The notes under the pieces: model-generated
Told to the model about the DNA's origin: nothing
The model's input: only the letters and a program-made list of their open reading frames with translations
Databases searched by the model: none
NCBI RefSeq assembly: GCF_026625865.1
Contig: NZ_CP113067.1
Span: 2,294,001 to 2,358,000 of the forward strand
Direction: 5' to 3'
Length of the DNA stretch: 64,000 nt
Source of the DNA: Microbacterium sp. SL75
Lineage (GTDB): Bacteria; Actinomycetota; Actinomycetes; Actinomycetales; Microbacteriaceae
Made by a program: the position numbers and the translations under genes
In this document: piece after piece, positions 1 to 64,000 of the stretch
How positions within the stretch are numbered: the stretch's first letter is position 1
How the letters are laid out: every line of letters starts with the position of its first letter

Positions 1-1
1 C

Positions 2-649
2 GAGCGCGTCGAATCGTCGATGACGGTGGGCGTCGCCTGGGGTTCCACTCTTTCCGCCGTCGCGCGTCACGTCCCGCAGAAAGACGTGCACGATACCCAC
101 ATCGTCCAGATGAATGGCGCGGCGAACGTCCGCACCTCCGGCATCCCCTACGCGGGGGAGATCCTGTCCAAGCTCGGCGCCGCGTGGTCGTCGTCGGTGC
201 ACCAATTCCCGGTGCCCGCGCTGTTCGACGACCCGCACACGAAGCAGGCGATGTGGCGGGAGCGGTCGGTGCGTTCCGTGCTGGAGATCCAGCAGCGCGT
301 CGGGTTGTTCGTCTTCGGCCTCGGCTCGCCCCATGCCGACGTGCCCTCGCACGTGTACAGCGGCGACTACTTCGACGAGCGCGACCGCGCGGTCATCGAG
401 CGCGAGGGCGTGGTCGGCGACTGCGCGACCGTTTTCTACCGCGCGGACGGCTCGAGTGACATCCCCGAGCTCAACGCCCGCTCCAGCGGCCCCGATCTCG
501 ACACGGTCCGGCGCATCCCCCGTCGTTTCTGCGTCGTGTCGAGCCTGTCCAAGCTCGACGGACTGCGTGGAGCGCTCGCTGCGGACCTCGTGACCGAACT
601 GGTCGTCGAGGAGTCGCTCGCGCGGCGTCTGCTGAGCGTCACGCGCTGA
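2..649 (+). CDS. SorC/DeoR-family sugar-responsive transcriptional regulator, C-terminal part
   Basis: The reading frame is already open at the window edge, so the N-terminal HTH domain is missing; about 215 residues remain. The visible part matches the SorC effector-binding fold: an opening segment of the type (M)TVGVAWGSTLSAVAR, a later CATVFYRADG stretch, and a C-terminal TELVVEESLARRLL helix. In this family the domain binds phosphorylated sugars or polyols and controls DNA binding by the missing HTH. The gene is convergent with dhaKLM, with only 19 bp between the stop codons. Control of the dihydroxyacetone/polyol genes is plausible but rests on position alone. An internal ATG at 20 is not the true start, because the family homology begins before it. 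Confidence 0.8.
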   Translation, partial: ERVESSMTVGVAWGSTLSAVARHVPQKDVHDTHIVQMNGAANVRTSGIPYAGEILSKLGAAWSSSVHQFPVPALFDDPHTKQAMWRERSVRSVLEIQQRVGLFVFGLGSPHADVPSHVYSGDYFDERDRAVIEREGVVGDCATVFYRADGSSDIPELNARSSGPDLDTVRRIPRRFCVVSSLSKLDGLRGALAADLVTELVVEESLARRLLSVTR

Positions 650-668
650 CGCAGGCCGCGCCGAGCGC

Positions 669-1400
669 TCACCGCTCGCCGAACCCCTCGTCGATGAGCG
701 CCCGGAGTTCCGCCAGCGCCGCCTCGGCCTCGGGGCCCGACGCGCGCACCCGCACGCGTGATCCCTGACGGATCCCCAGCGCCATCAGCGCGAGCAGGCT
801 CCGCCCCGATACTTCGTCGGCACCGGTCTCGAGGTCGGCGATGCGCACGTCGGCATCGTGCCGCGAAGCGGCCTTGACGAAGGCGGCGGCCGGTCGTGCG
901 TGCAGCCCGGAGGGGTTGGTGACGACGGCTTCGAACGAGAGCGCCTCTCCGGGCGGGGCGACTCCCGTATCCCCGACACCGGATGCCGCCCCCTCGGCGT
1001 CGGCGCCCAGCTGCCGTGCCTTCGCGGCGGCGGCGGTGGCGCACTCGCGGGCCACGGTCTCGAGGTCGCCCCCACCCGCGGCGGTCACCACGGCGGCGAC
1101 GAGTCCCTCCACGAAGGGGGCGGGACTCAAACGGACGCGCTCGGGTGCGGCGACGAACTCCAGAGCCGTCTCGGCGCTGAGGATCGCAGAGCCGAGGTCC
1201 ATCAGCACGAGGACCCCGTCTCCGGAGTCGGCCTCGTCGATGGCCGCGGCGATGGCCACGGCATCCGTTCCGAGATCGTCGTCGGGACCGCCTGCGGCGA
1301 CGCGAACCGTCGGCGGTGTCTCGCCTCCCATCTGCAGGGCGAGGTGCACGGCGGCCTCGGCGAGAGCGCGGGAGTGCGAGACGGCCACGAGACCGATCAC
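669..1400 (-). CDS. dhaM: PTS-dependent dihydroxyacetone kinase phosphotransferase subunit DhaM (EIIA-HPr fusion)
   Basis: 243 residues in two domains. Residues 1-130 are a mannose-type EIIA domain with the phosphorylatable histidine in VAVSHSRALAEA (about residue 9) and the MDLGSAILSAETAL segment. Residues about 160-243 are an HPr domain with the phospho-histidine in NPSGLHARPAAAFV. There is no enzyme I domain, so phosphate must come from a general enzyme I encoded elsewhere. DhaM phosphorylates the ADP bound to DhaL, which phosphorylates dihydroxyacetone on DhaK. The start is GTG at 1400 and overlaps the dhaL stop by 4 bp (GTGA), which implies translational coupling. It is the last gene of the operon. 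Confidence 0.92.
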   Translation of the reverse strand: MIGLVAVSHSRALAEAAVHLALQMGGETPPTVRVAAGGPDDDLGTDAVAIAAAIDEADSGDGVLVLMDLGSAILSAETALEFVAAPERVRLSPAPFVEGLVAAVVTAAGGGDLETVARECATAAAAKARQLGADAEGAASGVGDTGVAPPGEALSFEAVVTNPSGLHARPAAAFVKAASRHDADVRIADLETGADEVSGRSLLALMALGIRQGSRVRVRASGPEAEAALAELRALIDEGFGER

Positions 1401-2032
1401 TCGGCGGCCGCCAGGGTGTCGCTCAGCGCCTGCAGGAGCAGGGTCGCGGACGTCGCGCCGGGGTCGAGGTGCCCCGCGCTTCGTTCGCCGAGATAGCTCG
1501 CGCGACCCTTGCGGGCGACGAGCGGCTCAGTGGCGTCGCGCCCCCGGGCCGCGGCCTCGGCGGCGGCCCGGGCGGCCGTGGCGGGGCCCTCGTGGGCTGC
1601 GGCATCCCAGGCGTCGACGGCGGGCGAGAGGGCGTCAATCATGGTCTTGTCGCCGAGCTCGGCCTTCCCGCGGGCGACGACCCCGTCGACGCCGGCGCGC
1701 AGGGCGGCGCCCAGGGCGTCCGCATCGATCTGTCCCCCAGCGGCGAGGGCGGGGCCCATGCGGAGGAAGAACGTGCCGTAGAGCGGGCCGCTGGCACCGC
1801 CGACCGTCGAGACGAGGGTCATGCCGACGGTCTTGAACAGATCGGCCGGATTCGCCGGGACGGGGTCGAGCTTGGCGACCACCGCGTCGAGACCTCGCGC
1901 CATGTTCGAGCCGTGATCGGCGTCGCCGATCTCGGAGTCGAGGCGGGTGAGTTCGTCCTTCTGCTGCTGCACGGCCTCGTGGAACGCGCGGATCCATGCC
2001 ACCAGATCGTCGGTCGAGACGGAGCCGCTCAT
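1397..2032 (-). CDS. dhaL: dihydroxyacetone kinase ADP-binding subunit DhaL
   Basis: 211 residues. DhaL holds ADP/ATP and Mg ions and transfers phosphate to dihydroxyacetone bound on DhaK. The metal-binding signature LDSEIGDADHGSNMARG lies near residues 30-46, and TVGGASGPLYGTFF follows, as in the family. A longer frame opens upstream, but ATG 2032 overlaps the dhaK stop by 4 bp (ATGA) and gives the expected N-terminus, so it was chosen. The protein is soluble with no signal peptide. Its place between dhaK and dhaM is the normal operon order. Confidence 0.93.
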   Translation of the reverse strand: MSGSVSTDDLVAWIRAFHEAVQQQKDELTRLDSEIGDADHGSNMARGLDAVVAKLDPVPANPADLFKTVGMTLVSTVGGASGPLYGTFFLRMGPALAAGGQIDADALGAALRAGVDGVVARGKAELGDKTMIDALSPAVDAWDAAAHEGPATAARAAAEAAARGRDATEPLVARKGRASYLGERSAGHLDPGATSATLLLQALSDTLAAAE

Positions 2033-3024
2033 GCGCCCCACCGCAGACCGGGGGTCACGACGGGGGCGTCCCACAGGCGGAGCATCTCTTCGTCGGCCTT
2101 GACGACCGTCAACGACGCCCCGGCCATGTCGAGGCTCGTGATGTAGTCGCCGATCAGCACGCGCTGGATGTCGACGCCGGCCGCGGCGAGTAGCGGTGCG
2201 ACCTCGCCGTAGAGCAGATACTGCTCGATCAGCGGGGTGCCGCCGAGGCCCGACAGCAGCACGATCGCTGGCCCGACGGGCTCGCCGAAGTCGTGGACGA
2301 TCGGATCGACCATGAGCTTCGCGATCTCTCGAGCGGATGCCAGCTTCACGCGCGAACGGCCGGGTTCGCCGTGGATGCCGACGCCGACCTCCATCTCGTC
2401 GTCGGGGAGCTCGAAGGTGGGTCGGCCCGCCGCGGGGACGGTGCAGCTGGTCAGGGCAACGCCCATCGAGCGGCCGGCGGACGAGACGCGGCGGGCGAGA
2501 TCGGCGACGGAGGCGAGGTCGGCTCCCTCCTCCGCGAGGGCGCCGACGACCTTCTCGAGGATCACGGTGGTGCCGGTGCCGCGGCGGCCCGCGGTCCAGG
2601 TGGAGTCGGTGACGGCGACGTCGTCGGCGACCACGACGGATTCCACCTGCACGCCCGAGGCCTCGGCGAGTTCCGCCGCCATCTCGAAGTTCAGCACGTC
2701 GCCGGTGTAGTTCTTCACGATGTGCAGCACGCCCGCACCCGAATCGACCGCCTGCGTCGCGGCGAGCACCTGGTCGGGGGTGGGGGAGGTGAACACCTCG
2801 CCGGCCGCCGCGGCGTCGAGCATGCCGAGACCGACGAAACCGCCGTGCAGGGGCTCGTGCCCGGATCCGCCGCCCGACACGAGCGCCACTTTGCCCGCGC
2901 GTGTCGGCTCCGCCCGCAGAATGACGCGATTCTCGGCATCCACTCGGACGTTCGGATGAGCTGCTCGGATGCCGCGGAGGGCCTCCGCCAACACGTCGGC
3001 GGGGTCGTTGACGAACTTCTTCAC
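2029..3024 (-). CDS. dhaK: dihydroxyacetone kinase substrate-binding subunit DhaK
   Basis: 331 residues, the usual length. DhaK binds dihydroxyacetone covalently through a histidine hemiaminal. With the GTG start at 3024 the GIHGEPG histidine is residue 218, the same number as in E. coli DhaK. The substrate-pocket motif VSGGGSGHEPLHGGFVG lies at about residues 49-65. The start was placed at GTG 3024 rather than the upstream in-frame codon at 3093 because a strong GAGGAGG ribosome site sits 5 nt before it and the family N-terminus begins KKFVNDP. It is the first gene of dhaK-dhaL-dhaM. Confidence 0.94.
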   Translation of the reverse strand: MKKFVNDPADVLAEALRGIRAAHPNVRVDAENRVILRAEPTRAGKVALVSGGGSGHEPLHGGFVGLGMLDAAAAGEVFTSPTPDQVLAATQAVDSGAGVLHIVKNYTGDVLNFEMAAELAEASGVQVESVVVADDVAVTDSTWTAGRRGTGTTVILEKVVGALAEEGADLASVADLARRVSSAGRSMGVALTSCTVPAAGRPTFELPDDEMEVGVGIHGEPGRSRVKLASAREIAKLMVDPIVHDFGEPVGPAIVLLSGLGGTPLIEQYLLYGEVAPLLAAAGVDIQRVLIGDYITSLDMAGASLTVVKADEEMLRLWDAPVVTPGLRWGA

Positions 3025-3069
3025 GGTGCCTCCTCGTTGTGGCGACGACGGTTCGGGCCGTCGGTTTCG

Positions 3070-3098
3070 ACCCTGCTCGCGGGGGGCCGTCACGTCAA
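3070..3098 (-). promoter_or_regulatory. predicted -35/-10 promoter of the dhaKLM operon
   Basis: Read on the minus strand, TTGACG (3093-3098) is followed after exactly 17 bp by CAGGGT (3070-3075). A start of transcription near 3063 would leave a leader of about 40 nt carrying the strong ribosome site of dhaK. Unlike most promoters here, this one keeps a clear -35 box. Confidence 0.5.
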
Positions 3099-3126
3099 GG
3101 AGGAAAAGCCGGTGAGAGACCGCGTC

Positions 3127-3876
3127 TCAGAGGCGCTCGTGCGGCAGTACCTGCCTGATGCGCTCGATCGGGTTCTGCGCGGGTGCCTCGTTGTAGGCGT
3201 TCGCGAGCTCCTGCTCGCTCAGAGCGTGGATCGCGGCCATGATCTCGTCGGTGGCACCGCGACGCGCGCGGCCCGAGGAGGCGGCACCGTGCGGGGAGAG
3301 GTCGAGGGGCGTGCCGAAACGCACCGTGATGCGCTCCTTGGTCGTCGGGATCTTCGCACCGACGGGCATGACCTTGTCGGTGCCGATGAGACCGACCGGG
3401 ACGACCGGGGCGCCGGTCTGCAGGGCGAGGAAGGCGACCCCGGTGCGGCCCTTGTAGAGGCGGCCGTCGAGGGAGCGCGTGCCCTCGGGGTAGAGAGCGA
3501 CGGCCCGGCCGTCGTCGAGAAGCGCTCGCTGCTGGTCGAGGGCGTCGAGGGCCTTCTGGCCGGCGCCGCGCTCGACGGGTATCGCACCGATCGCGGTGAA
3601 GAACTGGCGCGACGCCCATTTCTCGAAGTACGCGGACTTCGCCATGAAGTGCACGGGGCGCGGAGCGGCGACCGGGATGGCGATCGAGTCGATGAACGAC
3701 AGATGATTGCTCGCGAAGATCACGGGACCGGTCCGGGGGACGTTCTCTCGCCCCTCGATGCGCGGTCGATAGACGGCGCGCGCCAGGGGAGCGATCAGCA
3801 GGCGTCCGAGGCGGTAGGTCGCGCCCATCTGTTCCGGCACGGTCGCGGGGGTCTCGGCGGGCAGGTCGGAACTCAC
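3127..3876 (-). CDS. 1-acyl-sn-glycerol-3-phosphate acyltransferase (PlsC family)
   Basis: 249 residues. The acyltransferase signature is complete: NHLSFID (His58, Asp63) is the catalytic NHx4D motif, YPEGTRS is the phosphate-binding motif, and VVPVGL is the conserved later strand. The enzyme acylates lysophosphatidate at the inner face of the membrane on the way to phospholipids. The start is GTG 3876, placed 6 nt after a -10 hexamer with no ribosome site, so a leaderless mRNA is predicted. It lies upstream of dhaK on the same strand but has its own promoter. A related lipid acyltransferase role (for example mannolipid synthesis) cannot be excluded. Confidence 0.88.
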   Translation of the reverse strand: MSSDLPAETPATVPEQMGATYRLGRLLIAPLARAVYRPRIEGRENVPRTGPVIFASNHLSFIDSIAIPVAAPRPVHFMAKSAYFEKWASRQFFTAIGAIPVERGAGQKALDALDQQRALLDDGRAVALYPEGTRSLDGRLYKGRTGVAFLALQTGAPVVPVGLIGTDKVMPVGAKIPTTKERITVRFGTPLDLSPHGAASSGRARRGATDEIMAAIHALSEQELANAYNEAPAQNPIERIRQVLPHERL

Positions 3877-3882
3877 TCGACG

Positions 3883-3888
3883 AGGTTA
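3883..3888 (-). promoter_or_regulatory. -10 hexamer TAACCT, leaderless start of the PlsC-family gene
   Basis: TAACCT ends 6 nt before the GTG at 3876 (spacer CGTCGA), with no ribosome site between. Transcription is expected to begin at or next to the start codon. Confidence 0.6.
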
Positions 3889-3915
3889 CTCGCCGCCGCA
3901 TGCCCGGGCGTGCAT

Positions 3916-3949
3916 GGTGCGCGCGCGTACGCGCGAACGCGCGCGCACC
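3916..3949. repeat. perfect 12-bp inverted repeat in an alternating GC tract
   Basis: The arms GGTGCGCGCGCG (3916-3927) and CGCGCGCGCACC (3938-3949) flank TACGCGCGAA. Almost the whole 34 bp alternates purine and pyrimidine, which favours cruciform or Z-DNA. It lies in the divergent region between the PlsC-family gene and the FKBP lipoprotein gene. Confidence 0.7.
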
Positions 3950-4019
3950 GGCCTCTCAGCCGCGGCAAAGCCGGATGCGCCAAGATGAGGGTTCTCTGTC
4001 TTTCCTCGAGAGGTCACCC

Positions 4020-5012
4020 GTGCGCTTCCGCCCGATCGCTTCCCTGTCCGTCGCTGCCGTCGCTGCCCTGTTGCTGGCCGGGTGCTCCGGTTCGCCCGAC
4101 GAGACGTCGACGCCCGACGCGAGCGGGTCGGCGGACGCGGGGCAGTGCCAGAGCGCGCTCGCCGACGCGCCCGCTCCCGACGGTCTCGTCGTCTCGGGCG
4201 ATTTCCAGAGCAAGGTCACCGTGACTCTGCCCGACGGGTACAACCCCACCGCCCTGCAGCGCACGACCCTCGTCGAGGGCACGGGCCAGCAGGTCAAGGC
4301 GGGCGATGTCCTCAAGGCCAACTTCACGCTGATCGACACCGCCTCGGGCGCCGTTCAGCTCCAGACCCTCGACACCGAGCCGAGCGGCATGGACACGCTC
4401 GTCTCTTCGCAGCAGATCTTCGGGGCCGCTCTCGAGTGCGCGCCGATCGGGTCGCGCACCGTCTCGTCGTTCCCCGCCGGCACGCTCGGTGAGGGCTCAC
4501 CCGCCTTCGTCATGGTCGCCGACGCCATCTCGGAGCTGCCGACCCGCGCCGAGGGCACCGAGGTCGCCCCCGTCGACGGCATGCCGGCGGTGACTTTCGA
4601 CGACAACGGCGCCCCCACGACCACGACCGACGCCGACGGCAAGCAGATGCTGCCCAAGCCCACCGCTCCGGCTCCCACCGACGTGCGCATCGAGAACCTG
4701 CGCCAGGGAGCGGGCGAAACGGTCAACGCCGGTGACCAGGTCATCGTGCAGTACACCGGCGCCCTCTACGACAGCGGGCAGGTCTTCGACTCGAGCTGGC
4801 AGCGCGGCACTCCGGCGCAGTTCCAGACCGACCAGGTCGTCGACGGCTTCCGGCAGGCCCTCGAGGGGCAGACCGTCGGCTCGCAGGTCGTCGTCGTCAT
4901 CCCGCCCGCCGCGGGCTACGGCGACAAGGCGCAGGGCGACATCCCGGCCAACTCGACCCTGTTCTTCGTCGTCGACATCCTGGGCGTGCAGCACGCCAAC
5001 ATGGCGGGCTAA
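4020..5012 (+). CDS. FKBP-type peptidyl-prolyl isomerase lipoprotein
   Basis: 330 residues. The start is GTG 4020, preceded by GAGAGG; it yields a clean lipoprotein signal (RFRPIASLSVAAVAALLLAGC) with lipobox LAGC, so the protein should be exported and anchored to the outer face of the membrane. The longer frame from 3900 would bury this signal and was rejected. Residues about 85-170 look like a degenerate first FKBP unit. Residues about 225-330 are a full FKBP domain: VIVQYTGALYDSGQVFDSSW, then GFRQALEGQTVGSQVVVVIPP. It probably helps fold secreted proteins. Its stop nearly abuts the dxr promoter. Confidence 0.9.
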   Translation: MRFRPIASLSVAAVAALLLAGCSGSPDETSTPDASGSADAGQCQSALADAPAPDGLVVSGDFQSKVTVTLPDGYNPTALQRTTLVEGTGQQVKAGDVLKANFTLIDTASGAVQLQTLDTEPSGMDTLVSSQQIFGAALECAPIGSRTVSSFPAGTLGEGSPAFVMVADAISELPTRAEGTEVAPVDGMPAVTFDDNGAPTTTTDADGKQMLPKPTAPAPTDVRIENLRQGAGETVNAGDQVIVQYTGALYDSGQVFDSSWQRGTPAQFQTDQVVDGFRQALEGQTVGSQVVVVIPPAAGYGDKAQGDIPANSTLFFVVDILGVQHANMAG

Positions 5013-5013
5013 C

Positions 5014-5019
5014 TAGGCT
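5014..5019 (+). promoter_or_regulatory. -10 hexamer TAGGCT, leaderless start of dxr
   Basis: TAGGCT ends 6 nt before ATG 5026 (spacer GAGGGC) and begins one base after the TAA of the lipoprotein gene, so dxr can be transcribed independently of its upstream neighbour. Confidence 0.65.
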
Positions 5020-5025
5020 GAGGGC

Positions 5026-6108
5026 ATGCGCCGCGTCCTCATCCTCGGTTCCACCGGTTCGATCGGCACGCAGGCGCTCGACGTCATCGCCGACAACGCC
5101 GATCGCTTCGAGGTCGTCGGTCTCGCCGCCGGCACCGACCGTGCCGGCGTCGAGGCGCAGGCCCTGGCCTTCGGCGTCGAGCACACCGCCCTCGGTGCCG
5201 TCGAGGCCGAGCAGCTCGTGCGCGACGTCGAGGCCGACGTGGTGCTCAACGGCATCACCGGGTCGGTCGGACTCGGTCCCACCATCGCCGCCCTCGAGGC
5301 GGGGCGCACCCTCGCCCTCGCCAACAAAGAGTCGTTGATCGTCGGCGGCGAGCTCGTCACCGCGCTCGCCGCCGAGGGGCAGATCGTCCCGGTGGACTCC
5401 GAGCACTCCGCGATCGCCCAGGCGCTGCGCTCCGGTCACGACGGTGAAGTGCGCCGGCTCGTGCTCACGGCATCCGGAGGCCCCTTCCGCGGACGCTCGC
5501 GCGACGAGCTGCAGAACGTCACCCCCGCGGAAGCCCTCGCTCACCCCACGTGGGACATGGGCCGTGTGGTCACGACGAACTCCGCCACTCTCGTCAACAA
5601 GGGCCTCGAGGTGATCGAGGCGCACCTGCTCTTCGACGTGCCGTACGACCGGATCGCGGTGACCGTGCACCCGCAGTCGATCGTGCACTCGATGGTCGAG
5701 TTCGTCGACGGCTCGACCATCGCGCAGGCGTCGCCGCCCGACATGCGTCTGCCGATCTCGCTCGGCCTCGACTGGCCGCATCGCATCGCCGGCGTGGGCG
5801 TTCCGCTCGATTGGACGCGCGCCTCGCAGTGGACCTTCGAGCCGCTCGACGAGAAGGCGTTCGGATCGGTGGCCCTGGCCAAGAAGGTCGGACGCGCGGG
5901 CGCCACCTATCCCGCCGTGTTCAACGCGGCCAACGAGCAGGCCGTCGACGCGTTCCACGAGGGTCGGCTGAGCTTCCTCGAGATCGTCGAGCTGATCGAG
6001 CGCGTGGTGGACCGCCACGAGCCGCCGACGAAGCTCACGCGCGAGTCGCTCGCCGAAGCCGAGGCCTGGGCACGGCGCACCGCCGACGAGATCATCGCGG
6101 CGCGCTGA
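5026..6108 (+). CDS. dxr: 1-deoxy-D-xylulose 5-phosphate reductoisomerase
   Basis: 360 residues. It converts DXP to methylerythritol 4-phosphate with NADPH, the committed step of the MEP isoprenoid pathway. The NADPH-binding turn [11 protein letters not shown] is at residues 6-16. [10 protein letters not shown] carries the metal/substrate Asp and Glu, followed by TASGGPF and later [12 protein letters not shown]. The length is somewhat short but the C-terminal helical region ([18 protein letters not shown]) is present. ispG, a later enzyme of the same pathway, lies 5.6 kb downstream on the same strand with rseP between, the usual actinobacterial grouping. The stop codon lies inside a three-copy tandem repeat. 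Confidence 0.95.
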
Positions 6109-6142
6109 ACCCGGCGCGCTGAACCCGGCGCGCTGAACCCGG
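6101..6142. repeat. three perfect 14-bp tandem copies spanning the dxr stop codon
   Basis: CGCGCTGAACCCGG is repeated at 6101-6114, 6115-6128 and 6129-6142. Copy 1 supplies the last codon and TGA stop of dxr; copies 2 and 3 repeat the stop downstream. The rest of the 246-bp gap to murE holds no gene that I can see. Confidence 0.9.
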
Positions 6143-6354
6143 AGCGGCGGCTGCTACCGGGGCGGGCGCTGCGCCGCGGTCGGCCTGAGGGTCGCTGAGC
6201 GTCGAGGTCGTGGGCCTTGTGCCTCAGGCGGCGGGCGCTGTCCGCACGACTCCCGCACGACTCCCCACGACCCTGCCGCGCCTGCGGCTCACGGCTGCGC
6301 GAGACCGGATCGATGCAGCTGGAGCGCGATGACCCGAACGCGCTCGCCCGGGCG

Positions 6355-8019
6355 TCAGGCGGGGAAGTCGACCGGGCGCTCGGGGTCCGACGACGGAGTG
6401 CTGTCGGCCGGGTACGGCACGGGCCACTGCGGGTCGGGCACGGGCCAGCCGGCTGCACGCAGCGCACGACGCGACAGCTCGCGCGCCGAGTACGGGGTGC
6501 GCACGCCGCGGATGTCCCGGTAGTCCTGGTGACCGGGACCGGCCCACAGGATCGCGTCGCCGTCTCCGACCAGCTTCACGGCCTCGAGGATCGCGCGCTC
6601 GGGCGGGGTGAATTCGAGGATCTCGGCGTCGGGTCGAGCGCGTCGCGCCCCCTCGACGAGCACCTCGCGGATGGTGTCCGGGTTCTCGTGACGGGGGTGG
6701 TGGTCCGTGACGACGAGGATGTCACTGCCTTCGACGGCCGTGCGGCCCATGTCGTGACGTTTGGTGGCGTCGCGGTCGCCGTCGGCGCCGAACACCATGA
6801 CGACCTTGCCGGGGGTCACCCTCCGGACCGCGGCGAGGGTCTTCTCGAACGCGTCGGGGGAGTGGCCGAAGTCCACGTAGACCGCGGGACCCTCGGTGCC
6901 CGAGACGAGCTGGGTACGACCGGGCAGCGAAGCCTCGATGTGCGAGCCGTCGAGGGTGCTGTAGAGGTGCTCCCAGGTGTATCCGGTCTCGAGCAGCATG
7001 ACGATGGCGAGGCCCGCGTTGGCGGCCATATGCCGACCGATGACGGGAACGACGGTGGTGAGGGAACGGCCCTTGCCGTCGCTGAGGGTGAACTCGGTGC
7101 CTTCCTGGCGCTCGTCGACGATCTCGACGGTCCAGTCGGCGGATGCCGCAGCGGCCGCGTTCTCGCTGATCGCCGGGGTGGCGATGGTGACGACGGGGAT
7201 CTCGGCGCGCGCGGCGATCTCGGCGCCGGACGCCGAGTCGAGGCAGACGACGCCGCGACGCGCGCGGTCGGGGCGGAACAGGGGGAGCTTCGCCTCGAAG
7301 TACTCGCGCATGTCGGCGTAGTCGTCGAGGTGGTCGTGGGTGAGGTTCGTGAAGCCCGCGACATCGAAGACGAGCCCCTCGACCCGGTGGCGGGTGAGAG
7401 CCTGCGCGCTCACCTCGACCGCGACCGCCTGCACGCCGCGCTCGCGCATGAGGGCGAGGAGGGCGTGGAACTCGGAGGCCTCCGGAGTGGTCAGGCGCGA
7501 GACGATGACCTCGCCCGCGATGTGACGCTCGGCGGTCGAGGACAAGCCGGTGACGACGCCGAGCTGACCGAGGATCCCCTCGAGCAGGTGCGAGACGCTC
7601 GTCTTTCCGTTGGTGCCCGTGGTCGCCAGCAATTGGGGGAGCGCGTCGTCGGGCCCGGTTCCGTAGACCCACGCCGACAGATCGCCGAGGAGCGCGCGGG
7701 GGTCGTCGACGACCACGATCGGAAGACCCGCCGGGCCGGCGATCTCCGCCCCCGCGTCGTCGGTGATGACCGCGACGGCGCCACGCTCGGCGGCGATGGG
7801 GGCGAACTCCGCCCCGTGCCGGTTCACGCCGCGGATGGCGACGAAAGCCTCGCCGGCGCGGAGATCGGCGGTGGCCAGCGTGATGCCGGTGAGGGTGGTG
7901 CCGTCGACGTCGCCCACGGTGCGGACGCCGTAGCGTCGGGCGAGTTCGGCGAGGTCGCGGCGCGGCGGGTTCTCCGGGCGGAGGACGGGCGGCAGGTTCG
8001 AGGGGGCGGCGGAGGACAT
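6355..8019 (-). CDS. murE: UDP-N-acetylmuramoyl-tripeptide synthetase (MurE)
   Basis: 554 residues from ATG 8019. MurE adds the third amino acid of the peptidoglycan stem peptide in the cytoplasm, using ATP. It has the Mur-ligase P-loop ATTGTNGKTSVSHL, the FTNLTHDHLDDY segment and FGADGDRD. The motif that fixes diaminopimelate in many MurE proteins (DNPR) reads HHPR here, within VVTDHHPRHENPD, suggesting a different third residue. An in-frame ATG at 8028 is possible; 8019 was preferred because GACAAT lies 7 nt upstream, like the local leaderless starts. The long open frame continuing to 8682 is an artefact. The gene is inserted, reversed, between dxr and rseP. Confidence 0.9.
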   Translation of the reverse strand: MSSAAPSNLPPVLRPENPPRRDLAELARRYGVRTVGDVDGTTLTGITLATADLRAGEAFVAIRGVNRHGAEFAPIAAERGAVAVITDDAGAEIAGPAGLPIVVVDDPRALLGDLSAWVYGTGPDDALPQLLATTGTNGKTSVSHLLEGILGQLGVVTGLSSTAERHIAGEVIVSRLTTPEASEFHALLALMRERGVQAVAVEVSAQALTRHRVEGLVFDVAGFTNLTHDHLDDYADMREYFEAKLPLFRPDRARRGVVCLDSASGAEIAARAEIPVVTIATPAISENAAAAASADWTVEIVDERQEGTEFTLSDGKGRSLTTVVPVIGRHMAANAGLAIVMLLETGYTWEHLYSTLDGSHIEASLPGRTQLVSGTEGPAVYVDFGHSPDAFEKTLAAVRRVTPGKVVMVFGADGDRDATKRHDMGRTAVEGSDILVVTDHHPRHENPDTIREVLVEGARRARPDAEILEFTPPERAILEAVKLVGDGDAILWAGPGHQDYRDIRGVRTPYSARELSRRALRAAGWPVPDPQWPVPYPADSTPSSDPERPVDFPA

Positions 8020-8094
8020 CGGATCCATTGTCTCATCCGGCGTCGCACAGACACCGCATCGAGGCTGCACGGGCGGTTCAAAGGCGCGCGGCGG

Positions 8095-8100
8095 TATCGT
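8095..8100 (+). promoter_or_regulatory. -10 hexamer TATCGT, leaderless start of rseP
   Basis: TATCGT ends 6 nt before GTG 8107 (spacer CGGCGG). It fixes the start within a frame that stays open for about 1.9 kb upstream. Confidence 0.6.
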
Positions 8101-8106
8101 CGGCGG

Positions 8107-9423
8107 GTGACTGCGATCGCGTTCCTCATCGGCGTCATCGTGCTCGTGCTCGGCCTGGCCGTCTCGATCGCGCTGCACGAGGTCGGGCATCTCCTGCCCG
8201 CCAAGCTCTTCGGCGTGCGCGTCGGCCAGTACATGATCGGTTTCGGACCGACCCTCTGGTCGAAGCGGATCGGCGAGACGGAGTACGGCCTGAAGGTGCT
8301 GCCGCTCGGCGGCTTCATCTCGATGGCCGGCATGTACCCGCCCGCACCCGAGGACGCCAAGCCCGGAACCAAGCGCTCGCGCTTCTTCGCGACGATGGTC
8401 CAGGACGCCCGCGACGCGAACGCTGAGACCCTGATCGCCGCCGACGATCGGGTCTTCTACAAGCTGCCCGTCTACAAGCGCATCATCGTCATGCTCGGCG
8501 GCCCGATCATGAACCTCGTGCTCGCGGTGGTGCTCTTCACGATCGCGCTGAGCGGCATCGGCATCCAGCAGGGCACCACGACCGTCGCCTCGGTCTCGCA
8601 GTGCGTGATCCCCGCGAGCGAGGGGCGCACCGACTGCACCCCCAGCGATCCCGTCGCTCCGGCGGCCGCCGCCGGCATCCAACCCGGTGACGAGTTCGTC
8701 TCGATCGACGGCACCCCCGTCTCGACGTTCGCCGAGGCGGCCGCGATCATCCAGCGATCACCCGGTAAGCAGCTCTCGGTCGTCATCGACCGCGACGGCG
8801 CGCAGCGCACCGTGGAGTTCACGCCCGCGACCACCGACCGTGCGGTCACCGACGCGGACGGTCGTCCCGTGGTCGACGCCGCGGGCGCCACCGAGTACCA
8901 GACCGTCGGATTCGCGGGCATCAGCCCGCAGAGCGCCCTGGTTCGCCAACCGATCGGGACGAGCCTTGCGGCGACGGGGCAGTACATCGGCTCGGTCGCG
9001 CAGATCGTGTCGCAGTTCCCCGTGCGCATCTACGACGTGGCCGTCGACACCCTCAGCGGCCAGCCGCGCGACGCGAACAGCCCCATGAGCGTGGTCGGCG
9101 CCGGCCGTCTCGCCGGCGACATCGCCGCGGTCGACGCGCCGATCCTCGACCGCGTGCAGACGATGATCACGCTGCTGGGCGGCCTGAACATCGCCCTGTT
9201 CGTCTTCAACCTCATCCCGCTTCTCCCGCTCGACGGCGGTCACGTCGTCGTGGCGCTGTGGGACGGCATCAAGCGACAGATCGCGCGTCTGCGCGGCAAG
9301 GTCGCTCGTCCCGTGGATGCCACGAAGCTCGTTCCGGTGACTTTCGTCGTCGTGATCCTGCTCGTGGCGACGGGCGGGGTGCTGTTCCTCGCCGACATCT
9401 TCAACCCGGTGCAGCTGCTCTAG
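8107..9423 (+). CDS. rseP: site-2 intramembrane zinc metalloprotease (RseP/Rip1 type, M50)
   Basis: 438 residues. Membrane-embedded protease that cleaves transmembrane substrates such as anti-sigma factors after a first cut. HEVGH (His24, Glu25, His28) in the first membrane helix binds zinc; a PDZ domain lies at about residues 180-270 (AAGIQPGDEFVSIDGTPV); the second active-site motif NLIPLLPLDGGH is near residue 370, followed by a final helix. It starts at GTG 8107, directly after the divergent murE promoter region. The position between dxr and ispG is conserved in Actinobacteria. The ECF sigma/membrane protein pair at 17.1 kb is a possible but untested partner. Confidence 0.93.
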   Translation: MTAIAFLIGVIVLVLGLAVSIALHEVGHLLPAKLFGVRVGQYMIGFGPTLWSKRIGETEYGLKVLPLGGFISMAGMYPPAPEDAKPGTKRSRFFATMVQDARDANAETLIAADDRVFYKLPVYKRIIVMLGGPIMNLVLAVVLFTIALSGIGIQQGTTTVASVSQCVIPASEGRTDCTPSDPVAPAAAAGIQPGDEFVSIDGTPVSTFAEAAAIIQRSPGKQLSVVIDRDGAQRTVEFTPATTDRAVTDADGRPVVDAAGATEYQTVGFAGISPQSALVRQPIGTSLAATGQYIGSVAQIVSQFPVRIYDVAVDTLSGQPRDANSPMSVVGAGRLAGDIAAVDAPILDRVQTMITLLGGLNIALFVFNLIPLLPLDGGHVVVALWDGIKRQIARLRGKVARPVDATKLVPVTFVVVILLVATGGVLFLADIFNPVQLL

Positions 9424-9437
9424 CCGCGCCCGGGGGC

Positions 9438-9479
9438 GGCGGGCTCACACCCTCCCCGTGGGAAGGGTGTGAGCCCGCC
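9438..9479. terminator. bidirectional hairpin between rseP and the anthranilate synthase gene
   Basis: A perfect 16-bp stem (GGCGGGCTCACACCCT at 9438-9453 with its complement at 9464-9479) and a 10-nt loop lie between two convergent genes. No long T tract is present on either side. Confidence 0.75.
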
Positions 9480-9492
9480 GAGAGGCCGCGGG

Positions 9493-11472
9493 TCAGAGCG
9501 CGTGCGCGATCAGGCGTTCGAGGGTCCGCATGCCGTCGCGCGACAGGATCGACTCGAGGTGCCCCTGCACGCTCGCGAACGCGGGGCCGCGGAGGGCGTA
9601 GACGTCGCCGGTCTCGGGGTCGGCCGCGACCTCGGCCGGGATCTCGATGCGCCCCTCCGGGACGGGGAGGGGAGCCCCCGTCGACTCCCCGCGCACGGTG
9701 ATCGACTCGACAACGATCCCGCGCTCGGTCGTGCCCGGCGCCACGCGCGCCGTGAACGTGTTGTAGAACCCGATCGAGGCGTCCTCGCCGAAGACGTCGA
9801 CGCTCTTCTGCAGGCCCTGGTGCGGCTGCGCGAGAGGGGCGAGATCGATGCCGAGCTGGTCGGCGAGGATCTGGTGGCTCAGGCAGACCGCGAGAAGCGG
9901 AGCGTGGCGGAAGAGGCGGCGGGAGACGACGTGGCGCATCGCGGACATGCGCGGGCTGTCGTCGCGCGGATCACCGGGGCCGGGGCCCGAGATCACGAGG
10001 TCGGCGGCATCGACCTCGTCGTCCGTCGCCTGCGACCAGTGCACGATACGGGTGTCGAGTCCCAGGTGTCGCAGCTGGTGCGCGAGCATCGTCGTGAAGC
10101 GGTCCTCGGCATCCACCACGAGCGCCGTGCGGCCCGCGAAAGGGCCCGACCCGTCGGGGTCCTGCGGGTTCATCCAGAAGGGCGCCAGGCGATCGTTGCG
10201 CGATGCCAGCAGTTCGGCGATCGCGGGATCCTCGGCGAGCGGTCGTTGCGGGGCGGCGGGGGCATCGGCATCCGCCCCCTCGGGAGCGACGGACACGCTT
10301 CGAGGGACCGCGCCGATCGCGCCGAGCACGCCGGCGGCCTTGCCGTGGGTCTCGCCCACCTCGCCGTCGGGGTCGGAGTGGCGCACGAGCGTGGCCCCGA
10401 CCGGAACGCGCAGGCGCCCGTCGACCAGATAGGCCGTGCGGATGAGGATCGGCGCGTCGAGGTCGTGCGTGGGCCCCTCGGTCGAGCCGTTCGGGGTGAA
10501 CAGGGCGGCGACACCGGAGTAGTAGCCGCGCGGCTGTGTCTCGTGCCGGGCGATCACGGTGCACGCGTTCTGCATGGGGGAGCCGGTGACCGTGGGGGCG
10601 AACATCGTCTCGCGGAGGATGTCGCGCGGGTCGAGATCGCTCGAGCCGCGCAGCATGTACTCGGTGTGCGTGAGGCGCGACATCTCTTTGAGGTGCGGGC
10701 CGGTGATGCGGCCACCGTCGCTGCAGACGGCGCTCATCATCTTGAGCTCCTCGTCGACGACCATGAAGAGCTCCTCGGTCTCTTTGGTCGAGCGCAGGAA
10801 CTCGGCGAGCGTCTCGGACGTCGCCCCGCCCGCCGGGTGGCGGAAGGTGCCCGAGATGGGGTTCATCGTGACGATGCCGTCCTTGGCGCTCACGTGCGCC
10901 TCGGGGCTCGCTCCCACCGCGATGTGATCGGCCGTGACGACGGCGAAAGTCCAGTACGCTCCCTTCTCGTGCTCGAGAAGAGCCCGGAACCACGTGAGCG
11001 CGGCGATGCGCGGGTCGATGTCGACGCCGGCGACGAAGTCGCGACGGATCACGAAGTTCGCACCCTCGCCGCGACCGATCTCGTCCGCGATGACGCGGCG
11101 CACGATGGCGGCGTAGTCCTCGTCGGTGATGTCGAAGCCGGCGTCGGCAAGGGGCACGGGCGAGGAGGGGAGGGATGCCAGGGCCTCCGCCCGCGGCACG
11201 GAGACACGGTCGTCGATCACCAGGCAGCGCAGCGGTGCCCCGTCGTCGTGGCAGACGAAGCCGCGCTCGCGCACCTGGCGGTAGGGAACGAGGGCGAGCA
11301 CCTCGCGGGCGCGGCCCTCGGCATCCGTCAGGGGGATGTCGGCGAGGAGGTCCACGTCGACCACGTCTCCCGTGAGGACCTCGACGGTCGCCCCGTCACG
11401 GGCGATGAGGGCGAAAGGGGCGGAGCCTGCGGCGAGGTCCGTGAAAGGGGAGGAGGGGTCGAGCCCGGTCAT
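9493..11472 (-). CDS. fused anthranilate synthase, TrpE plus TrpG domains (PhzE-like layout)
   Basis: 659 residues. The chorismate-binding domain (about 100-420) shows NPISGTFRHP, DEELKMMSAVC, HTEYMLRG and GSPMQNACTVIARHE. The glutamine amidotransferase domain (about 470-655) has Cys530 in AVCLSHQ and His638/Glu640 in QGHLES, where the usual text is FHPES. The product is anthranilate, the first step of tryptophan synthesis; an aminodeoxyisochorismate synthase of the PhzE kind is the alternative. The attenuator with a Trp-Trp leader peptide directly upstream argues for tryptophan, and no phenazine gene is near. The start ATG 11472 lies after the attenuator; the frame open to 11598 is not translated as one protein. 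Confidence 0.88.
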   Translation of the reverse strand: MTGLDPSSPFTDLAAGSAPFALIARDGATVEVLTGDVVDVDLLADIPLTDAEGRAREVLALVPYRQVRERGFVCHDDGAPLRCLVIDDRVSVPRAEALASLPSSPVPLADAGFDITDEDYAAIVRRVIADEIGRGEGANFVIRRDFVAGVDIDPRIAALTWFRALLEHEKGAYWTFAVVTADHIAVGASPEAHVSAKDGIVTMNPISGTFRHPAGGATSETLAEFLRSTKETEELFMVVDEELKMMSAVCSDGGRITGPHLKEMSRLTHTEYMLRGSSDLDPRDILRETMFAPTVTGSPMQNACTVIARHETQPRGYYSGVAALFTPNGSTEGPTHDLDAPILIRTAYLVDGRLRVPVGATLVRHSDPDGEVGETHGKAAGVLGAIGAVPRSVSVAPEGADADAPAAPQRPLAEDPAIAELLASRNDRLAPFWMNPQDPDGSGPFAGRTALVVDAEDRFTTMLAHQLRHLGLDTRIVHWSQATDDEVDAADLVISGPGPGDPRDDSPRMSAMRHVVSRRLFRHAPLLAVCLSHQILADQLGIDLAPLAQPHQGLQKSVDVFGEDASIGFYNTFTARVAPGTTERGIVVESITVRGESTGAPLPVPEGRIEIPAEVAADPETGDVYALRGPAFASVQGHLESILSRDGMRTLERLIAHAL

Positions 11473-11528
11473 CGAGAAGTCTTTCCGTCTGTGCTGAACG
11501 AGGTCCGATGCGGCCGCCGAAAACACGA

Positions 11529-11562
11529 AGACCGCCCGGATTCCCCAGGGGGAGGGCGGTCT
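11529..11562 (-). terminator. tryptophan attenuator terminator
   Basis: On the minus strand AGACCGCCC (11562-11554) pairs with GGGCGGTCT (11537-11529), followed by TTCGTGTTTT. A competing pairing is available: GGCGGT (11583-11578), just after the leader stop codon, can pair with ACCGCC (11560-11555) and would break the terminator. This is the layout of a trp attenuator controlling the anthranilate synthase gene. Confidence 0.85.
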
Positions 11563-11582
11563 GTTGCATGCGTGCGCACCGC

Positions 11583-11618
11583 CTAAACGGTGTGCCACCA
11601 GGATGTGTGAGCGCGCAT
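11583..11618 (-). CDS. trpL: tryptophan leader peptide (11 aa, MRAHTSWWHTV)
   Basis: An 11-codon frame ends in TAG and holds two adjacent Trp codons at 11595-11600. A ribosome stalled there covers the mRNA to about 11584 and leaves GGCGGT (11583-11578) free to form the antiterminator. A ribosome reaching the stop covers that segment and lets the terminator form. Its ATG is only 7 nt from a -10 hexamer, so the leader peptide itself appears to be translated from a leaderless transcript. Confidence 0.88.
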   Translation of the reverse strand: MRAHTSWWHTV

Positions 11619-11625
11619 GGCGCCG

Positions 11626-11631
11626 AACCTA
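11626..11631 (-). promoter_or_regulatory. -10 hexamer TAGGTT, promoter of the trp leader and anthranilate synthase gene
   Basis: TAGGTT ends 7 nt before the leader-peptide ATG (spacer CGGCGCC). It is divergent from the ispG promoter, with 50 bp between the two hexamers. Confidence 0.65.
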
Positions 11632-11681
11632 CCACAGCAGCCTTTCGGCGCCGGTTCAGGCACCGTGCGGTGCGGGCGGCG

Positions 11682-11687
11682 TAGGCT
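11682..11687 (+). promoter_or_regulatory. -10 hexamer TAGGCT, leaderless start of ispG
   Basis: TAGGCT ends 6 nt before GTG 11694 (spacer GATCGC). Confidence 0.65.
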
Positions 11688-11693
11688 GATCGC

Positions 11694-12845
11694 GTGCCTG
11701 CTGTGAACCTCGGAATGCCCCGCGTGCCGGAGACCCTCGCGCCCCGTCGCAAGACCCGCCAGATCCGCGTGGGCAAGGTCCTCGTGGGCGGCGACGCCCC
11801 GGTGAGCGTCCAGTCGATGACCACGACGCCCACGACCAACATCAACGCCACCCTGCAGCAGATCGCCGAGCTGACGGCGTCCGGCTGCGAGATCGTGCGC
11901 GTGGCCGTGCCGTCGCAAGACGACGCCGACGTGCTCCACATCATCGCGAAGAAGAGCCAGATCCCGGTCATCGCCGACATCCACTTCCAGCCGAAGTACG
12001 TGTTCCAGGCGATCGACGCCGGCTGCGGCGCGGTGCGCGTGAACCCGGGCAACATCCGCAAGTTCGACGACCAGGTCGGCGCGATCGCCAAGGCCGCCAA
12101 GGATGCGGGCGTCTCGCTGCGCATCGGCGTCAACGCGGGTTCGCTCGACCGCCGCCTGCTCGAGAAGTACGGCAAGGCCACCCCCGAGGCGCTCGTCGAG
12201 AGCGCCGTGTGGGAAGCCTCGCTGTTCGAGGAGCACGACTTCCACGACTTCAAGATCTCGGTCAAGCACAATGACCCGATCGTCATGGTCAAGGCGTACC
12301 GCCTGCTCGCCGAACGGGGCGACTGGCCCCTGCACCTCGGCGTCACGGAGGCCGGCCCCGCGTTCCAGGGCACGATCAAGAGCGCCACGGCGTTCGGCAT
12401 CCTGCTGTCGGAGGGCATCGGCGACACCATCCGCGTCTCGCTGTCGGCGCCCCCCGCCGAAGAGGTCAAGGTCGGCCATCAGATCCTGCAGTCGCTGAAC
12501 CTGCGCGAGCGCAAGCTCGAGATCGTCTCGTGCCCCTCGTGCGGCCGTGCGCAGGTCGACGTCTACACCCTCGCCGACGACGTCACCGAGGGCCTCAAGG
12601 ACATGACCGTGCCGCTGCGCGTCGCCGTCATGGGCTGCGTCGTCAACGGACCCGGCGAAGCGCGCGACGCCGACCTGGGTGTGGCATCCGGCAACGGCAA
12701 GGGCCAGATCTTCGTCAAGGGCGAGGTCGTCAAGACCGTTCCCGAGAGCGAGATCGTCGCGACCCTCATCGCCGAGGCCAACCGCCTCGCCGCCGAGATG
12801 GGCCCCGACGCCGCCACCGGCACCGCGCAGGTCATCACGGCCTGA
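11694..12845 (+). CDS. ispG: 4-hydroxy-3-methylbut-2-enyl diphosphate synthase (IspG/GcpE)
   Basis: 383 residues. It reductively opens the cyclic MEP-pathway intermediate MEcPP to HMBPP using a [4Fe-4S] cluster. The cluster cysteines are visible at Cys280 and Cys283 (SCPSCGRAQ) and Cys315 ([11 protein letters not shown]), with the conserved Glu shortly after. The TIM-barrel half carries [16 protein letters not shown] and [13 protein letters not shown] start at 11694. It belongs with dxr (5.0 kb) and rseP but is separated from rseP by the reversed anthranilate synthase gene. Confidence 0.96.
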
Positions 12846-13057
12846 GCCTCGCGCGTCGTCGCTGGCCTACCGGGCTCTCATCGCCTCCCCACAGCATTCG
12901 TTCACGTGGACACCGGCCGTTCGACGTCTCGGCGGCGGGCGAACCACCGATGCTCACGGAGCGGGCCTACCGTCTGATCCGGTCGCGGCGACGCGTCGCG
13001 GCCGATCCCATCGGACGGTCGGAGAGGAGACGCCGCGCACCCCGCGGCGCATCACGC

Positions 13058-14815
13058 ATGGATTCACGCACCCACAGGCTCCGCACGGCGTGGCGCATCG
13101 CCATCGCCGGCGCGCTCGTCGTCGCCGGCACCGCGGCGCCGCTCTCGGCGAACGCGGCGAGCTACCCCAGCGACAGCGCCAAGCCCGATCTCGTCGCGCT
13201 GCTCAGCGGCTACCGCGACTTCTGGACGCCCAGCGGTCAGGGCGACTTCAGCGGCACGGTGGTGAACCCGACGGTGCTGGCCTACAACGACCGGCTGACG
13301 GTGTGGATCAACAACAATGCCACCGCCGCGCAGCAGTTCCGCGCTCTGCAGGACTCCGAGTACAACAACAACGCCAAGACCGCCTACGACCAGTCCTTCA
13401 CCGTCTCGGGAGGTCTCGGCTCGTCGCTCGGCGCGATCTACGTCAACGGTCTCAACTCGGGCGCCCTGCCGCTGACGCAGGCCCTCATCAACAGCTCGAA
13501 CGGATCGTCGGGCGCCTACGTGTCGACGAGCACGGCGAAGAACACGTTCAGCTACGCGCGCCCCTTCGTCATGACCGATCCGAACGCGACGGCCGTCTCG
13601 GGCGACAACGCCTCCTGCGCGCCCAGCGTGAACAACGCCTCGTCGCTCAAGGCCATGCGCCAGGGAACGGCATGGGCCGACGCGAACGGCAACCTGCTCA
13701 TCGGCCGTGTCGCACCGGTCACCGACACCACGCACCAGTTCTCGCCCAACGATGTGCCCCTCGACGCCGCGTACGGTCAGCCGGGCATCTGCAAGGGTGG
13801 CTCGTTCCCGTCCGGTCACACGACCACCGCCTATCAGGCCGGTATCACCCTCGCGACCCTCGTGCCCGAACTGGGGCCCGAGGTGCTCGCGCGGGCGTCC
13901 GAGAACGGCAACAACCGCATCGTGCTCGGTGTGCACTACCCGCTCGACATCGTCGGCGGCCGCATCGACGGCGAGGCCGCTCTCGCCGCCCGCTGGTCGG
14001 ACGACGCCTACCGCACCGGCGTGCTGCAGCCCGCCCGTCAAGAGCTGATGACGTACCTGCAGCAGCAGTGCGGAAGCACCCTCGCCGCGTGCATCGCCGC
14101 CGAGACGCCGTACCAGAACGACCCCTACGGCGGGAAGGCCATGCCCGGCGGAACGGCGCAGAAGGTCACCGACCGCGCCTCGGCCGTGTCGGTGTACACC
14201 GAACGCCTCACCTACGGCTTCGCTCGCACGGGCACCGCCGGTCAGCCGGCGGCCGTGCCGGCGGGCGCGTCGAACCTGCTGCTGACCGCGTTCCCGCAGC
14301 TGACCGACGCGCAGCGCACGTCGATCCTCGCGCAGACCCAGATCGACTCGGGCTACCCGCTCGATCAGACGTCCGGCGGCAACGGCTCGTGGCAGCGTCT
14401 CAACCTCGCCGCCGCGATGTCGGCCAAGGTGCAGGTCAACGCCGACGCCACCGTCACGGTGCTCGGCGTCGGCGGCGCGGCCCAGGTGTTCCCCGCCCCG
14501 AGCGGCTCGACGAGCACGACGCGCGCGCTGACCGCTCCGAACGGCACGACCGTCGCCGCCGGTGGCCAGCTGCAGATCGCGGGCTCGGGTTTCGCCGCCG
14601 GTCAGCCGCTCACGGTGCAGCTGCACAGCGACCCGGTGACGATCGCGACCATCGCCGCCGATGCGAACGGCGCCTTCGCCACGACCGTCACGATCCCCGC
14701 CTCGACCCCGGCCGGTGCGCACACGATCACGCTCCTGGATGCCACGGGCGCCGTCGTTGCGGGACCGCTCGCGGTCATGGTCACCGGCGTGCGCCTGCCC
14801 CTGGTGAGCGGATGA
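13058..14815 (+). CDS. secreted PAP2-family phosphatase with C-terminal Ig-like domain
   Basis: 585 residues. The signal peptide (TAWRIAIAGALVVAGTAAPLSANA, AxA-type cleavage) predicts export. The PAP2/class A acid phosphatase motifs are GGSFPSGHTTTAYQ near residue 250 and NNRIVLGVHYPLDIVGGRI, supplying the two catalytic histidines. The C-terminal 110 residues (from about TTRALTAPNGTTVAAGGQLQIAGSGF) resemble an immunoglobulin-like surface repeat. Substrate unknown: phosphomonoesters or lipid phosphates. ATG 13058 was chosen because the signal peptide starts there; the frame is open further up. The 212 bp upstream show no clear promoter. The stop overlaps the next start (ATGA). Confidence 0.85.
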   Translation: MDSRTHRLRTAWRIAIAGALVVAGTAAPLSANAASYPSDSAKPDLVALLSGYRDFWTPSGQGDFSGTVVNPTVLAYNDRLTVWINNNATAAQQFRALQDSEYNNNAKTAYDQSFTVSGGLGSSLGAIYVNGLNSGALPLTQALINSSNGSSGAYVSTSTAKNTFSYARPFVMTDPNATAVSGDNASCAPSVNNASSLKAMRQGTAWADANGNLLIGRVAPVTDTTHQFSPNDVPLDAAYGQPGICKGGSFPSGHTTTAYQAGITLATLVPELGPEVLARASENGNNRIVLGVHYPLDIVGGRIDGEAALAARWSDDAYRTGVLQPARQELMTYLQQQCGSTLAACIAAETPYQNDPYGGKAMPGGTAQKVTDRASAVSVYTERLTYGFARTGTAGQPAAVPAGASNLLLTAFPQLTDAQRTSILAQTQIDSGYPLDQTSGGNGSWQRLNLAAAMSAKVQVNADATVTVLGVGGAAQVFPAPSGSTSTTRALTAPNGTTVAAGGQLQIAGSGFAAGQPLTVQLHSDPVTIATIAADANGAFATTVTIPASTPAGAHTITLLDATGAVVAGPLAVMVTGVRLPLVSG

Positions 14816-15741
14816 CGACGAGCCCCGCTCGTCGGCGCCTGGCGCTCGTCACGATCACCGCGACGGCGGCTGCGGCCGTCGTCGCGGTGATCGCCGCGTG
14901 GGCGCTGGCTCCCGCCGCCCCCTCGGTCCCGGCAGCCGATCCCACGCCCTCGTCCTCCCTGACGCCCGCGACCGCCGCGTCGCCTCGCCCGGTGCCCGCG
15001 GTCGACGCCGGCGCACTGTCGGCGTTGCCGGAGGCGCGCTATGACGCGGTGATCGGCGGGCTCCTCGTCGCCGACACGGCCGTGCCCGCGCACGCCGACG
15101 TGTACTCGACGGCATCCGACCTGCCCCTCTTCGGCGACGCCGACGGCACGGGACGCCCGGGCGGCAGCGGCGGTCCCATCGCGCGTCTGGCCGCGCGCGA
15201 CTTCTTGGGAGAGGCCACTCCCGTCGTCGTGGTCCGCATCGAGGGGTCGTGGGCGCTCGTGCTGACGCCCGCCCGCCGCACGCTCCCGTCGGCTGCGCCG
15301 GCGGGTCAGCCCGCGGCGGCGCAGACCGCGGCCTGGGCCCCGGTGACGTCGTTGGCGAAGACGACCGGCCCGACGTCTCGCGTCGAGGTGTCGGTGGCGC
15401 AGCGGTCCGTGTCGATCGTCGCCGTCGACGGCACCGTGCAGACGACGTTCCCCGCCGCCGTCGGTGCCGACGGCACACCCACGCCGACCGGCGTGGTCGG
15501 GTACCTCGAGGCGCGCTACGTCGACCCGTCGCAGGGGACCGGCGACCAGCCGATCCACCTGACCTCGCTGCACTCGGCCGCCGCCGACGAGCCCTTCGGC
15601 GGCCACGACGGGGGACTCATCGGCATCCACTACGCGGACGAGCGCGACGGGGCGATCTCGCACGGCTGCGTCCGGATCGGTGCCGACGCGGTCGCGGCGC
15701 TCGCCGCGCTTCCTCTCGGCACGCTCGTCGTGCTGCGCTGA
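14812..15741 (+). CDS. L,D-transpeptidase (YkuD domain), membrane anchored
   Basis: 309 residues. An N-terminal membrane helix (ALVTITATAAAAVVAVIAAWALA) and a Pro/Thr/Ser-rich linker precede the catalytic domain. The YkuD active site IGIHYADERDGAISHGCVRI places Cys286 near the C-terminus, with GHDGGLIGIHYAD just before. The family makes 3-3 cross-links in peptidoglycan or attaches proteins to it. The ATG overlaps the stop of the PAP2 gene by 4 bp, so the two secreted proteins are translationally coupled and probably act together at the cell wall; how is not known. Confidence 0.88.
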   Translation: MTTSPARRRLALVTITATAAAAVVAVIAAWALAPAAPSVPAADPTPSSSLTPATAASPRPVPAVDAGALSALPEARYDAVIGGLLVADTAVPAHADVYSTASDLPLFGDADGTGRPGGSGGPIARLAARDFLGEATPVVVVRIEGSWALVLTPARRTLPSAAPAGQPAAAQTAAWAPVTSLAKTTGPTSRVEVSVAQRSVSIVAVDGTVQTTFPAAVGADGTPTPTGVVGYLEARYVDPSQGTGDQPIHLTSLHSAAADEPFGGHDGGLIGIHYADERDGAISHGCVRIGADAVAALAALPLGTLVVLR

Positions 15742-15837
15742 CGCCCACCGCGCCCGCGGGGTGACCGCCCCGGGAACGCCGTAGGCCCCGGGGGCACCCG
15801 GTCGCGGCCGGGGCACGGAGGGCCTCTGCGCATCCGG

Positions 15838-15843
15838 TAGCCT
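15838..15843 (+). promoter_or_regulatory. -10 hexamer TAGCCT upstream of the BenE-family gene
   Basis: TAGCCT ends 9 nt before ATG 15853; no ribosome site lies between, so the leader would be only a few nucleotides or none. Confidence 0.5.
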
Positions 15844-15852
15844 CGGGGGCCT

Positions 15853-17037
15853 ATGGCCGACACCTCGCCGCCCTCGCTCGCCCGACCGCTCGTCGCCGGG
15901 GTCGTCACCGCCCTCGTCGGATTCACCAGCACCTTCGCCGTCGTGCTCACGGGCCTGCGTGCCGTGGGGGCGACTCCCGCCCAGGCGGCCAGCGGCCTGC
16001 TCGCGATCACGCTCGTGGTCGGGATCGGCTGCATCGTGCTCGCGGGGCGATACCGCATTCCGATCACGGTCGCGTGGTCGACCCCCGGCGTCGCCCTGCT
16101 GGCCGCCACCGGCGCCGTCGACGGTGGGTGGCCGGCGGTCGTGGGGGGATTCCTCGTCTCCGCCGCGCTGATCCTCTGCACGGCGCTGTTCCCCCCGCTC
16201 GGCGCGCTCATCGCGCGGATCCCGGCCTCGATCGCGCAGGCGATGCTCGCCGGTGTCCTGCTGCCGCTGTGCGTGGCGCCGTTCGCCGGCCTCGTGAACG
16301 ACCCGTCGGGTGTGGCTCCCGTGCTGTTGGTGTGGCTCGTGGCATCCCGATTCCTTCCCCGCTGGTCCGTACCGCTCGCCTTCGTCGCCGCGATCGCGGT
16401 GGTCGGGGTGGAGCTGGCCCGTACGGGAGTGGACGCGGATGCCGCGACCCTGCTGCCGCGCCTGGAGTTCACGGCCCCCTCTCTCACGGTCGGCGCGGTC
16501 GTGGGCATCGCGGTGCCGCTGTTCGTGGTGACGATGGCGTCGCAGAACGTGCCCGGGGTCGCCGTCATGCGCAGCCTCGGCTACACGATCCCGTGGCGCC
16601 CCGCGATGCTCGTCACCGGGCTCGGCTCGGCCGCCGCGGCCGGGTTCGGCGGGCACGCGATGAACCTCGGCGCGATCAGCGCGGCGATCGCCGCGGGACC
16701 CGATGCGCACCCCGACCCGAAGAAGCGGTGGGTCGCGGGGGTGTCGGCCGGGGGCACCTATCTCGTCCTCGGCGCCCTGTCGGCGGCGTTCGCGGCCATC
16801 GTGCTGCTGGCCCCGGCGGGCGTCATCCCGGCGGTCGCGGGTGTGGCGCTCTTCGGCGCGTTCGGGTCGGCGATCCAGCAGGCGATCGACGACCCCGGCG
16901 AGCGGGTGCCCGCCGTGGTGACGTTCCTCGTGGCCGCCTCCGGGATCGCGGTGTTCGGGGTGAGCGCCGCGTTCTGGGCCCTGGTCGCGGGACTCGTGGT
17001 GCGCGCGGTGCTGCACGTGGGGCGTCGGGCGGCCTGA
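15853..17037 (+). CDS. BenE-family (benzoate/H+ symporter-like) membrane transporter
   Basis: 394 residues, almost entirely hydrophobic, with about 11-12 predicted membrane helices. The family features seen are TVAWSTPGVALLAATGA, the central MASQNVPGVAVMRSLGY and GFGGHAMNLGAISAAIAAGPDAHPD. BenE proteins are described as proton symporters for benzoate. No aromatic-degradation gene is nearby, so the substrate here is open; purine or other organic anion uptake is possible. It is transcribed alone. Confidence 0.82.
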   Translation: MADTSPPSLARPLVAGVVTALVGFTSTFAVVLTGLRAVGATPAQAASGLLAITLVVGIGCIVLAGRYRIPITVAWSTPGVALLAATGAVDGGWPAVVGGFLVSAALILCTALFPPLGALIARIPASIAQAMLAGVLLPLCVAPFAGLVNDPSGVAPVLLVWLVASRFLPRWSVPLAFVAAIAVVGVELARTGVDADAATLLPRLEFTAPSLTVGAVVGIAVPLFVVTMASQNVPGVAVMRSLGYTIPWRPAMLVTGLGSAAAAGFGGHAMNLGAISAAIAAGPDAHPDPKKRWVAGVSAGGTYLVLGALSAAFAAIVLLAPAGVIPAVAGVALFGAFGSAIQQAIDDPGERVPAVVTFLVAASGIAVFGVSAAFWALVAGLVVRAVLHVGRRAA

Positions 17038-17131
17038 GCTTGCGGCCCGATGACGGTGGCGTCGCCGTGCGGCACGAACCTCGCGGACCGTCACCGTTTC
17101 GTTATCCATCTCGTCGCCGGAAAGGGAACCG

Positions 17132-17689
17132 ATGGCGCCCCCGCGGACATTACTGGGTGTGGATGAAGACGATGCCGGGCTGTGGGACCGGGTACGCCAA
17201 GGCGACGAGCTCGCGCTCGCCGCGCTGTTCGATCGGCACGAGACGCGGCTGTTCCGCCATGCGTCACGGCTGCTGAGTCATCGGGAGGATGCGAAGGATG
17301 CCGTGACCGTGGCCTTCTTCGAGCTGTGGCGCAAGCGCGCCTCGGTGCGTCTGGTCGATGGGTCTCCGCTGCCGTGGCTGCTGACGACGGTGGCGCACAG
17401 CGCGCGGAACCTGGAGCGGTCGAGCCGGCGCTATCGCGCCCTGCTGGACCGCGCCCCGGTCGCCGAGCAGGTGTCGAGCGACGCTGCCGACGACAGCGGG
17501 GTGCTCTCGGCGCTCAAGCGCCTCCCTGAGCGCGAGCAGGCGGTGGTCGTGCTGTCGGTGCTCGAGGGCTACGCCGAGCGCGAGATCGCTCAAGCCCTCG
17601 GCATCCCGGCCGGAACGGTGAAATCGCGGCTCGCCCGCGCCAAAGCGAAGTTGCGCGACGAGCTCGCGCTGGAAGGGGCACGGGCATGA
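17132..17689 (+). CDS. ECF-type RNA polymerase sigma factor
   Basis: 185 residues with sigma region 2 (LFDRHETRLFRHASRLLSHREDAKDAVTVAFFELWR in pieces, about 35-70) and region 4 (LPEREQAVVVLSVLEGYAEREIAQALGIPAGTVKSRLARAKAKL, about 132-175); regions 1 and 3 are absent, as in ECF factors. ATG 17132 has an AAAGGGA ribosome site. The last codons overlap the next gene by 4 bp (ATGA), so the two proteins are made together. No ECF promoter motif was recognised upstream. It sits 94 bp after the BenE gene. Confidence 0.9.
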   Translation: MAPPRTLLGVDEDDAGLWDRVRQGDELALAALFDRHETRLFRHASRLLSHREDAKDAVTVAFFELWRKRASVRLVDGSPLPWLLTTVAHSARNLERSSRRYRALLDRAPVAEQVSSDAADDSGVLSALKRLPEREQAVVVLSVLEGYAEREIAQALGIPAGTVKSRLARAKAKLRDELALEGARA

Positions 17690-18804
17690 ACGACGAACTG
17701 ACGCCCTCCGAGCGCGCGGCCTTGCGCGCCCGCATCGTGGGCGGCGCCCACGACATCAAGCCCGTCGGGGCGCACCGCAACGCCTGGATCGCGGGCTCCG
17801 TGGCCGCGGCGATGGTGGTCGCGATCGCCGGGGGAGTGGCGGTGACCTCGACGCTCAGTGCGCCGGAGATCGCGACGACGCCATCGCCGACGGTCACCAC
17901 GACGACGACCCCCATCCCGATACCTACCCCGACGTCGGCTCCGACGCCGACGATGTCACCGACGACCGTACTGCAGGCACTTGCCTTCGGGGGCGAGTGC
18001 TCCGTCGTGCTGGATGACGAAACTGTCTCGGAGTTCTTCGGTGTTCCGATGAAGCCAGGGACGAATCTTCTCGGGGGTGCCCGGGTTCTCGGAGGGGTGT
18101 CGTGCACATGGATTCCCGTGTCCGCCGGGGAGGGAGTCCCGGTGACGATGACTGTCGTGCCATGGGAGGCCGTGCCTGACTCCGTTCGCCAGGAAGTGGG
18201 ACTCGTGCCCCCGTGCGTCGGCGGCAGTGTCTGTTCCTACAGCGAGCGCCACGGCGATGCATGGGTGAACGCGGAATCCGACGACGTGGAGGGTGCCGCG
18301 GCTGCGGTGCAGAACATCGGTCCGCGTGCAGCTGAGACGCCGGGTATCGCACGCGCGCTGTCCTCGGACGCATGGTCGATCCCCGACTGCGAGAGTGAGG
18401 TTCTCCCGGCCGTCCGAGAGGCGCTGGGGCGCGATGACATCGGCCCCATCCAGACCGATTACTTCCCGCATGGGCAGGCCTGGGACGTGTTGACCTCGAA
18501 TGGGGCCGCGGGATGGTGCGGCTTCTCGGGACACAGCGAAGACGTCAGCACGCTCTTCACCATGGATCTGACGTTCTGGCCGGGCGGCACGCTCGACGAG
18601 GACGCAGCCGCCGGCGACGACAGACGACAATCGTTCCCTCTTGCTGGCGGCGTCTCCGGATGGCTTTATCCGGAGAACCCTCCCAATGTTGCCTCTGAGC
18701 TGGATGCCGCTGCACGCGGTGGAGTTTTGAACGTGCGCGGGCGCGGGCTCGATGATGCACAGATGCGCGCCATGGTCGAGGCTGTCCTGACAGAACTCGG
18801 CTGA
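17686..18804 (+). CDS. single-pass membrane protein coupled to the ECF sigma factor
   Basis: 372 residues. A short cytoplasmic N-terminus of about 30 residues is followed by one membrane helix ([20 protein letters not shown]), a Thr/Pro-rich linker rich in [18 protein letters not shown] sequence, and a large outside domain with several cysteines. The position implies an anti-sigma role, but the cytoplasmic part is too short for a standard anti-sigma domain and lacks the zinc HxxxCxxC motif. It may instead be a sensor, or a member of a sigma-linked lipoprotein-like family in which anti-sigma activity is uncertain. I do not recognise the outer domain. Confidence 0.65.
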
Positions 18805-18909
18805 CCTGGGGATCCCGCTCGACCACCCCACGGCGTGATCTCTCTGGTTCCAGGGACGGTGAGCGGCGTGACTGTTGCTCAGAGGCCGGGTCTTCGGCAT
18901 CCACCGCCC

Positions 18910-18915
18910 TAGACT
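18910..18915 (+). promoter_or_regulatory. -10 hexamer TAGACT, leaderless start of proS
   Basis: TAGACT ends 8 nt before GTG 18924; the spacer has no ribosome site. Confidence 0.55.
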
Positions 18916-18923
18916 CGACTCTC

Positions 18924-20720
18924 GTGGTCACCCGTCTGTCGAACTATTTCCTCCGCACGCTTCGCGAAGATCCCTCGGATGCCGAGGTCACGAGCCACCG
19001 TCTGCTCGTGCGCGCCGGCTACATCCGTCGCAACGCCCCGGGCGTCTTCGCGTGGCTGCCGCTCGGTCTGAAGGTCAAGGCCAAGATCGAGACGATCGTC
19101 CGCGAGGAGATGGCGAACGCGGGTGCCTTCGAGGTGCACTTCCCGGCGCTGCTGCCGCGTGAGCCCTACGAGGTCACCGGTCGCTGGGAGGAGTACGGCG
19201 ACGCGCTGTTCCGCCTGCAGGACCGCAAGGGTGCCGATTATCTGCTCGCGCCGACGCACGAGGAGATGTTCACCCTGCTGGTGAAGGATCTGTACTCGTC
19301 GTACAAGGACCTGCCCCTGACGATCTACCAGATCCAGGACAAGTACCGCGACGAGGCTCGTCCCCGTGCCGGTCTCCTGCGCGGTCGCGAGTTCACGATG
19401 AAGGACGCGTACTCGTTCGACGCGACGGATGCCGGGCTCGACGCCTCGTACCAGGCTCAGCGCGACGCCTACGAGCGCATCTTCACCCGCCTGGGCCTCG
19501 AGTACGTCATCGTGGCGGCCGATGCGGGGGCGATGGGCGGCTCGAAGTCGGAGGAGTTCCTCCACCCGACGCCGATCGGCGAGGACACCTTCGTGCGCTC
19601 CGCCGGGGGCTACGCGGCCAACGTCGAGGCGTTCACCACCGTCGTTCCCGACGCGCTGCCGATCGAGGGCCAGCCCGAGCCGGTCGTCTTCGACTCGCCG
19701 GACACCCCGACGATCGCGACCCTCGTCGACCACTCGAACGCGCACCTCGACGCCCCGGCTCCCGGGATCGCCGGTCCCGCCACGGCGGAGGCGAACCAGT
19801 GGACCGCGGCGCACACGCTGAAGAACGTCGTGCTCGCCCTCACGCACCTCGACGGCACGCGCGAGCTCGTCGTCGTCGGCCTCCCGGGGGACCGCGACGT
19901 CGACGACAAGCGCGTCGAGGTCGCCTTCGCTCCGGCCGAGGTCGAGGCGGCCACCGAGGCGGACTTTGCGAAGAACCCGCTGCTGGTGAAGGGCTACATC
20001 GGACCCTGGTCGCCCACCGGCGCGGTGCTGGGTGAGGAGTCGGCGACGAAGATCCGCTACTACCTCGACCCCCGCGTCGTCGACGGCACGGCGTGGATCA
20101 CCGGCGCCAACATCGACCAGAAGCACGTGCACTCGCTCGTCGCCGGCCGCGATTTCGTCGGCGACGGCTTCGTCGAGGTCTCGACCGTGCGCGAGGGCGA
20201 CCCCGCCCCCGACGGCTCCGGCCCCGTGGAGCTCGCGCGCGGTATGGAGATCGGCCACGTCTTCCAGCTGGGTCGCAAGTACGCCGAGGCCCTGGGCCTG
20301 AAGGTGCTGGATGAGAACGGCAAGCTCGCCACCGTCACCATGGGCTCGTACGGCATCGGGGTGACCCGCATCCTCGCGATCATCGCCGAGCTCAACAACG
20401 ACGCCAAGGGCCTCATCTGGCCGTCGTCGGTCGCCCCGTTCGACGTGCACGTGGTGGCCACCGGCCGCGACGCGGTGGCGTTCGAGCTCGCGGCATCCGT
20501 CTCCGACCAGCTCGAGGCCGCGGGCCTCGACGTGCTCTACGACGACCGCCCCAAGGTGTCGCCCGGCGTGAAGTTCGGCGACGCCGAGCTCGTCGGCATC
20601 CCGCGCATCCTCATCGTCGGTCGCGGCGCGGCCGAGGGCCAGGTCGAGCTCTGGGACCGCCGCATGGGCGAGCGCGAGACGGTGTCGGTCAACGACGCCG
20701 TGGCCGCGCTGACGCGCTGA
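18924..20720 (+). CDS. proS: prolyl-tRNA synthetase
   Basis: 598 residues, the bacterial (ProS type 1) form with an editing-domain insertion between class II motifs 2 and 3. Motif 1 lies in [20 protein letters not shown], motif 2 in [21 protein letters not shown], motif 3 in [12 protein letters not shown]. The insertion (about 225-395) is the INS domain that clears Ala-tRNA(Pro). The anticodon-binding domain is C-terminal. It charges tRNA(Pro) in the cytoplasm and is transcribed alone from its own start. Confidence 0.96.
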
Positions 20721-20787
20721 CCCCCTCCTCCCCGGCGCCTCCCCGGTTTTCGGAGGGCACGCCGACCGTACGCGACGCCGAGATCGG

Positions 20788-20793
20788 TAGCGT
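20788..20793 (+). promoter_or_regulatory. -10 hexamer TAGCGT, leaderless start of the aldo/keto reductase gene
   Basis: TAGCGT ends 7 nt before ATG 20801. It overlaps an alternative GTG at 20792, which argues against that codon as the start. Confidence 0.6.
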
Positions 20794-20800
20794 GGATGCC

Positions 20801-21622
20801 ATGATCTCGGCTCCCCGTCTGTCCCTGTCCGACGGTTCCACCATTCCCCAGCTGGGTGTCGGAACCTACAAGGTGCCCGCCCACGCGACCGCCGGTCTCG
20901 TCGAAGGCGCCCTCGCCATGGGCTACCGCCACATCGACACCGCGGCGCTCTACGGCAACGAGGCCGAGGTGGGCGAGGGACTGCGCGCCTCGGGCCTGAA
21001 TCGCGACGACGTCTTCGTCACCACCAAGGTCTGGAACGACGACCAGGGTTTCGACGAGACGCTCCGCGCCTTCGACACCAGCACGGCCAAGCTCGGCGTC
21101 GACCGCGTCGACCTTTACCTCATCCACTGGCCCATTCCCAGCGCCGATCGCTATGTCGACACCTGGCGGGCTCTGCAGCGCCTGCAGGAGGAGGGGCGCG
21201 CCACCTCGATCGGCGTCAGCAACTTCTCCGTGCCGCACCTCGAGCGTCTGCGCGACGAGACGGGTGTCCTCCCCGCCGTGAACCAGGTCGAGCTGCACCC
21301 GCGCTTCCCGCAGGTCGAGCTCGTCGACTGGCAGGCCGCGCACGAGATCGTCACCGAGTCGTGGGCACCGCTCGCGCGCGGCGGCCTGCTCGACGAGCCC
21401 GACCTCGCGCGCATCGCCGAGCGCTACGGCAAGACTCCGGCCCAGGTGGTCGTGCGCTGGCACCTCGATCGCGGCCTCGTCGTGTTCCCCAAGTCGGTGT
21501 CGCTCGACCGCATCCGTGAGAACGGCGACGTCTTCGACTTCGTGCTCGACGCCGACGACCACGAGGCTATCGCGACCCTCGACACGGGGGAGCGGACCGG
21601 TCGCAATCCCGATCTCGACTGA
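20801..21622 (+). CDS. aldo/keto reductase (2,5-diketo-D-gluconate reductase type)
   Basis: 273 residues, an NADPH-dependent (alpha/beta)8 barrel. The catalytic tetrad is visible: Asp in YRHIDTAALYGNE (D about 45, Y about 50), Lys in VFVTTKVWND, His in LYLIHWPIP. The C-terminal cofactor loop FPKSVSLDRIRENGDVFDF is present. Members reduce many aldehydes and ketones; the true substrate cannot be told from sequence. It is monocistronic and convergent with the DUF1206 gene, with 9 bp between the stops. Confidence 0.9.
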   Translation: MISAPRLSLSDGSTIPQLGVGTYKVPAHATAGLVEGALAMGYRHIDTAALYGNEAEVGEGLRASGLNRDDVFVTTKVWNDDQGFDETLRAFDTSTAKLGVDRVDLYLIHWPIPSADRYVDTWRALQRLQEEGRATSIGVSNFSVPHLERLRDETGVLPAVNQVELHPRFPQVELVDWQAAHEIVTESWAPLARGGLLDEPDLARIAERYGKTPAQVVVRWHLDRGLVVFPKSVSLDRIRENGDVFDFVLDADDHEAIATLDTGERTGRNPDLD

Positions 21623-21631
21623 GTCGTCGGG

Positions 21632-22441
21632 TCAGGCGTCGAGGCGGGCGTACCGGGCACGGAACACCGTGAACGCTCCGTAGGCGAGGAATCCGAGGCC
21701 GACGAGCGACGCCAGAACGGGGCCGGCCGGAAGCGCGATGACCGCCGAGGTGGCACCGTCGAGACCGCCCGCGGTGTCGGGCTCGACGGTGATGGCGGCG
21801 ACGACCACGAGGACGCCCACGACGATGAGCGCCACGCCCTTCGCCGCGAAGCCGATGACTCCGAGCGCGCTGAGCGCGAAGCCGGCGGGGCCGTCGGGCG
21901 TGCGCACCTTCGAGTGGAACGACCGGCGCAGTCCCATCCAGACGAACCCGATGCCGACACCGGCGACCGCGAGGCCCACGGCCCCGAGCACGAACCCGCC
22001 GACGGGCCACGTCAGCACGGCCTCGCTGAGACTCTCGGCCGCCTGTTCGGCGTGCGGACGCGCACCGAGGGCGACGGATGCCGACACCAGGCCGACGGCG
22101 ACGAAGATCAGGCCCTGCGGCGCCTCGGTCGCGATCCGCCCGATGCGGCGCCACACCGTGAAGCGTCGAGGTGCGAAAGCCTGCAGGAGGTGCCACGCAC
22201 CCAGGGTGACGAGGCCGATCGCGAGGGCCCACAGCGCGGCCGCACCCAGGGGTACGGCGGCGAGGGCGCGAAACGCGCCGGTCTGATCGCTGTCCTCCCG
22301 CGCTCCGAAACCGACCGCGATCACCAGCCCGCCGATCAGGAGATGCAGGATGCCGTTGGCCGCGTACCCGGCGCGGGCGATGACACGGAATGCGGGGTTG
22401 GCCTCGGCCTCGCGGGCGGCGCTGCGGGCGGAGGAGGGCAC
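21632..22441 (-). CDS. DUF1206-family integral membrane protein
   Basis: 269 residues with six predicted membrane helices arranged as three similar helix pairs. Each pair has a Gly/Ala-rich segment such as RVIARAGYAANGILHLLIGGLVIAVGF, RFTVWRRIGRIATEAPQGLIFVAVG or FALSALGVIGFAAKGVALIVVG. This triplicated layout is that of DUF1206, whose function is unknown. GTG 22441 was chosen because a -10 hexamer lies 6 nt upstream; the open frame runs to 22585 but its extra residues are arginine- and serine-rich and unlike a protein start. Confidence 0.8.
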   Translation of the reverse strand: MPSSARSAAREAEANPAFRVIARAGYAANGILHLLIGGLVIAVGFGAREDSDQTGAFRALAAVPLGAAALWALAIGLVTLGAWHLLQAFAPRRFTVWRRIGRIATEAPQGLIFVAVGLVSASVALGARPHAEQAAESLSEAVLTWPVGGFVLGAVGLAVAGVGIGFVWMGLRRSFHSKVRTPDGPAGFALSALGVIGFAAKGVALIVVGVLVVVAAITVEPDTAGGLDGATSAVIALPAGPVLASLVGLGFLAYGAFTVFRARYARLDA

Positions 22442-22447
22442 CACGGA

Positions 22448-22453
22448 ACCGTA
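22448..22453 (-). promoter_or_regulatory. -10 hexamer TACGGT, leaderless start of the DUF1206 gene
   Basis: TACGGT ends 6 nt before the second of two consecutive GTG codons (22441), the basis of the start choice. Confidence 0.55.
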
Positions 22454-22608
22454 CGCCGATTCCCGGGCGAGCGACAATCCGGGTGCGCGCCCGGGGTCGG
22501 CATCCGTTCGGCTCGCGCGGCTTCTCGGGTCGATAAGCGTGTGCGGCGAGCGGGTGAAGATCGTGTGTCGGTGCCGTTGCCCCATTGGCGGGAGGGGGCG
22601 GTTCTGAT

Positions 22609-22614
22609 TACGGT
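22609..22614 (+). promoter_or_regulatory. -10 hexamer TACGGT, leaderless start of glgP
   Basis: TACGGT ends 6 nt before GTG 22621 (spacer CGGAAG). The same hexamer and spacing serve the divergent DUF1206 gene 155 bp away. Confidence 0.6.
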
Positions 22615-22620
22615 CGGAAG

Positions 22621-25116
22621 GTGCCCGAGAACACCCCAGAGCTGCGCCCCACCCACCCGCTCGCCATCGCGCCCGTCGTCGCCCCCGCGGCGTCCGTCGA
22701 CGGCTTCGCGAAACAGTTCCTCCAGAACCTGAATTTCGACCAGGGCGTGACCCTGTCGACCTCCGACGTGAACGACCAGTACCTCGCCCTCGCCTACACG
22801 GTGCGCGACTACCTCATGGCGCGATGGTTCGACGATCGGGCACAGCAGAAGACGCAGCAGGCGAAGACCGTCTGCTACCTCTCGGCCGAGTACCTGCTGG
22901 GCCGGCAGCTCGACAACAACCTCCTCGCGGCGCGTCTGACCGACATCGCCACCGAGGCCCTCGCGCAGTGCGGCATCGACATCGACGACCTCCGCCAGGT
23001 CGAGATCGAACCCGGGCTCGGCAACGGCGGCCTCGGGCGCCTCGCCGCCTGCTTCATCGACTCGCTCGCCACCATGAGCGTGCCCACCATCGGCTACGGC
23101 ATCCGCTACGAGTACGGCATCTTCCGTCAGACCTTCGCCGATGGTCAGCAGATCGAGCAGCCGGACGCCTGGCTGCGCATGGGGTCGCCCTGGGATTTCG
23201 CCCACCCCGAGGCCGCGCAGACCATCTCGTTCGCCGGCACCACCGAAACCTACGACGACGAGGGTGTCGAGCGCACCCGCTGGGTACCCGAGTGGAACGT
23301 CCTCGCGGTGCCGTACAACATGATGGTCCCGGGCTACCACAACGGTCGCGTGAACACCCTGCGCCTGTGGCGCGCGGTGGCGACGAACGCGTTCGACCTG
23401 CACACCTTCAACTCCGGCGACTACGTCGAGTCGGTGCGCGCGCAGACCTTCGCCGAGAACATCTCGAAGGTGCTCTACCCCGAGGACTCCACGCCCCAGG
23501 GCAAGGAACTCCGCCTGCAGCAGCAGTACTTCTTCGTCGCGGCATCCATCGCCGATTTCATCGAGAACGTCCTGCCCGAGGACTTCGACCTGGAGCGTCT
23601 GCCCGAGCGCGTGATCTTCCAGCTCAACGACACGCACCCGGTCATCGGGGTGCCCGAGCTCATGCGCGTCCTCGTCGACGAGAAGCATCTCGAGTGGGAT
23701 GCCGCGTGGGCCATCACTCAGAAGTGCTTCGCCTACACGTGCCACACCCTGCTGCCCGAAGCCCTCGAGGTCTGGTCGGTCGATCTGCTCGGTCGCCTGC
23801 TGCCCCGCCACCTCGAGATCATCTACCGCATCAACGACGAGTTCCTGCTCGAGGTGCGAGAGCGCTTCGGCGACGACGAGATGCTCATCCGCAGCATGTC
23901 GATCATCGGCGAGCACCCGTACCGCTCGGTGCGCATGGCTTACCTGGCCACGGTGGCCGGCTCGAAGGTCAACGGCGTCGCCGAGCTGCACTCGCAGCTG
24001 CTGCGCGACAACGTGCTCAAGGACTTCGCCGCCATGTGGCCCGACAAGTTCACGAACGTCACCAACGGCGTCACACCCCGTCGCTTCCTGCGCCTGGCGA
24101 ACCCCGACCTCTCGGCGCTCATCACCGAGGCCCTCGGCGCCGGCTGGACGGTCGACCTCGAGCGACTCCGGGGACTCGAGGCCCTGGCCGACGACGCGGA
24201 CTTCCGCGAGCGGTTCGCCGCGGTGAAGGCGTCGAACAAGCGTCGCCTCAGCCGCGTGCTCGAAGCTCGCGGGGAGGCCGCCCTCGACGACGGTCACATG
24301 CTCGACGTCATGATCAAGCGTCTGCACGAGTACAAGCGTCAGACGCTGAAGGTGCTGCACATCGTCAGCACCTACGAGGGCATCGTGTCGGGCCGCCTCG
24401 ACGTCGCCGACGTGCAGGCACGCACGTTCCTGTTCGGTGCGAAGGCCGCCCCCGGCTACGGCATGGCCAAGCGCATCATCCACCTCATCAACGCCGTCGG
24501 CGAGGTAGTCAGCGCCGACGAGCGCGTGCAGGGCAAGCTCAAGGTGCTCTACCCGGCGAACTACAACGTCACCCTCGCCGAGAGCATCATCCCCGCCGCC
24601 GACCTGTCGGAGCAGATCTCTCTCGCCGGCAAGGAGGCCTCGGGAACGGGCAACATGAAGCTCGCCCTGAACGGTGCCCTCACCATCGGTACCGACGACG
24701 GAGCGAACGTCGAGATCCGGGGGCTCGTCGGCGACGACAACTTCTTCCTGTTCGGAATGAGCGAGCCCGAGGTCGAGGCCCTATGGGCCGAGGGCTACCG
24801 CCCCGCCGACTTCTACCAGAAGGACGAACGCCTGCGCAGTGCGATCGACCTGATCGCCTCGGGCGCGTTCTCGGGCGGCGACCGCACGGTCTTCGAACCG
24901 CTCGTGTCGAACCTGCTGTACGAAGACCGGTTCATGGCGCTCGCCGACTTCTCGGCGTACCTCGACGCCCAGGACCGCGTCGACGCCGCCTACGCCGACC
25001 AGGACGGCTGGGTGCGCTCGGCCATCCTCAACGTCGCGCGCAGCGGCTACTTCTCGTCCGACCGCGCGATGCGCGACTACCTCGATCGCATCTGGCACGC
25101 CACCCCGGTGCAGTGA
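22621..25116 (+). CDS. glgP: glycogen/starch (maltodextrin) phosphorylase
   Basis: 831 residues, the full length of the GT35 phosphorylase family. It releases glucose 1-phosphate from alpha-1,4-glucan ends with phosphate and PLP. The PLP-lysine signature EASGTGNMKLALNGALTIGT is at about residues 672-691, and EPGLGNGGLGRLAACFIDS lies near residue 130. The start is GTG 22621; earlier in-frame codons would precede the -10 hexamer. It ends in a strong hairpin at 25122. No other glycogen gene is adjacent. Confidence 0.95.
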   Translation: MPENTPELRPTHPLAIAPVVAPAASVDGFAKQFLQNLNFDQGVTLSTSDVNDQYLALAYTVRDYLMARWFDDRAQQKTQQAKTVCYLSAEYLLGRQLDNNLLAARLTDIATEALAQCGIDIDDLRQVEIEPGLGNGGLGRLAACFIDSLATMSVPTIGYGIRYEYGIFRQTFADGQQIEQPDAWLRMGSPWDFAHPEAAQTISFAGTTETYDDEGVERTRWVPEWNVLAVPYNMMVPGYHNGRVNTLRLWRAVATNAFDLHTFNSGDYVESVRAQTFAENISKVLYPEDSTPQGKELRLQQQYFFVAASIADFIENVLPEDFDLERLPERVIFQLNDTHPVIGVPELMRVLVDEKHLEWDAAWAITQKCFAYTCHTLLPEALEVWSVDLLGRLLPRHLEIIYRINDEFLLEVRERFGDDEMLIRSMSIIGEHPYRSVRMAYLATVAGSKVNGVAELHSQLLRDNVLKDFAAMWPDKFTNVTNGVTPRRFLRLANPDLSALITEALGAGWTVDLERLRGLEALADDADFRERFAAVKASNKRRLSRVLEARGEAALDDGHMLDVMIKRLHEYKRQTLKVLHIVSTYEGIVSGRLDVADVQARTFLFGAKAAPGYGMAKRIIHLINAVGEVVSADERVQGKLKVLYPANYNVTLAESIIPAADLSEQISLAGKEASGTGNMKLALNGALTIGTDDGANVEIRGLVGDDNFFLFGMSEPEVEALWAEGYRPADFYQKDERLRSAIDLIASGAFSGGDRTVFEPLVSNLLYEDRFMALADFSAYLDAQDRVDAAYADQDGWVRSAILNVARSGYFSSDRAMRDYLDRIWHATPVQ

Positions 25117-25121
25117 TCGAT

Positions 25122-25157
25122 TCCGGATGCCGCGACCTCGAGGCCGCGGCATCCGGA
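25122..25157 (+). terminator. hairpin after glgP
   Basis: A perfect 13-bp stem (TCCGGATGCCGCG at 25122-25134 and its complement at 25145-25157) with a 10-nt loop begins 5 nt after the glgP stop. There is no T tract. Confidence 0.7.
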
Positions 25158-25254
25158 GCGCTCTGGCAGGAAGACGTCGGCGGGTGACCGTGGCGGCACT
25201 GCCGCGCGGAGCGGGATCTTGCGAGGGTGGAGGGATCCAAACCCCGGAGGCCCC

Positions 25255-25857
25255 GTGCAGCTCGCAGACTTCCCCGTGCCCGATAGCTTCGCCGCGCGCG
25301 GTGCCCTCGCCCTGGCGCGGGAGTACCAGTCACCGGCGATCACCGCGCACGCCCTGCGCTCGTGGCTGTGGGCAGAGGCTTTCGCGCTGGTCGACGGGGT
25401 CGCGGGCATCGACCACGAGCTGCTCTACGTCGCAGCCGTCCTGCACGACATCGGCACGGTGACCGAGTTCGACAACCACACCCTGTCGTACGAGCACGCG
25501 GGCGGCCACGTCGGCGTCGCTCTGACCGCCGGCGCGGGGTGGGACCGCGAACGACGCGAACGCGTCCTCGACGTCATCGTGCGCCACAACTGGCCGAGCG
25601 TGGATCGTTCGATGGATGCCGAGGGCTACCTGCTCGAGACGGCGACCGCGCTCGACATCTCCGGCGCTCGTCCCGACGCGCTGCCCGCGGAGTTCGTCCG
25701 TGAGGTGCTCGCGGTGCATCCCCGGAGCTCTCTCGCAGCGGAGTTCGGCGCGTGCGTCACCGACCAGGCCGCGCGCAAGCCCGACACCGCCGCTCGGCGG
25801 CTCGTCGACGGGGGAGTGGTGCGAAAGCTCGCGGCCAACCCGCTCGAGCGGTACTGA
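25255..25857 (+). CDS. HD-domain metal-dependent hydrolase
   Basis: 200 residues from GTG 25255, which has GGAGG 4 nt upstream. The HD fold is shown by His in ITAHALRSWLWAEAF, the HD pair in VAAVLHDIGTVTEFD, HAGGH, and a later VIVRHNW. The pattern resembles the cyanamide-hydratase-like subgroup of HD hydrolases, which act on small nitriles, nucleotides or unknown substrates; the true substrate is not known. It lies between glgP and the GH32 gene but shows no functional link to either. Confidence 0.75.
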   Translation: MQLADFPVPDSFAARGALALAREYQSPAITAHALRSWLWAEAFALVDGVAGIDHELLYVAAVLHDIGTVTEFDNHTLSYEHAGGHVGVALTAGAGWDRERRERVLDVIVRHNWPSVDRSMDAEGYLLETATALDISGARPDALPAEFVREVLAVHPRSSLAAEFGACVTDQAARKPDTAARRLVDGGVVRKLAANPLERY

Positions 25858-25925
25858 CCCGTCACGACGCGGCCTTCGTTCGAGGTGGGCGGGGGAGGCC
25901 GACATGACCGCTCACGCGAGCCGAA

Positions 25926-25931
25926 TAGGCT
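25926..25931 (+). promoter_or_regulatory. -10 hexamer TAGGCT, leaderless start of the GH32 gene
   Basis: TAGGCT ends 6 nt before ATG 25938 (spacer GGCGCT). No copy of the palindromic operator seen at 27474 is present here. Confidence 0.6.
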
Positions 25932-25937
25932 GGCGCT

Positions 25938-27401
25938 ATGGATATCGAGCGCCACGCGCGTACCCTGTCCGATCCCGACGCCCCCCTCTTCCATCTGGCG
26001 TCCCCGTACGGGCGGATCAACGATCCGAACGGTCTCATCGTGGTCGACGGCGTGGCGCACGCGTTCTACCAGTGGGGTCCGGCCTTTCCGGAACGCGGCA
26101 TCGGGTGGGGCCACGCGACCTCCCGCGATCTCCTTCGATGGACCCACCACGGCATGGCCTTCGAACCGGACGCCGCGTACGACCGCGACGGATGCTATTC
26201 GGGTTCCGCGATTCCGGCGGCGGCCGGAGCGGATCTCCTGTACACGGGAAACGTGAAGAACCCGGACGGCACGCGTGAGGCTCACCAGGTGCGGGTCCAC
26301 ACCGACGACTTCGTCGCTTTCGAAAAGGACCCCGCCGGTCCTTTCCTCCCAGATGCGGACCGCCCGGCGGGCTACACGGCGCACTTCCGCGACCCGATGG
26401 TCTACGCCACCGAGGGGGGCCGTCTGCGGATGTGCCTCGGCGCGCAGCGCGACGATGAGACCGGAGCGGTGTTGCTCTACTCTGCGCCGGATGCCGAAGG
26501 CCCCTGGCACTTCGACGGCGAGCTGACGGTCGAGGGGCTGGATGCGGCATCCGCGGGGTACATGTGGGAGTGCCCGAACATCTTCCGTCTCACCGACCTC
26601 GAGACCGGCGTCGAGCACGACGTGCTCGTGCTGTGTCCGCAGGGGGCGACGGACGCGGACGTGAATCCGTTCGGTGTCGCCGACGTCTGCGGGTACGTGG
26701 TCGGTCACCTCGACGGTTCGCGTCTGCGCGACACGGGAGGGTTCCGTCTGCTCGACGCGGGGTTCGAGTTCTACGCTCCGCAGGTCTTCGCGGGCCGCGG
26801 CGATGCCGACGACGCACTCCTGCTGGCCTGGGCGGGCATGCCCGCCCAAGACGATCAGCCCTCGCGGGCGCACGGCTGGGTGCACACGCTCTCTGCACCC
26901 CGCAGCCTGACCCTGCGCGGCGGTGTGCTGCACCAGCGTCTCGCCCCGGCCCGCGCCGACTTCGGTGCGACGACCGCGGTGCCCGCGGCGACGCTGAGCG
27001 ACGGCGAGAGCGTGGGTCTTCTCGCTCCGGGCGACGCATCCGCGAGCTGGACGAGCCTGCGTCTGCGCGTCGACACCGGTGCATCGGCGCGGATCCTCAT
27101 CGGTCCCGAGGCATCCCCGGTGACCGTCGATCTGGATGCGACCTCGCTCACGGTCGATCGCTCGGCCACCCGTTACCGCGTCGGCGGTGCACGTCGCGAG
27201 GTCGCGCTGCCCGCACCCGGGGCCTTCGAGCGAGTCATCGAGCTGCTCGTGGACCGCTCGATCGTCGAGATCATCGTCGACGGCACGACGGCCTTCACCG
27301 CCCGGACGTTCTTCGCCGAGGGACCCGTCTCGGTGTCGTTGAGCGCGCGCGGCGGTGAGGTGGCGGTCCTCTCGGGAGAGTCGTCGCTCTACAGCCCCTG
27401 A
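25938..27401 (+). CDS. glycoside hydrolase family 32 beta-fructosidase (sucrose-6-phosphate hydrolase type)
   Basis: 487 residues, no signal peptide, so cytoplasmic. The three GH32 catalytic motifs are present: NDPNG (nucleophile Asp29), RDP in HFRDPMVY, and ECP in YMWECPNIF (acid/base Glu). A C-terminal beta-sandwich follows. With a PTS permease next door, the likely substrate is sucrose 6-phosphate or a related phosphorylated fructoside, split to glucose 6-phosphate and fructose. Free sucrose or short fructans remain possible. It has its own promoter and is not overlapped by the downstream PTS gene. Confidence 0.9.
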   Translation: MDIERHARTLSDPDAPLFHLASPYGRINDPNGLIVVDGVAHAFYQWGPAFPERGIGWGHATSRDLLRWTHHGMAFEPDAAYDRDGCYSGSAIPAAAGADLLYTGNVKNPDGTREAHQVRVHTDDFVAFEKDPAGPFLPDADRPAGYTAHFRDPMVYATEGGRLRMCLGAQRDDETGAVLLYSAPDAEGPWHFDGELTVEGLDAASAGYMWECPNIFRLTDLETGVEHDVLVLCPQGATDADVNPFGVADVCGYVVGHLDGSRLRDTGGFRLLDAGFEFYAPQVFAGRGDADDALLLAWAGMPAQDDQPSRAHGWVHTLSAPRSLTLRGGVLHQRLAPARADFGATTAVPAATLSDGESVGLLAPGDASASWTSLRLRVDTGASARILIGPEASPVTVDLDATSLTVDRSATRYRVGGARREVALPAPGAFERVIELLVDRSIVEIIVDGTTAFTARTFFAEGPVSVSLSARGGEVAVLSGESSLYSP

Positions 27402-27444
27402 CCCCCGTCATCCGCCGACGTCTGCTCGGGTGGGAAAGCGGTTT

Positions 27445-27474
27445 TTGCTGTGGTGCATTCGCGCGGCATACTGT
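27445..27474 (+). promoter_or_regulatory. predicted promoter of the PTS EIIBCA gene
   Basis: TTGCTG (27445-27450) and TACTGT (27469-27474) are 18 bp apart. The -10 box touches the palindromic operator, so a bound repressor would block polymerase. The mRNA leader would be about 55 nt. Confidence 0.5.
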
Positions 27475-27489
27475 GTCAAACGTTTGACA
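27474..27489. promoter_or_regulatory. perfect 16-bp palindromic operator, LacI type
   Basis: TGTCAAACGTTTGACA is a perfect palindrome with a central CG, as LacI/GalR repressors prefer. It begins at the last base of the -10 box of the PTS gene. The LacI-family gene at 29646-30656 is the obvious candidate to bind it. Confidence 0.8.
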
Positions 27490-27537
27490 GCATTGTCACT
27501 CGGCCTCTCACCCTGTCTCCGACTTCCAGGACTCCCG

Positions 27538-29553
27538 ATGCAGCACGATGTTGTCGCCCGCTCCGTTCTCACCGCTCTCGGCGGGTCCGAGAACATCCAG
27601 GCAGCCGCGCACTGCGCGACGCGGTTGCGCATCGTCACCGTCGACAAGACGCGCATCGACCAGTCCGCGCTCGACGCCGACCCGAATGTGAAGGGGACGT
27701 TCGAGGCGGGAGGGCAGTTCCAGATCATCATCGGACCCGGTGACGTCGACAAGGTCTACGACGAACTGGTGGCGCTCTCGGGGGTGCGCGCCGCCACCAA
27801 AGACGAGGTCAAGCAGGTCGCCGGCCAGAGCGGCAACGTCGTGGTGCGCTTCATCAAGATGCTCTCCGACATCTTCGTGCCCGTGCTTCCCGCCTTGATC
27901 GCCGGCGGTCTGCTGATGGCGCTCAACAACGTGCTCACCGCGCCGGGCCTGTTCGGACCCGAGGCGGTCACGACGACCCTCCCGTGGCTGGCCGACCCCG
28001 CCGCCCTCATCAACCTGCTCGCCTCCGCGGCGTTCGCCTTCCTCCCGGTGCTCGTCGCCTTCTCGGCCGGTCAGCGTTTCGGGGCCAACCCCTACCTGTC
28101 CGCCGCGCTCGGTGCCGCGATGGTCATGCCCTCGCTGGTCAACGGTTACGCCGTGTCGGAGGCCATGGCCGCCGGAACGATGACCTACTGGAACATCCTC
28201 GGCATGGACGTCGCCCAGGCCGGCTACCAGGGCACCGTCATCCCGGTCCTCGCCGTGGTGTACCTGCTGTCGGTGTGCGAGAAGCTGCTCCGACGCGTGC
28301 TGAAGGGAACCTTCGACTTCCTCTTCACCCCCATGATCTCGCTCCTCGTGGTCGGGGTCGCGACCTTCGTCGCGGTCGGCCCGGCCATGCGGTGGGTGAG
28401 CGATGCCATCACGTTCGGGCTGTCGTGGGTGTACGAGAGCTTCGGCTTCCTCGGCGGTGCGCTCTTCGGCCTCGTCTACTCGCCCATCGTCGTCACGGGC
28501 CTTCACCAGAGCTTCCCCGCGGTCGAACTGAGCCTGATCGCCCAGGGCGGGTCGTTCATCTTCGCGATCGCGGCGATGGCGAACATCGCGCAGGGAGCGG
28601 CGTGCCTCGCGGTGTTCTTCCTGGTCCGGCGCGGGTCCAAGCTGCGCGCGATGGCGGGCGCGTCGAGCACCTCCGCCCTGCTCGGCATCACGGAGCCGGC
28701 GATCTTCGGCGTGAACCTGCGCCTGCAGTTCCCCTTCTTCATCGGAATGGGAGCCGCAGCCGTCGCCGGCGGTTTCATCAGCGCCCTCGGCGTGAAGGCC
28801 ATCTCCCTCGGTGCGGCCGGCGTCATCGGATTCGTGTCCATCCAGCCGTCCTCGATCCCGCAGTTCGCGCTGTGCGCGCTCATCAGCTTCGTTCTGGCCT
28901 TCGTCGCCACCCTCGTCTACGGTCGCTGGCGCATCGCCCGCGGTAAGCCGCTGGACCCGACGGAGGGCGTCGCCCCGCTGGATGAGCCGACGGATGCCGA
29001 CACCTCGACGTCCGACGTCGCGGAGGTCGCCACCGACACCGTGGCCGCCGCCGCGGCATCCGATGCCGACGCTGTCCGTCTGGACATCGTCTCGCCCGTC
29101 CGCGGCCGCCTGATCCCGCTCTCCGAGGTCCCCGACCCGATGTTCTCCGGCGGCGTGCTCGGCGGCGGCGCCGCGGTGGTGCCCAGCGACGGTGATGTCA
29201 CCGCCCCGGTGGCCGGAGTGCTCACCGCGGTCTTCCCGACGGGTCACGCCTACGGCATCACGACCGACGACGGCGTCGAGGTCCTCGTCCACATCGGCAT
29301 CGACACCGTCAACCTGAAGGGCGCCCACTTCACTGCCCTCGTCGCCGCAGGGGAGCGCGTCGAGGTCGGCACCCCGCTCGCCCGCGTCGATTGGTCCGCC
29401 GTCCGCGCGGCCGGGTACGACGTCACGACTCCGATCGTCGTCACCAACTCCGACGACTTCGAGGTCGACGCGGTCATCACCTCGGCCGACGTCGAGGCCG
29501 GCACCCCCGTGTTCCAGGTGCTCCGCGGCGCGGTGGAGGCCCCCACGGCCTGA
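27538..29553 (+). CDS. PTS beta-glucoside/sucrose-type transporter, EIIBCA
   Basis: 671 residues in one chain. EIIB is residues 1-85 with the phospho-cysteine Cys26 in HCATRLRI. EIIC is about 100-475 with 8-10 membrane helices and the GITEPAIFGVNLRL motif. EIIA is about 520-665 with phospho-His585 in VLVHIGIDTVNL. It takes up and phosphorylates a sugar using phosphate from HPr. The adjacent GH32 enzyme makes sucrose the best guess; other fructosides or beta-glucosides are possible. ATG 27538 follows a weak AGGA site; the frame open from 27355 contains the operator and was rejected. Confidence 0.92.
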   Translation: MQHDVVARSVLTALGGSENIQAAAHCATRLRIVTVDKTRIDQSALDADPNVKGTFEAGGQFQIIIGPGDVDKVYDELVALSGVRAATKDEVKQVAGQSGNVVVRFIKMLSDIFVPVLPALIAGGLLMALNNVLTAPGLFGPEAVTTTLPWLADPAALINLLASAAFAFLPVLVAFSAGQRFGANPYLSAALGAAMVMPSLVNGYAVSEAMAAGTMTYWNILGMDVAQAGYQGTVIPVLAVVYLLSVCEKLLRRVLKGTFDFLFTPMISLLVVGVATFVAVGPAMRWVSDAITFGLSWVYESFGFLGGALFGLVYSPIVVTGLHQSFPAVELSLIAQGGSFIFAIAAMANIAQGAACLAVFFLVRRGSKLRAMAGASSTSALLGITEPAIFGVNLRLQFPFFIGMGAAAVAGGFISALGVKAISLGAAGVIGFVSIQPSSIPQFALCALISFVLAFVATLVYGRWRIARGKPLDPTEGVAPLDEPTDADTSTSDVAEVATDTVAAAAASDADAVRLDIVSPVRGRLIPLSEVPDPMFSGGVLGGGAAVVPSDGDVTAPVAGVLTAVFPTGHAYGITTDDGVEVLVHIGIDTVNLKGAHFTALVAAGERVEVGTPLARVDWSAVRAAGYDVTTPIVVTNSDDFEVDAVITSADVEAGTPVFQVLRGAVEAPTA

Positions 29554-29567
29554 GCCGAGGAGTGCGA

Positions 29568-29596
29568 GCCCGCGGGGACGGCGAACCCCCGCGGGC
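29568..29596. terminator. bidirectional hairpin between the PTS gene and the LacI-family gene
   Basis: A 10-bp GC-only stem (GCCCGCGGGG at 29568-29577, complement at 29587-29596) with a 9-nt loop lies between two convergent genes. Confidence 0.65.
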
Positions 29597-29645
29597 GCTC
29601 GCGGGATCGGACGGCGGGAGTCGCCGCCTCACCCGCGCGGCAGAT

Positions 29646-30656
29646 TCACCGGGCCGGTCGGTCCGCAGGGGCGTCGTGCCCGCGCACCGTCGATCCGCGG
29701 CGCAGCGACACCGGAAGCACCGTCTCCGCCGGGAGATCGGCCGCGGGCTCGTCGATGCGCCGAAGCAGGAGTCGCACGCACTCGGCTGCCAACTGCTCGA
29801 TCGGCTGGAGCACGGTGGTCAAGGTCGGGGCGAGGTGTCGCACGGTCGCGGAGCCGTCGTACCCGATGACCCCGAATTCCGCCGGGACGGGGATTGCGCG
29901 GGACCGCGCCCATTCCACCGCCATCAGGGCGCTGACGTCGTCGGTGCAGAACGCCGCGTCGTACTCGCCCCCGTCGAGGGTCTCCTCGATGAGGGCGCGC
30001 CGTTCGTCCAGGCTCGAGCTGAACCCGTAGGCCAGCACCGACTCGGGGAGTCCCCGTGCGGCCATGACCTCGCGATGGCCCGACCGTCGAGCGGAGCGGA
30101 CGTCGTCACGCGGGCTCACGAAGAGGATGCGGCGGTAGCCGGCATCCACGAGCGTCTCCGTGGCCAGGGCGGCGCCGGCCACGTTGTCGCTGCGGACGTC
30201 GGGGATCCCCTGTCCGAGGCTCCGGTCCAGAGCCACAATCGGCAGCCCCGCCGTGCGATACAGATCCACGCCGTCGTTGTGGGTGGAGGTGATCACGCCG
30301 GCCACTTGGTGGGCGAGGAGTAATTCCAGCGACGCCGTCTCGCGGTCGACGCTACGCAGGCTGTCGCACAGCAGGGTGCGGTAACCACGATCGGCGAGCC
30401 CAGCTTCGACGGCGGCGGCGAACTCACCGAAGAACGGATCGGCCACCGTGGGCACGATCAGTCCGACGACGTGCGTGCCCCGGCCGAGCAGCGAGCGGGC
30501 GACTTCATTGGGCCGGTAGCCGAGCTCCTCGATCGCGCGGCGCACATCGCCACGCACTCGGTCGCTGAGGTAGCCGCGATCGTTGAGGACCCGCGAGACG
30601 GTCGTCACCGAAACCCCGGCTCGAGCCGCGACATCGCTGAGAGTCGGTCGTGCCAC
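29646..30656 (-). CDS. LacI-family transcriptional repressor, probable regulator of the fructoside/PTS genes
   Basis: 336 residues. The HTH is at residues 4-25 (TLSDVAARAGVSVTTVSRVLN), then a hinge helix (NEVARSLLGRGTHVVGLIVP) and a periplasmic-binding-protein-like effector domain. GTG 30656 has an AGGAGG site 5-6 nt upstream. It is convergent with the PTS gene, whose promoter carries a perfect palindrome of the type this family binds. The inducer is likely a sugar phosphate, but this is inferred from neighbours only. Confidence 0.9.
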   Translation of the reverse strand: MARPTLSDVAARAGVSVTTVSRVLNDRGYLSDRVRGDVRRAIEELGYRPNEVARSLLGRGTHVVGLIVPTVADPFFGEFAAAVEAGLADRGYRTLLCDSLRSVDRETASLELLLAHQVAGVITSTHNDGVDLYRTAGLPIVALDRSLGQGIPDVRSDNVAGAALATETLVDAGYRRILFVSPRDDVRSARRSGHREVMAARGLPESVLAYGFSSSLDERRALIEETLDGGEYDAAFCTDDVSALMAVEWARSRAIPVPAEFGVIGYDGSATVRHLAPTLTTVLQPIEQLAAECVRLLLRRIDEPAADLPAETVLPVSLRRGSTVRGHDAPADRPAR

Positions 30657-30701
30657 ATGCCCTCCTCGGCCCGGACCCGCCGCAGCGGTCGGGTCCCGTC
30701 G

Positions 30702-30707
30702 AGCCTA
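30702..30707 (-). promoter_or_regulatory. -10-like hexamer TAGGCT upstream of the LacI-family gene
   Basis: TAGGCT lies about 45 nt before the GTG, so this mRNA would have a leader of about 40 nt with a proper ribosome site, unlike the leaderless genes around it. Confidence 0.45.
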
Positions 30708-30881
30708 CCCAGCGGCACGCTTCGCCCTGGTCGGTCGGCGTGCCGGCAGGCAGCATCTTCGCGTGGTCCGGTCGCCGTGTTCCAGAGTTCTGCACGTGCT
30801 CGAACGTCCGCCCGGCCGGGAAACGGCTGTGCGACGACGGCCGTGACCCTGCGACGGTCGCAATGCTCGCGGCATCCCGGG

Positions 30882-30887
30882 TATCGT
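30882..30887 (+). promoter_or_regulatory. -10-like hexamer TATCGT upstream of nusA
   Basis: TATCGT lies 55 nt before GTG 30943; a GGAGG ribosome site precedes that start. The 286-bp region between the divergent LacI and nusA genes holds no reading frame resembling rimP. Confidence 0.45.
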
Positions 30888-30942
30888 AGGGGGGTTGTCG
30901 GCGCCGGTCGCGTCGACGAGAGCTGAATAACGGAGGGCCCTT

Positions 30943-31932
30943 GTGGACATCGATCTCGCACTTCTGAAGACGATCGAACGCGAGAAGGAGATCCCCTTCG
31001 ATGAACTCGCGCGCATCATCGAGCAGGCGATCCTGACCGCCTACGCCAAGCACATCTCGCCCAGCGGCGAGATCCCGACGGGCGCTCGTGCCTCCCTCGA
31101 TCGCAAGACCGGTCACGTGGGCATCTTCACGCCCGTGACCGACGACGAGGGGGCCGTCATCGGCGAAGAGGAGCAGGCTCCCGACGACTTCGGTCGCATC
31201 GCGGCCTTCGCCGCCAAGCAGGTCATCAGCCAGCGTCTGCGCGACATCGCCGACGACGCCGTGCTGGGGGAGTTCAAGGGCAAAGAGGGCGACATCGTCG
31301 CCGGTGTCGTCCAGCAGGGTCCCAACCCGCGCATGGTGCACGTCGACCTCGGCACCGTCGAGGCCATCCTCCCGCCCGAAGAGCAGGTGCCCGGCGAGAC
31401 CTACGCGCACGGCTCGCGACTGCGCGTCTACGTCACGAGCGTCTCCAAGGGCAACAAGGGTCCGCAGATCACCGTCTCGCGCACGCACCCGGGCCTGGTC
31501 CGAAAGCTCTTCGCCCTCGAGGTCCCCGAGATCGCCGCGGGCCTGGTCGAGATCGTCTCGCTCGCTCGCGAAGCCGGCCACCGTTCGAAGATTGCCGTGC
31601 AGGCGACCGACCCGACGGTCAACGCCAAGGGTGCCTGCATCGGCGAACTCGGCCGTCGCGTGCGCGCCGTGACCGAGGAGCTCTCGGGCGAGAAGATCGA
31701 CATTATCGACTACGACGCCGAGCTTCCGCGCTTCGTCGCGAACGCGCTGTCGCCGGCCAAGGTCACCTCGTCCTTCGTCCTGGATGCCACGACCAAGGCC
31801 GTGCGCGCCCTCGTGCCGGACTACCAGCTGTCGCTGGCGATCGGCAAGGAGGGCCAGAACGCCCGCCTGGCCGCGAAGCTCACCGGCGCCAAGATCGACA
31901 TCCAGCCCGACAGCATCCTCGAAGACAACTGA
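30943..31932 (+). CDS. nusA: transcription termination/antitermination factor NusA
   Basis: 329 residues, the short actinobacterial form without C-terminal acidic repeats. The N-terminal polymerase-binding domain is residues 1-100, the S1 domain about 105-180 ([28 protein letters not shown]), and two KH domains about 200-325 ([48 protein letters not shown]). It modulates pausing and termination by RNA polymerase. It heads nusA-ylxR-infB. rimP, which commonly precedes nusA, is not here. Confidence 0.95.
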
Positions 31933-31966
31933 GGGTCCGATCGTCCCCACGATCACGAGGTGTAGA

Positions 31967-32218
31967 GTGGAACCCGTACGAACGTGCGTCGGATGCCGCG
32001 CACGCGCCCCCCGATCCTCGCTTCTGCGAGTGGTCACCGACGGATCGGTCCTCGTCGCAGACGAAAGAGCGGTCCTTCCGGGTCGGGGAGCGTGGGTGCA
32101 CGAGACGGACGCATGCGTGAGAAAAGCTCTTACGCGTCGCGCCTTCGTACGAGCATTGCGTGTGTCAGGCCCGCTTGACACGCAGACCTTCGAATCACAC
32201 CTCCAGCGAAAAGGCTGA
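31967..32218 (+). CDS. ylxR: YlxR-family (DUF448) nucleic-acid-binding protein
   Basis: 83 residues. The family signature [22 protein letters not shown] opens the protein, followed by [24 protein letters not shown]. YlxR proteins are small RNA/DNA-binding proteins always found between nusA and infB; roles in transcription and RNase P have been suggested for relatives. GTG 31967 was chosen for the family N-terminus; a GAGG site sits 6 nt upstream. It is 34 bp after nusA. Confidence 0.88.
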
Positions 32219-32311
32219 ACGGCTATGGACACGAAGTGAACGGCTCGAAATGAGACCCGTCCGCAACTAGCGGTCTGCCCTGTCCGGGGTAGGCCCTCAG
32301 ACAGGAGAATT

Positions 32312-35119
32312 GTGGCAAAACCACGCGTGCACGAGATCGCTTCCGAGCTCGGCGTCGACAGCAAGGTCGCGCTTGCGAAGCTGAAGGAGCTCGGCGAATT
32401 CGTCAAGAGCCCCTCTTCCACCATCGAGCCCCCGGTGGCCCGTAAGCTCCGCGCCGCCCTCGCGGCCGAGGGCTCTTCGGCGCCGGCCGCCGGTGGATCG
32501 CCCGCCGCGCCCGCGGCGCGCCCCGGCGCCCGTCCGGGCCCCGCGCGTCCTGCGGCGACCCCCGGTGCCCGTCCCTCGGGCCCGACCCCCGGCCCCGCCA
32601 AGCCCGCGGCCCCCGCCGCTCCCGCGGCGAGCCCGGTCCCCGAGACCGCTGCCCCCGAGAAGGCCGCTCCCGCAGCGGCCGAGGCCCCGGCAGCCAAGCC
32701 CGCCGCTTCGGCGTCGACGTCCGGTGCGCCGACCCCCGGTGCCGCCGCCCCCGGCGCCGGTGCCCCCAAGCCCGGCCCGAGCGCGCCCCCGCGTCCGGGT
32801 GGAGCGCGTCCGGGCAACAACCCCTTCGCCTCCTCGCAGGGCATGGGCCAGCGTCCCGCGGGCCCCCGTCCGGGGAACAACCCCTTCGCTTCGGCGCAGG
32901 GCATGGGCCAGCGCCCGACCCCCGGCAACATCCCGCGTCCCCAGGCTCCGCGTCCCGGCGCCCCGCGTCCCGGAGCCCCGCGCCCCGGCGGTGCCGGTCG
33001 TCCCGGTGGCGGCGGTCGTCCCGGTGCTCCGTTCCAGCAGCGTCCCGGCGGTCCCGGTCGTCCCGGCGGCGCCGGTGGCGGTTTCCAGCGCCCCGGTGGC
33101 GGTGCTCCGGCCGGTGGTTTCGCCGGTCGTCCCGGTGGTGGCGGCGGCCGTGGCCGCGGTCCCGGCGGTGGTACCGCGGGTGCCTTCGGTAAGGGTGGCG
33201 GCAAGTCCAAGCAGCGTAAGTCGCGTCGGGCGAAGCGGCAGGAATTCGAGATGCGGTCGGCGCCGGTCGTCGGCGGCGTCAACGTCTCGAAGGGCAACGG
33301 CGAGATCATCCGCCTGCGCCGCGGCGCATCCATCGCCGACTTCGCGGACAAGCTCGAGGCCCTGCGCGGCTACACCGTCCAGCCCGGCACGCTCGTGACC
33401 ATCCTGTTCAACCTGGGCGAGATGGCCACCGCGACCGAGTCGCTCGACGAGGCCACCTTCGAGGTGCTCGGTGCCGAGCTCGGCTACAAGATCCAGATGG
33501 TCTCGCCCGAGGACGAAGACAAGGAGCTCCTCGAGGGCTTCGGTCTCGACCTCGATGCCGAGCTTGAGGCCGAGAGCGAGGACGATCTCGAGATCCGTCC
33601 TCCCGTGGTCACCGTCATGGGTCACGTCGACCACGGTAAGACGAGGCTCCTCGACGCCATCCGCCAGACCAACGTGGTCGCGGGCGAGGCCGGTGGCATC
33701 ACGCAGCACATCGGTGCGTACCAGATCTGGACCGAGCACGAGGGCATCGAGCGCGCGATCACCTTCATCGACACCCCGGGTCACGAGGCGTTCACCGCCA
33801 TGCGTGCTCGAGGAGCGCAGGTGACCGACATCGCGATCCTCGTGGTCGCGGCCGACGACGGCATCATGCCCCAGACGGTCGAGGCGTTGAACCACGCCCA
33901 GGCGGCGAACGTGCCGATCGTGGTCGCGGTCAACAAGGTCGACAAGCCCGACGCCAACCCGGCCAAGGTCCGCCAGCAGCTCACCGAGTACGGCCTGGTC
34001 GCCGAGGAGTACGGCGGAGACGTCATGTTCGTCGACGTCTCGGCTCGGCAGAACCTCAACATCCAGGCCCTCCTGGATGCGGTCCTGCTCACCGCCGACG
34101 CCGGTCTCGACCTGACGGCCAACCCGAACAAGGCGGCCCGCGGTGTCGCCATCGAAGCGAAGCTCGACAAGGGTCGCGGTTCGGTCGCCACGGTGCTCAT
34201 CCAGTCCGGAACCCTCCGCGTCGGCGACGCGATCGTCGCGGGAACGGCTTACGGCCGTGTCCGCGCGATGATGGACGAGAACGGCGAAGCGGTCGAAGAG
34301 GCCTACCCGTCGCGTCCCGTCTCGGTGCAGGGTCTGAACTCCGTGCCCCGCGCCGGCGACGTGTTCATCGTCACCGAGGAAGACCGCACCGCGCGTCAGA
34401 TCGCCGAGAAGCGTGAAGCCGCCGAGCGCAACGCCCAGCTGGCCAAGGCCCGCAAGCGCATCTCGCTCGAGGACTTCACCCGTGCTCTCGAAGAGGGCAA
34501 GGTCGAGTCGCTCAACCTCATCATCAAGGGTGACGTGTCGGGTGCCGTCGAGGCGCTCGAGGAATCGCTGCTCAAGATCGAGGTCGACGACAGCGTCCAG
34601 CTGCGCATCATCCACCGCGGTGTGGGTGCGATCACCGAGTCGGACATCAACCTGGCCACGATCGACAACGCGATCGTGATCGGCTTCAACGTCCGTCCCG
34701 ACACGAAGGCCCGCGAGCGTGCCGCCCGCGAGGGTGTCGACGTGCGGTTCTACTCGGTCATCTACAACGCGATCGACGACGTCGAGCAGTCGCTCAAGGG
34801 CCTGCTCAAGCCGGAGTTCGAAGAGGTGCAGTCGGGTGTCGCCGAGATCCGCGAGGTGTTCCGCTCCTCGAAGTTCGGCAACATCGCCGGTGTCATCGTG
34901 CGATCGGGAACGATCACGCGCAACGCCAAGGCCCGCGTCATCCGCGATGGTGTCGTGCTGGCGGACGGCCTGGCGATCGAGTCGCTGCGTCGCTTCAAGG
35001 ACGACGTCACCGAGGTGCGTACGGACTTCGAGGCCGGTATCGGTCTGGGCAAGTTCAACGACATCCAGATCGGTGACGAGATCGAGACCACCGAAATGGT
35101 CGAGAAGCCGCGAGGCTGA
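32312..35119 (+). CDS. infB: translation initiation factor IF-2
   Basis: 935 residues. The N-terminal 55 residues form the IF-2N domain. Residues about 55-300 are a low-complexity Pro/Ala/Gly/Arg region, including two near-identical [16 protein letters not shown] blocks about 20 residues apart. The G domain follows, with GHVDHGKT at 437-444, DTPGHE and NKVDKPDAN, then domains that bind fMet-tRNA. It positions initiator tRNA on the 30S subunit. GTG 32312 has an AGGAGA site, part of which can pair with CCTGTC at 32279-32284. Confidence 0.96.
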
Positions 35120-35125
35120 TCACAC

Positions 35126-35160
35126 ACCGGAGGTCGTAGCCACCGGCTACGGCCTCCGGT
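35126..35160 (+). terminator. hairpin immediately after infB
   Basis: ACCGGAGG (35126-35133) pairs with CCTCCGGT (35153-35160), enclosing a second 6-bp stem GTAGCC/GGCTAC. It begins 7 nt after the infB stop and is followed by TTCG. Confidence 0.65.
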
Positions 35161-35220
35161 TTCGTGGGTCTGCGGGAGCAGAGCGGGGCCCTACCCCGAT
35201 GCTCCCGCAGACCCACGAAA
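35160..35220. repeat. 61-bp inverted repeat with perfect 21-bp arms
   Basis: The arms 35160-35180 and 35200-35220 are perfect reverse complements; the loop contains a further CGGGG/CCCCG stem (35184-35188, 35194-35198). The left arm starts at the last base of the infB hairpin. It lies wholly between infB and rbfA and has no T tract on the plus strand. Confidence 0.9.
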
Positions 35221-35235
35221 CCTCCGTCCTTCGCC

Positions 35236-35241
35236 TATGCT
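35236..35241 (+). promoter_or_regulatory. -10-like hexamer TATGCT upstream of rbfA
   Basis: TATGCT lies 48 nt before GTG 35290, just after the 61-bp inverted repeat, so rbfA may be transcribed separately from infB. Confidence 0.35.
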
Positions 35242-35289
35242 TCGGCATCTGGCGTGTGACGTCTGGCTTAGTGAGAGATAGGAATTGAC

Positions 35290-35763
35290 GTGGCAGGGGA
35301 ACGACAGGCGCGAGTGGCGGACCGGATCCGCGTGGTGCTCGCCGAGCGTCTCGAGAAGGGGCTGCGCGACCCGCGGCTTGGATTCGTCACCATCACCGAC
35401 GTGCGGGTCACGGGTGATCTCCAGCACGCGTCGGTGTTCTACACCGTCATGGGCGACGAGGCGCATCGCGCCGACACCGCCGCCGCGCTGAAGTCGGCGA
35501 CCGGCATGCTCCGCAGCGAGGTCGGCAAGAACCTCAACACGCGGCTCACCCCGTCACTGGAGTTCATCCTCGATGGAATTCCCGAGAACGCCGACCACAT
35601 CTCGGCGCTGCTGCGCGAAGCGCGTGAGCGCGACGAGTCGGTCGCGGGTCTCGCCGCCTCGGCCGCCTACGCCGGAGACGCCGATCCGTACGTCAAGCCG
35701 CGCGAAGACGAAGAGGACGACGACGACAGCGAAGACGACGTCGAAGACGCGCCTCGCGCCTGA
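35290..35763 (+). CDS. rbfA: 30S ribosome-binding factor RbfA
   Basis: 157 residues. The KH-like RbfA core covers residues 1-115 (RVADRIRVVLAERLEKGLRDPRLGFVTITDV in pieces; later TPSLEFILDGIPENADHISALL). The last 35 residues are acidic (EDEEDDDDSEDDVEDAPRA). RbfA matures the 5' end region of 16S rRNA. GTG 35290 with AGGA 8 nt upstream. It follows infB as in most Actinobacteria. Confidence 0.94.
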   Translation: MAGERQARVADRIRVVLAERLEKGLRDPRLGFVTITDVRVTGDLQHASVFYTVMGDEAHRADTAAALKSATGMLRSEVGKNLNTRLTPSLEFILDGIPENADHISALLREARERDESVAGLAASAAYAGDADPYVKPREDEEDDDDSEDDVEDAPRA

Positions 35764-35777
35764 GCTTCGAAGCACAC

Positions 35778-35811
35778 GGCCGGACACCGCCCCGAGGGGT
35801 CGTGTCCGGCC
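35778..35811 (+). terminator. hairpin after rbfA
   Basis: GGCCGGACAC (35778-35787) pairs with 35802-35811, with an inner CCCC/GGGG stem; the tail is TTCGTCGTT. It lies between convergent rbfA and mutY. Confidence 0.7.
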
Positions 35812-35935
35812 TTCGTCGTTCCTGGGAGGGCTGTCGGTGGAGGACCGCGCCGTCCGGCGGTGGCGACGGGCTCAGTCCGCGCCGCGACGGTGTCGCCGGA
35901 GCGGCGCGTCCGGCACGGAGTGCCCCGGGGCGGAT

Positions 35936-36814
35936 TCAGGATGCCGAGTGACCGGGCAGACGCAGGACGTCGTCGACCGCTTCGGCGAGGCCGTCGGCGA
36001 TGAGCGAGTCGATGGCACGGTCGCGCTGTGCGGTGTCGGGCCAGTCGGGGAGCACCGCGAACAGCGGCACCGAGGAGGGGGCCGCATCGCGCAGCACCTT
36101 CAGCACGGCTCCGCGCGCCTGGCGGTCGCTTCCCTCGTACTTCGCCTGCCGACGGCGGCGGTCTTCGGAGGCGGGGTAGCCTGCGGCCCGCCAGGCGCAC
36201 TGCGCGGCGAGCGGGCAGAGGTCGCACTTCGGCGAGCGGGCCGTGCAGACGATCGCGCCGAGCTCCATGGCGGCGGCGTTCACGATCGCCGCATCGATCA
36301 TGTCGTGGGGGAGCTCGGCATCCATCCGCTCGAGATCCCGGCGGTGCGGAGGACCGGGCTGCGCCACGCCCTCGACCGCGCGGGCGAGGACGCGCCTCGT
36401 GTTCGTGTCGACGACCGGGTGGCGGTCGCCGTAGGCGAAGACCGCTACCGCGCGGGCGGTGTAATCGCCGATCCCGGTGAGGGCGAGGAGCGCGTCGACA
36501 TCGCGGGGGACGACTCCGTCGTGCCGGTCGCGGATCTCGACCGCCGCCCGATGCAGCCACAGCGCGCGCCGCGGGTAGCCGAGGTTGGCCCATTGCGTCA
36601 CCGCCTCGGACGGGGGAGAGGCGGCCAGGTCCGCCGGGGTCGGCCAGCGCTCCAGCCACGCTTCGAGATGCGGGATGACTCGCGTGACCGGGGTCTGCTG
36701 CAGCATGAACTCGCTGACCAGCGTGCCCCACGCGCCGAACCCCGGGCGGCGCCAGGGGAGGTCGCGCGCCGCGTCGCGGTACCACGCGATGAGCGGGGCG
36801 GCGAGATCTGGCAT
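35936..36814 (-). CDS. mutY: A/G-specific adenine DNA glycosylase MutY
   Basis: 292 residues. The enzyme removes adenine mispaired with 8-oxoguanine. It shows the N-terminal PWRRPGFGAWGTLVSEFMLQQTPV segment with catalytic Glu, the helix-hairpin-helix LTGIGDYTARAVAVFAYG with the following VDTNTRRV Asp, and the [4Fe-4S] cluster CTARSPKCDLCPLAAQC (spacing 6-2-5). The C-terminal 8-oxoG-recognition domain is short or divergent, as in other small actinobacterial MutY proteins. ATG 36814 follows a -10 hexamer by 6 nt; the GGAGGG spacer could also serve as a ribosome site. Confidence 0.92.
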   Translation of the reverse strand: MPDLAAPLIAWYRDAARDLPWRRPGFGAWGTLVSEFMLQQTPVTRVIPHLEAWLERWPTPADLAASPPSEAVTQWANLGYPRRALWLHRAAVEIRDRHDGVVPRDVDALLALTGIGDYTARAVAVFAYGDRHPVVDTNTRRVLARAVEGVAQPGPPHRRDLERMDAELPHDMIDAAIVNAAAMELGAIVCTARSPKCDLCPLAAQCAWRAAGYPASEDRRRRQAKYEGSDRQARGAVLKVLRDAAPSSVPLFAVLPDWPDTAQRDRAIDSLIADGLAEAVDDVLRLPGHSAS

Positions 36815-36820
36815 CCCTCC

Positions 36821-36826
36821 AGCCTA
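36821..36826 (-). promoter_or_regulatory. -10 hexamer TAGGCT upstream of mutY
   Basis: TAGGCT ends 6 nt before ATG 36814; the spacer is GGAGGG. Confidence 0.6.
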
Positions 36827-36850
36827 CGGTCGCAGAACCCGGTCCTTCGG

Positions 36851-36918
36851 CACGCGTAAACGCCCTCCGCGCCCGTAAACGCGAGCAGAGCGTGTTTCTG
36901 TGCGCGGGTCGCGTTTCT
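36851..36918. repeat. quartet palindromic repeat, family B (TAAACGCG core), degenerate copy
   Basis: Two direct cores GTAAACGC(C/G) at 36856-36864 and 36875-36883 are followed by two inverted cores (C)G(C/T)GTTTCT at 36891-36899 and 36910-36918. All neighbours are 19 nt apart except across the centre. The left 33 nt (36851-36883) match the left arm of the copy at 63266 at 28 of 33 positions. It lies between the divergent mutY and 37001 promoters. Confidence 0.75.
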
Positions 36919-36988
36919 GCCTGGTTCGGGACGGCGCGGCGCAGCCGTTGCGGGGCGGAGAGCGCGGTCGAGTGTCGGTGGTCGACCG

Positions 36989-36994
36989 TAGGCT
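36989..36994 (+). promoter_or_regulatory. -10 hexamer TAGGCT, start of the kinase-like gene and truB
   Basis: TAGGCT ends 6 nt before ATG 37001 (spacer GGAGGC). The next gene, truB, overlaps this one, so both probably share this promoter. Confidence 0.6.
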
Positions 36995-37000
36995 GGAGGC

Positions 37001-37477
37001 ATGCCCAGCAAGAACCCCGTCGAGACCCTTCAGCGCAGCTTGCGCGACCTCATGCGGCAGAACAACCGCGCGGGCCGCGTCGTGGTGGCCATCGAGGGGC
37101 TGGATGCCGAGGCGGCGCGCGCTTTCGCCGAGGGTTTCGCGTCCGCGGTGGCCGAGGATGGCACGGCCGTGCACCGGGCGAGCGTCTCCGACGAGGCAGC
37201 CGACGTGCGCGACGGCGTCGTGGCGCCCTTCCGCGCGGGCGAGGGCGACGCAGTGCTCGTGGTCGACGGCGTGTTCCTCCAGACCCCGGCGCGGCGGGGA
37301 CTGTGGAACTGGTCGGTGTGGCTCGAGTCCAACCCGCCCGTCGGACAGCCGCGCCCCGAGCTGCCCGACGCGCAGAAACAGTACGTCCACACCGCGCGGC
37401 CGCGCGTCGCCGCCTCGGTCATCGTCGAGAACTCCGACCCCTCGCACCCGGTCCAGGTGTTCGGAGACTTCTGCTGA
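37001..37477 (+). CDS. uridine-kinase-like protein lacking the P-loop (probable pseudokinase)
   Basis: 158 residues. The order of segments follows actinobacterial uridine-kinase-like P-loop proteins: an opening strand RVVVAIEGLD, a helix, RDGVVAPFRAGE, then DAVLVVDGVFLQTPARRGLWNWSVWLE and a C-terminal SVIVENSDPSHPVQVF. But the Walker A GxxGxGKT is replaced by GLDAEAARA (about residues 33-41), with no lysine, and the substrate loop after strand 2 is largely missing. I infer a non-catalytic or regulatory relative. Its TGA overlaps the truB ATG by one base. Confidence 0.6.
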   Translation: MPSKNPVETLQRSLRDLMRQNNRAGRVVVAIEGLDAEAARAFAEGFASAVAEDGTAVHRASVSDEAADVRDGVVAPFRAGEGDAVLVVDGVFLQTPARRGLWNWSVWLESNPPVGQPRPELPDAQKQYVHTARPRVAASVIVENSDPSHPVQVFGDFC

Positions 37478-38361
37478 TGGTCCGCCCCGGCATCCTCCTG
37501 GTCGACAAACCCGGGGGCATCACCAGCCATGACGTCGTGTCGCGGGCCCGCCGGGCGCTCGGCACCCGCAAGATCGGCCATGCCGGCACGCTCGACCCGA
37601 TGGCGACCGGACTTCTCGTCCTCGGCGTCGAGGGGGCGACACGTCTGCTCACGTACATCGTCGGCGCCGACAAGACGTACGAGGCGACGATCCTCCTGGG
37701 GGTCGAGACCGACAGCGACGACGCCGACGGGACCGAGACCGCCCGTGCGGACGCCTCCGCCGTGACCGAGGCGCAGATCCTCGAGGGTATCGCCGAGCTG
37801 ACGGGCGAGATCGACCAGGTGCCGAGCACGGTGTCGGCCATCAAGGTCGACGGGCGCCGCGCCTACGACCTCGCCCGCGCGGGCGAGGAGGTCGAGCTGA
37901 AGGCTCGGCGCGTCACCGTCTCGCGCTTCCATGTGCGCGAGACCCGTCGGGGCGACACGACGATCGAGCTCGACGTCGTCGTCGACTGCACGAGCGGTAC
38001 GTACATCCGGGCCCTGGCCCGCGACCTGGGTCGCTCGCTGGGCGTGGGAGGGCATCTGACGGCCCTTCGGCGCACCCGTATCGGTGCCTTCGACGTCGCC
38101 GGCGCGGCATCCGTCGACGACATCGCCGAAGACGCCCTGGTCGAGCCGGCCACCGCGGCCGCCGTCGTCGTGGGCGCCCTCGCGGTGGGGGCGGACGAAG
38201 CGCGCGATCTGCGTCACGGCAAACGCATCGACGGGGGAGGTCGCTTGACGGGCGCCCTCGCCGCCGCGATCGACCCCGACGGTCGCCTCGTCGGCATCGT
38301 CGAGAAGCGGGGGACGCACCTCAAGAGCGCCATGAACATGCCCGAGGAGGCCGCCCGATGA
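37477..38361 (+). CDS. truB: tRNA pseudouridine(55) synthase TruB
   Basis: 294 residues. It makes pseudouridine 55 in the T-loop of tRNAs. The catalytic aspartate is Asp40 in KIGHAGTLDPMATGLLVLG; KPGGITSHDVV and the later YIRALARDLG are also conserved. ATG 37477 shares its A with the stop of the upstream pseudokinase (TGATG), and its own stop overlaps the next gene (ATGA), so three genes are coupled. Confidence 0.95.
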   Translation: MVRPGILLVDKPGGITSHDVVSRARRALGTRKIGHAGTLDPMATGLLVLGVEGATRLLTYIVGADKTYEATILLGVETDSDDADGTETARADASAVTEAQILEGIAELTGEIDQVPSTVSAIKVDGRRAYDLARAGEEVELKARRVTVSRFHVRETRRGDTTIELDVVVDCTSGTYIRALARDLGRSLGVGGHLTALRRTRIGAFDVAGAASVDDIAEDALVEPATAAAVVVGALAVGADEARDLRHGKRIDGGGRLTGALAAAIDPDGRLVGIVEKRGTHLKSAMNMPEEAAR

Positions 38362-38726
38362 TCCTGTGGTTCACGCTCGTGCAGGTGGGGATCGCGGTCC
38401 TGGCGGGCCTCGTCGCGATCACGGCGGGGCTCGTCGGACGCCGCCCCGGAGACGTCACGGTCGGATCCCTCGCGCTCATCGAACTGCTGCTCATCGTGCA
38501 GATCGTGGTGGCGATCATCTCGCCGTTCGCCGGCAACCCCCCGTCGGGGAGCCTGCTCGAGTTCTGGACCTATCTCGTCTCGGCCGCCCTCGTGCCGGTC
38601 GCGGGAGCCGCGTGGGCGCTTATCGAACGCAGCCGCTGGAGCACCGTCATCATGGGCGTCGCGGCCCTCGCCGTGGCCGTCATGGTCTGGCGCATGCACA
38701 TCATCTGGACCGTACAGCTGGCCTGA
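38358..38726 (+). CDS. small four-helix membrane protein, truB-coupled
   Basis: 122 residues, nearly all in four predicted membrane helices (LWFTLVQVGIAVLAGLVAI; LALIELLLIVQIVVAIISPF; LVSAALVPVAGAAWALI; VIMGVAALAVAVMVW). There are no enzyme motifs. Start ATG 38358 overlaps the truB stop by 4 bp. Function unknown; similar small membrane proteins often accompany truB-ribF in this family, which is a recollection rather than a searched result. Confidence 0.7.
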   Translation: MILWFTLVQVGIAVLAGLVAITAGLVGRRPGDVTVGSLALIELLLIVQIVVAIISPFAGNPPSGSLLEFWTYLVSAALVPVAGAAWALIERSRWSTVIMGVAALAVAVMVWRMHIIWTVQLA

Positions 38727-38762
38727 CGCGGGCCGCACCGCTCGCCGCGGCCGCGGGCGAAC

Positions 38763-38768
38763 TAGAAT
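38763..38768 (+). promoter_or_regulatory. -10 hexamer TAGAAT upstream of the small membrane protein/ribF pair
   Basis: TAGAAT ends 9 nt before ATG 38778; the spacer CGACAGGTC contains a weak AGG. Confidence 0.5.
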
Positions 38769-38777
38769 CGACAGGTC

Positions 38778-39197
38778 ATGGCATCCACCACTCCCACCCG
38801 CTCTCGGGGGATGACCGGCATCGGCCGTGTCCTCGTCGTCGTCTACGGCATCATGGCGCTCGCCGCCACCGGCCGCTCCTTCGTGCAGATCGTTCGCGAG
38901 TTCGACGACGCCCCGCTCGCGTACTCGCTGTCGGCCCTCGCCGCGGTCGTGTACATCCTCGCCACCCTCGCGCTCGTCTTCTCGGCGAGACCGACCTGGT
39001 ACCGCATCGCGTGGATCGCCATCGGTTTCGAGCTGGTGGGTGTCCTCGTCGTGGGAACCCTGAGTCTCGTGCTCCCCGAGCTGTTCCAGCACCCGACGGT
39101 GTGGTCGGTCTACGGATACGGATACCTGTTCATCCCCCTCGTGCTGCCCTTCCTCGGACTGTGGTGGCTCGTGCGTCACCGTCGGGCGACCCGGTGA
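38778..39197 (+). CDS. four-helix membrane protein upstream of ribF
   Basis: 139 residues with four predicted helices (VLVVVYGIMALAATGRSF; LAYSLSALAAVVYILATLALVF; IAWIAIGFELVGVLVVGTLSLV; YLFIPLVLPFLGLWWLV). No recognisable catalytic residues. Its TGA overlaps the ribF GTG by 4 bp, so it is coupled to flavin synthesis at the translation level. Function unknown. Confidence 0.75.
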   Translation: MASTTPTRSRGMTGIGRVLVVVYGIMALAATGRSFVQIVREFDDAPLAYSLSALAAVVYILATLALVFSARPTWYRIAWIAIGFELVGVLVVGTLSLVLPELFQHPTVWSVYGYGYLFIPLVLPFLGLWWLVRHRRATR

Positions 39198-40138
39198 TCG
39201 TGTTCCGCGAGCCCGCGGAGGTGCCGAAGAACTTCGGTCCCTCGGTGGTGGCGATCGGCAAGTTCGACGGCGTCCACGCCGGGCACCGCGCCGTGATCGA
39301 CCGGGCGCGCATCGACGCGTCCGACGGAGCGCGCGTGGTCGCGGTGACCTTCGACCGCAACCCGTTGAGCGTGCTGCGCCCCGAGAAATGTCCGCCCGAT
39401 GTGATCGGACCGCACCAGAAGCTCGAGCTGCTCGAGCGGGCCGGGGTGGATGCCACCCTGTTGCTGACCTTCGACGAAGAGCTGGCGGCCATCCCCGCCC
39501 ACGACTTCGCGCTGCGGGTGCTCGTGGAGGCGCTGCAGGCGCGAACGGTGCTCGTGGGCCGTGACTTCCGTTTCGGCGCCGGGGGAGAGGGCGACCCCGA
39601 CCTGCTGACGCGTATGGGCGCCGAGCACGGGTTCCGCGTCGACGTGGTGGAGGATGTGCGCGCGGTGCACGCCGATCGGCGGGTGTCGTCCACCTGGATA
39701 CGCGAGGCGCTGTCGGTCGGCGACGTCGCCACGGCTGCGCGCCTGCTCGGTCGTGCGCCCTCGGTGTGGGGCGAAGTCGTGCACGGACTCAAGCGCGGCC
39801 GCGAGCTCGGCTACCCCACCGCGAACCTCTCGCCCGAACTCGAGGGCTTCGTCCCCGCTGACGGTGTCTACGCCGGCTGGCTCGTGGACGTCGACGGCGC
39901 GCGGCGCATCAGCTACCCGGCCGCGATCAGCGTCGGCACCAATCCCACGTTCGACGACGTGCACGCCCGCCAGGTCGAGGCGTACGTGATCGATGAGACC
40001 GGCCTCGACCTGTACGGCCATCATGTCGAGGTGCGTTTCGTCGAGCGGGTGCGCGAGATGACGGCCTTCGACGGCATCGACGCCCTCCTGGTGCAGATGG
40101 CCGACGACGTGGAGCGGGCGCGGGCCATTCTGCGCTGA
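39194..40138 (+). CDS. ribF: bifunctional riboflavin kinase/FAD synthetase
   Basis: 314 residues. The N-terminal FMN adenylyltransferase half has VVAIGKFDGVHAGHRAVI (nucleotidyltransferase HxGH type) and RVSSTWIREAL. The C-terminal riboflavin kinase half has RGRELGYPTANL and GTNPTF. It converts riboflavin to FMN and FAD. GTG 39194 overlaps the preceding stop (GTGA). The frame open from 38366 runs through two other genes and is not the protein. Confidence 0.94.
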   Translation: MIVFREPAEVPKNFGPSVVAIGKFDGVHAGHRAVIDRARIDASDGARVVAVTFDRNPLSVLRPEKCPPDVIGPHQKLELLERAGVDATLLLTFDEELAAIPAHDFALRVLVEALQARTVLVGRDFRFGAGGEGDPDLLTRMGAEHGFRVDVVEDVRAVHADRRVSSTWIREALSVGDVATAARLLGRAPSVWGEVVHGLKRGRELGYPTANLSPELEGFVPADGVYAGWLVDVDGARRISYPAAISVGTNPTFDDVHARQVEAYVIDETGLDLYGHHVEVRFVERVREMTAFDGIDALLVQMADDVERARAILR

Positions 40139-40238
40139 GCGCGGAGAGGGCGCGGTTTCGCGGCGTCGTCCGTGGCCTCGGGGCCGCTCGGGCACCGCTA
40201 CACCGCTCCGGGTTGCGCGTGACGCCCGGGTCCGTCGC

Positions 40239-41606
40239 TCAGTCCTGCCGGGGCAACCGATTCCGGATGCCGAGGAACGACGCCGCAGCCCCGAGCATCA
40301 TCAGCGCCGCGGTGAAGACGGCAGCGCGGTGGAAGCCGTCGAGATCGAGCGAGCCGCCCACGACCGCCGACACCGCGGCGATCGCGAGGAGTCCCGCGAC
40401 GCGCGAGACGGCGTTGTTGACGGCCGAGGCGATGCCCGATCGTTCGGTGTCGATCGCGCCGAGCACGGCCGCCGTGAGGGGGGACACCGTGGCGGTCAGG
40501 CCCAGGCCCCACACGATCACTCCGGGCAGCACCTGCGTCACGTAGGCGAAGTCGCCGCCGACGTTCAGCAGCAGGAGGGCGCCCACGGCCATCACGATCG
40601 GGCCGAGCGTCATGAACAGGCGCGGTCCGAAACGCCCCGCGAGCGCGCCCATCCGTGAGCTGAGCAGGATCATCAGCACCGTGCTCGGCAGCGATGCGAG
40701 TCCCGCGAGGGTGGCCGGCAGCCCCGCGCCCTGCTGCAGGTACACGCTCAGGACGAAGCCGTTGAGCGACAGGGCTGCGTAGACGAAGACGGTGGTGAGA
40801 TTTCCCGCCCAGAAGTTGCGCGAGCGGAACAGGTCGAGCGGCATCATCGGGTCGCGCGCCGTGCGTTGGCGCACCAGGAAACCCGCGAACGACAGGGTGC
40901 CGATGACCCCGGGCACCCAGATCACCGGCGAGGCCCACCCGAGGTTCGGCTGTTCGATGAGGGCGAAGACGATGCCGCCGAGTCCCAGGGCGCACAGCAC
41001 GGCCCCGAGGATGTCGACGCGCGCGCCGGGACGACGGTGGTCGCGGTGCCCGAGGCGGGCGAGCAACCACAGGGTCACCGCGATGGGCAGGACGTTCACG
41101 AGGAACACCAGGCGCCACGAGAGCGTGTCGACGAAGATGCCGCCGATGAGAGGGCCGGCGAGCATGGCGACGGTGGTCGCGCCGGTCCAGATGCCGATCG
41201 CGCGGGCCTGCGCGGGTCCGCGGAACGTCGAGGTGATCAGGGCCAGCGAGCTCGGGACCAGGAGCGCGCCGGCGATGCCCTGCAGCGCTCGGGCGACGAT
41301 GAGGAACTCGGCCGTGGGGGCTGCGGCGATCGCGAGAGAGGTGATGCCAAAGCCGATGAGGCCGATCCGCAGCACCACGACGCGCCCCAGCACATCGCTC
41401 AGCGAACCCGCAACGAGGATGAATGCCCCGAGGGTCACGAGATAGGCGTCCACGACCCACTGCTGCGTCGACAGGCCGCCGCCGAGTTCGCCCGCGATCG
41501 CGGGGAGAGCGACGTTGACCACGGTCCCGTCGAGGAACGACACGAACGACGCCAGAACGGCGACCGCCAGGACGACCCGCTGCTCGCGTGTCATCGTGTC
41601 GGCCAT
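40239..41606 (-). CDS. MFS drug/proton antiporter (DHA2-like)
   Basis: 455 residues with about 12-14 membrane helices. Motifs typical of multidrug MFS exporters: FLDGTVVNVALPAIAGELG in helix 1, QWVVDAYLVTLGAFILVAGSLSD, LGRVVVLRIGLIGF (motif A) and ALQGIAGALLVPSSLALI (motif C type). The substrate cannot be told. ATG 41606 lies 6 nt after a -10 hexamer and was preferred to ATG 41594. It is divergent from copA, 119 bp apart. Confidence 0.88.
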   Translation of the reverse strand: MADTMTREQRVVLAVAVLASFVSFLDGTVVNVALPAIAGELGGGLSTQQWVVDAYLVTLGAFILVAGSLSDVLGRVVVLRIGLIGFGITSLAIAAAPTAEFLIVARALQGIAGALLVPSSLALITSTFRGPAQARAIGIWTGATTVAMLAGPLIGGIFVDTLSWRLVFLVNVLPIAVTLWLLARLGHRDHRRPGARVDILGAVLCALGLGGIVFALIEQPNLGWASPVIWVPGVIGTLSFAGFLVRQRTARDPMMPLDLFRSRNFWAGNLTTVFVYAALSLNGFVLSVYLQQGAGLPATLAGLASLPSTVLMILLSSRMGALAGRFGPRLFMTLGPIVMAVGALLLLNVGGDFAYVTQVLPGVIVWGLGLTATVSPLTAAVLGAIDTERSGIASAVNNAVSRVAGLLAIAAVSAVVGGSLDLDGFHRAAVFTAALMMLGAAASFLGIRNRLPRQD

Positions 41607-41612
41607 GACTCC

Positions 41613-41618
41613 AGCGTA
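41613..41618 (-). promoter_or_regulatory. -10 hexamer TACGCT, leaderless start of the MFS gene
   Basis: TACGCT ends 6 nt before ATG 41606 (spacer GGAGTC). Confidence 0.6.
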
Positions 41619-41675
41619 GGGTCGCGTGGGCCGGCGCGGGCGGGTGGGCGGCCCGGATGGGATCCGGCCCCGGGA

Positions 41676-41695
41676 ATACCCCCAGGGGGTATCGT
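41676..41695 (+). promoter_or_regulatory. CsoR-type copper operator overlapping the copA -10 box
   Basis: ATACCCCCAGGGGGTAT (41676-41692) is a perfect 17-bp palindrome around a central A, the form bound by copper-sensing CsoR repressors. TATCGT (41690-41695) is a -10 box that shares three bases with it, so repressor and polymerase would compete. Transcription would start about 20 nt before copA. No csoR gene is in the window. Confidence 0.85.
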
Positions 41696-41725
41696 GTTGA
41701 GAACGGAGTGACCGGAGGAGGAGCC

Positions 41726-44116
<2,391 letters not shown>

Positions 44117-44203
44117 GACCCGGCGAGGTGCGGAGGATTCTCACTCAGCGTCCTGGGCGGCGACGAATTCCTCCGCCTCACGCGGAAAGCGGCTTCCGGT
44201 CGC

Positions 44204-44209
44204 TAGAAT
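44204..44209 (+). promoter_or_regulatory. -10-like hexamer TAGAAT upstream of the SNF2 helicase gene
   Basis: TAGAAT lies 174 nt before ATG 44384, so the mRNA would carry an unusually long leader. That leader ends with a TCCGGAT/ATCCGGA hairpin (44347-44364) just before the AGGAGG ribosome site (44375-44380). No -35 box was recognised. The 267-bp gap holds no gene. Confidence 0.4.
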
Positions 44210-44383
44210 GATCTCGACCCCGATCTCCGCTGTCCTCGCGAGCCGTTTCGGCGTAGACGCGTTGCGGGTCGCCGACACCGCTTCTTCGGCGGCGGTTCGA
44301 GCGACGAATCCCCGGGGTCACTGATCCACCGGCATTCGCCGGACGCTCCGGATTGTCATCCGGACGACACGCTCAGGAGGAGC

Positions 44384-46543
44384 ATGCCGACTACGGCAAC
44401 CGCGTCCCGAGGCTCGAGCCAACGACGCAGGAAGACCACGTCATCCCGACGCGACGACGAAGCACCCGTCATCCCGATCCTCGCCCGCAAGGTGCGCGAG
44501 ATCGAGGCGAAGGCGCAGCGCGGAAAGCTCGGGCCCACCAACCGCGTCAAGTTCCAGGTGATCGCCTTCCTCGTCCGCGAGGAGCGCGCCCGGGTCAAGG
44601 CCGACACCGAGATCACCGACGCCGCACGCGCCGAGCTGCTCAAGCGCCTCGACGGGGTCGCGACGATCCTCGCGAAGACCGCCGCCCGCGACACCTCGCT
44701 GATCCAGCTGCTCGAGGTCGACCAGGCCACCTCGCCGGTCGCCCGTCGTATGCGCCGCGACTGGCTGCTCGAATCCGGTGCCGAGCTGCCGCCCGACGAG
44801 CTCATCATCACCGACAACACGCCGAAGGTCGCCCCAGTCGTTCCCGCGGCGCTCGCCGAGAAGCAGGTCATCCCCGCCTCGATCGAGGCGCGCCAGATGG
44901 CGAACCCCTTCCTTGCACCCGACCTCACTCCCCGCTCGACCGGTGACGCCCCCCGTCGTCGCCTCGACGGCTGGGAACTCATGGGACCGCTGTACAAGGC
45001 GTTCGAGACCGGCGCCGGCGGGTCGGCCGCGAGCATGGAGCTGCCGCCCGTCCCCGAGTTCGACCGTCTCTCGCCGCGCGGGCTCGAGGTCATGCCGCAC
45101 CAGTCGCGGTTCCTCGAGGCCGTCCGCACCGGCCACCGCTCGTTCCTGCTGGCCGATGAGCCGGGCCTCGGCAAGACCGCGGAGTCGGTGCTCGCGGCAT
45201 CCGTCGCCGACGCGTACCCGCTGCTGGTCGTCGTGCCCAACGTCGTGAAGATGAACTGGGCCCGCGAGGTGCAGCGATGGACGCCCCAGCGGCGCGCCAC
45301 CGTCATCTCGGGCGGCGGCGCCGACATCGACGCCTTCGCCGACATCTTCATCGTCAACTACGAGATCCTCGACCGACACCTCTCATGGCTGTCGTCGATC
45401 GGGCTGAAGGGCATCGTCGTCGACGAGGCGCACTTCATCAAGAACCTCACGTCGCAGCGCTCGCAGAACGTGCTGGCCCTGGCATCCCGTGTCCGTCAGC
45501 AGACCCGCGACCCGCTCCTGCTGGCGCTGACCGGTACCCCGCTGATCAACGACGTCGAGGACTTCGACGCGATCTGGCGCTTCCTCGGCTGGACCAACGG
45601 CGAGAAGCCCGGCCCCGAGCTCATGGAGAAGCTGGATGCCACGGGTCTGACGCCCGCGGACAAGGCGTTCTACCCCGAGGCGCGCGAGGCGGTCATCTCG
45701 ATGGGCATCGTGCGGCGCAAGAAGAAGGATGTCGCCGCCGACCTCCCCGACAAGCTCGTGGCCGACCTGCCGGTCGAGCTCGACGACGAGTTCGGCCGCT
45801 CGATCCGCCAGGCCGAGCGCGAACTCGGCGCCCGTCTCGCGGCGAAGTACCGCCGCATCATCGAGGCGCGCGGCGACCGGGGCTCCGCCGCCGGCGAGAT
45901 CGACGAGGACATCGTGCGTCTCGTCGCCCACGGCGAGCTCGAGGAATCCAAGGCCGCAGGCTCGGGGAGCGAGAACGTCTTCACGATGGTCCGCCGCATC
46001 GGTCAGGCCAAGGCGCACCTCGCCGCCGACTACGCCGTGCAACTGCAGCGCTCCGTCGGCAAGGTCGTCTTCTTCGCCAAGCACATCGACGTGATGGATG
46101 CCGCGGAGGCCCACTTCAAGGCCTCCGGCCTCAAGGCCGTATCGGTGCGCGGGGAGCAGACCTCGACCGCGCGCCAGGCCGCGATCGACGCCTTCAACGG
46201 CGACCCCGACGTCGGCATCGCGGTGTGTTCGCTGACGGCCGCCGGTGTCGGCCTGAACATGCAGGCCGCGTCCAACGTCGTGCTCGCCGAGCTGTCGTGG
46301 ACCGCCGCCGAGCAGACCCAGGCGATCGACCGCGTGCACCGTATCGGTCAGGAGGAGCCCGTGACCGCGTGGCGCATCATCGCCGCGCACACGATCGACA
46401 CCAAGATCGCCGAGCTCATCGACTCGAAGGAAGGCCTCGCGGCCCGCGCCCTCGACGGCCAGGCGATCGAGCCCGGCTCGAGCGATTCGGTTCAGCTGTC
46501 GGCGCTCATGCATCTGCTGCGTCAGGCGCTCGGCGCGGCCTGA
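44384..46543 (+). CDS. SNF2-family DEAD/H helicase-like ATPase
   Basis: 719 residues. A unique N-terminal 230 residues, rich in Arg/Lys, precedes the SNF2 motor. Walker A is in FLLADEPGLGKTAESVLAA, Walker B in GIVVDEAHFIKN, then ALTGTPLINDVEDF, and the C-terminal lobe has GVGLNMQAASNVVLAE and AIDRVHRIGQEEPVTAWRI. The compact layout resembles SMARCAL1/ZRANB3-type remodelling ATPases, so fork or duplex remodelling is a fair guess. No methyltransferase, nuclease or phage-defence partner is adjacent, and nothing here marks it as an island gene. Confidence 0.88.
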   Translation: MPTTATASRGSSQRRRKTTSSRRDDEAPVIPILARKVREIEAKAQRGKLGPTNRVKFQVIAFLVREERARVKADTEITDAARAELLKRLDGVATILAKTAARDTSLIQLLEVDQATSPVARRMRRDWLLESGAELPPDELIITDNTPKVAPVVPAALAEKQVIPASIEARQMANPFLAPDLTPRSTGDAPRRRLDGWELMGPLYKAFETGAGGSAASMELPPVPEFDRLSPRGLEVMPHQSRFLEAVRTGHRSFLLADEPGLGKTAESVLAASVADAYPLLVVVPNVVKMNWAREVQRWTPQRRATVISGGGADIDAFADIFIVNYEILDRHLSWLSSIGLKGIVVDEAHFIKNLTSQRSQNVLALASRVRQQTRDPLLLALTGTPLINDVEDFDAIWRFLGWTNGEKPGPELMEKLDATGLTPADKAFYPEAREAVISMGIVRRKKKDVAADLPDKLVADLPVELDDEFGRSIRQAERELGARLAAKYRRIIEARGDRGSAAGEIDEDIVRLVAHGELEESKAAGSGSENVFTMVRRIGQAKAHLAADYAVQLQRSVGKVVFFAKHIDVMDAAEAHFKASGLKAVSVRGEQTSTARQAAIDAFNGDPDVGIAVCSLTAAGVGLNMQAASNVVLAELSWTAAEQTQAIDRVHRIGQEEPVTAWRIIAAHTIDTKIAELIDSKEGLAARALDGQAIEPGSSDSVQLSALMHLLRQALGAA

Positions 46544-46557
46544 TCCGGTTCTCCCTC

Positions 46558-46590
46558 GAACGCCCCGGTCGCTTCGGCGTCGGGGCGTTC
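46558..46590 (+). terminator. hairpin after the SNF2 helicase gene
   Basis: GAACGCCCCG (46558-46567) pairs with 46581-46590, with a 13-nt loop; it begins 15 nt after the stop. Confidence 0.65.
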
Positions 46591-46618
46591 GTGCGTGGCC
46601 GGTGCGACGGCCGGCAAC

Positions 46619-46624
46619 TAACGT
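46619..46624 (+). promoter_or_regulatory. -10 hexamer TAACGT, leaderless start of the 46632 gene
   Basis: TAACGT ends 7 nt before ATG 46632 (spacer CGGGGAC). Confidence 0.55.
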
Positions 46625-46631
46625 CGGGGAC

Positions 46632-47696
46632 ATGACCCTGGACCCCTCCGCGCTGCTGGCCGGACCCCGAGGACGACGGCTGTGCCTCGAAGTGCTTCTC
46701 GCCCAGGGGGACGGTCCGGCGGTGCAGAGGGCCGCGTGGGCGGTGTCGTGGGCCGCGCGACCGTTCGACGAGCACCGAGGCACCGTCATCGCCTTCGGGG
46801 GCGATGCGATCTCCTTCGTCGAGCCCGAGGTGAGCCCCGCCGAGGCCGCCGTCGCGCTCGGCGCGGTGCGACCGCACATCCACCCGGCCGTGCTCGATAC
46901 CGCCTTGGCGGCGGCGGTCGACCTCGCCGCCTACTGGCAGCCGCCGTCGGGAGAGGACGTCCTGGTGTCGACGGAGGAGGTCCTCGCCGCGCTCGAGCCC
47001 GTGGCCGAGTCGGTCAGCCGTGACCCGTCGATCAGCTGGTGGACGGAGCCGGTCGCGCGCGCTGCCCAGGCCTGTGTCTTCTGGGAATCGGAGAGGTCGT
47101 CCGAGGAACCTCTGCGCGCCCGGCTCTCGCGGTGGCGCGCTTCGATGGAGGCCGAAGAGACGCAGTTCGCGACGGAGTACGCCGGGCAGGACGTCTCCGG
47201 GGTGTGGTGGTCGACACCGCCGCAGGATCTTCCTCGCTCGACCCGTGCGCGCCGTGGGGGAGAGCCCCTCGGACTGACTCTCGTCGAGGACTCGTTCGGC
47301 TGGGAGACGGCCCGCGTCCAGCCCGTGCGGGTTCCCGAGGGGGAGGTCATCGAGATCGACGGCCCCGAGGCATGGGCGCGACTATGCCGTCGGCATCCGC
47401 TGGTCGTCACCGCCTCCCGCCGCTACGTCTGGGGGATGACCACGGGCCGTGTGGGCGACTGGGTGCAGCCGGACTGGGCGGCCGTCGCGGACGAAGCCGT
47501 CGGCGTCCACCTGACGGTCGCCGGATACCTGACCACCGCGGGACGCGTCGTCGACCTCGGAGACGGCGGCGCGAGTCTGCTCGCGGGGTGGGGCCCCGAT
47601 GAGACGTTCTGGTTCGACACGGTCGTCCCCTCCCGCTCGGAGGAGACGTGGTCGGTCGATCGCGGCGCGAGTGATGGGCGGTGGCGGCGGGCGTAG
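46632..47696 (+). CDS. hypothetical soluble protein, unrecognised
   Basis: 354 residues. No signal peptide or membrane helix. It is acidic and strikingly rich in tryptophan (for example SISWWTEPVARAAQACVFWESE, SGVWWSTPPQDL, WETARVQPV). Codon use is normal for the window, so it looks native and expressed. I do not recognise the family. It sits between the SNF2 helicase and pfkA, each of which has its own terminator or promoter, so context gives no function. Confidence 0.7.
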   Translation: MTLDPSALLAGPRGRRLCLEVLLAQGDGPAVQRAAWAVSWAARPFDEHRGTVIAFGGDAISFVEPEVSPAEAAVALGAVRPHIHPAVLDTALAAAVDLAAYWQPPSGEDVLVSTEEVLAALEPVAESVSRDPSISWWTEPVARAAQACVFWESERSSEEPLRARLSRWRASMEAEETQFATEYAGQDVSGVWWSTPPQDLPRSTRARRGGEPLGLTLVEDSFGWETARVQPVRVPEGEVIEIDGPEAWARLCRRHPLVVTASRRYVWGMTTGRVGDWVQPDWAAVADEAVGVHLTVAGYLTTAGRVVDLGDGGASLLAGWGPDETFWFDTVVPSRSEETWSVDRGASDGRWRRA

Positions 47697-47769
47697 GAGC
47701 GGCCTGCGGGGTCGGCCGAGGGACCACCGCCCGTCCGTCACCGTGTGGCAGCAGTCCCGCCCGCGGCGA

Positions 47770-47775
47770 TAGGGT
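47770..47775 (+). promoter_or_regulatory. -10-like hexamer TAGGGT upstream of pfkA
   Basis: TAGGGT lies 59 nt before ATG 47835; an AGAGGA ribosome site at about 47821 serves that start. Confidence 0.4.
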
Positions 47776-47834
47776 CGAAGACGGCAACGGCGCCGACCCC
47801 TTCACCCGAACCACAGCACCAGAGGACTCTGCCC

Positions 47835-48863
47835 ATGAAGATCGGCATCCTGACCAGCGGCGGCGACTGCCCCGGGCTGAACGCGGTCATCCGTGGCGTC
47901 GTGCTCAAGGGCACGACGAACTACGACATCGAGTTCGTCGGCATCCGCGACGGCTGGCGCGGCGTGGTCGACGGCGACTTCTTCCCGCTCACGCGTCATG
48001 AGGTGAAGGGCCTGTCCAAGGTCGGCGGCACCATCCTCGGCACGAGCCGCACCAACCCCTACGAGGGGGCACGCGGCGGCGCCGAGAACATCTCCAAGAC
48101 CATGTACGGGCACCGGCTCGACGGCATCCTGGCCATCGGCGGCGAAGGCACGCTGGCCGCGGCCGACCGTCTGTCGAAGGACGGCATCAACGTGCTCGGC
48201 GTCCCCAAGACGATCGACAACGACCTCCGCGCCACCGACTACTCGTTCGGTTTCGACACGGCCGTCAACATCGCAACGGATGCCATGGACCGCCTCCGAA
48301 CGACCGGTGACTCGCACCAGCGCTGCATGGTGGCCGAGGTCATGGGCCGTCACGTCGGCTGGATCGCCCTGCACGCGGGTATCGCCGCGGGTGCCCACGT
48401 GATCTGCATCCCCGAGGTGCCGATGTCGATCGACGAGATCGTCGAGCAGGTCACCCGCGCGCACGACCGCGGTCGCGCGCCCCTGGTCGTCGTGTCGGAG
48501 GGCTTCAAGCTCACGGGCATGGACGAGGCCTTCAGCGACAAGGGCCTCGATGCCTTCAACCGTCCCCGCCTGGGCGGCATCGGCGAGCTGCTCGCGCCCG
48601 AGATCGAGCGCCTCACCGGCATCGAGACCCGTTCCACCGTGCTCGGACACATCCAGCGCGGCGGTTCGCCCTCGGGCTTCGACCGCGTCCTCGCCACGCG
48701 CCTGGGTCTGCACGCCGCCGACGCTCTCCACGAAGGCGCGTGGGGCCAGATGGTGGCGATGCGCGGCACCGACATCGTGCGCGTCCCCTTCGCCGACGCC
48801 CTCGGCGAGCTCAACAGCGTGCCCCTGTACCGCTACGAAGAGGCCGCGGCCCTCTTCGGCTGA
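47835..48863 (+). CDS. pfkA: 6-phosphofructokinase
   Basis: 342 residues. The fold opens with ILTSGGDCPGLNAVIRG. The nucleotide site reads AIGGEGTLAAA: the residue after the acidic one is Gly105, matching E. coli Gly104, which favours ATP over pyrophosphate. The next key position is Lys125 in VPKTIDND, where E. coli has Gly124; Lys is typical of the group that includes PPi enzymes and ATP-using actinobacterial PFKs. Asp128 is the catalytic base. It phosphorylates fructose 6-phosphate in glycolysis. ATG 47835 was chosen over the frame open from 47745 because the family starts MKIGILTSGG. Confidence 0.93.
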   Translation: MKIGILTSGGDCPGLNAVIRGVVLKGTTNYDIEFVGIRDGWRGVVDGDFFPLTRHEVKGLSKVGGTILGTSRTNPYEGARGGAENISKTMYGHRLDGILAIGGEGTLAAADRLSKDGINVLGVPKTIDNDLRATDYSFGFDTAVNIATDAMDRLRTTGDSHQRCMVAEVMGRHVGWIALHAGIAAGAHVICIPEVPMSIDEIVEQVTRAHDRGRAPLVVVSEGFKLTGMDEAFSDKGLDAFNRPRLGGIGELLAPEIERLTGIETRSTVLGHIQRGGSPSGFDRVLATRLGLHAADALHEGAWGQMVAMRGTDIVRVPFADALGELNSVPLYRYEEAAALFG

Positions 48864-48875
48864 GCTTCGGTGCGT

Positions 48876-48912
48876 CGACGCCCCGTCCCGCCTCGTGCGG
48901 GGCGGGGCGTCG
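48876..48912 (+). terminator. hairpin after pfkA
   Basis: A 16-bp GC-rich stem (48876-48891 with 48897-48912, one T:G pair) and a 5-nt loop start 12 nt after the stop codon. Confidence 0.7.
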
Positions 48913-48970
48913 CGCTGTGGGTGGGGTGTTGCGCTGTGGGGTCGGGCGGTCGGGGTGCCTCGTCCGGATT

Positions 48971-49054
48971 GTCACGAGAACAGGGCGGTGCGCCCGGAAC
49001 AGGGGAATCGGGGCGGTTTTCTCCTGTTCTCGTGGCATCCCCTGTTCTGGTGAC
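48971..49054. repeat. quartet palindromic repeat, family A (GAGAACAGG core), copy 1
   Basis: 84 bp. Direct cores GAGAACAGG (48976-48984) and CGGAACAGG (48995-49003) are followed by inverted cores CCTGTTCTC (49023-49031) and CCTGTTCTG (49041-49049); the ends are GTCAC and GTGAC. It lies in the 366-bp gap between pfkA and the DUF559 gene, which holds no gene. Confidence 0.85.
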
Positions 49055-49118
49055 GTGGAAGGGCCGCGGTATCGATTCGGTGGGCGGGTCGGCCTGACGT
49101 ATGCGCTTCCTCCGGGCC

Positions 49119-49202
49119 GTTACGAGAACAGGGCGGTGCGCCCGGAACAGGGGAATCGAGGCAGTTTTCTCCTGTTCTCGTGGCATCCCCTGTTCTGGTG
49201 AC
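49119..49202. repeat. quartet palindromic repeat, family A, copy 2
   Basis: 84 bp, nearly identical to copy 1 over its full length (only a few substitutions), and separated from it by 64 bp of unrelated sequence. It ends 27 bp from the DUF559 stop codon. Confidence 0.85.
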
Positions 49203-49229
49203 GCAGGGGGGCGGACCGGGCGGAACGAC

Positions 49230-50075
49230 TCAGCGGGACGGGAAGAGGTGGCGTCCCTGCGCCATCGCGAGGCGCACGGTGTCGATCACATAGGCGGGCT
49301 CGAACAGGATCTGCACGTAGTCGAAGCGGAGGACCGTGTACCCGCGCAGCACCAGCCGGGCGTCCTGGCGGAGGTCGCGGCGCCGGTCCGTCGGTGAGCT
49401 GTGGAAAGCGAACCCATCTATCTGAATCGCCAGGCGCTCGCCGATCACGGCGTCGACCGGGTGCCCGTCGACCCATACCTGCTGCCGCAGGCGGATGCCG
49501 ATCGCGAGCATCAGCTCGCGGAAGTGCGTCTCGAGGCCCGAGTCGGAGAGGAACGTGGCGACGTGCGCGAACCTCGAGGCTCGGGTCGAGCGCCAACCCA
49601 CCGCCGCCAGGGTGTCGGCATCCACCTTCTTCGACCGAAGTGCGGATTCCCACACGGCGAGACCGTCGACGGGAGGAAGGCAGCGGGCGACGTGGAACAG
49701 CACGTTGACGATGGGCTCGAGGGGATCGGTGCGCATCAGGGGTATGGGTGCAGTGGCGCGATGCAGTCGCAGACGTGCGTCGTCGAGGCGCGAGGCCGTG
49801 GCGGGCACCCACACGTGCACGTCTTCGCTCTGCGGTGTCCACAGGCCCATGTCATGAGCCGCGCTCACGCACGTCGACCGACCGCTGACGGATGCCGCTC
49901 TCTTCCGGCTCGAGGGACAGTCGGGCGTGACGATCCAGGAACGCCGGATGCGTTCCACCTCCGACGTCGCCACCGCCGCCGCGATCGCCCGTGGGCCGAA
50001 GCCGGCAGCCGCAGCCGAGGTCGTGTGCGCGACGCCGCCGCGTGCCGTCAACCATGCGACCAGGCTGGGTTCCAT
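49230..50075 (-). CDS. DUF559/Vsr-like endonuclease-domain protein with N-terminal helix-turn-helix-like region
   Basis: 281 residues from ATG 50075. The N-terminal part (LVAWLTARGGVAHTTSAAAAGFGPRAIAAAV) looks like a winged-helix, AbiEi-antitoxin-like segment. The C-terminal 100 residues match the DUF559 nuclease fold: ETHFRELMLAIGIRLRQQVWV, then VDAVIGERLAIQIDGFAFH and RRRDLRQDARLVLRGYTVLRFDY. DNA cleavage is not shown. The frame stays open to 50261, but that extension is repeat sequence. The gene is bracketed by family A repeats: copies 1 and 2 at its 3' side and copy 3 at its 5' side. Confidence 0.75.
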   Translation of the reverse strand: MEPSLVAWLTARGGVAHTTSAAAAGFGPRAIAAAVATSEVERIRRSWIVTPDCPSSRKRAASVSGRSTCVSAAHDMGLWTPQSEDVHVWVPATASRLDDARLRLHRATAPIPLMRTDPLEPIVNVLFHVARCLPPVDGLAVWESALRSKKVDADTLAAVGWRSTRASRFAHVATFLSDSGLETHFRELMLAIGIRLRQQVWVDGHPVDAVIGERLAIQIDGFAFHSSPTDRRRDLRQDARLVLRGYTVLRFDYVQILFEPAYVIDTVRLAMAQGRHLFPSR

Positions 50076-50181
50076 CGCACCAGACTCGCGGCCGGGAGAC
50101 GCCAGTCGTCCCCTGCTTCCGCGAAATGGGGATGGTTCGGAGGAGGAGCGGCCTGGGGACGAGTGTCGGAGCAGCGCGTTC

Positions 50182-50264
50182 GTCACGAGAACAGGAGATG
50201 CGACGAGAACAGGGCGAAACCGGCCGATTCGCCCTGTTCTCGTGACTTCCCCTGTTCTCATGAC
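50182..50264. repeat. quartet palindromic repeat, family A, copy 3
   Basis: 83 bp. Cores GAGAACAGG at 50187-50195 and 50205-50213, inverted CCTGTTCTC at 50233-50241 and 50251-50259, ends GTCAC and ATGAC. The inner pair forms a perfect 16-bp arm (ACGAGAACAGGGCGAA and its complement). Outside the cores the sequence differs from copies 1 and 2, so the cores are the conserved part. Confidence 0.85.
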
Positions 50265-50287
50265 GCAACGCCGCGGAATCCAGACGC

Positions 50288-50322
50288 CGAACGCCCCGCC
50301 GCGCGAGGCGACGGGGCGTTCG
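50288..50322 (-). terminator. hairpin after the S9 peptidase gene
   Basis: CGAACGCCCCG (50288-50298) pairs with 50312-50322; it lies just beyond the minus-strand stop codon at 50338. Confidence 0.65.
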
Positions 50323-50337
50323 AGACGCGGGTCGGGC

Positions 50338-52452
50338 TTACTCCGCCAGGCCCAGCACGTCGAGCAACCACGCGATCTCGAAGGCGCGCTCGCGCCAGGC
50401 GTTGTAGCGGCCGCTGACGCCGCCGTGACCGGCGACCATCTCGCACTTCAGCAGCGCGTCGGCACCGACTTCGCGCAGGCGCGCGACCCACTTCGCGGGC
50501 TCGACGTACATCACGCGGGTGTCGTTGAGCGAGGTGACCGCGAGGATGCGGGGGTACTCGACGCCCTCGCGCACGTTCTCGTACGGCGAGTACGACTTCA
50601 TGTAGGCGTAGACGTCCGCATCGTGCAGCGGGTCGCCCCACTCGTCCCACTCGATAACGGTGAGGGGGAGCGAGGGGTCGAGGATCGTCGTCAGCGCATC
50701 GACGAAGGGCACGTCGGCCAGCACACCGGCGAACATCTCGGGCGCGAGGTTCGCCACGGCGCCCATGAGCAGGCCCCCGGCGCTTCCGCCTTCGGCGACG
50801 ATCCGGTCGGGGGTGGTGTACCCGGCATCCACGAGGTGACGCGCCGCGGCGACGAAGTCGGTGAAGGTGTTGCGCTTGGCCCGCATCTTGCCGTCTTCGT
50901 ACCACTGACGGCCCATCTCGCCGCCGCCGCGCACGTGGGCGACCGCGAAGACGACGCCTCGGTCGAGCAGCGACAGGCGCGGCACCGAGAAGCCGGGCTC
51001 GATCGAGTGTTCGTACGATCCGTAGCCGTATAGGTGCACCGGTCGGGGCGACGAACCGGGGTCGCCGAACGAGCGCTTCCACACGAGCGATACGGGCACC
51101 TGGGTGCCGTCCTCGGCGGGGGCCCAGACGCGCGCCTGCCCGTAGTCTGCGGGGTCGAACCCGCCCAGCACGGGCTGGCGCTTGCGCAGCAGCAGTTCGC
51201 CGGTCTCGACGACGTAGTCGTACACGGTGCCGGGGGTGACGAACGAGCCGTAGCCGAGGCGCAGCACCGGGGGTGCGTATTCGGGGTTGCCGCCGGTGCC
51301 GACACTGTACAGCGGCTCGTCGAACCCGATCTCGGTCACGGCGCCGTCGGCGTACGACAGCATGCCCAGGCGTGCGAGGCCGTCGCGCCGGTAGCCGACC
51401 ACGCCCCAGTCGCGGAAGGTGTCGACGCCCAGCAGACGGTGGCCGGTGCGGTGCGCGATCACCGTCTCGCGCGGACCCTGAGGATCGGATGCCGAGACCC
51501 GCACGAGCTCGAAATCGAGAGCGCCGTCGTTGTGCAGGATGTACAGCACGTCCTCACCGTCGACCACGGCGTGCGAGGAGGAGTACTCGACGCCCTCGCG
51601 GCGCGGCCACACCACGCGGGGTTCGCCGCGGAGGTCATCGGCATCGAGGATCCACTCCTCGCTCGTGATCGACGAGCCCATCTCGATCACGAGGAAGCGG
51701 TCGCTGCGGGTGAAGTCGGCGCCGATCCAGTACCGATCGTCGGGCTCGTGGAAGAGCTTCGCGTCGTCGCTGACGGGCGTTCCGATCTCGTGCAGCCACA
51801 CGGTGTCGGGCCGCCAGGCGTCGTCGACGGTGGTGTAGACGATGAAGCGCCCGTCGGGCGAGAACGTCGCACCCGAGAAGGTGCCGGGGATCTCGTCGGC
51901 GAGCGTCTCGCCGGTGGTGAGGTCGCGCACGCGAACGGTGTAGCGCTCGTCGCCCGCGACGTCGATGCCGTAGAGCATGCGCGTGCCGTCGTTCGAGACC
52001 TCGAAGCTGCCGAGCGAGAAGAACTCGGTGCCTTCGGCCTCGACGTTGCCGTCGAACAGCACCTGCTCGCCGGAGACGGGGGAGTCGGGCGAGAGGGTAG
52101 GCGGCGTCCAGTCGTCGGGGGAGTCGAGGGGGGCGCGGCATTGGATGCCGTACTGGGCCCCGGCGACCGTGCGACCGTAGTACCACCAATCGCCCCGGCG
52201 CGCGGGCACCGACAGGTCGGTCTCGAGCGTGCGGCCCTTGATCTCACCGAAGACCGTGTCGCGAAGGGGGGCGAGGTGCGCGGTGCGCTCGCCCGTGTAG
52301 GCGTTCTCGGCCTCGAGGTGCGCGAGAACCTCGGCATCGTCCTTGGCGCGCAACCACTCGTACGGATCGTCGAACGTGTCGCCGTGGTGGGTTCGCGCGA
52401 CAGGGCGGCGGTCGGCGACGGGCGGGGTGAGCTTCGGGTCGAGATCGGTCAC
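50338..52452 (-). CDS. S9-family prolyl oligopeptidase / oligopeptidase B-like serine peptidase
   Basis: 704 residues, no signal peptide, so probably cytoplasmic. An N-terminal beta-propeller (about 70-410) covers the C-terminal alpha/beta-hydrolase domain. The catalytic Ser557 is in AEGGSAGGLLMGA, the Asp is in a loop near SLNDTRVMYVEPAKW, and the His is in VAGHGGVSGRYNAW. HVRGGGEMGRQWYEDGK is the S9A/oligopeptidase B signature. It cleaves short peptides after Pro or basic residues. GTG 52452 follows a -10 hexamer by 6 nt. It is divergent from the phosphate transporter. Confidence 0.9.
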   Translation of the reverse strand: MTDLDPKLTPPVADRRPVARTHHGDTFDDPYEWLRAKDDAEVLAHLEAENAYTGERTAHLAPLRDTVFGEIKGRTLETDLSVPARRGDWWYYGRTVAGAQYGIQCRAPLDSPDDWTPPTLSPDSPVSGEQVLFDGNVEAEGTEFFSLGSFEVSNDGTRMLYGIDVAGDERYTVRVRDLTTGETLADEIPGTFSGATFSPDGRFIVYTTVDDAWRPDTVWLHEIGTPVSDDAKLFHEPDDRYWIGADFTRSDRFLVIEMGSSITSEEWILDADDLRGEPRVVWPRREGVEYSSSHAVVDGEDVLYILHNDGALDFELVRVSASDPQGPRETVIAHRTGHRLLGVDTFRDWGVVGYRRDGLARLGMLSYADGAVTEIGFDEPLYSVGTGGNPEYAPPVLRLGYGSFVTPGTVYDYVVETGELLLRKRQPVLGGFDPADYGQARVWAPAEDGTQVPVSLVWKRSFGDPGSSPRPVHLYGYGSYEHSIEPGFSVPRLSLLDRGVVFAVAHVRGGGEMGRQWYEDGKMRAKRNTFTDFVAAARHLVDAGYTTPDRIVAEGGSAGGLLMGAVANLAPEMFAGVLADVPFVDALTTILDPSLPLTVIEWDEWGDPLHDADVYAYMKSYSPYENVREGVEYPRILAVTSLNDTRVMYVEPAKWVARLREVGADALLKCEMVAGHGGVSGRYNAWRERAFEIAWLLDVLGLAE

Positions 52453-52458
52453 CGTCCC

Positions 52459-52464
52459 ACGCTA
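52459..52464 (-). promoter_or_regulatory. -10 hexamer TAGCGT, leaderless start of the S9 peptidase gene
   Basis: TAGCGT ends 6 nt before GTG 52452 (spacer GGGACG). Confidence 0.6.
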
Positions 52465-52528
52465 GTGCGCCCGTGCGTGATCGGTCCGCGAGAATGCTCA
52501 GGATGCCGGCGCCTCGACGCTGCGCAAG

Positions 52529-52558
52529 TTTGACCGTCGCGGTCCTCGGTGAAAGGAT
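52529..52558 (+). promoter_or_regulatory. predicted -35/-10 promoter of the phosphate transporter genes
   Basis: TTGACC (52529-52534) and AAGGAT (52553-52558) are 18 bp apart. The start of transcription would fall near 52565, just before the Pho boxes, leaving a leader of about 97 nt. Confidence 0.4.
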
Positions 52559-52568
52559 GACGAGGCGA

Positions 52569-52601
52569 CCCCGGTGAACGGGTGTCGAACTCCAGGTGAA
52601 C
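52569..52601 (-). promoter_or_regulatory. three tandem 11-nt Pho-box units (GTTCACC type)
   Basis: On the minus strand, three consecutive 11-nt units read GTTCACCTGGA, GTTCGACACCC and GTTCACCGGGG. This is the direct-repeat form of actinobacterial PhoP-binding sites (7 conserved plus 4 variable nt). They lie between the S9 peptidase and the PiT gene, which makes phosphate-starvation control of the transporter likely; activation or repression is not decided by sequence. Confidence 0.7.
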
Positions 52602-52661
52602 TCTTCGTTCGTCGCGCCGATCCCGTCGGCATCCCCTCTTCCTTCTCACGGAAAGCGAACG

Positions 52662-53879
52662 GTGGAGAGCGCAGCCCTCATCATCGTGCTGGTCATCGCG
52701 CTGGCACTGTTCTTCGATTTCACCAACGGATTCCACGACACCGCGAACGCGATGGCCACCCCCATCGCGACCGGTGCGCTGAAGCCGAAGGTCGCCGTCC
52801 TGCTGGCCGCCAGCCTCAACCTGGTGGGCGCGTTCCTGTCGACCGAGGTCGCCAAGACCATCTCGGGCGGGATGATCCGCGAGGACCAGCTGAGTCCCGA
52901 CATCTTCCCGCCGATCATCTTCGCCGGCCTCATCGGCGCGATCACGTGGAACATGCTCACGTGGCTTCTGGGTCTTCCCTCGAGCTCGTCGCACGCTCTG
53001 TTCGGCGGCCTGATCGGCGCGACGCTCGTGGGCGTGGGTGCCTCGGCGATCGACACCGGCGTGGTGTTGAGCAAGGTCATCCTGCCGGCGCTCATCGCGC
53101 CTCTCACGGCCGGGATCATCGCCTTCGCCGTGACCAAGATCGCGTACGGCATCACCCGCCGTTACGACATGAAGGCCGATGGTCGCGACGGCTTCCGCTG
53201 GGGCCAGATCTTCACCTCGTCGCTGGTCGCCCTGGCGCACGGCACGAACGACGCCCAGAAGACGATGGGTGTCATCACGCTCGCCCTCATCACGGTGGGC
53301 TGGCAGTCGACGTCGAACCCGGACCCGCAGCTCTGGGTCGTCTTCGCGTGCGCGCTGACGATCGCCCTCGGAACCTACATGGGCGGCTGGCGCATCATCC
53401 GCACGCTCGGCAAGGGCCTCACCGACGTGAAGCCCGCCCAGGGGTTCTCGGCCGAGACCTCCACGGCCGCCACGATCTTGGCATCCAGCGCCCTCGGCTT
53501 CGCCCTGTCGACGACGCAGGTTGCCTCGGGCTCGGTCATCGGCTCGGGCCTCGGACGCCGCGGCTCGACCGTGCGCTGGAACACCGTGGGCCGCATCATG
53601 ATCGGCTGGGTCCTCACCCTGCCCGCCGCCGGTGCGGTGGGAGCTGCCGCGGCTTTGATCGTCGTGTGGCTGGGCGGCTGGGGGGTCGCCGTCGACGCCG
53701 TCATCGCCGTCGTCATCATCATGGGGCTGTTCCTTCGCTCGCGGCGCGACTCGGTCACCTCGGCCAACGCGATGAGCGAGGTCGCCGACTCGGGGGCCGC
53801 GGTCAACGTGCCCCGCAAGCCCGGACCCACGCGTCGTCAGCGCCGTCTCGAGCGCGACAAGGTCGGGAGAGACGCCTGA
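52662..53879 (+). CDS. pit: PiT-family inorganic phosphate transporter
   Basis: 405 residues, about 10 membrane helices. The two PiT signatures are present: FFDFTNGFHDTANAMATPIATGAL near the N-terminus and LVALAHGTNDAQKTMGVITLAL in the middle, with LLGLPSSSSHALFGGLIGA. It is a proton- or metal-phosphate-driven uptake system. GTG 52662 was chosen because the family N-terminus starts ESAALIIVLVIALALFFDF; an in-frame GTG at 52596 lies inside the Pho boxes. The C-terminal tail is basic and cytoplasmic. Its stop overlaps the next ATG. Confidence 0.92.
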   Translation: MESAALIIVLVIALALFFDFTNGFHDTANAMATPIATGALKPKVAVLLAASLNLVGAFLSTEVAKTISGGMIREDQLSPDIFPPIIFAGLIGAITWNMLTWLLGLPSSSSHALFGGLIGATLVGVGASAIDTGVVLSKVILPALIAPLTAGIIAFAVTKIAYGITRRYDMKADGRDGFRWGQIFTSSLVALAHGTNDAQKTMGVITLALITVGWQSTSNPDPQLWVVFACALTIALGTYMGGWRIIRTLGKGLTDVKPAQGFSAETSTAATILASSALGFALSTTQVASGSVIGSGLGRRGSTVRWNTVGRIMIGWVLTLPAAGAVGAAAALIVVWLGGWGVAVDAVIAVVIIMGLFLRSRRDSVTSANAMSEVADSGAAVNVPRKPGPTRRQRRLERDKVGRDA

Positions 53880-54208
53880 TGCTGATCAACTGGGAAGCCT
53901 TCCTCCACGTCTTCGTCGCCGCGATCGTCGGCGCCTCGATCGTCGTGACGTTCTACTCGGTCGGCCTGCGCCTGCTCGTGCGCGGTGGCCGCCCGCCGCT
54001 GGTGTCCCCGGCGGAGTTCACGGATGCCATCACGGTGCTCACCGACAAGCAGAAGCGCCGCGCCGAGAAGGCGGTGGCCAAAGCGGCCAAGAAGAACCCG
54101 CTGAGCGACGCGCAGAAGCGCGTGTCGTTGATCGGCGCGTACCTCTGCTTCGCGGTGTGCGCGGCAGCCGTGCTCGGTGCTCTGCTGCTGATCCTCTTGC
54201 GTCACTGA
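53879..54208 (+). CDS. small two-helix membrane protein coupled to pit
   Basis: 109 residues. Helix 1 (FLHVFVAAIVGASIVVTFYSVGLRLLV) and helix 2 (VSLIGAYLCFAVCAAAVLGALLLILL) flank a highly basic middle with KQKRRAEKAVAKAAKK. The ATG at 53879 shares its A with the pit stop (TGATG). Coupling suggests a subunit or regulator of the phosphate transporter, but I know no function for it. Confidence 0.75.
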   Translation: MLINWEAFLHVFVAAIVGASIVVTFYSVGLRLLVRGGRPPLVSPAEFTDAITVLTDKQKRRAEKAVAKAAKKNPLSDAQKRVSLIGAYLCFAVCAAAVLGALLLILLRH

Positions 54209-54238
54209 GACCTCGGACGCGATGTCGGAGCCCCCTCG

Positions 54239-54244
54239 TAGGCT
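54239..54244 (+). promoter_or_regulatory. -10 hexamer TAGGCT, leaderless start of the phosphoesterase gene
   Basis: TAGGCT ends 6 nt before ATG 54251 (spacer GAAGAC). Confidence 0.65.
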
Positions 54245-54250
54245 GAAGAC

Positions 54251-55153
54251 ATGGCATCCGTGCAGTTCGGTCAACACGCGCCCGCGGCGCGCGTGATCCT
54301 TCACCTCAGCGACACACACCTGCTGGGTGGCGATCGTCTGCTCGGCGACCGATACGACACCGCGCTGCACCTTCGCCGGACGCTCGAGGCCGCCGAGGCG
54401 ACCGGGGTGCGGCCGGATGCGGTGGTGTTCACGGGCGACCTCACCGACCTCGGCGAGCCCGAGGCCTATCGTGCGCTGCGCGACGCGGTCGAGCCGTGGG
54501 CCTCGCGCCTGGGCGCACCGGTGGTGTGGGTCGCCGGGAACCACGACGAGCGCCCCGCCCTTCGTGAAGGGCTCCTCGACGCCGAGCCGACGCAGCAACC
54601 CGTGACGGGGGTCTGGGATCTCGACGGCCTGCGGCTCATCGCGCTCGACTCGAGCGTCCCCGGCTGGCACCACGGCGATCTCGACGCCGCGCAACTCGAC
54701 TGGCTGCGCGCCGAACTCGCCGAGCCGGCTCCGCTGGGCACGATCCTGGCGCTCCACCACCCGCCGCTGCCCACGCACATCCCCTTCTTCGACATCCTCG
54801 AGCTGCGGGACCAGCCGGGCCTCGCCGCGGCCATCGCCGGGAGCGACGTGCGGGCGATCCTGGCGGGGCACCTGCACTACTCGACCTCGGGCACCTTCGC
54901 CGGCGTTCCCGTGAGCGTCGCATCGGCCTCCTGCTACACGATGGATCTCGCGCGCCCCGCGGACGCGGTCAACGGTATGGATGCCGGGCGATCGTTCCAC
55001 CTCGTGCACGTCTGGGACGAAACGATCACCCACGCCGTCGTCCCCGTGGTCGACGTCGAGGCGTCGGGATTGTTCACCCCGGAGTGGACGGCGCGCATGG
55101 CGGCGCTCAGCCCCGACGAGCGTCTCGAGGCGTTCTCGCGAAAACGGTCCTGA
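54251..55153 (+). CDS. calcineurin-like metallophosphoesterase (CpdA/3',5'-cAMP phosphodiesterase type)
   Basis: 300 residues. The metal-binding series is complete: LHLSDTHLLGG (DxH), VFTGDLTDLGEPEAY (GD), VAGNHDE (GNHD), ILALHHPPLP and LAGHLHYS (GHxH). The spacing fits class III cyclic nucleotide phosphodiesterases such as CpdA and Rv0805; cAMP or another phosphodiester is the likely substrate. It is cytoplasmic and transcribed alone. Location right after the phosphate transporter may be chance. Confidence 0.87.
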   Translation: MASVQFGQHAPAARVILHLSDTHLLGGDRLLGDRYDTALHLRRTLEAAEATGVRPDAVVFTGDLTDLGEPEAYRALRDAVEPWASRLGAPVVWVAGNHDERPALREGLLDAEPTQQPVTGVWDLDGLRLIALDSSVPGWHHGDLDAAQLDWLRAELAEPAPLGTILALHHPPLPTHIPFFDILELRDQPGLAAAIAGSDVRAILAGHLHYSTSGTFAGVPVSVASASCYTMDLARPADAVNGMDAGRSFHLVHVWDETITHAVVPVVDVEASGLFTPEWTARMAALSPDERLEAFSRKRS

Positions 55154-55288
55154 GCGGCAGAGCCCGGCCCCGCGTCCGCCTGCCCGGTCTGAGGCCCGGC
55201 CGGGCGCGCGCGGCGGCAATAGACACTACGGAGCGCGCAGATCCGTCGACCGGCCGCCGTGTCCACTGGCCCGGGTAGCGGTGCTCGT

Positions 55289-55294
55289 TAGGCT
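55289..55294 (+). promoter_or_regulatory. -10-like hexamer TAGGCT upstream of aspA
   Basis: TAGGCT lies 43 nt before ATG 55338, giving a leader of about 37 nt with a GAGGA ribosome site. Confidence 0.5.
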
Positions 55295-55337
55295 CGTGGC
55301 ATCCCCTCTTCACCATGACACCCACGAGGACTCCCAC

Positions 55338-56801
<1,464 letters not shown>

Positions 56802-56815
56802 GCCCCGCGAACAGC

Positions 56816-56847
56816 GAAGGGCCGGGACGCGTTCGTCCCGGCCCTTC
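56816..56847. terminator. bidirectional hairpin between aspA and the FAH-family gene
   Basis: A perfect 14-bp stem (GAAGGGCCGGGACG at 56816-56829 and its complement at 56834-56847) with a CGTT loop lies between convergent genes. Confidence 0.8.
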
Positions 56848-56861
56848 TGTTCGTCCCGACG

Positions 56862-57728
56862 TCAGCCGAGGATGCGGCAGTGCGTGGTCAGCTCGCCGAT
56901 GCCGTCGATGCCGACGGTCACGGTCGAACGGTCGCGCAGGAAGATCTGCGGGTCGCGAGAGTAGCCGGCGCCCCCGGGACTACCGGTGGAGATGAGGGTG
57001 CCGGGCAGGAGGGTCACCGACTCCGACAGCTTGTTGATGAGGGTCGCCACCGAGCGCACCATCTGGCCGGTGCTGGCATCCTGCACCGTGTGCCCGTCGA
57101 CGACGGTCCAGATGTGGAGGTCCTGCGGATCGGGGATCTCGTCGGCGGTCACGACGAACGGGCCGGTCGGGGTGAACCCGTCGAACGACTTGCAGCGCGA
57201 CCACTGCGCCTCGGAGAACTGGATGTTGCGCGCCGTCACGTCGTTGACGACCGTGTACCCCCAGACATGGTCGAGGGCGTCCTCCTCGGCGATGTCACGA
57301 CCCGGACGGCCGATGATGACGCCGAGCTCCGCCTCGTAGTCGACGGCCTCGCTGAGCGAACGCGGCCACGAGGTGGTCTCGCCGTGGGCGGTGAGGGAGT
57401 TCGGCCAGAGGACGAAGACGGTGGGGCCGGCATCGGTCTTGAGTCCGAGCTCTCCCGAGTGGGCCGCGTAGTTGAGCCCGACCGCGAGGATCGAGGGCGG
57501 CGCGAGCACCGCGGAGGCGTATCGGATGCCGGAGAGCGGATGCCGCGAAGCGCCGGCCGCGGCATCGCGAACGCGCCCCAGCAGCTCGTCGCCGCCGGCG
57601 ATCAGCTGCTCGAGGGTGCTCGGGGCACCGGCGAAGAACTCGTCCACGAACGAGAACTCCTCGCCCTGGACGCTGACGAGACGGGGGGCTTCCGCCCCCT
57701 CCTGTGCACGGACGTGGGCGAAACGCAT
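56862..57728 (-). CDS. fumarylacetoacetate hydrolase-family protein
   Basis: 288 residues. The FAH C-terminal fold is clear: ILAVGLNYAAHSGELG, then VDYEAELGVIIGRPGRDI (metal-binding E-x-E), YTVVNDVTARNIQ, and PGTLISTGSPGG. Members hydrolyse C-C bonds of 1,3-diketones or act on oxaloacetate and 2-keto acids; no neighbour fixes the substrate. ATG 57728 sits 6 nt after a -10 hexamer. Convergent with aspA. Confidence 0.85.
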   Translation of the reverse strand: MRFAHVRAQEGAEAPRLVSVQGEEFSFVDEFFAGAPSTLEQLIAGGDELLGRVRDAAAGASRHPLSGIRYASAVLAPPSILAVGLNYAAHSGELGLKTDAGPTVFVLWPNSLTAHGETTSWPRSLSEAVDYEAELGVIIGRPGRDIAEEDALDHVWGYTVVNDVTARNIQFSEAQWSRCKSFDGFTPTGPFVVTADEIPDPQDLHIWTVVDGHTVQDASTGQMVRSVATLINKLSESVTLLPGTLISTGSPGGAGYSRDPQIFLRDRSTVTVGIDGIGELTTHCRILG

Positions 57729-57734
57729 GCCTCC

Positions 57735-57740
57735 ACGCTA
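57735..57740 (-). promoter_or_regulatory. -10 hexamer TAGCGT, leaderless start of the FAH-family gene
   Basis: TAGCGT ends 6 nt before ATG 57728; the spacer GGAGGC could also act as a ribosome site. Confidence 0.55.
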
Positions 57741-57799
57741 CCGGCCCGGGCCCGGTGGGGGAGTCCGCAAGCCCCGGATGCCGTGTCCGAGGCCGCCTC

Positions 57800-57805
57800 T
57801 AGGCT
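57800..57805 (+). promoter_or_regulatory. -10 hexamer TAGGCT, leaderless start of the PrsW-family gene
   Basis: TAGGCT ends 6 nt before ATG 57812 (spacer GTGCGC). An ATG at 57812 fits this better than the in-frame codon at 57806, which would lie inside the spacer. Confidence 0.65.
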
Positions 57806-57811
57806 GTGCGC

Positions 57812-58972
57812 ATGACCTATCCCTCGCCGCTGTCGCAGCCCGGATCGGCCGATGCGCCCCGCATCTCGACGGCTCCGCAGGCGGCCGTCTCGGCAGCCCC
57901 GCCTCGCTCGCGCCGGGGTGGCGTGGCGCTGTGGATCGTGGCGGTGCTCCTGGTGCCGCTGCTCGCGCTGTTGGTCCGCTACTTCACCGGATTCCTCGGC
58001 ACCGCCGCGTCGTTCATCGGCCTCGTGCTCGCCACGATCCCCTTCGTGATCGTGTGGTTCGCCGTGCGCTACATCGATCGGTGGGAGCCCGAGCCGCGTC
58101 GCCTGCTGGTCTTCGCCGTCGCCTGGGGCGCCATCGCCTCGGTCACGCTCGCGCTCGGCGTCGACCTCGTCGTCACGCTGGTCGTCGGTTCGCAGCCGCC
58201 GGCATTCAGCAGCGTCATCCAGGCGCCGATCGTCGAGGAGCTCGCGAAGGGCCTGGGCGTGCTCCTCGTCTTCTCTCTCGCTCGCCGCGCGTTCGACGGC
58301 CCGGTCGACGGCATCGTCTACGGTGCGCTCATCGGAGCCGGCTTCGCCCTCACCGAGAACGTGCAGTACTTCGCCGTCAGCTACCTCGAGGGAGGCCCGG
58401 GGCAGGTCGCGAGCACGTTCTTCCTGCGCGCCGTGCTCTCGCCGTTCGCTCACGTGATGTTCACGAGCCTCACCGGGTTCGCCTTCGGGCTGGCCGCGCG
58501 CCGGGGGCTGCGCACCGGCGCGGCACTGCGTTACGCGGTCCCCGGAGTCATCGGTGCGATCGTGCTGCACGCCCTGTGGAACGGCTCCGCCACCTTCTTC
58601 GACTTCTTCGAGCTGTACGCCGCGCTGCAGGTGCCGCTGTTCGTGTTGTTCATCCTCGGCATCCTGGCCCTCCGCCGCGAGGAGTCGCGATTGACCCGTG
58701 CGCGGCTGGGCGAGTACGCCGCGGCGGGATGGTTCACCCCCCAAGAGGTCGACATGCTCGCCACCGCCCCGGGGCGGCGTTCGGCCCTGGCCTGGTCGCG
58801 CACGCTGCCCGGAGACCGCTCGGCGGTGATGAAGGGCTTCATCGCGGATGCCACGGCTCTCGCCGCCGCGCGGCAGCGCACCCTGTCGGGTCGCGACCCG
58901 CACGCCCCGGCCACCGAGCGGTATCTGCTCGAACGGACGACGGCCGCGCGGGCGACGCTCCTGGGCCCCTGA
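57812..58972 (+). CDS. PrsW-family intramembrane protease
   Basis: 386 residues with about 8 membrane helices and a cytoplasmic C-terminal tail of about 90 residues. The PrsW motifs are EE-x3-K in QAPIVEELAKGLGVLL, His in AVLSPFAHVMFTSLTGF, and HALWNGSA. In Bacillus PrsW makes the first cut in an anti-sigma factor; with RseP in the same window, a two-step pathway is conceivable but not shown. It has its own leaderless start. Confidence 0.85.
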   Translation: MTYPSPLSQPGSADAPRISTAPQAAVSAAPPRSRRGGVALWIVAVLLVPLLALLVRYFTGFLGTAASFIGLVLATIPFVIVWFAVRYIDRWEPEPRRLLVFAVAWGAIASVTLALGVDLVVTLVVGSQPPAFSSVIQAPIVEELAKGLGVLLVFSLARRAFDGPVDGIVYGALIGAGFALTENVQYFAVSYLEGGPGQVASTFFLRAVLSPFAHVMFTSLTGFAFGLAARRGLRTGAALRYAVPGVIGAIVLHALWNGSATFFDFFELYAALQVPLFVLFILGILALRREESRLTRARLGEYAAAGWFTPQEVDMLATAPGRRSALAWSRTLPGDRSAVMKGFIADATALAAARQRTLSGRDPHAPATERYLLERTTAARATLLGP

Positions 58973-59027
58973 CCCGGCACCGCGGCGGGGTCTTGACACC
59001 GTCGAGGGGCAGGGGCACCATCGATGT

Positions 59028-59090
59028 AGGCCAACTCAGCGCCCGGTAGACACGCAGGCATCGCCGCGGCACCGGGCGCTGAGTCTTTTC
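59028..59090 (+). ncRNA. candidate small RNA ending in an intrinsic terminator
   Basis: TTGACA (58993-58998), a full consensus -35, is followed after 17 bp by CACCAT (59016-59021), predicting a start near 59028. The transcript would run only about 60 nt into the hairpin 59034-59084 followed by CTTTTCT. The same hairpin could simply terminate the PrsW-family gene. Confidence 0.35.
59034..59088 (+). terminator. intrinsic terminator with T tract downstream of the PrsW-family gene
   Basis: ACTCAGCGCCCGGT (59034-59047) pairs perfectly with 59071-59084, loop 23 nt, tail CTTTTCT. It is one of few terminators here with a real T run. Confidence 0.8.
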
Positions 59091-59144
59091 TCGGCTCCGT
59101 GTCCAGGGGCTTCGCGGGCGCGCTCGCCGTGCTTGGATGGAGAC

Positions 59145-59510
59145 ATGACTGATCGCACCAAGCCGGAGTTCGACGCTCCCAGCGGCCCCGCCCCCTCCGA
59201 CCTCGTCATCCGCGACATCATCGTCGGCGACGGCGACGAGGCCAAGCCCGGCGACACGGTCACCGTGCACTACGCCGGTGTCGAGTACGAGTCGGGTGAA
59301 GAGTTCGACTCCTCCTGGGGTCGCGGCGAGAGCATCCAGTTCCCGCTCCGCGGCCTGATCCAGGGGTGGCAGGACGGTATCCCGGGCATGAAGGTCGGCG
59401 GACGCCGCGAGCTCGTGATCCCGCCGCACCTGGCCTACGGACCCGCCGGTGGGCACTTCCTGGGCGGCAAGACCCTCATCTTCATCATCGACCTGCTGAA
59501 GGTCGGTTGA
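59145..59510 (+). CDS. cytoplasmic FKBP-type peptidyl-prolyl cis-trans isomerase
   Basis: 121 residues, a single FKBP domain without signal peptide. VTVHYAGVEYESGEEFDSSW, IPGMKVGGRRELVIPPHLAYGPAG and the closing LIFIIDLLKV are the family strands. It speeds proline isomerisation during folding; it may be inhibited by FK506. ATG 59145 has GGAG 5 nt upstream and TTGGAT 6 nt before it, a weak -10. It is the second FKBP in the window; the lipoprotein at 4020 is the exported one. Confidence 0.92.
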   Translation: MTDRTKPEFDAPSGPAPSDLVIRDIIVGDGDEAKPGDTVTVHYAGVEYESGEEFDSSWGRGESIQFPLRGLIQGWQDGIPGMKVGGRRELVIPPHLAYGPAGGHFLGGKTLIFIIDLLKVG

Positions 59511-59534
59511 TCGGGCGTTCTTCACGGAACGTTC

Positions 59535-59575
59535 ACGAACCCGAGGGGGCGTCGGCCTCCTCGGGTTCGTTATTT
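59535..59575 (+). terminator. intrinsic terminator after the small FKBP gene
   Basis: ACGAACCCGAGG (59535-59546) pairs with 59559-59570, loop 12 nt, tail TATTT. Confidence 0.75.
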
Positions 59576-59592
59576 CGCTCGATCGTGGAATA

Positions 59593-59606
59593 CATTCGTA
59601 TGAATG
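59593..59606. promoter_or_regulatory. interrupted inverted repeat CATTC-N4-GAATG upstream of the YceI gene
   Basis: This AT-rich repeat stands in the region where the promoter of the YceI gene should be (55 nt before its start); TACATT (59591-59596), a possible -10, overlaps it. A repressor site is possible. No regulator gene is adjacent. Confidence 0.35.
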
Positions 59607-59660
59607 GGAGTTGACCCCCGGCAGGACGCCGATGCGGCTCCCCAGACCTTTAGGAGTGAC

Positions 59661-60221
59661 ATGACTGACACCACCGCCCTCGACATCCCCGGCTACAAAG
59701 CGGGCACCTGGGTCCTCGACCCGTCGCACAGCGAGGTCACCTTCTCGGTGCGCCACATGATGATCTCGAAGGTCCGCGGCACCTTCGGCATGAAGAGCGC
59801 CACGATCGTCGCTCCCGAGAACCCCCTCGAGGCCACCGTCGAGGCCTCCGTCGACGTCACCTCGGTCGACACTAAGGACGAGGGCCGCGACCAGCACCTC
59901 CGCTCCGCCGAGTTCTTCGACGTCGAGACCTACCCGACGATGGACTTCCGCTCCACCGGCGTTCGCGTCGAGGACGGCGACTTCCTCGTCGACGGCAACC
60001 TGACCATCCGCGGCATCAGCAAGCCCGCCACCTTCGCGCTCGACTTCGGCGGCTTCGGCACCGACCCGTGGGGCAACTACAAGGCCGGCGCCACCGCGAA
60101 GACGGTCGTCAACCGCGAAGACTTCGGTCTCACCTGGAACGCCGCCCTCGAGACCGGCGGCGTGCTCGTCGGCAAGGACGTCACCATCGAGCTCGACCTG
60201 CAGCTCGCGCTCCAGGCGTGA
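59661..60221 (+). CDS. YceI-family lipocalin-like protein
   Basis: 186 residues. The YceI beta-barrel is recognised from WVLDPSHSEVTFSVRHMMISKVRGTFG, then SVDTKDEGRDQHLRSAEFFDVETYPTMDFRS and LTIRGISKPATFALDFGGFG. It has no signal peptide, unlike E. coli YceI. Family members bind polyisoprenoid or amphiphilic ligands; the role is open. ATG 59661 has AGGAG 4-5 nt upstream. Confidence 0.88.
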   Translation: MTDTTALDIPGYKAGTWVLDPSHSEVTFSVRHMMISKVRGTFGMKSATIVAPENPLEATVEASVDVTSVDTKDEGRDQHLRSAEFFDVETYPTMDFRSTGVRVEDGDFLVDGNLTIRGISKPATFALDFGGFGTDPWGNYKAGATAKTVVNREDFGLTWNAALETGGVLVGKDVTIELDLQLALQA

Positions 60222-60256
60222 TCTCGCCGCAGCTCGCGCTGCGGACATGAAACATC

Positions 60257-60291
60257 GCGAAGGCCCCGGGTGCTCGGCATCCGGGGCCTTC
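60257..60291. terminator. bidirectional hairpin between the YceI and EamA genes
   Basis: CGAAGGCCCCGG (60257-60268) pairs with 60280-60291, loop 11 nt, followed by TCGTT; it serves two convergent genes. Confidence 0.7.
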
Positions 60292-60322
60292 GTCGTTCCC
60301 GCGGGGTGATTCTCGCGGAGCG

Positions 60323-61240
60323 TCAGGAGCGGGTTCGACCCGAGAGGCGGATCCGCTGCTGGACGAGGAGGATGCCCACGAACACGACCGCCGCGCCCAC
60401 GGGCTCGTTCCACGAGATGCGCTCACCGAGCACCAGGATGCCGAGAGCCACCCCCACCACCGGCGTGATGTACGTCACGGTCGAGGCGCGGGTGGGCCCC
60501 CAGGCGCGGAGCGTGTTCTGGTTCCAGACGTAGGCGATGCCCGTGCCGAGGACCCCGAGGGCGACGATGCTCCCGACGACCGGCAGGGTCAGCTGCATCG
60601 GCTCGGAGAGGATGAACGGTGAGAGCAGCACCATGAACGCCGCCGCCGGGCCGATGTAGCCAAACGCGAACGCGATGCCCGAGAGGCCGGTGTCGCCGAG
60701 GAAGCGGCGCATGTACGCGAGGCTGAAGCCGTAGCAGGCCGTCGCGCCCAGGAGAGCGATCTGCGCGATCGTGCTGTCGCCCACATCGGCCGCGGCGCCC
60801 GGCGCGATGATCACCACCACGCCCGCGATACCCACGGCGATGCCGACCAGCTGGCCGACCTTGAGGCTCTCGACGCGGAACACCGCCCACGCCATGATCG
60901 CGGTCATGATCGGCGTCGTCGCGTTGAAGATGCTCGCCAGGCCCGATGACACGTGCTGCTCGGCCCACGCGAACAGCAGGAACGGAACGACGCAGAAGCT
61001 CAGCGACAACACGCTCAGGTGCCCCCAGACGCGTCGACTGCGGGGAAGGCGCTCGCGGCGGATCGCCACGATCGCCGCGAGGGCGAGGGCGCCGAACAGC
61101 AGGCGCCCGCCGGCGACCTGCGCGGGGGTCATGCCGGTCAGGGCCACGGCGATGAAGAGGAAGCTCGACCCCCACACGACGCCGGTGAGGACGAATTGCA
61201 CCGCGATCGAGACGGGCGAGGGAGCGGAAGTGGATGCCAC
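60323..61240 (-). CDS. EamA/DMT-family transporter
   Basis: 305 residues with ten predicted helices in two EamA repeats (first ends near VVVIIAPG, second near GILLVQQRIRLSG). FVLTGVVWGSSFLFIAVAL and PVVGVALGILVLGERISWNE are typical of drug/metabolite exporters. The substrate is unknown. GTG 61240 was chosen because TAGGGT lies 7 nt upstream; the open frame continues to 61270. Confidence 0.86.
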   Translation of the reverse strand: MASTSAPSPVSIAVQFVLTGVVWGSSFLFIAVALTGMTPAQVAGGRLLFGALALAAIVAIRRERLPRSRRVWGHLSVLSLSFCVVPFLLFAWAEQHVSSGLASIFNATTPIMTAIMAWAVFRVESLKVGQLVGIAVGIAGVVVIIAPGAAADVGDSTIAQIALLGATACYGFSLAYMRRFLGDTGLSGIAFAFGYIGPAAAFMVLLSPFILSEPMQLTLPVVGSIVALGVLGTGIAYVWNQNTLRAWGPTRASTVTYITPVVGVALGILVLGERISWNEPVGAAVVFVGILLVQQRIRLSGRTRS

Positions 61241-61247
61241 GATCCCG

Positions 61248-61253
61248 ACCCTA
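61248..61253 (-). promoter_or_regulatory. -10 hexamer TAGGGT, leaderless start of the EamA gene
   Basis: TAGGGT ends 7 nt before GTG 61240 (spacer CGGGATC), the basis for that start. Confidence 0.55.
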
Positions 61254-61340
61254 GGGCCGAGGTGCGACATCGAGTGGGCATCCGCCGATGCGACGTCCGT
61301 AATCCGCCGACGGTCGGCAGTCGCCGCGCCTCGCGCCCGG

Positions 61341-62675
61341 TCAGGGTTGAGGGTCGAGGGCGTCGTAGTGCCGGAAGCGCGGCGAGAAGCGCGCCAGCGT
61401 TCCGACGAGGGCGAGGATCAGGATCCCGCCGAACAGGGGTGGAACCCACAGGGCGGCGAGGGTCGCCAGAGTGCCGGCGTACAGGGCGCCGACGCGGGGG
61501 CCACCGGCCACCACGACGATGAAGATGCCCTGCAGGCGACCGCGCATGGCATCCGGAACCGCCGCCTGCATCATGGTCGACCGGTAGATCGCGCTGACAT
61601 TGTCGGCGGCTCCCGACACCGCCAGCACGACCGCGGCAAGGGCGATGAGGGCGACCGCGGCGTGGGTCTCGTCGACGAGAGCGGGACGCAGCCACCCGAG
61701 GGTGGCGGCGAGCAGCACCAGCCCGAAGAGGCCGATGGACAGACCGTAGACCTGGATCGCACGCTCGATGCCGAGCCCCTGCCGGCGCACCCGGCCGACC
61801 GGGCCCGAGAACAGGCTCGAGAAGAAGGCGCCCGCGGCGACCGCCGCGGTGAGGATTCCGGTGGTGATCGCGCCACCACCGAGCAGCACCGCGCCGATCG
61901 CGGGGAACAGGGCGACCGGTTGGCCGAAGGTCATCGCGATGATGTCGAGGATGTACTGCAGGCGGATGTTGGGTGCGCGGCGCAGGAAACGCACGCCGTC
62001 GCGGAACGACTCCAGCCCCGGGCGCACGATCTCGCCCTCGGGGCGGAGCTTGGGCAGTGACCACAGGCCGAGGAACAAAGAGGTCATCAGCAGCACGTCG
62101 AGCGAATACGTCCAGGCGTAGCCCGCGACCGCCACGAGGACACCCGCCAGAGCCGGACCCGCCATGACCATGACTCCCACGGTGACGCCCTGCAGAGCCG
62201 CAGCGGCGGGCAGCAGATCGCGGGGGATGAGGCGCGGGGTGATCGCCGATTTGGTGGCCATGACGATCGAGTTCGCCGCGGAGTTGATCACGCTGAGGAC
62301 GAAGAGCCAGGCCACGGTCTCGAGCCCCGTCCACGCGAGCACGGCGAGCAACGCCGTCGACGCGAACGTGACCACCGCGGCGAGCAGCGCGACGGTACGC
62401 CGGTCGAAGGCGTCGGCGAGCATGCCGCCGTAGAGCCCCGCCGCGATCATGGGGAGCAGCCCCGCGACCGCGATCATCGACACCGCGAGAGTGCTCTGGG
62501 TGAGTTCGAACACGTGGAGCATGACGGCGACGACCGTCAGCTGGCCGCCGAGTCCGGCGAGCGTCGACCCGACCCACAGCCGTGCGAATGCCGGAGAGGT
62601 CGTGAGGGGCCGCAGATCGATGAACGCGCCGCGCGCGCCTCGGCGCGGGGGAGCGGCGGGATCGGTCTGACTCAC
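61341..62675 (-). CDS. MFS transporter, enterobactin-exporter (EntS)-like group
   Basis: 444 residues with about 12 helices. [36 protein letters not shown] and [15 protein letters not shown] (motif A) resemble EntS-type exporters; the later [15 protein letters not shown] stretch and [16 protein letters not shown] are shared by this group. Siderophore export would need siderophore genes, and none are near, so substrate is open. GTG 62675 lies 6 nt after a -10 hexamer. Confidence 0.83.
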
Positions 62676-62681
62676 GGATCG

Positions 62682-62687
62682 AGGCTA
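62682..62687 (-). promoter_or_regulatory. -10 hexamer TAGCCT, leaderless start of the second MFS gene
   Basis: TAGCCT ends 6 nt before GTG 62675 (spacer CGATCC). It is divergent from the rpsO promoter 60 bp away. Confidence 0.6.
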
Positions 62688-62746
62688 CGCCAGCCCTCCG
62701 ACACCGGACGCCGCGGACCGGTGCGGTGTCGGCATCCCGATGCTGG

Positions 62747-62752
62747 TAGACT
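62747..62752 (+). promoter_or_regulatory. -10 hexamer TAGACT, promoter of rpsO
   Basis: TAGACT lies 92 nt before ATG 62844, giving a leader of about 85 nt. S15 often represses its own mRNA by binding such leaders; the leader here is GC-rich and could fold, but no specific S15 site was recognised. Confidence 0.5.
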
Positions 62753-62843
62753 CATGCGGTTGCCGTTCGATCGGCCGCGGATAAAGAGAGCTCGCACATC
62801 GTGTGACGGGCGCCGCGCAATGAGAAGGAAGGGGATCCCATCT

Positions 62844-63113
62844 ATGGCACTCGAAGCAGACGTCAAGAAGGCGATCATCGAAGAGTACGCGACGCACCCC
62901 GGTGACACCGGATCCCCCGAGGTGCAGGTCGCGATGATGACGCAGCGCATCAAGGACCTCACCGAGCACCTCAAGACCCACAAGCACGACCACCACTCGC
63001 GCCGTGGGCTCTTCCTGCTCGTCGGTCAGCGCCGCCGCCTGCTGGGTTACCTGCAGGACGTCGACATCAACCGTTACCGCTCGCTCATCGAGCGTCTCGG
63101 TCTGCGTCGCTAA
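62844..63113 (+). CDS. rpsO: 30S ribosomal protein S15
   Basis: 89 residues, the exact standard length. The signature [25 protein letters not shown] and the N-terminal [17 protein letters not shown] define S15, which binds 16S rRNA early in 30S assembly. ATG 62844 follows AAGGAAGGGG with a rather long 10-nt spacer. It is transcribed alone and followed by a strong terminator. The gene order with the upstream nusA-infB-rbfA-truB-ribF block is broken here by 22 kb of other genes. Confidence 0.97.
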
Positions 63114-63147
63114 TCGCACCAGCGTTCTATCGCGCAAAACATTCTTG

Positions 63148-63178
63148 GAAGGCCGCCCCACGGTGTGGGGCGGCCTTC
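63148..63178 (+). terminator. intrinsic terminator after rpsO
   Basis: GAAGGCCGCCCCA (63148-63160) pairs perfectly with 63166-63178, loop CGGTG, followed by GTCATT. Confidence 0.85.
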
Positions 63179-63265
63179 GTCATTCCCGGATGCCGTGCCC
63201 TCGCGGCGTGTGCTCGTCGTCGCGTCTCGATGCGTCGGCGTCGCGCGGCCACGTGCACCGGGTCG

Positions 63266-63338
63266 CACGCATAAACGCGATCGGCGCCCATAAACGCGAT
63301 GTGCACGCGTTTATGGGCGCCGACGGTGTTTATGCGTG
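63266..63338. repeat. quartet palindromic repeat, family B (TAAACGCG core), well-conserved copy
   Basis: Two 33-nt arms (63266-63298 and 63306-63338) are reverse complements at 30 of 33 positions, with a 7-nt loop. Each arm holds two cores: ATAAACGCG at 63271 and 63290, inverted CGCGTTTAT at 63306 and GGTGTTTAT at 63325, 19 nt apart. It lies in the 290-bp gap between rpsO and the oxygenase gene. Confidence 0.9.
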
Positions 63339-63351
63339 GCCCTGTGGCCCT

Positions 63352-63394
63352 GCGACCCGCGGCCACGCGAGCGGTAGCGACCCGCGGCCACGCG
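63352..63394. repeat. 18-bp direct repeat, two perfect copies
   Basis: GCGACCCGCGGCCACGCG occurs at 63352-63369 and 63377-63394, 7 nt apart, next to the family B repeat. Confidence 0.85.
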
Positions 63395-63403
63395 GTGGAC
63401 GGG

Positions 63404-64000
63404 TCAGGATGCCGTGCGCGCGGCAAGCAGGTCGGAGTGCCAGCGCTCCGCCACATCGGGGTGGGCGCGCAGCCGTGATTTGAGGGCGTTCTCGCCGTAG
63501 GTGGCGTGGATGGGGTTCGTGGGGTCGTCCTCGACGCCGCGGGCCTCGGCGGCGAGATCGGCCGGCAACTCGATGATCGGCAGACGCGCATCCAGGGCGG
63601 GGTTGAAGAAGAACGGCACCGAGATGCGCTCGTCGGGGAACTGCGGCGAGATCACGCGGTGGTTCGTCGCGCGCAGGTACCCCTGCGTGGCGTACTCGAG
63701 CAGCTCTCCGATGTTGACGACGAAAGCTCCCGAGACCGGGGGAGCATCGACCCACTCTCCCTCGCGCTCGACCTGCAGGCCGCCCTTGCCGGGCTCGACC
63801 CAGAGCAGGGTGAGGACGCCGGAGTCCTTGTGGGCACCGACGCCCTGCTGGGGCGTCGGGTCGTCCTTGCCGGGGTAGCGGACGATCTTGATGAGGGTTT
63901 GCGGGTCGCCGAAGTGGCTGTCGAAGTACTGCTCCTCTGCGCCGAGGGCGAGCGCCCACGCGCGCAGCAGCTTGCGGGCGACGCCGGTGAGGTGGTCGTG
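63404..64000 (-). CDS. isopenicillin N synthase-like 2-oxoglutarate/Fe(II) oxygenase, 5' end outside the window
   Basis: The minus-strand frame is open from 64000 to the TGA at 63404, giving the last 198 residues. The Fe(II) facial triad is visible: His and Asp in VGAHKDSGVLTLLW, the distal His in YLRATNHRVISPQF; RISVPFFFNP supplies the 2-oxoglutarate Arg-x-Ser. LIKIVRYPGKDDPTPQQ precedes it. This is the double-stranded beta-helix core of the IPNS/gibberellin-oxidase group; most bacterial members have unknown substrates. No initiation codon is in view for the full protein; ATG 63655 is internal. Confidence 0.85.
   Translation of the reverse strand, partial: HDHLTGVARKLLRAWALALGAEEQYFDSHFGDPQTLIKIVRYPGKDDPTPQQGVGAHKDSGVLTLLWVEPGKGGLQVEREGEWVDAPPVSGAFVVNIGELLEYATQGYLRATNHRVISPQFPDERISVPFFFNPALDARLPIIELPADLAAEARGVEDDPTNPIHATYGENALKSRLRAHPDVAERWHSDLLAARTAS

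Follow-up and report, generated by a model that had tools for sequence, protein, structure and literature searches.

Dispersed quartet repeats bracket the gene for a predicted AbiEi-like and Vsr-like fusion protein in Microbacterium

The DNA analyzed here (the window, 64,000 nucleotides) is from Microbacterium sp. SL75 (contig NZ_CP113067.1, positions 2,294,001 to 2,358,000). Its subject is a reverse-strand gene (49230..50075; start set from homologues) that encodes a 281 aa protein, lies between a phosphofructokinase (PFK) gene and an S9 peptidase gene (Peptidase_S9), and is bracketed by three elements, to which no strand is assigned, of a repeat termed family A. Copy 1 (48971..49054) is the outer of the two copies downstream of the gene, copy 2 (49119..49202) is 27 bp from the gene end, and copy 3 (50182..50264) is approximately 106 bp upstream of the gene start. 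A forward-strand hairpin after the phosphofructokinase gene (48876..48912) and a reverse-strand hairpin after the S9 peptidase gene (50288..50322) lie, respectively, near the left edge and at the right edge of a block that is exchanged between relatives. The open reading frame extends to 50261, inside copy 3; this overlap was attributed to an over-long start, and homologues begin at residue 63. Pfam searches of PFK, Peptidase_S9 and the ORFs beyond them (one without a match, one PHO4) found no AbiEii toxin gene adjoining.

The three elements are 83-84 bp long, with two direct and two inverted cores and GTCAC/GTGAC-like ends, as the initial annotation had described them. The core word is GAGAACAGG, and cores are spaced, start to start, by 18 or 19 nt, then 28 nt across the dyad, then 18 nt. 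Four 9-nt cores per copy had been claimed, which holds for copy 3 (four exact GAGAACAGG), whereas in copies 1 and 2 only two cores are exact and the others have 1 and 2 mismatches, respectively. Copies 1 and 2 are indeed nearly identical (89% over 108 nt), and it is the cores that are conserved within the elements, as proposed. Single cores with at most one mismatch number 18 in the window vs 10.7 expected, and 4 of 100 shuffles reach 18, so this count taken alone is weak evidence. A scan for the same quartet plan with the core word left free (maximum score 54) gave 48, 48 and 54 for copies 1, 2 and 3, respectively, compared to a best score of 47 in dinucleotide shuffles (5 shuffles of the window, 320 kb). 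A chance origin of the quartets is ruled out by the shuffles and by reversed patterns.

The 281 aa protein is predicted to contain an AbiEi-like winged helix with a middle domain (residues ~1-177) and a Vsr/EDxHD-type nuclease domain (~177-275), and thus looks like an AbiEi-like DNA-binding half fused to a Vsr/I-Bth0305I-like nuclease half. The structure model and searches used P0001, a database protein 98% identical to the gene product. The closest solved nuclease is I-Bth0305I, and the candidate catalytic residues of the nuclease domain are invariant; Q218 falls at a position where DUF559 proteins usually carry E. Pfam matches at E ≤1 are MTES_1575, DUF559, a weak Vsr and one weak unrelated family, with the nuclease domain above the DUF559 cut-off and slightly below that of MTES_1575, and no transposase match was found at this threshold. 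In PADLOC, both AbiEi and a homing-endonuclease model were matched, with weak scores. Two paralogues of the gene in its own genome (C1:511994 and C1:2040392) have no quartets nearby; near the first, a perfect tandem array of GGCCCGTA... (L002:861-938 on G000:C1; repeats of up to 16 nt) was seen.

Homologues at E ≤1e-3 are present in 284 of 295 Microbacterium genomes. The 90 loci read are the closest homologue group among the best matches listed, with three genomes contributing two loci each; 12 further listed places of at least 47% identity, among them partial matches and second copies, were left out. A quartet lies within 300 bp of the homologue at 54 of these 90 loci and on both sides at 26, compared to 0/90 for shuffled loci, leaving 36 without a quartet at this threshold; a lower threshold gave 67 and 40, respectively (shuffled, 0). 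Within 52 named loci, whose species largely overlap those of the 90 loci, so that the two sets are not independent, 35 have a quartet and 15 have one on both sides; the 30.9 kb close to the gene contain 54 quartets vs 6 in 344.7 kb beyond 600 bp. Flanking on both sides is a direct and gene-specific observation. Quartets also lie near the gene in a second gene clade (41-47% identity; 16/20 loci, with words such as GGATTCGG and TTCTGCGG) and in other genera of the same family (2/5 loci); loci from other families had none (0/13). The initial annotation gave the repeats no owner; they belong to the gene that they surround, and further gene/repeat pairs of the same plan exist.

Median distances from the homologue are 112 bp upstream and 26 bp downstream. 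Over four sets the upstream medians are 101.5 to 115 bp, a constancy expected if the protein were an AbiEi-type autoregulator or genome-wide binder, with the quartets as operators or as anchors for regulation or chromosome organization and the nuclease secondary or dead. The predicted AbiEi-like fold also fits, and AbiEi proteins are described, in passages of PMC7319586, as autoregulating through promoter inverted repeats. We nevertheless consider this account unlikely, as it leaves unexplained a downstream quartet placed just as regularly (medians 18 to 29 bp) and, described below, clusters of three to four quartets, variable occupancy of an orthologous spacer and alternative cassettes; the invariant candidate catalytic residues also argue against a dead nuclease.

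Core words beside homologues differ between genomes (GAGAACAGG, GAGATCAGG, GGAATCAGG, GACGTAGG, GGCGCAGG and GCGTAGG, among others), and the left and right elements of one gene agree. Across three gene clades, mean similarity of left and right cores at the same locus is 0.716, 0.710 and 0.702, compared to 0.552, 0.514 and 0.573 between loci, and the observed agreement was reached in 0 of 20000 permutations in each clade. Loci with both sides number 26/89, 12/20 and 10/26 by clade; one family A and four family B loci at contig ends were omitted, and two of the ten B loci share one species. Left elements compared across genomes are also less similar (0.557, 0.524 and 0.583) than the left and right elements of one gene. 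Across 53 A loci, cores tend weakly to be more alike where the proteins are more alike (rho 0.23, 0/2000 permutations), a correlation that common descent could also yield, and the winged-helix region was not the best tracker of the core word.

The initial annotation had proposed a dispersed family, one not limited to this locus, and had suggested mapping its intergenic bias; that the family is dispersed and intergenic is supported. GAGAACAGG occurs 76 times exactly in the genome, compared to 5 times for its reversal, and direct pairs with the spacing of a quartet number 14 vs 0; ATAAACGCG occurs 42 times vs 1 for its reversed word. GAGAACAGG pairs are found in 80 of 295 Microbacterium genomes, compared to 0/295 for the reversed pattern. 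Twenty further stretches of the genome together with the window contain 16 family A and 27 family B quartets (see below), excluding ten matches that belong to neither, and 41 of these 43 lie outside genes as judged by a crude codon-composition gene caller that covers 35-91% of each stretch. Only three of the 41 are between divergent genes, and both families form clusters of 3 or 4 copies, approximately 150-190 bp apart.

Dispersed copies follow the word at the gene flank, an observation well supported for one word and weak for a second. At least two GAGAACAGG cores lie beside the gene at 23 of 90 loci, and in 22 of these 23 the genome has GAGAACAGG pairs elsewhere (pairs beside the gene subtracted), compared to 5 of 52 loci with no GAGAACAGG beside the gene and 9 of 15 with one core. 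The same test for GAGATCAGG, an exact pair of which is rare (20/295 genomes), gave 3/14 vs 4/70 (p 0.087).

Family B follows the same plan with the core CATAAACGCG. The window has one quartet downstream of rpsO (63266..63338; scan score 51) and one diverged element (36851..36923) that carries the family B word and scores 43, within the shuffle range; no strand is assigned to either. The partner gene lies outside the window (G000:C1:482710-483621) and was identified because family B quartets surround it; the two paralogues named above were rejected as owners, having no quartets near them. Its AbiEi-type product of 304 aa has no Pfam match and a PADLOC match to AbiEi (E 1e-9). Homologues are present in 281 of 295 genomes, and quartets adjoin the gene at 20 of 30 loci read. 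The spacer after rpsO has both anchors in 22 of 30 loci, eight of which (8/22) contain a quartet of the right spacing. Its occupant varies: family B in G000 and G027; a variant, ATAAACAC, in G006, present also beside that genome's own B gene; CGATAAACG variants in G016, G020 and G024, which the latter two also carry next to their B gene; a family A element in G007; and another word in G012.

The form in which the elements act had been left between nested hairpins in RNA and a DNA site for a tetramer. The elements fold strongly as single strands (z -6.4 to -11.6), spacers pair at 45-62% of positions, and the elements lie outside genes and rarely between divergent ones (3/41), all of which would suit hairpins in RNA or in single-stranded DNA, either as REP-like 3' structures or as structures recognized in single-stranded form, with the core recurring as a mere consequence of the palindrome. 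A hairpin does not, however, require core 1 to equal core 2. In a set of 24 distinct family B elements, the most frequent core variant lacks compensation, and only at 3 of 36 pair positions is the shuffle surpassed at the 0.05 level; arm spacing is unequal in 10 of 15 of the genome's own family A elements. No terminator-like site was found at the elements, and no Rfam family reached its gathering score in window positions 48850-50350, where each of the 11 matches with E ≤1 fell short of it, so a known RNA family or a terminator was dropped as a candidate. Hairpins as the working form appear improbable. Of the two original possibilities, a double-strand protein site with dyad symmetry is favored, since the enclosed gene encodes a predicted AbiEi-like binder and nuclease, the variant is uncompensated, the arms are unequal and the repeated core is superfluous in a hairpin; an additional hairpin step may remain.

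Alternative cassettes at the home locus were observed directly. The place between the phosphofructokinase and S9 peptidase genes holds an A gene in G058, G204, G007 and G027. G150 matches the window at 99% identity as far as 48942 and at 92% from 50288 on, and in between carries a different gene of the AbiEi/DUF559 type, accompanied by TGTCCCACTT repeats spaced approximately 21 nt. This type of gene is also found in G063, G171, G104, G072, G020, G006 and G009, and partly in G016; one side only is anchored in G063, G006, G009 and G016, and the host genes of G006 are on separate contigs. The hairpin at 48876..48912 is kept in genomes bearing another cassette, and G024 and G010 have merely 273 and 122 bp at this place. 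Exact TGTCCCACTT occurs in 14 of 317 loci examined; these 14 all come from the PFK-S9 place and represent eight genomes. In G171 the word is present but carries a mismatch.

Such swapping among close relatives would also be expected of a defense allele, that is, a nuclease that restricts phages or plasmids and is tethered, titrated or licensed by the quartets. The PADLOC matches described above point the same way, and Vsr-like domains are found in defense proteins according to passages of PMC3710099. We give this account a low probability: the neighbors are phosphofructokinase and S9 peptidase, the PADLOC scores for the 281 aa protein are weak, and defense alone does not explain the dispersal of the repeats.

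The reading that we consider probable takes the quartets to be cognate DNA sites for the product of the gene that they bracket, and the two to form a resident selfish or domesticated nuclease/repeat pair that spreads its elements. Passages of PMC7319586 describe AbiEi proteins as binding inverted repeats, with Rv2827c occupying four at once, and I-Bth0305I is described in part of PMC3943268 as dimerizing over nearly 60 bp. By this reading, the AbiEi-like half would bind the cores as a dyad-symmetric assembly with four protomers on four cores, and the Vsr/I-Bth0305I-like half, judging from its predicted fold and the anatomy of the locus, would nick or cut DNA at or near the element. Repair of the break may then copy elements into new intergenic sites, and may also maintain or replace the bracketed gene or cassette via flanking homology. 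The outcome would be a resident nuclease gene with a genome-wide population of its own recognition elements; binding, the four protomers, catalysis and the copying step are what we infer from the model and the anatomy. Several observations weigh against this reading: the 36 of 90 loci without a quartet at the main threshold, the few quartets near the gene beyond the genus, Q218 in the nuclease domain, the weak dispersal result for GAGATCAGG, and a winged-helix region that was not the best tracker of the core word. More broadly, we lean, on balance, towards Microbacterium and near relatives having diverse selfish nuclease/repeat pairs, in which each enzyme recognizes, cuts and spreads its own quartets, word and spacing differ per lineage, several pairs share a genome, and cassettes interchange at fixed sites.

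A close parallel is REPIN/RAYT, described in passages of PMC3116915 as dispersed intergenic inverted palindromic doublets, each type beside its own nuclease gene, with several pairs per genome, tandem clusters and a proposed long co-evolution. The likeness, by analogy only, is in inverted doublets that are extragenic, dispersed and beside a cognate gene; the partner of REPIN is an IS200-like HUH/Y1 transposase, whereas here it is a predicted AbiEi-like and Vsr-like enzyme with no transposase match. REPs carry a GTAG-type tag beside a short hairpin. The quartets, unlike these, have no GTAG-type tag at their ends, and each half has two tandem cores. With the EDxHD homing endonuclease I-Bth0305I only the predicted nuclease fold would be shared; the protein here has a predicted AbiEi-like DNA-binding half and its gene is free-standing between two host genes, bracketed by presumed sites that form a dispersed multicopy family. 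The home locus does show allele differences between relatives. Unlike the AbiE type IV toxin-antitoxin system (AbiEi, Rv2827c), there is no toxin gene beside it, the predicted AbiEi-like part is fused to a putative nuclease, and presumed sites flank the gene on either side and recur at other places in the genome. Vsr-like/DUF559/REase_MTES_1575 nucleases have been presented as a predicted mismatch-repair enzyme (PMC12907096) or as part of a giant defense protein (PMC3710099), and the passages available from these two accounts do not mention cognate repeats. No description of such a gene/repeat pairing was found in the available text of open-licence PMC papers.

By analogy, then, the pair would work like REPIN-RAYT or a homing element with unrelated parts. 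It is set apart as a new kind because neither its enzyme nor its repeat nor its layout is related to that of REPIN-RAYT; on a stricter view it may be one more nuclease-with-repeats arrangement. REPIN-RAYT is the model for the spread of short palindromes in bacterial genomes, and if our reading is true, nuclease-dependent repeat populations arose more than once, with this pair as a second, independent counterpart. Many Microbacterium proteins named DUF559 or 'endonuclease domain-containing' would gain a function, and nucleases that differ in their site words would provide a natural series for studying how AbiEi-type domains read DNA. Each enzyme is predicted to bind its own quartet and not another's.

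Further words occur in quartets of the same plan, GAGCCGCCAC and GTTCTCCGG (L061:8474, and L243, which is the rpsO spacer of G012), which suggests additional gene/repeat pairs. Tandem GAGAACAGG runs in one direction with constant 17-18 nt steps are present at G029:C3:251283-251381, G236:C1:825560-825619, G258:C1:3059581-3059657 and G280:C1:1181111-1181191. The window also contains a different long inverted repeat (35145-35235; 36-nt arms, 83% complementary, 19-nt loop) and a short tandem repeat of a 14-mer, CCGGCGCGCTGAAC (6083-6138).
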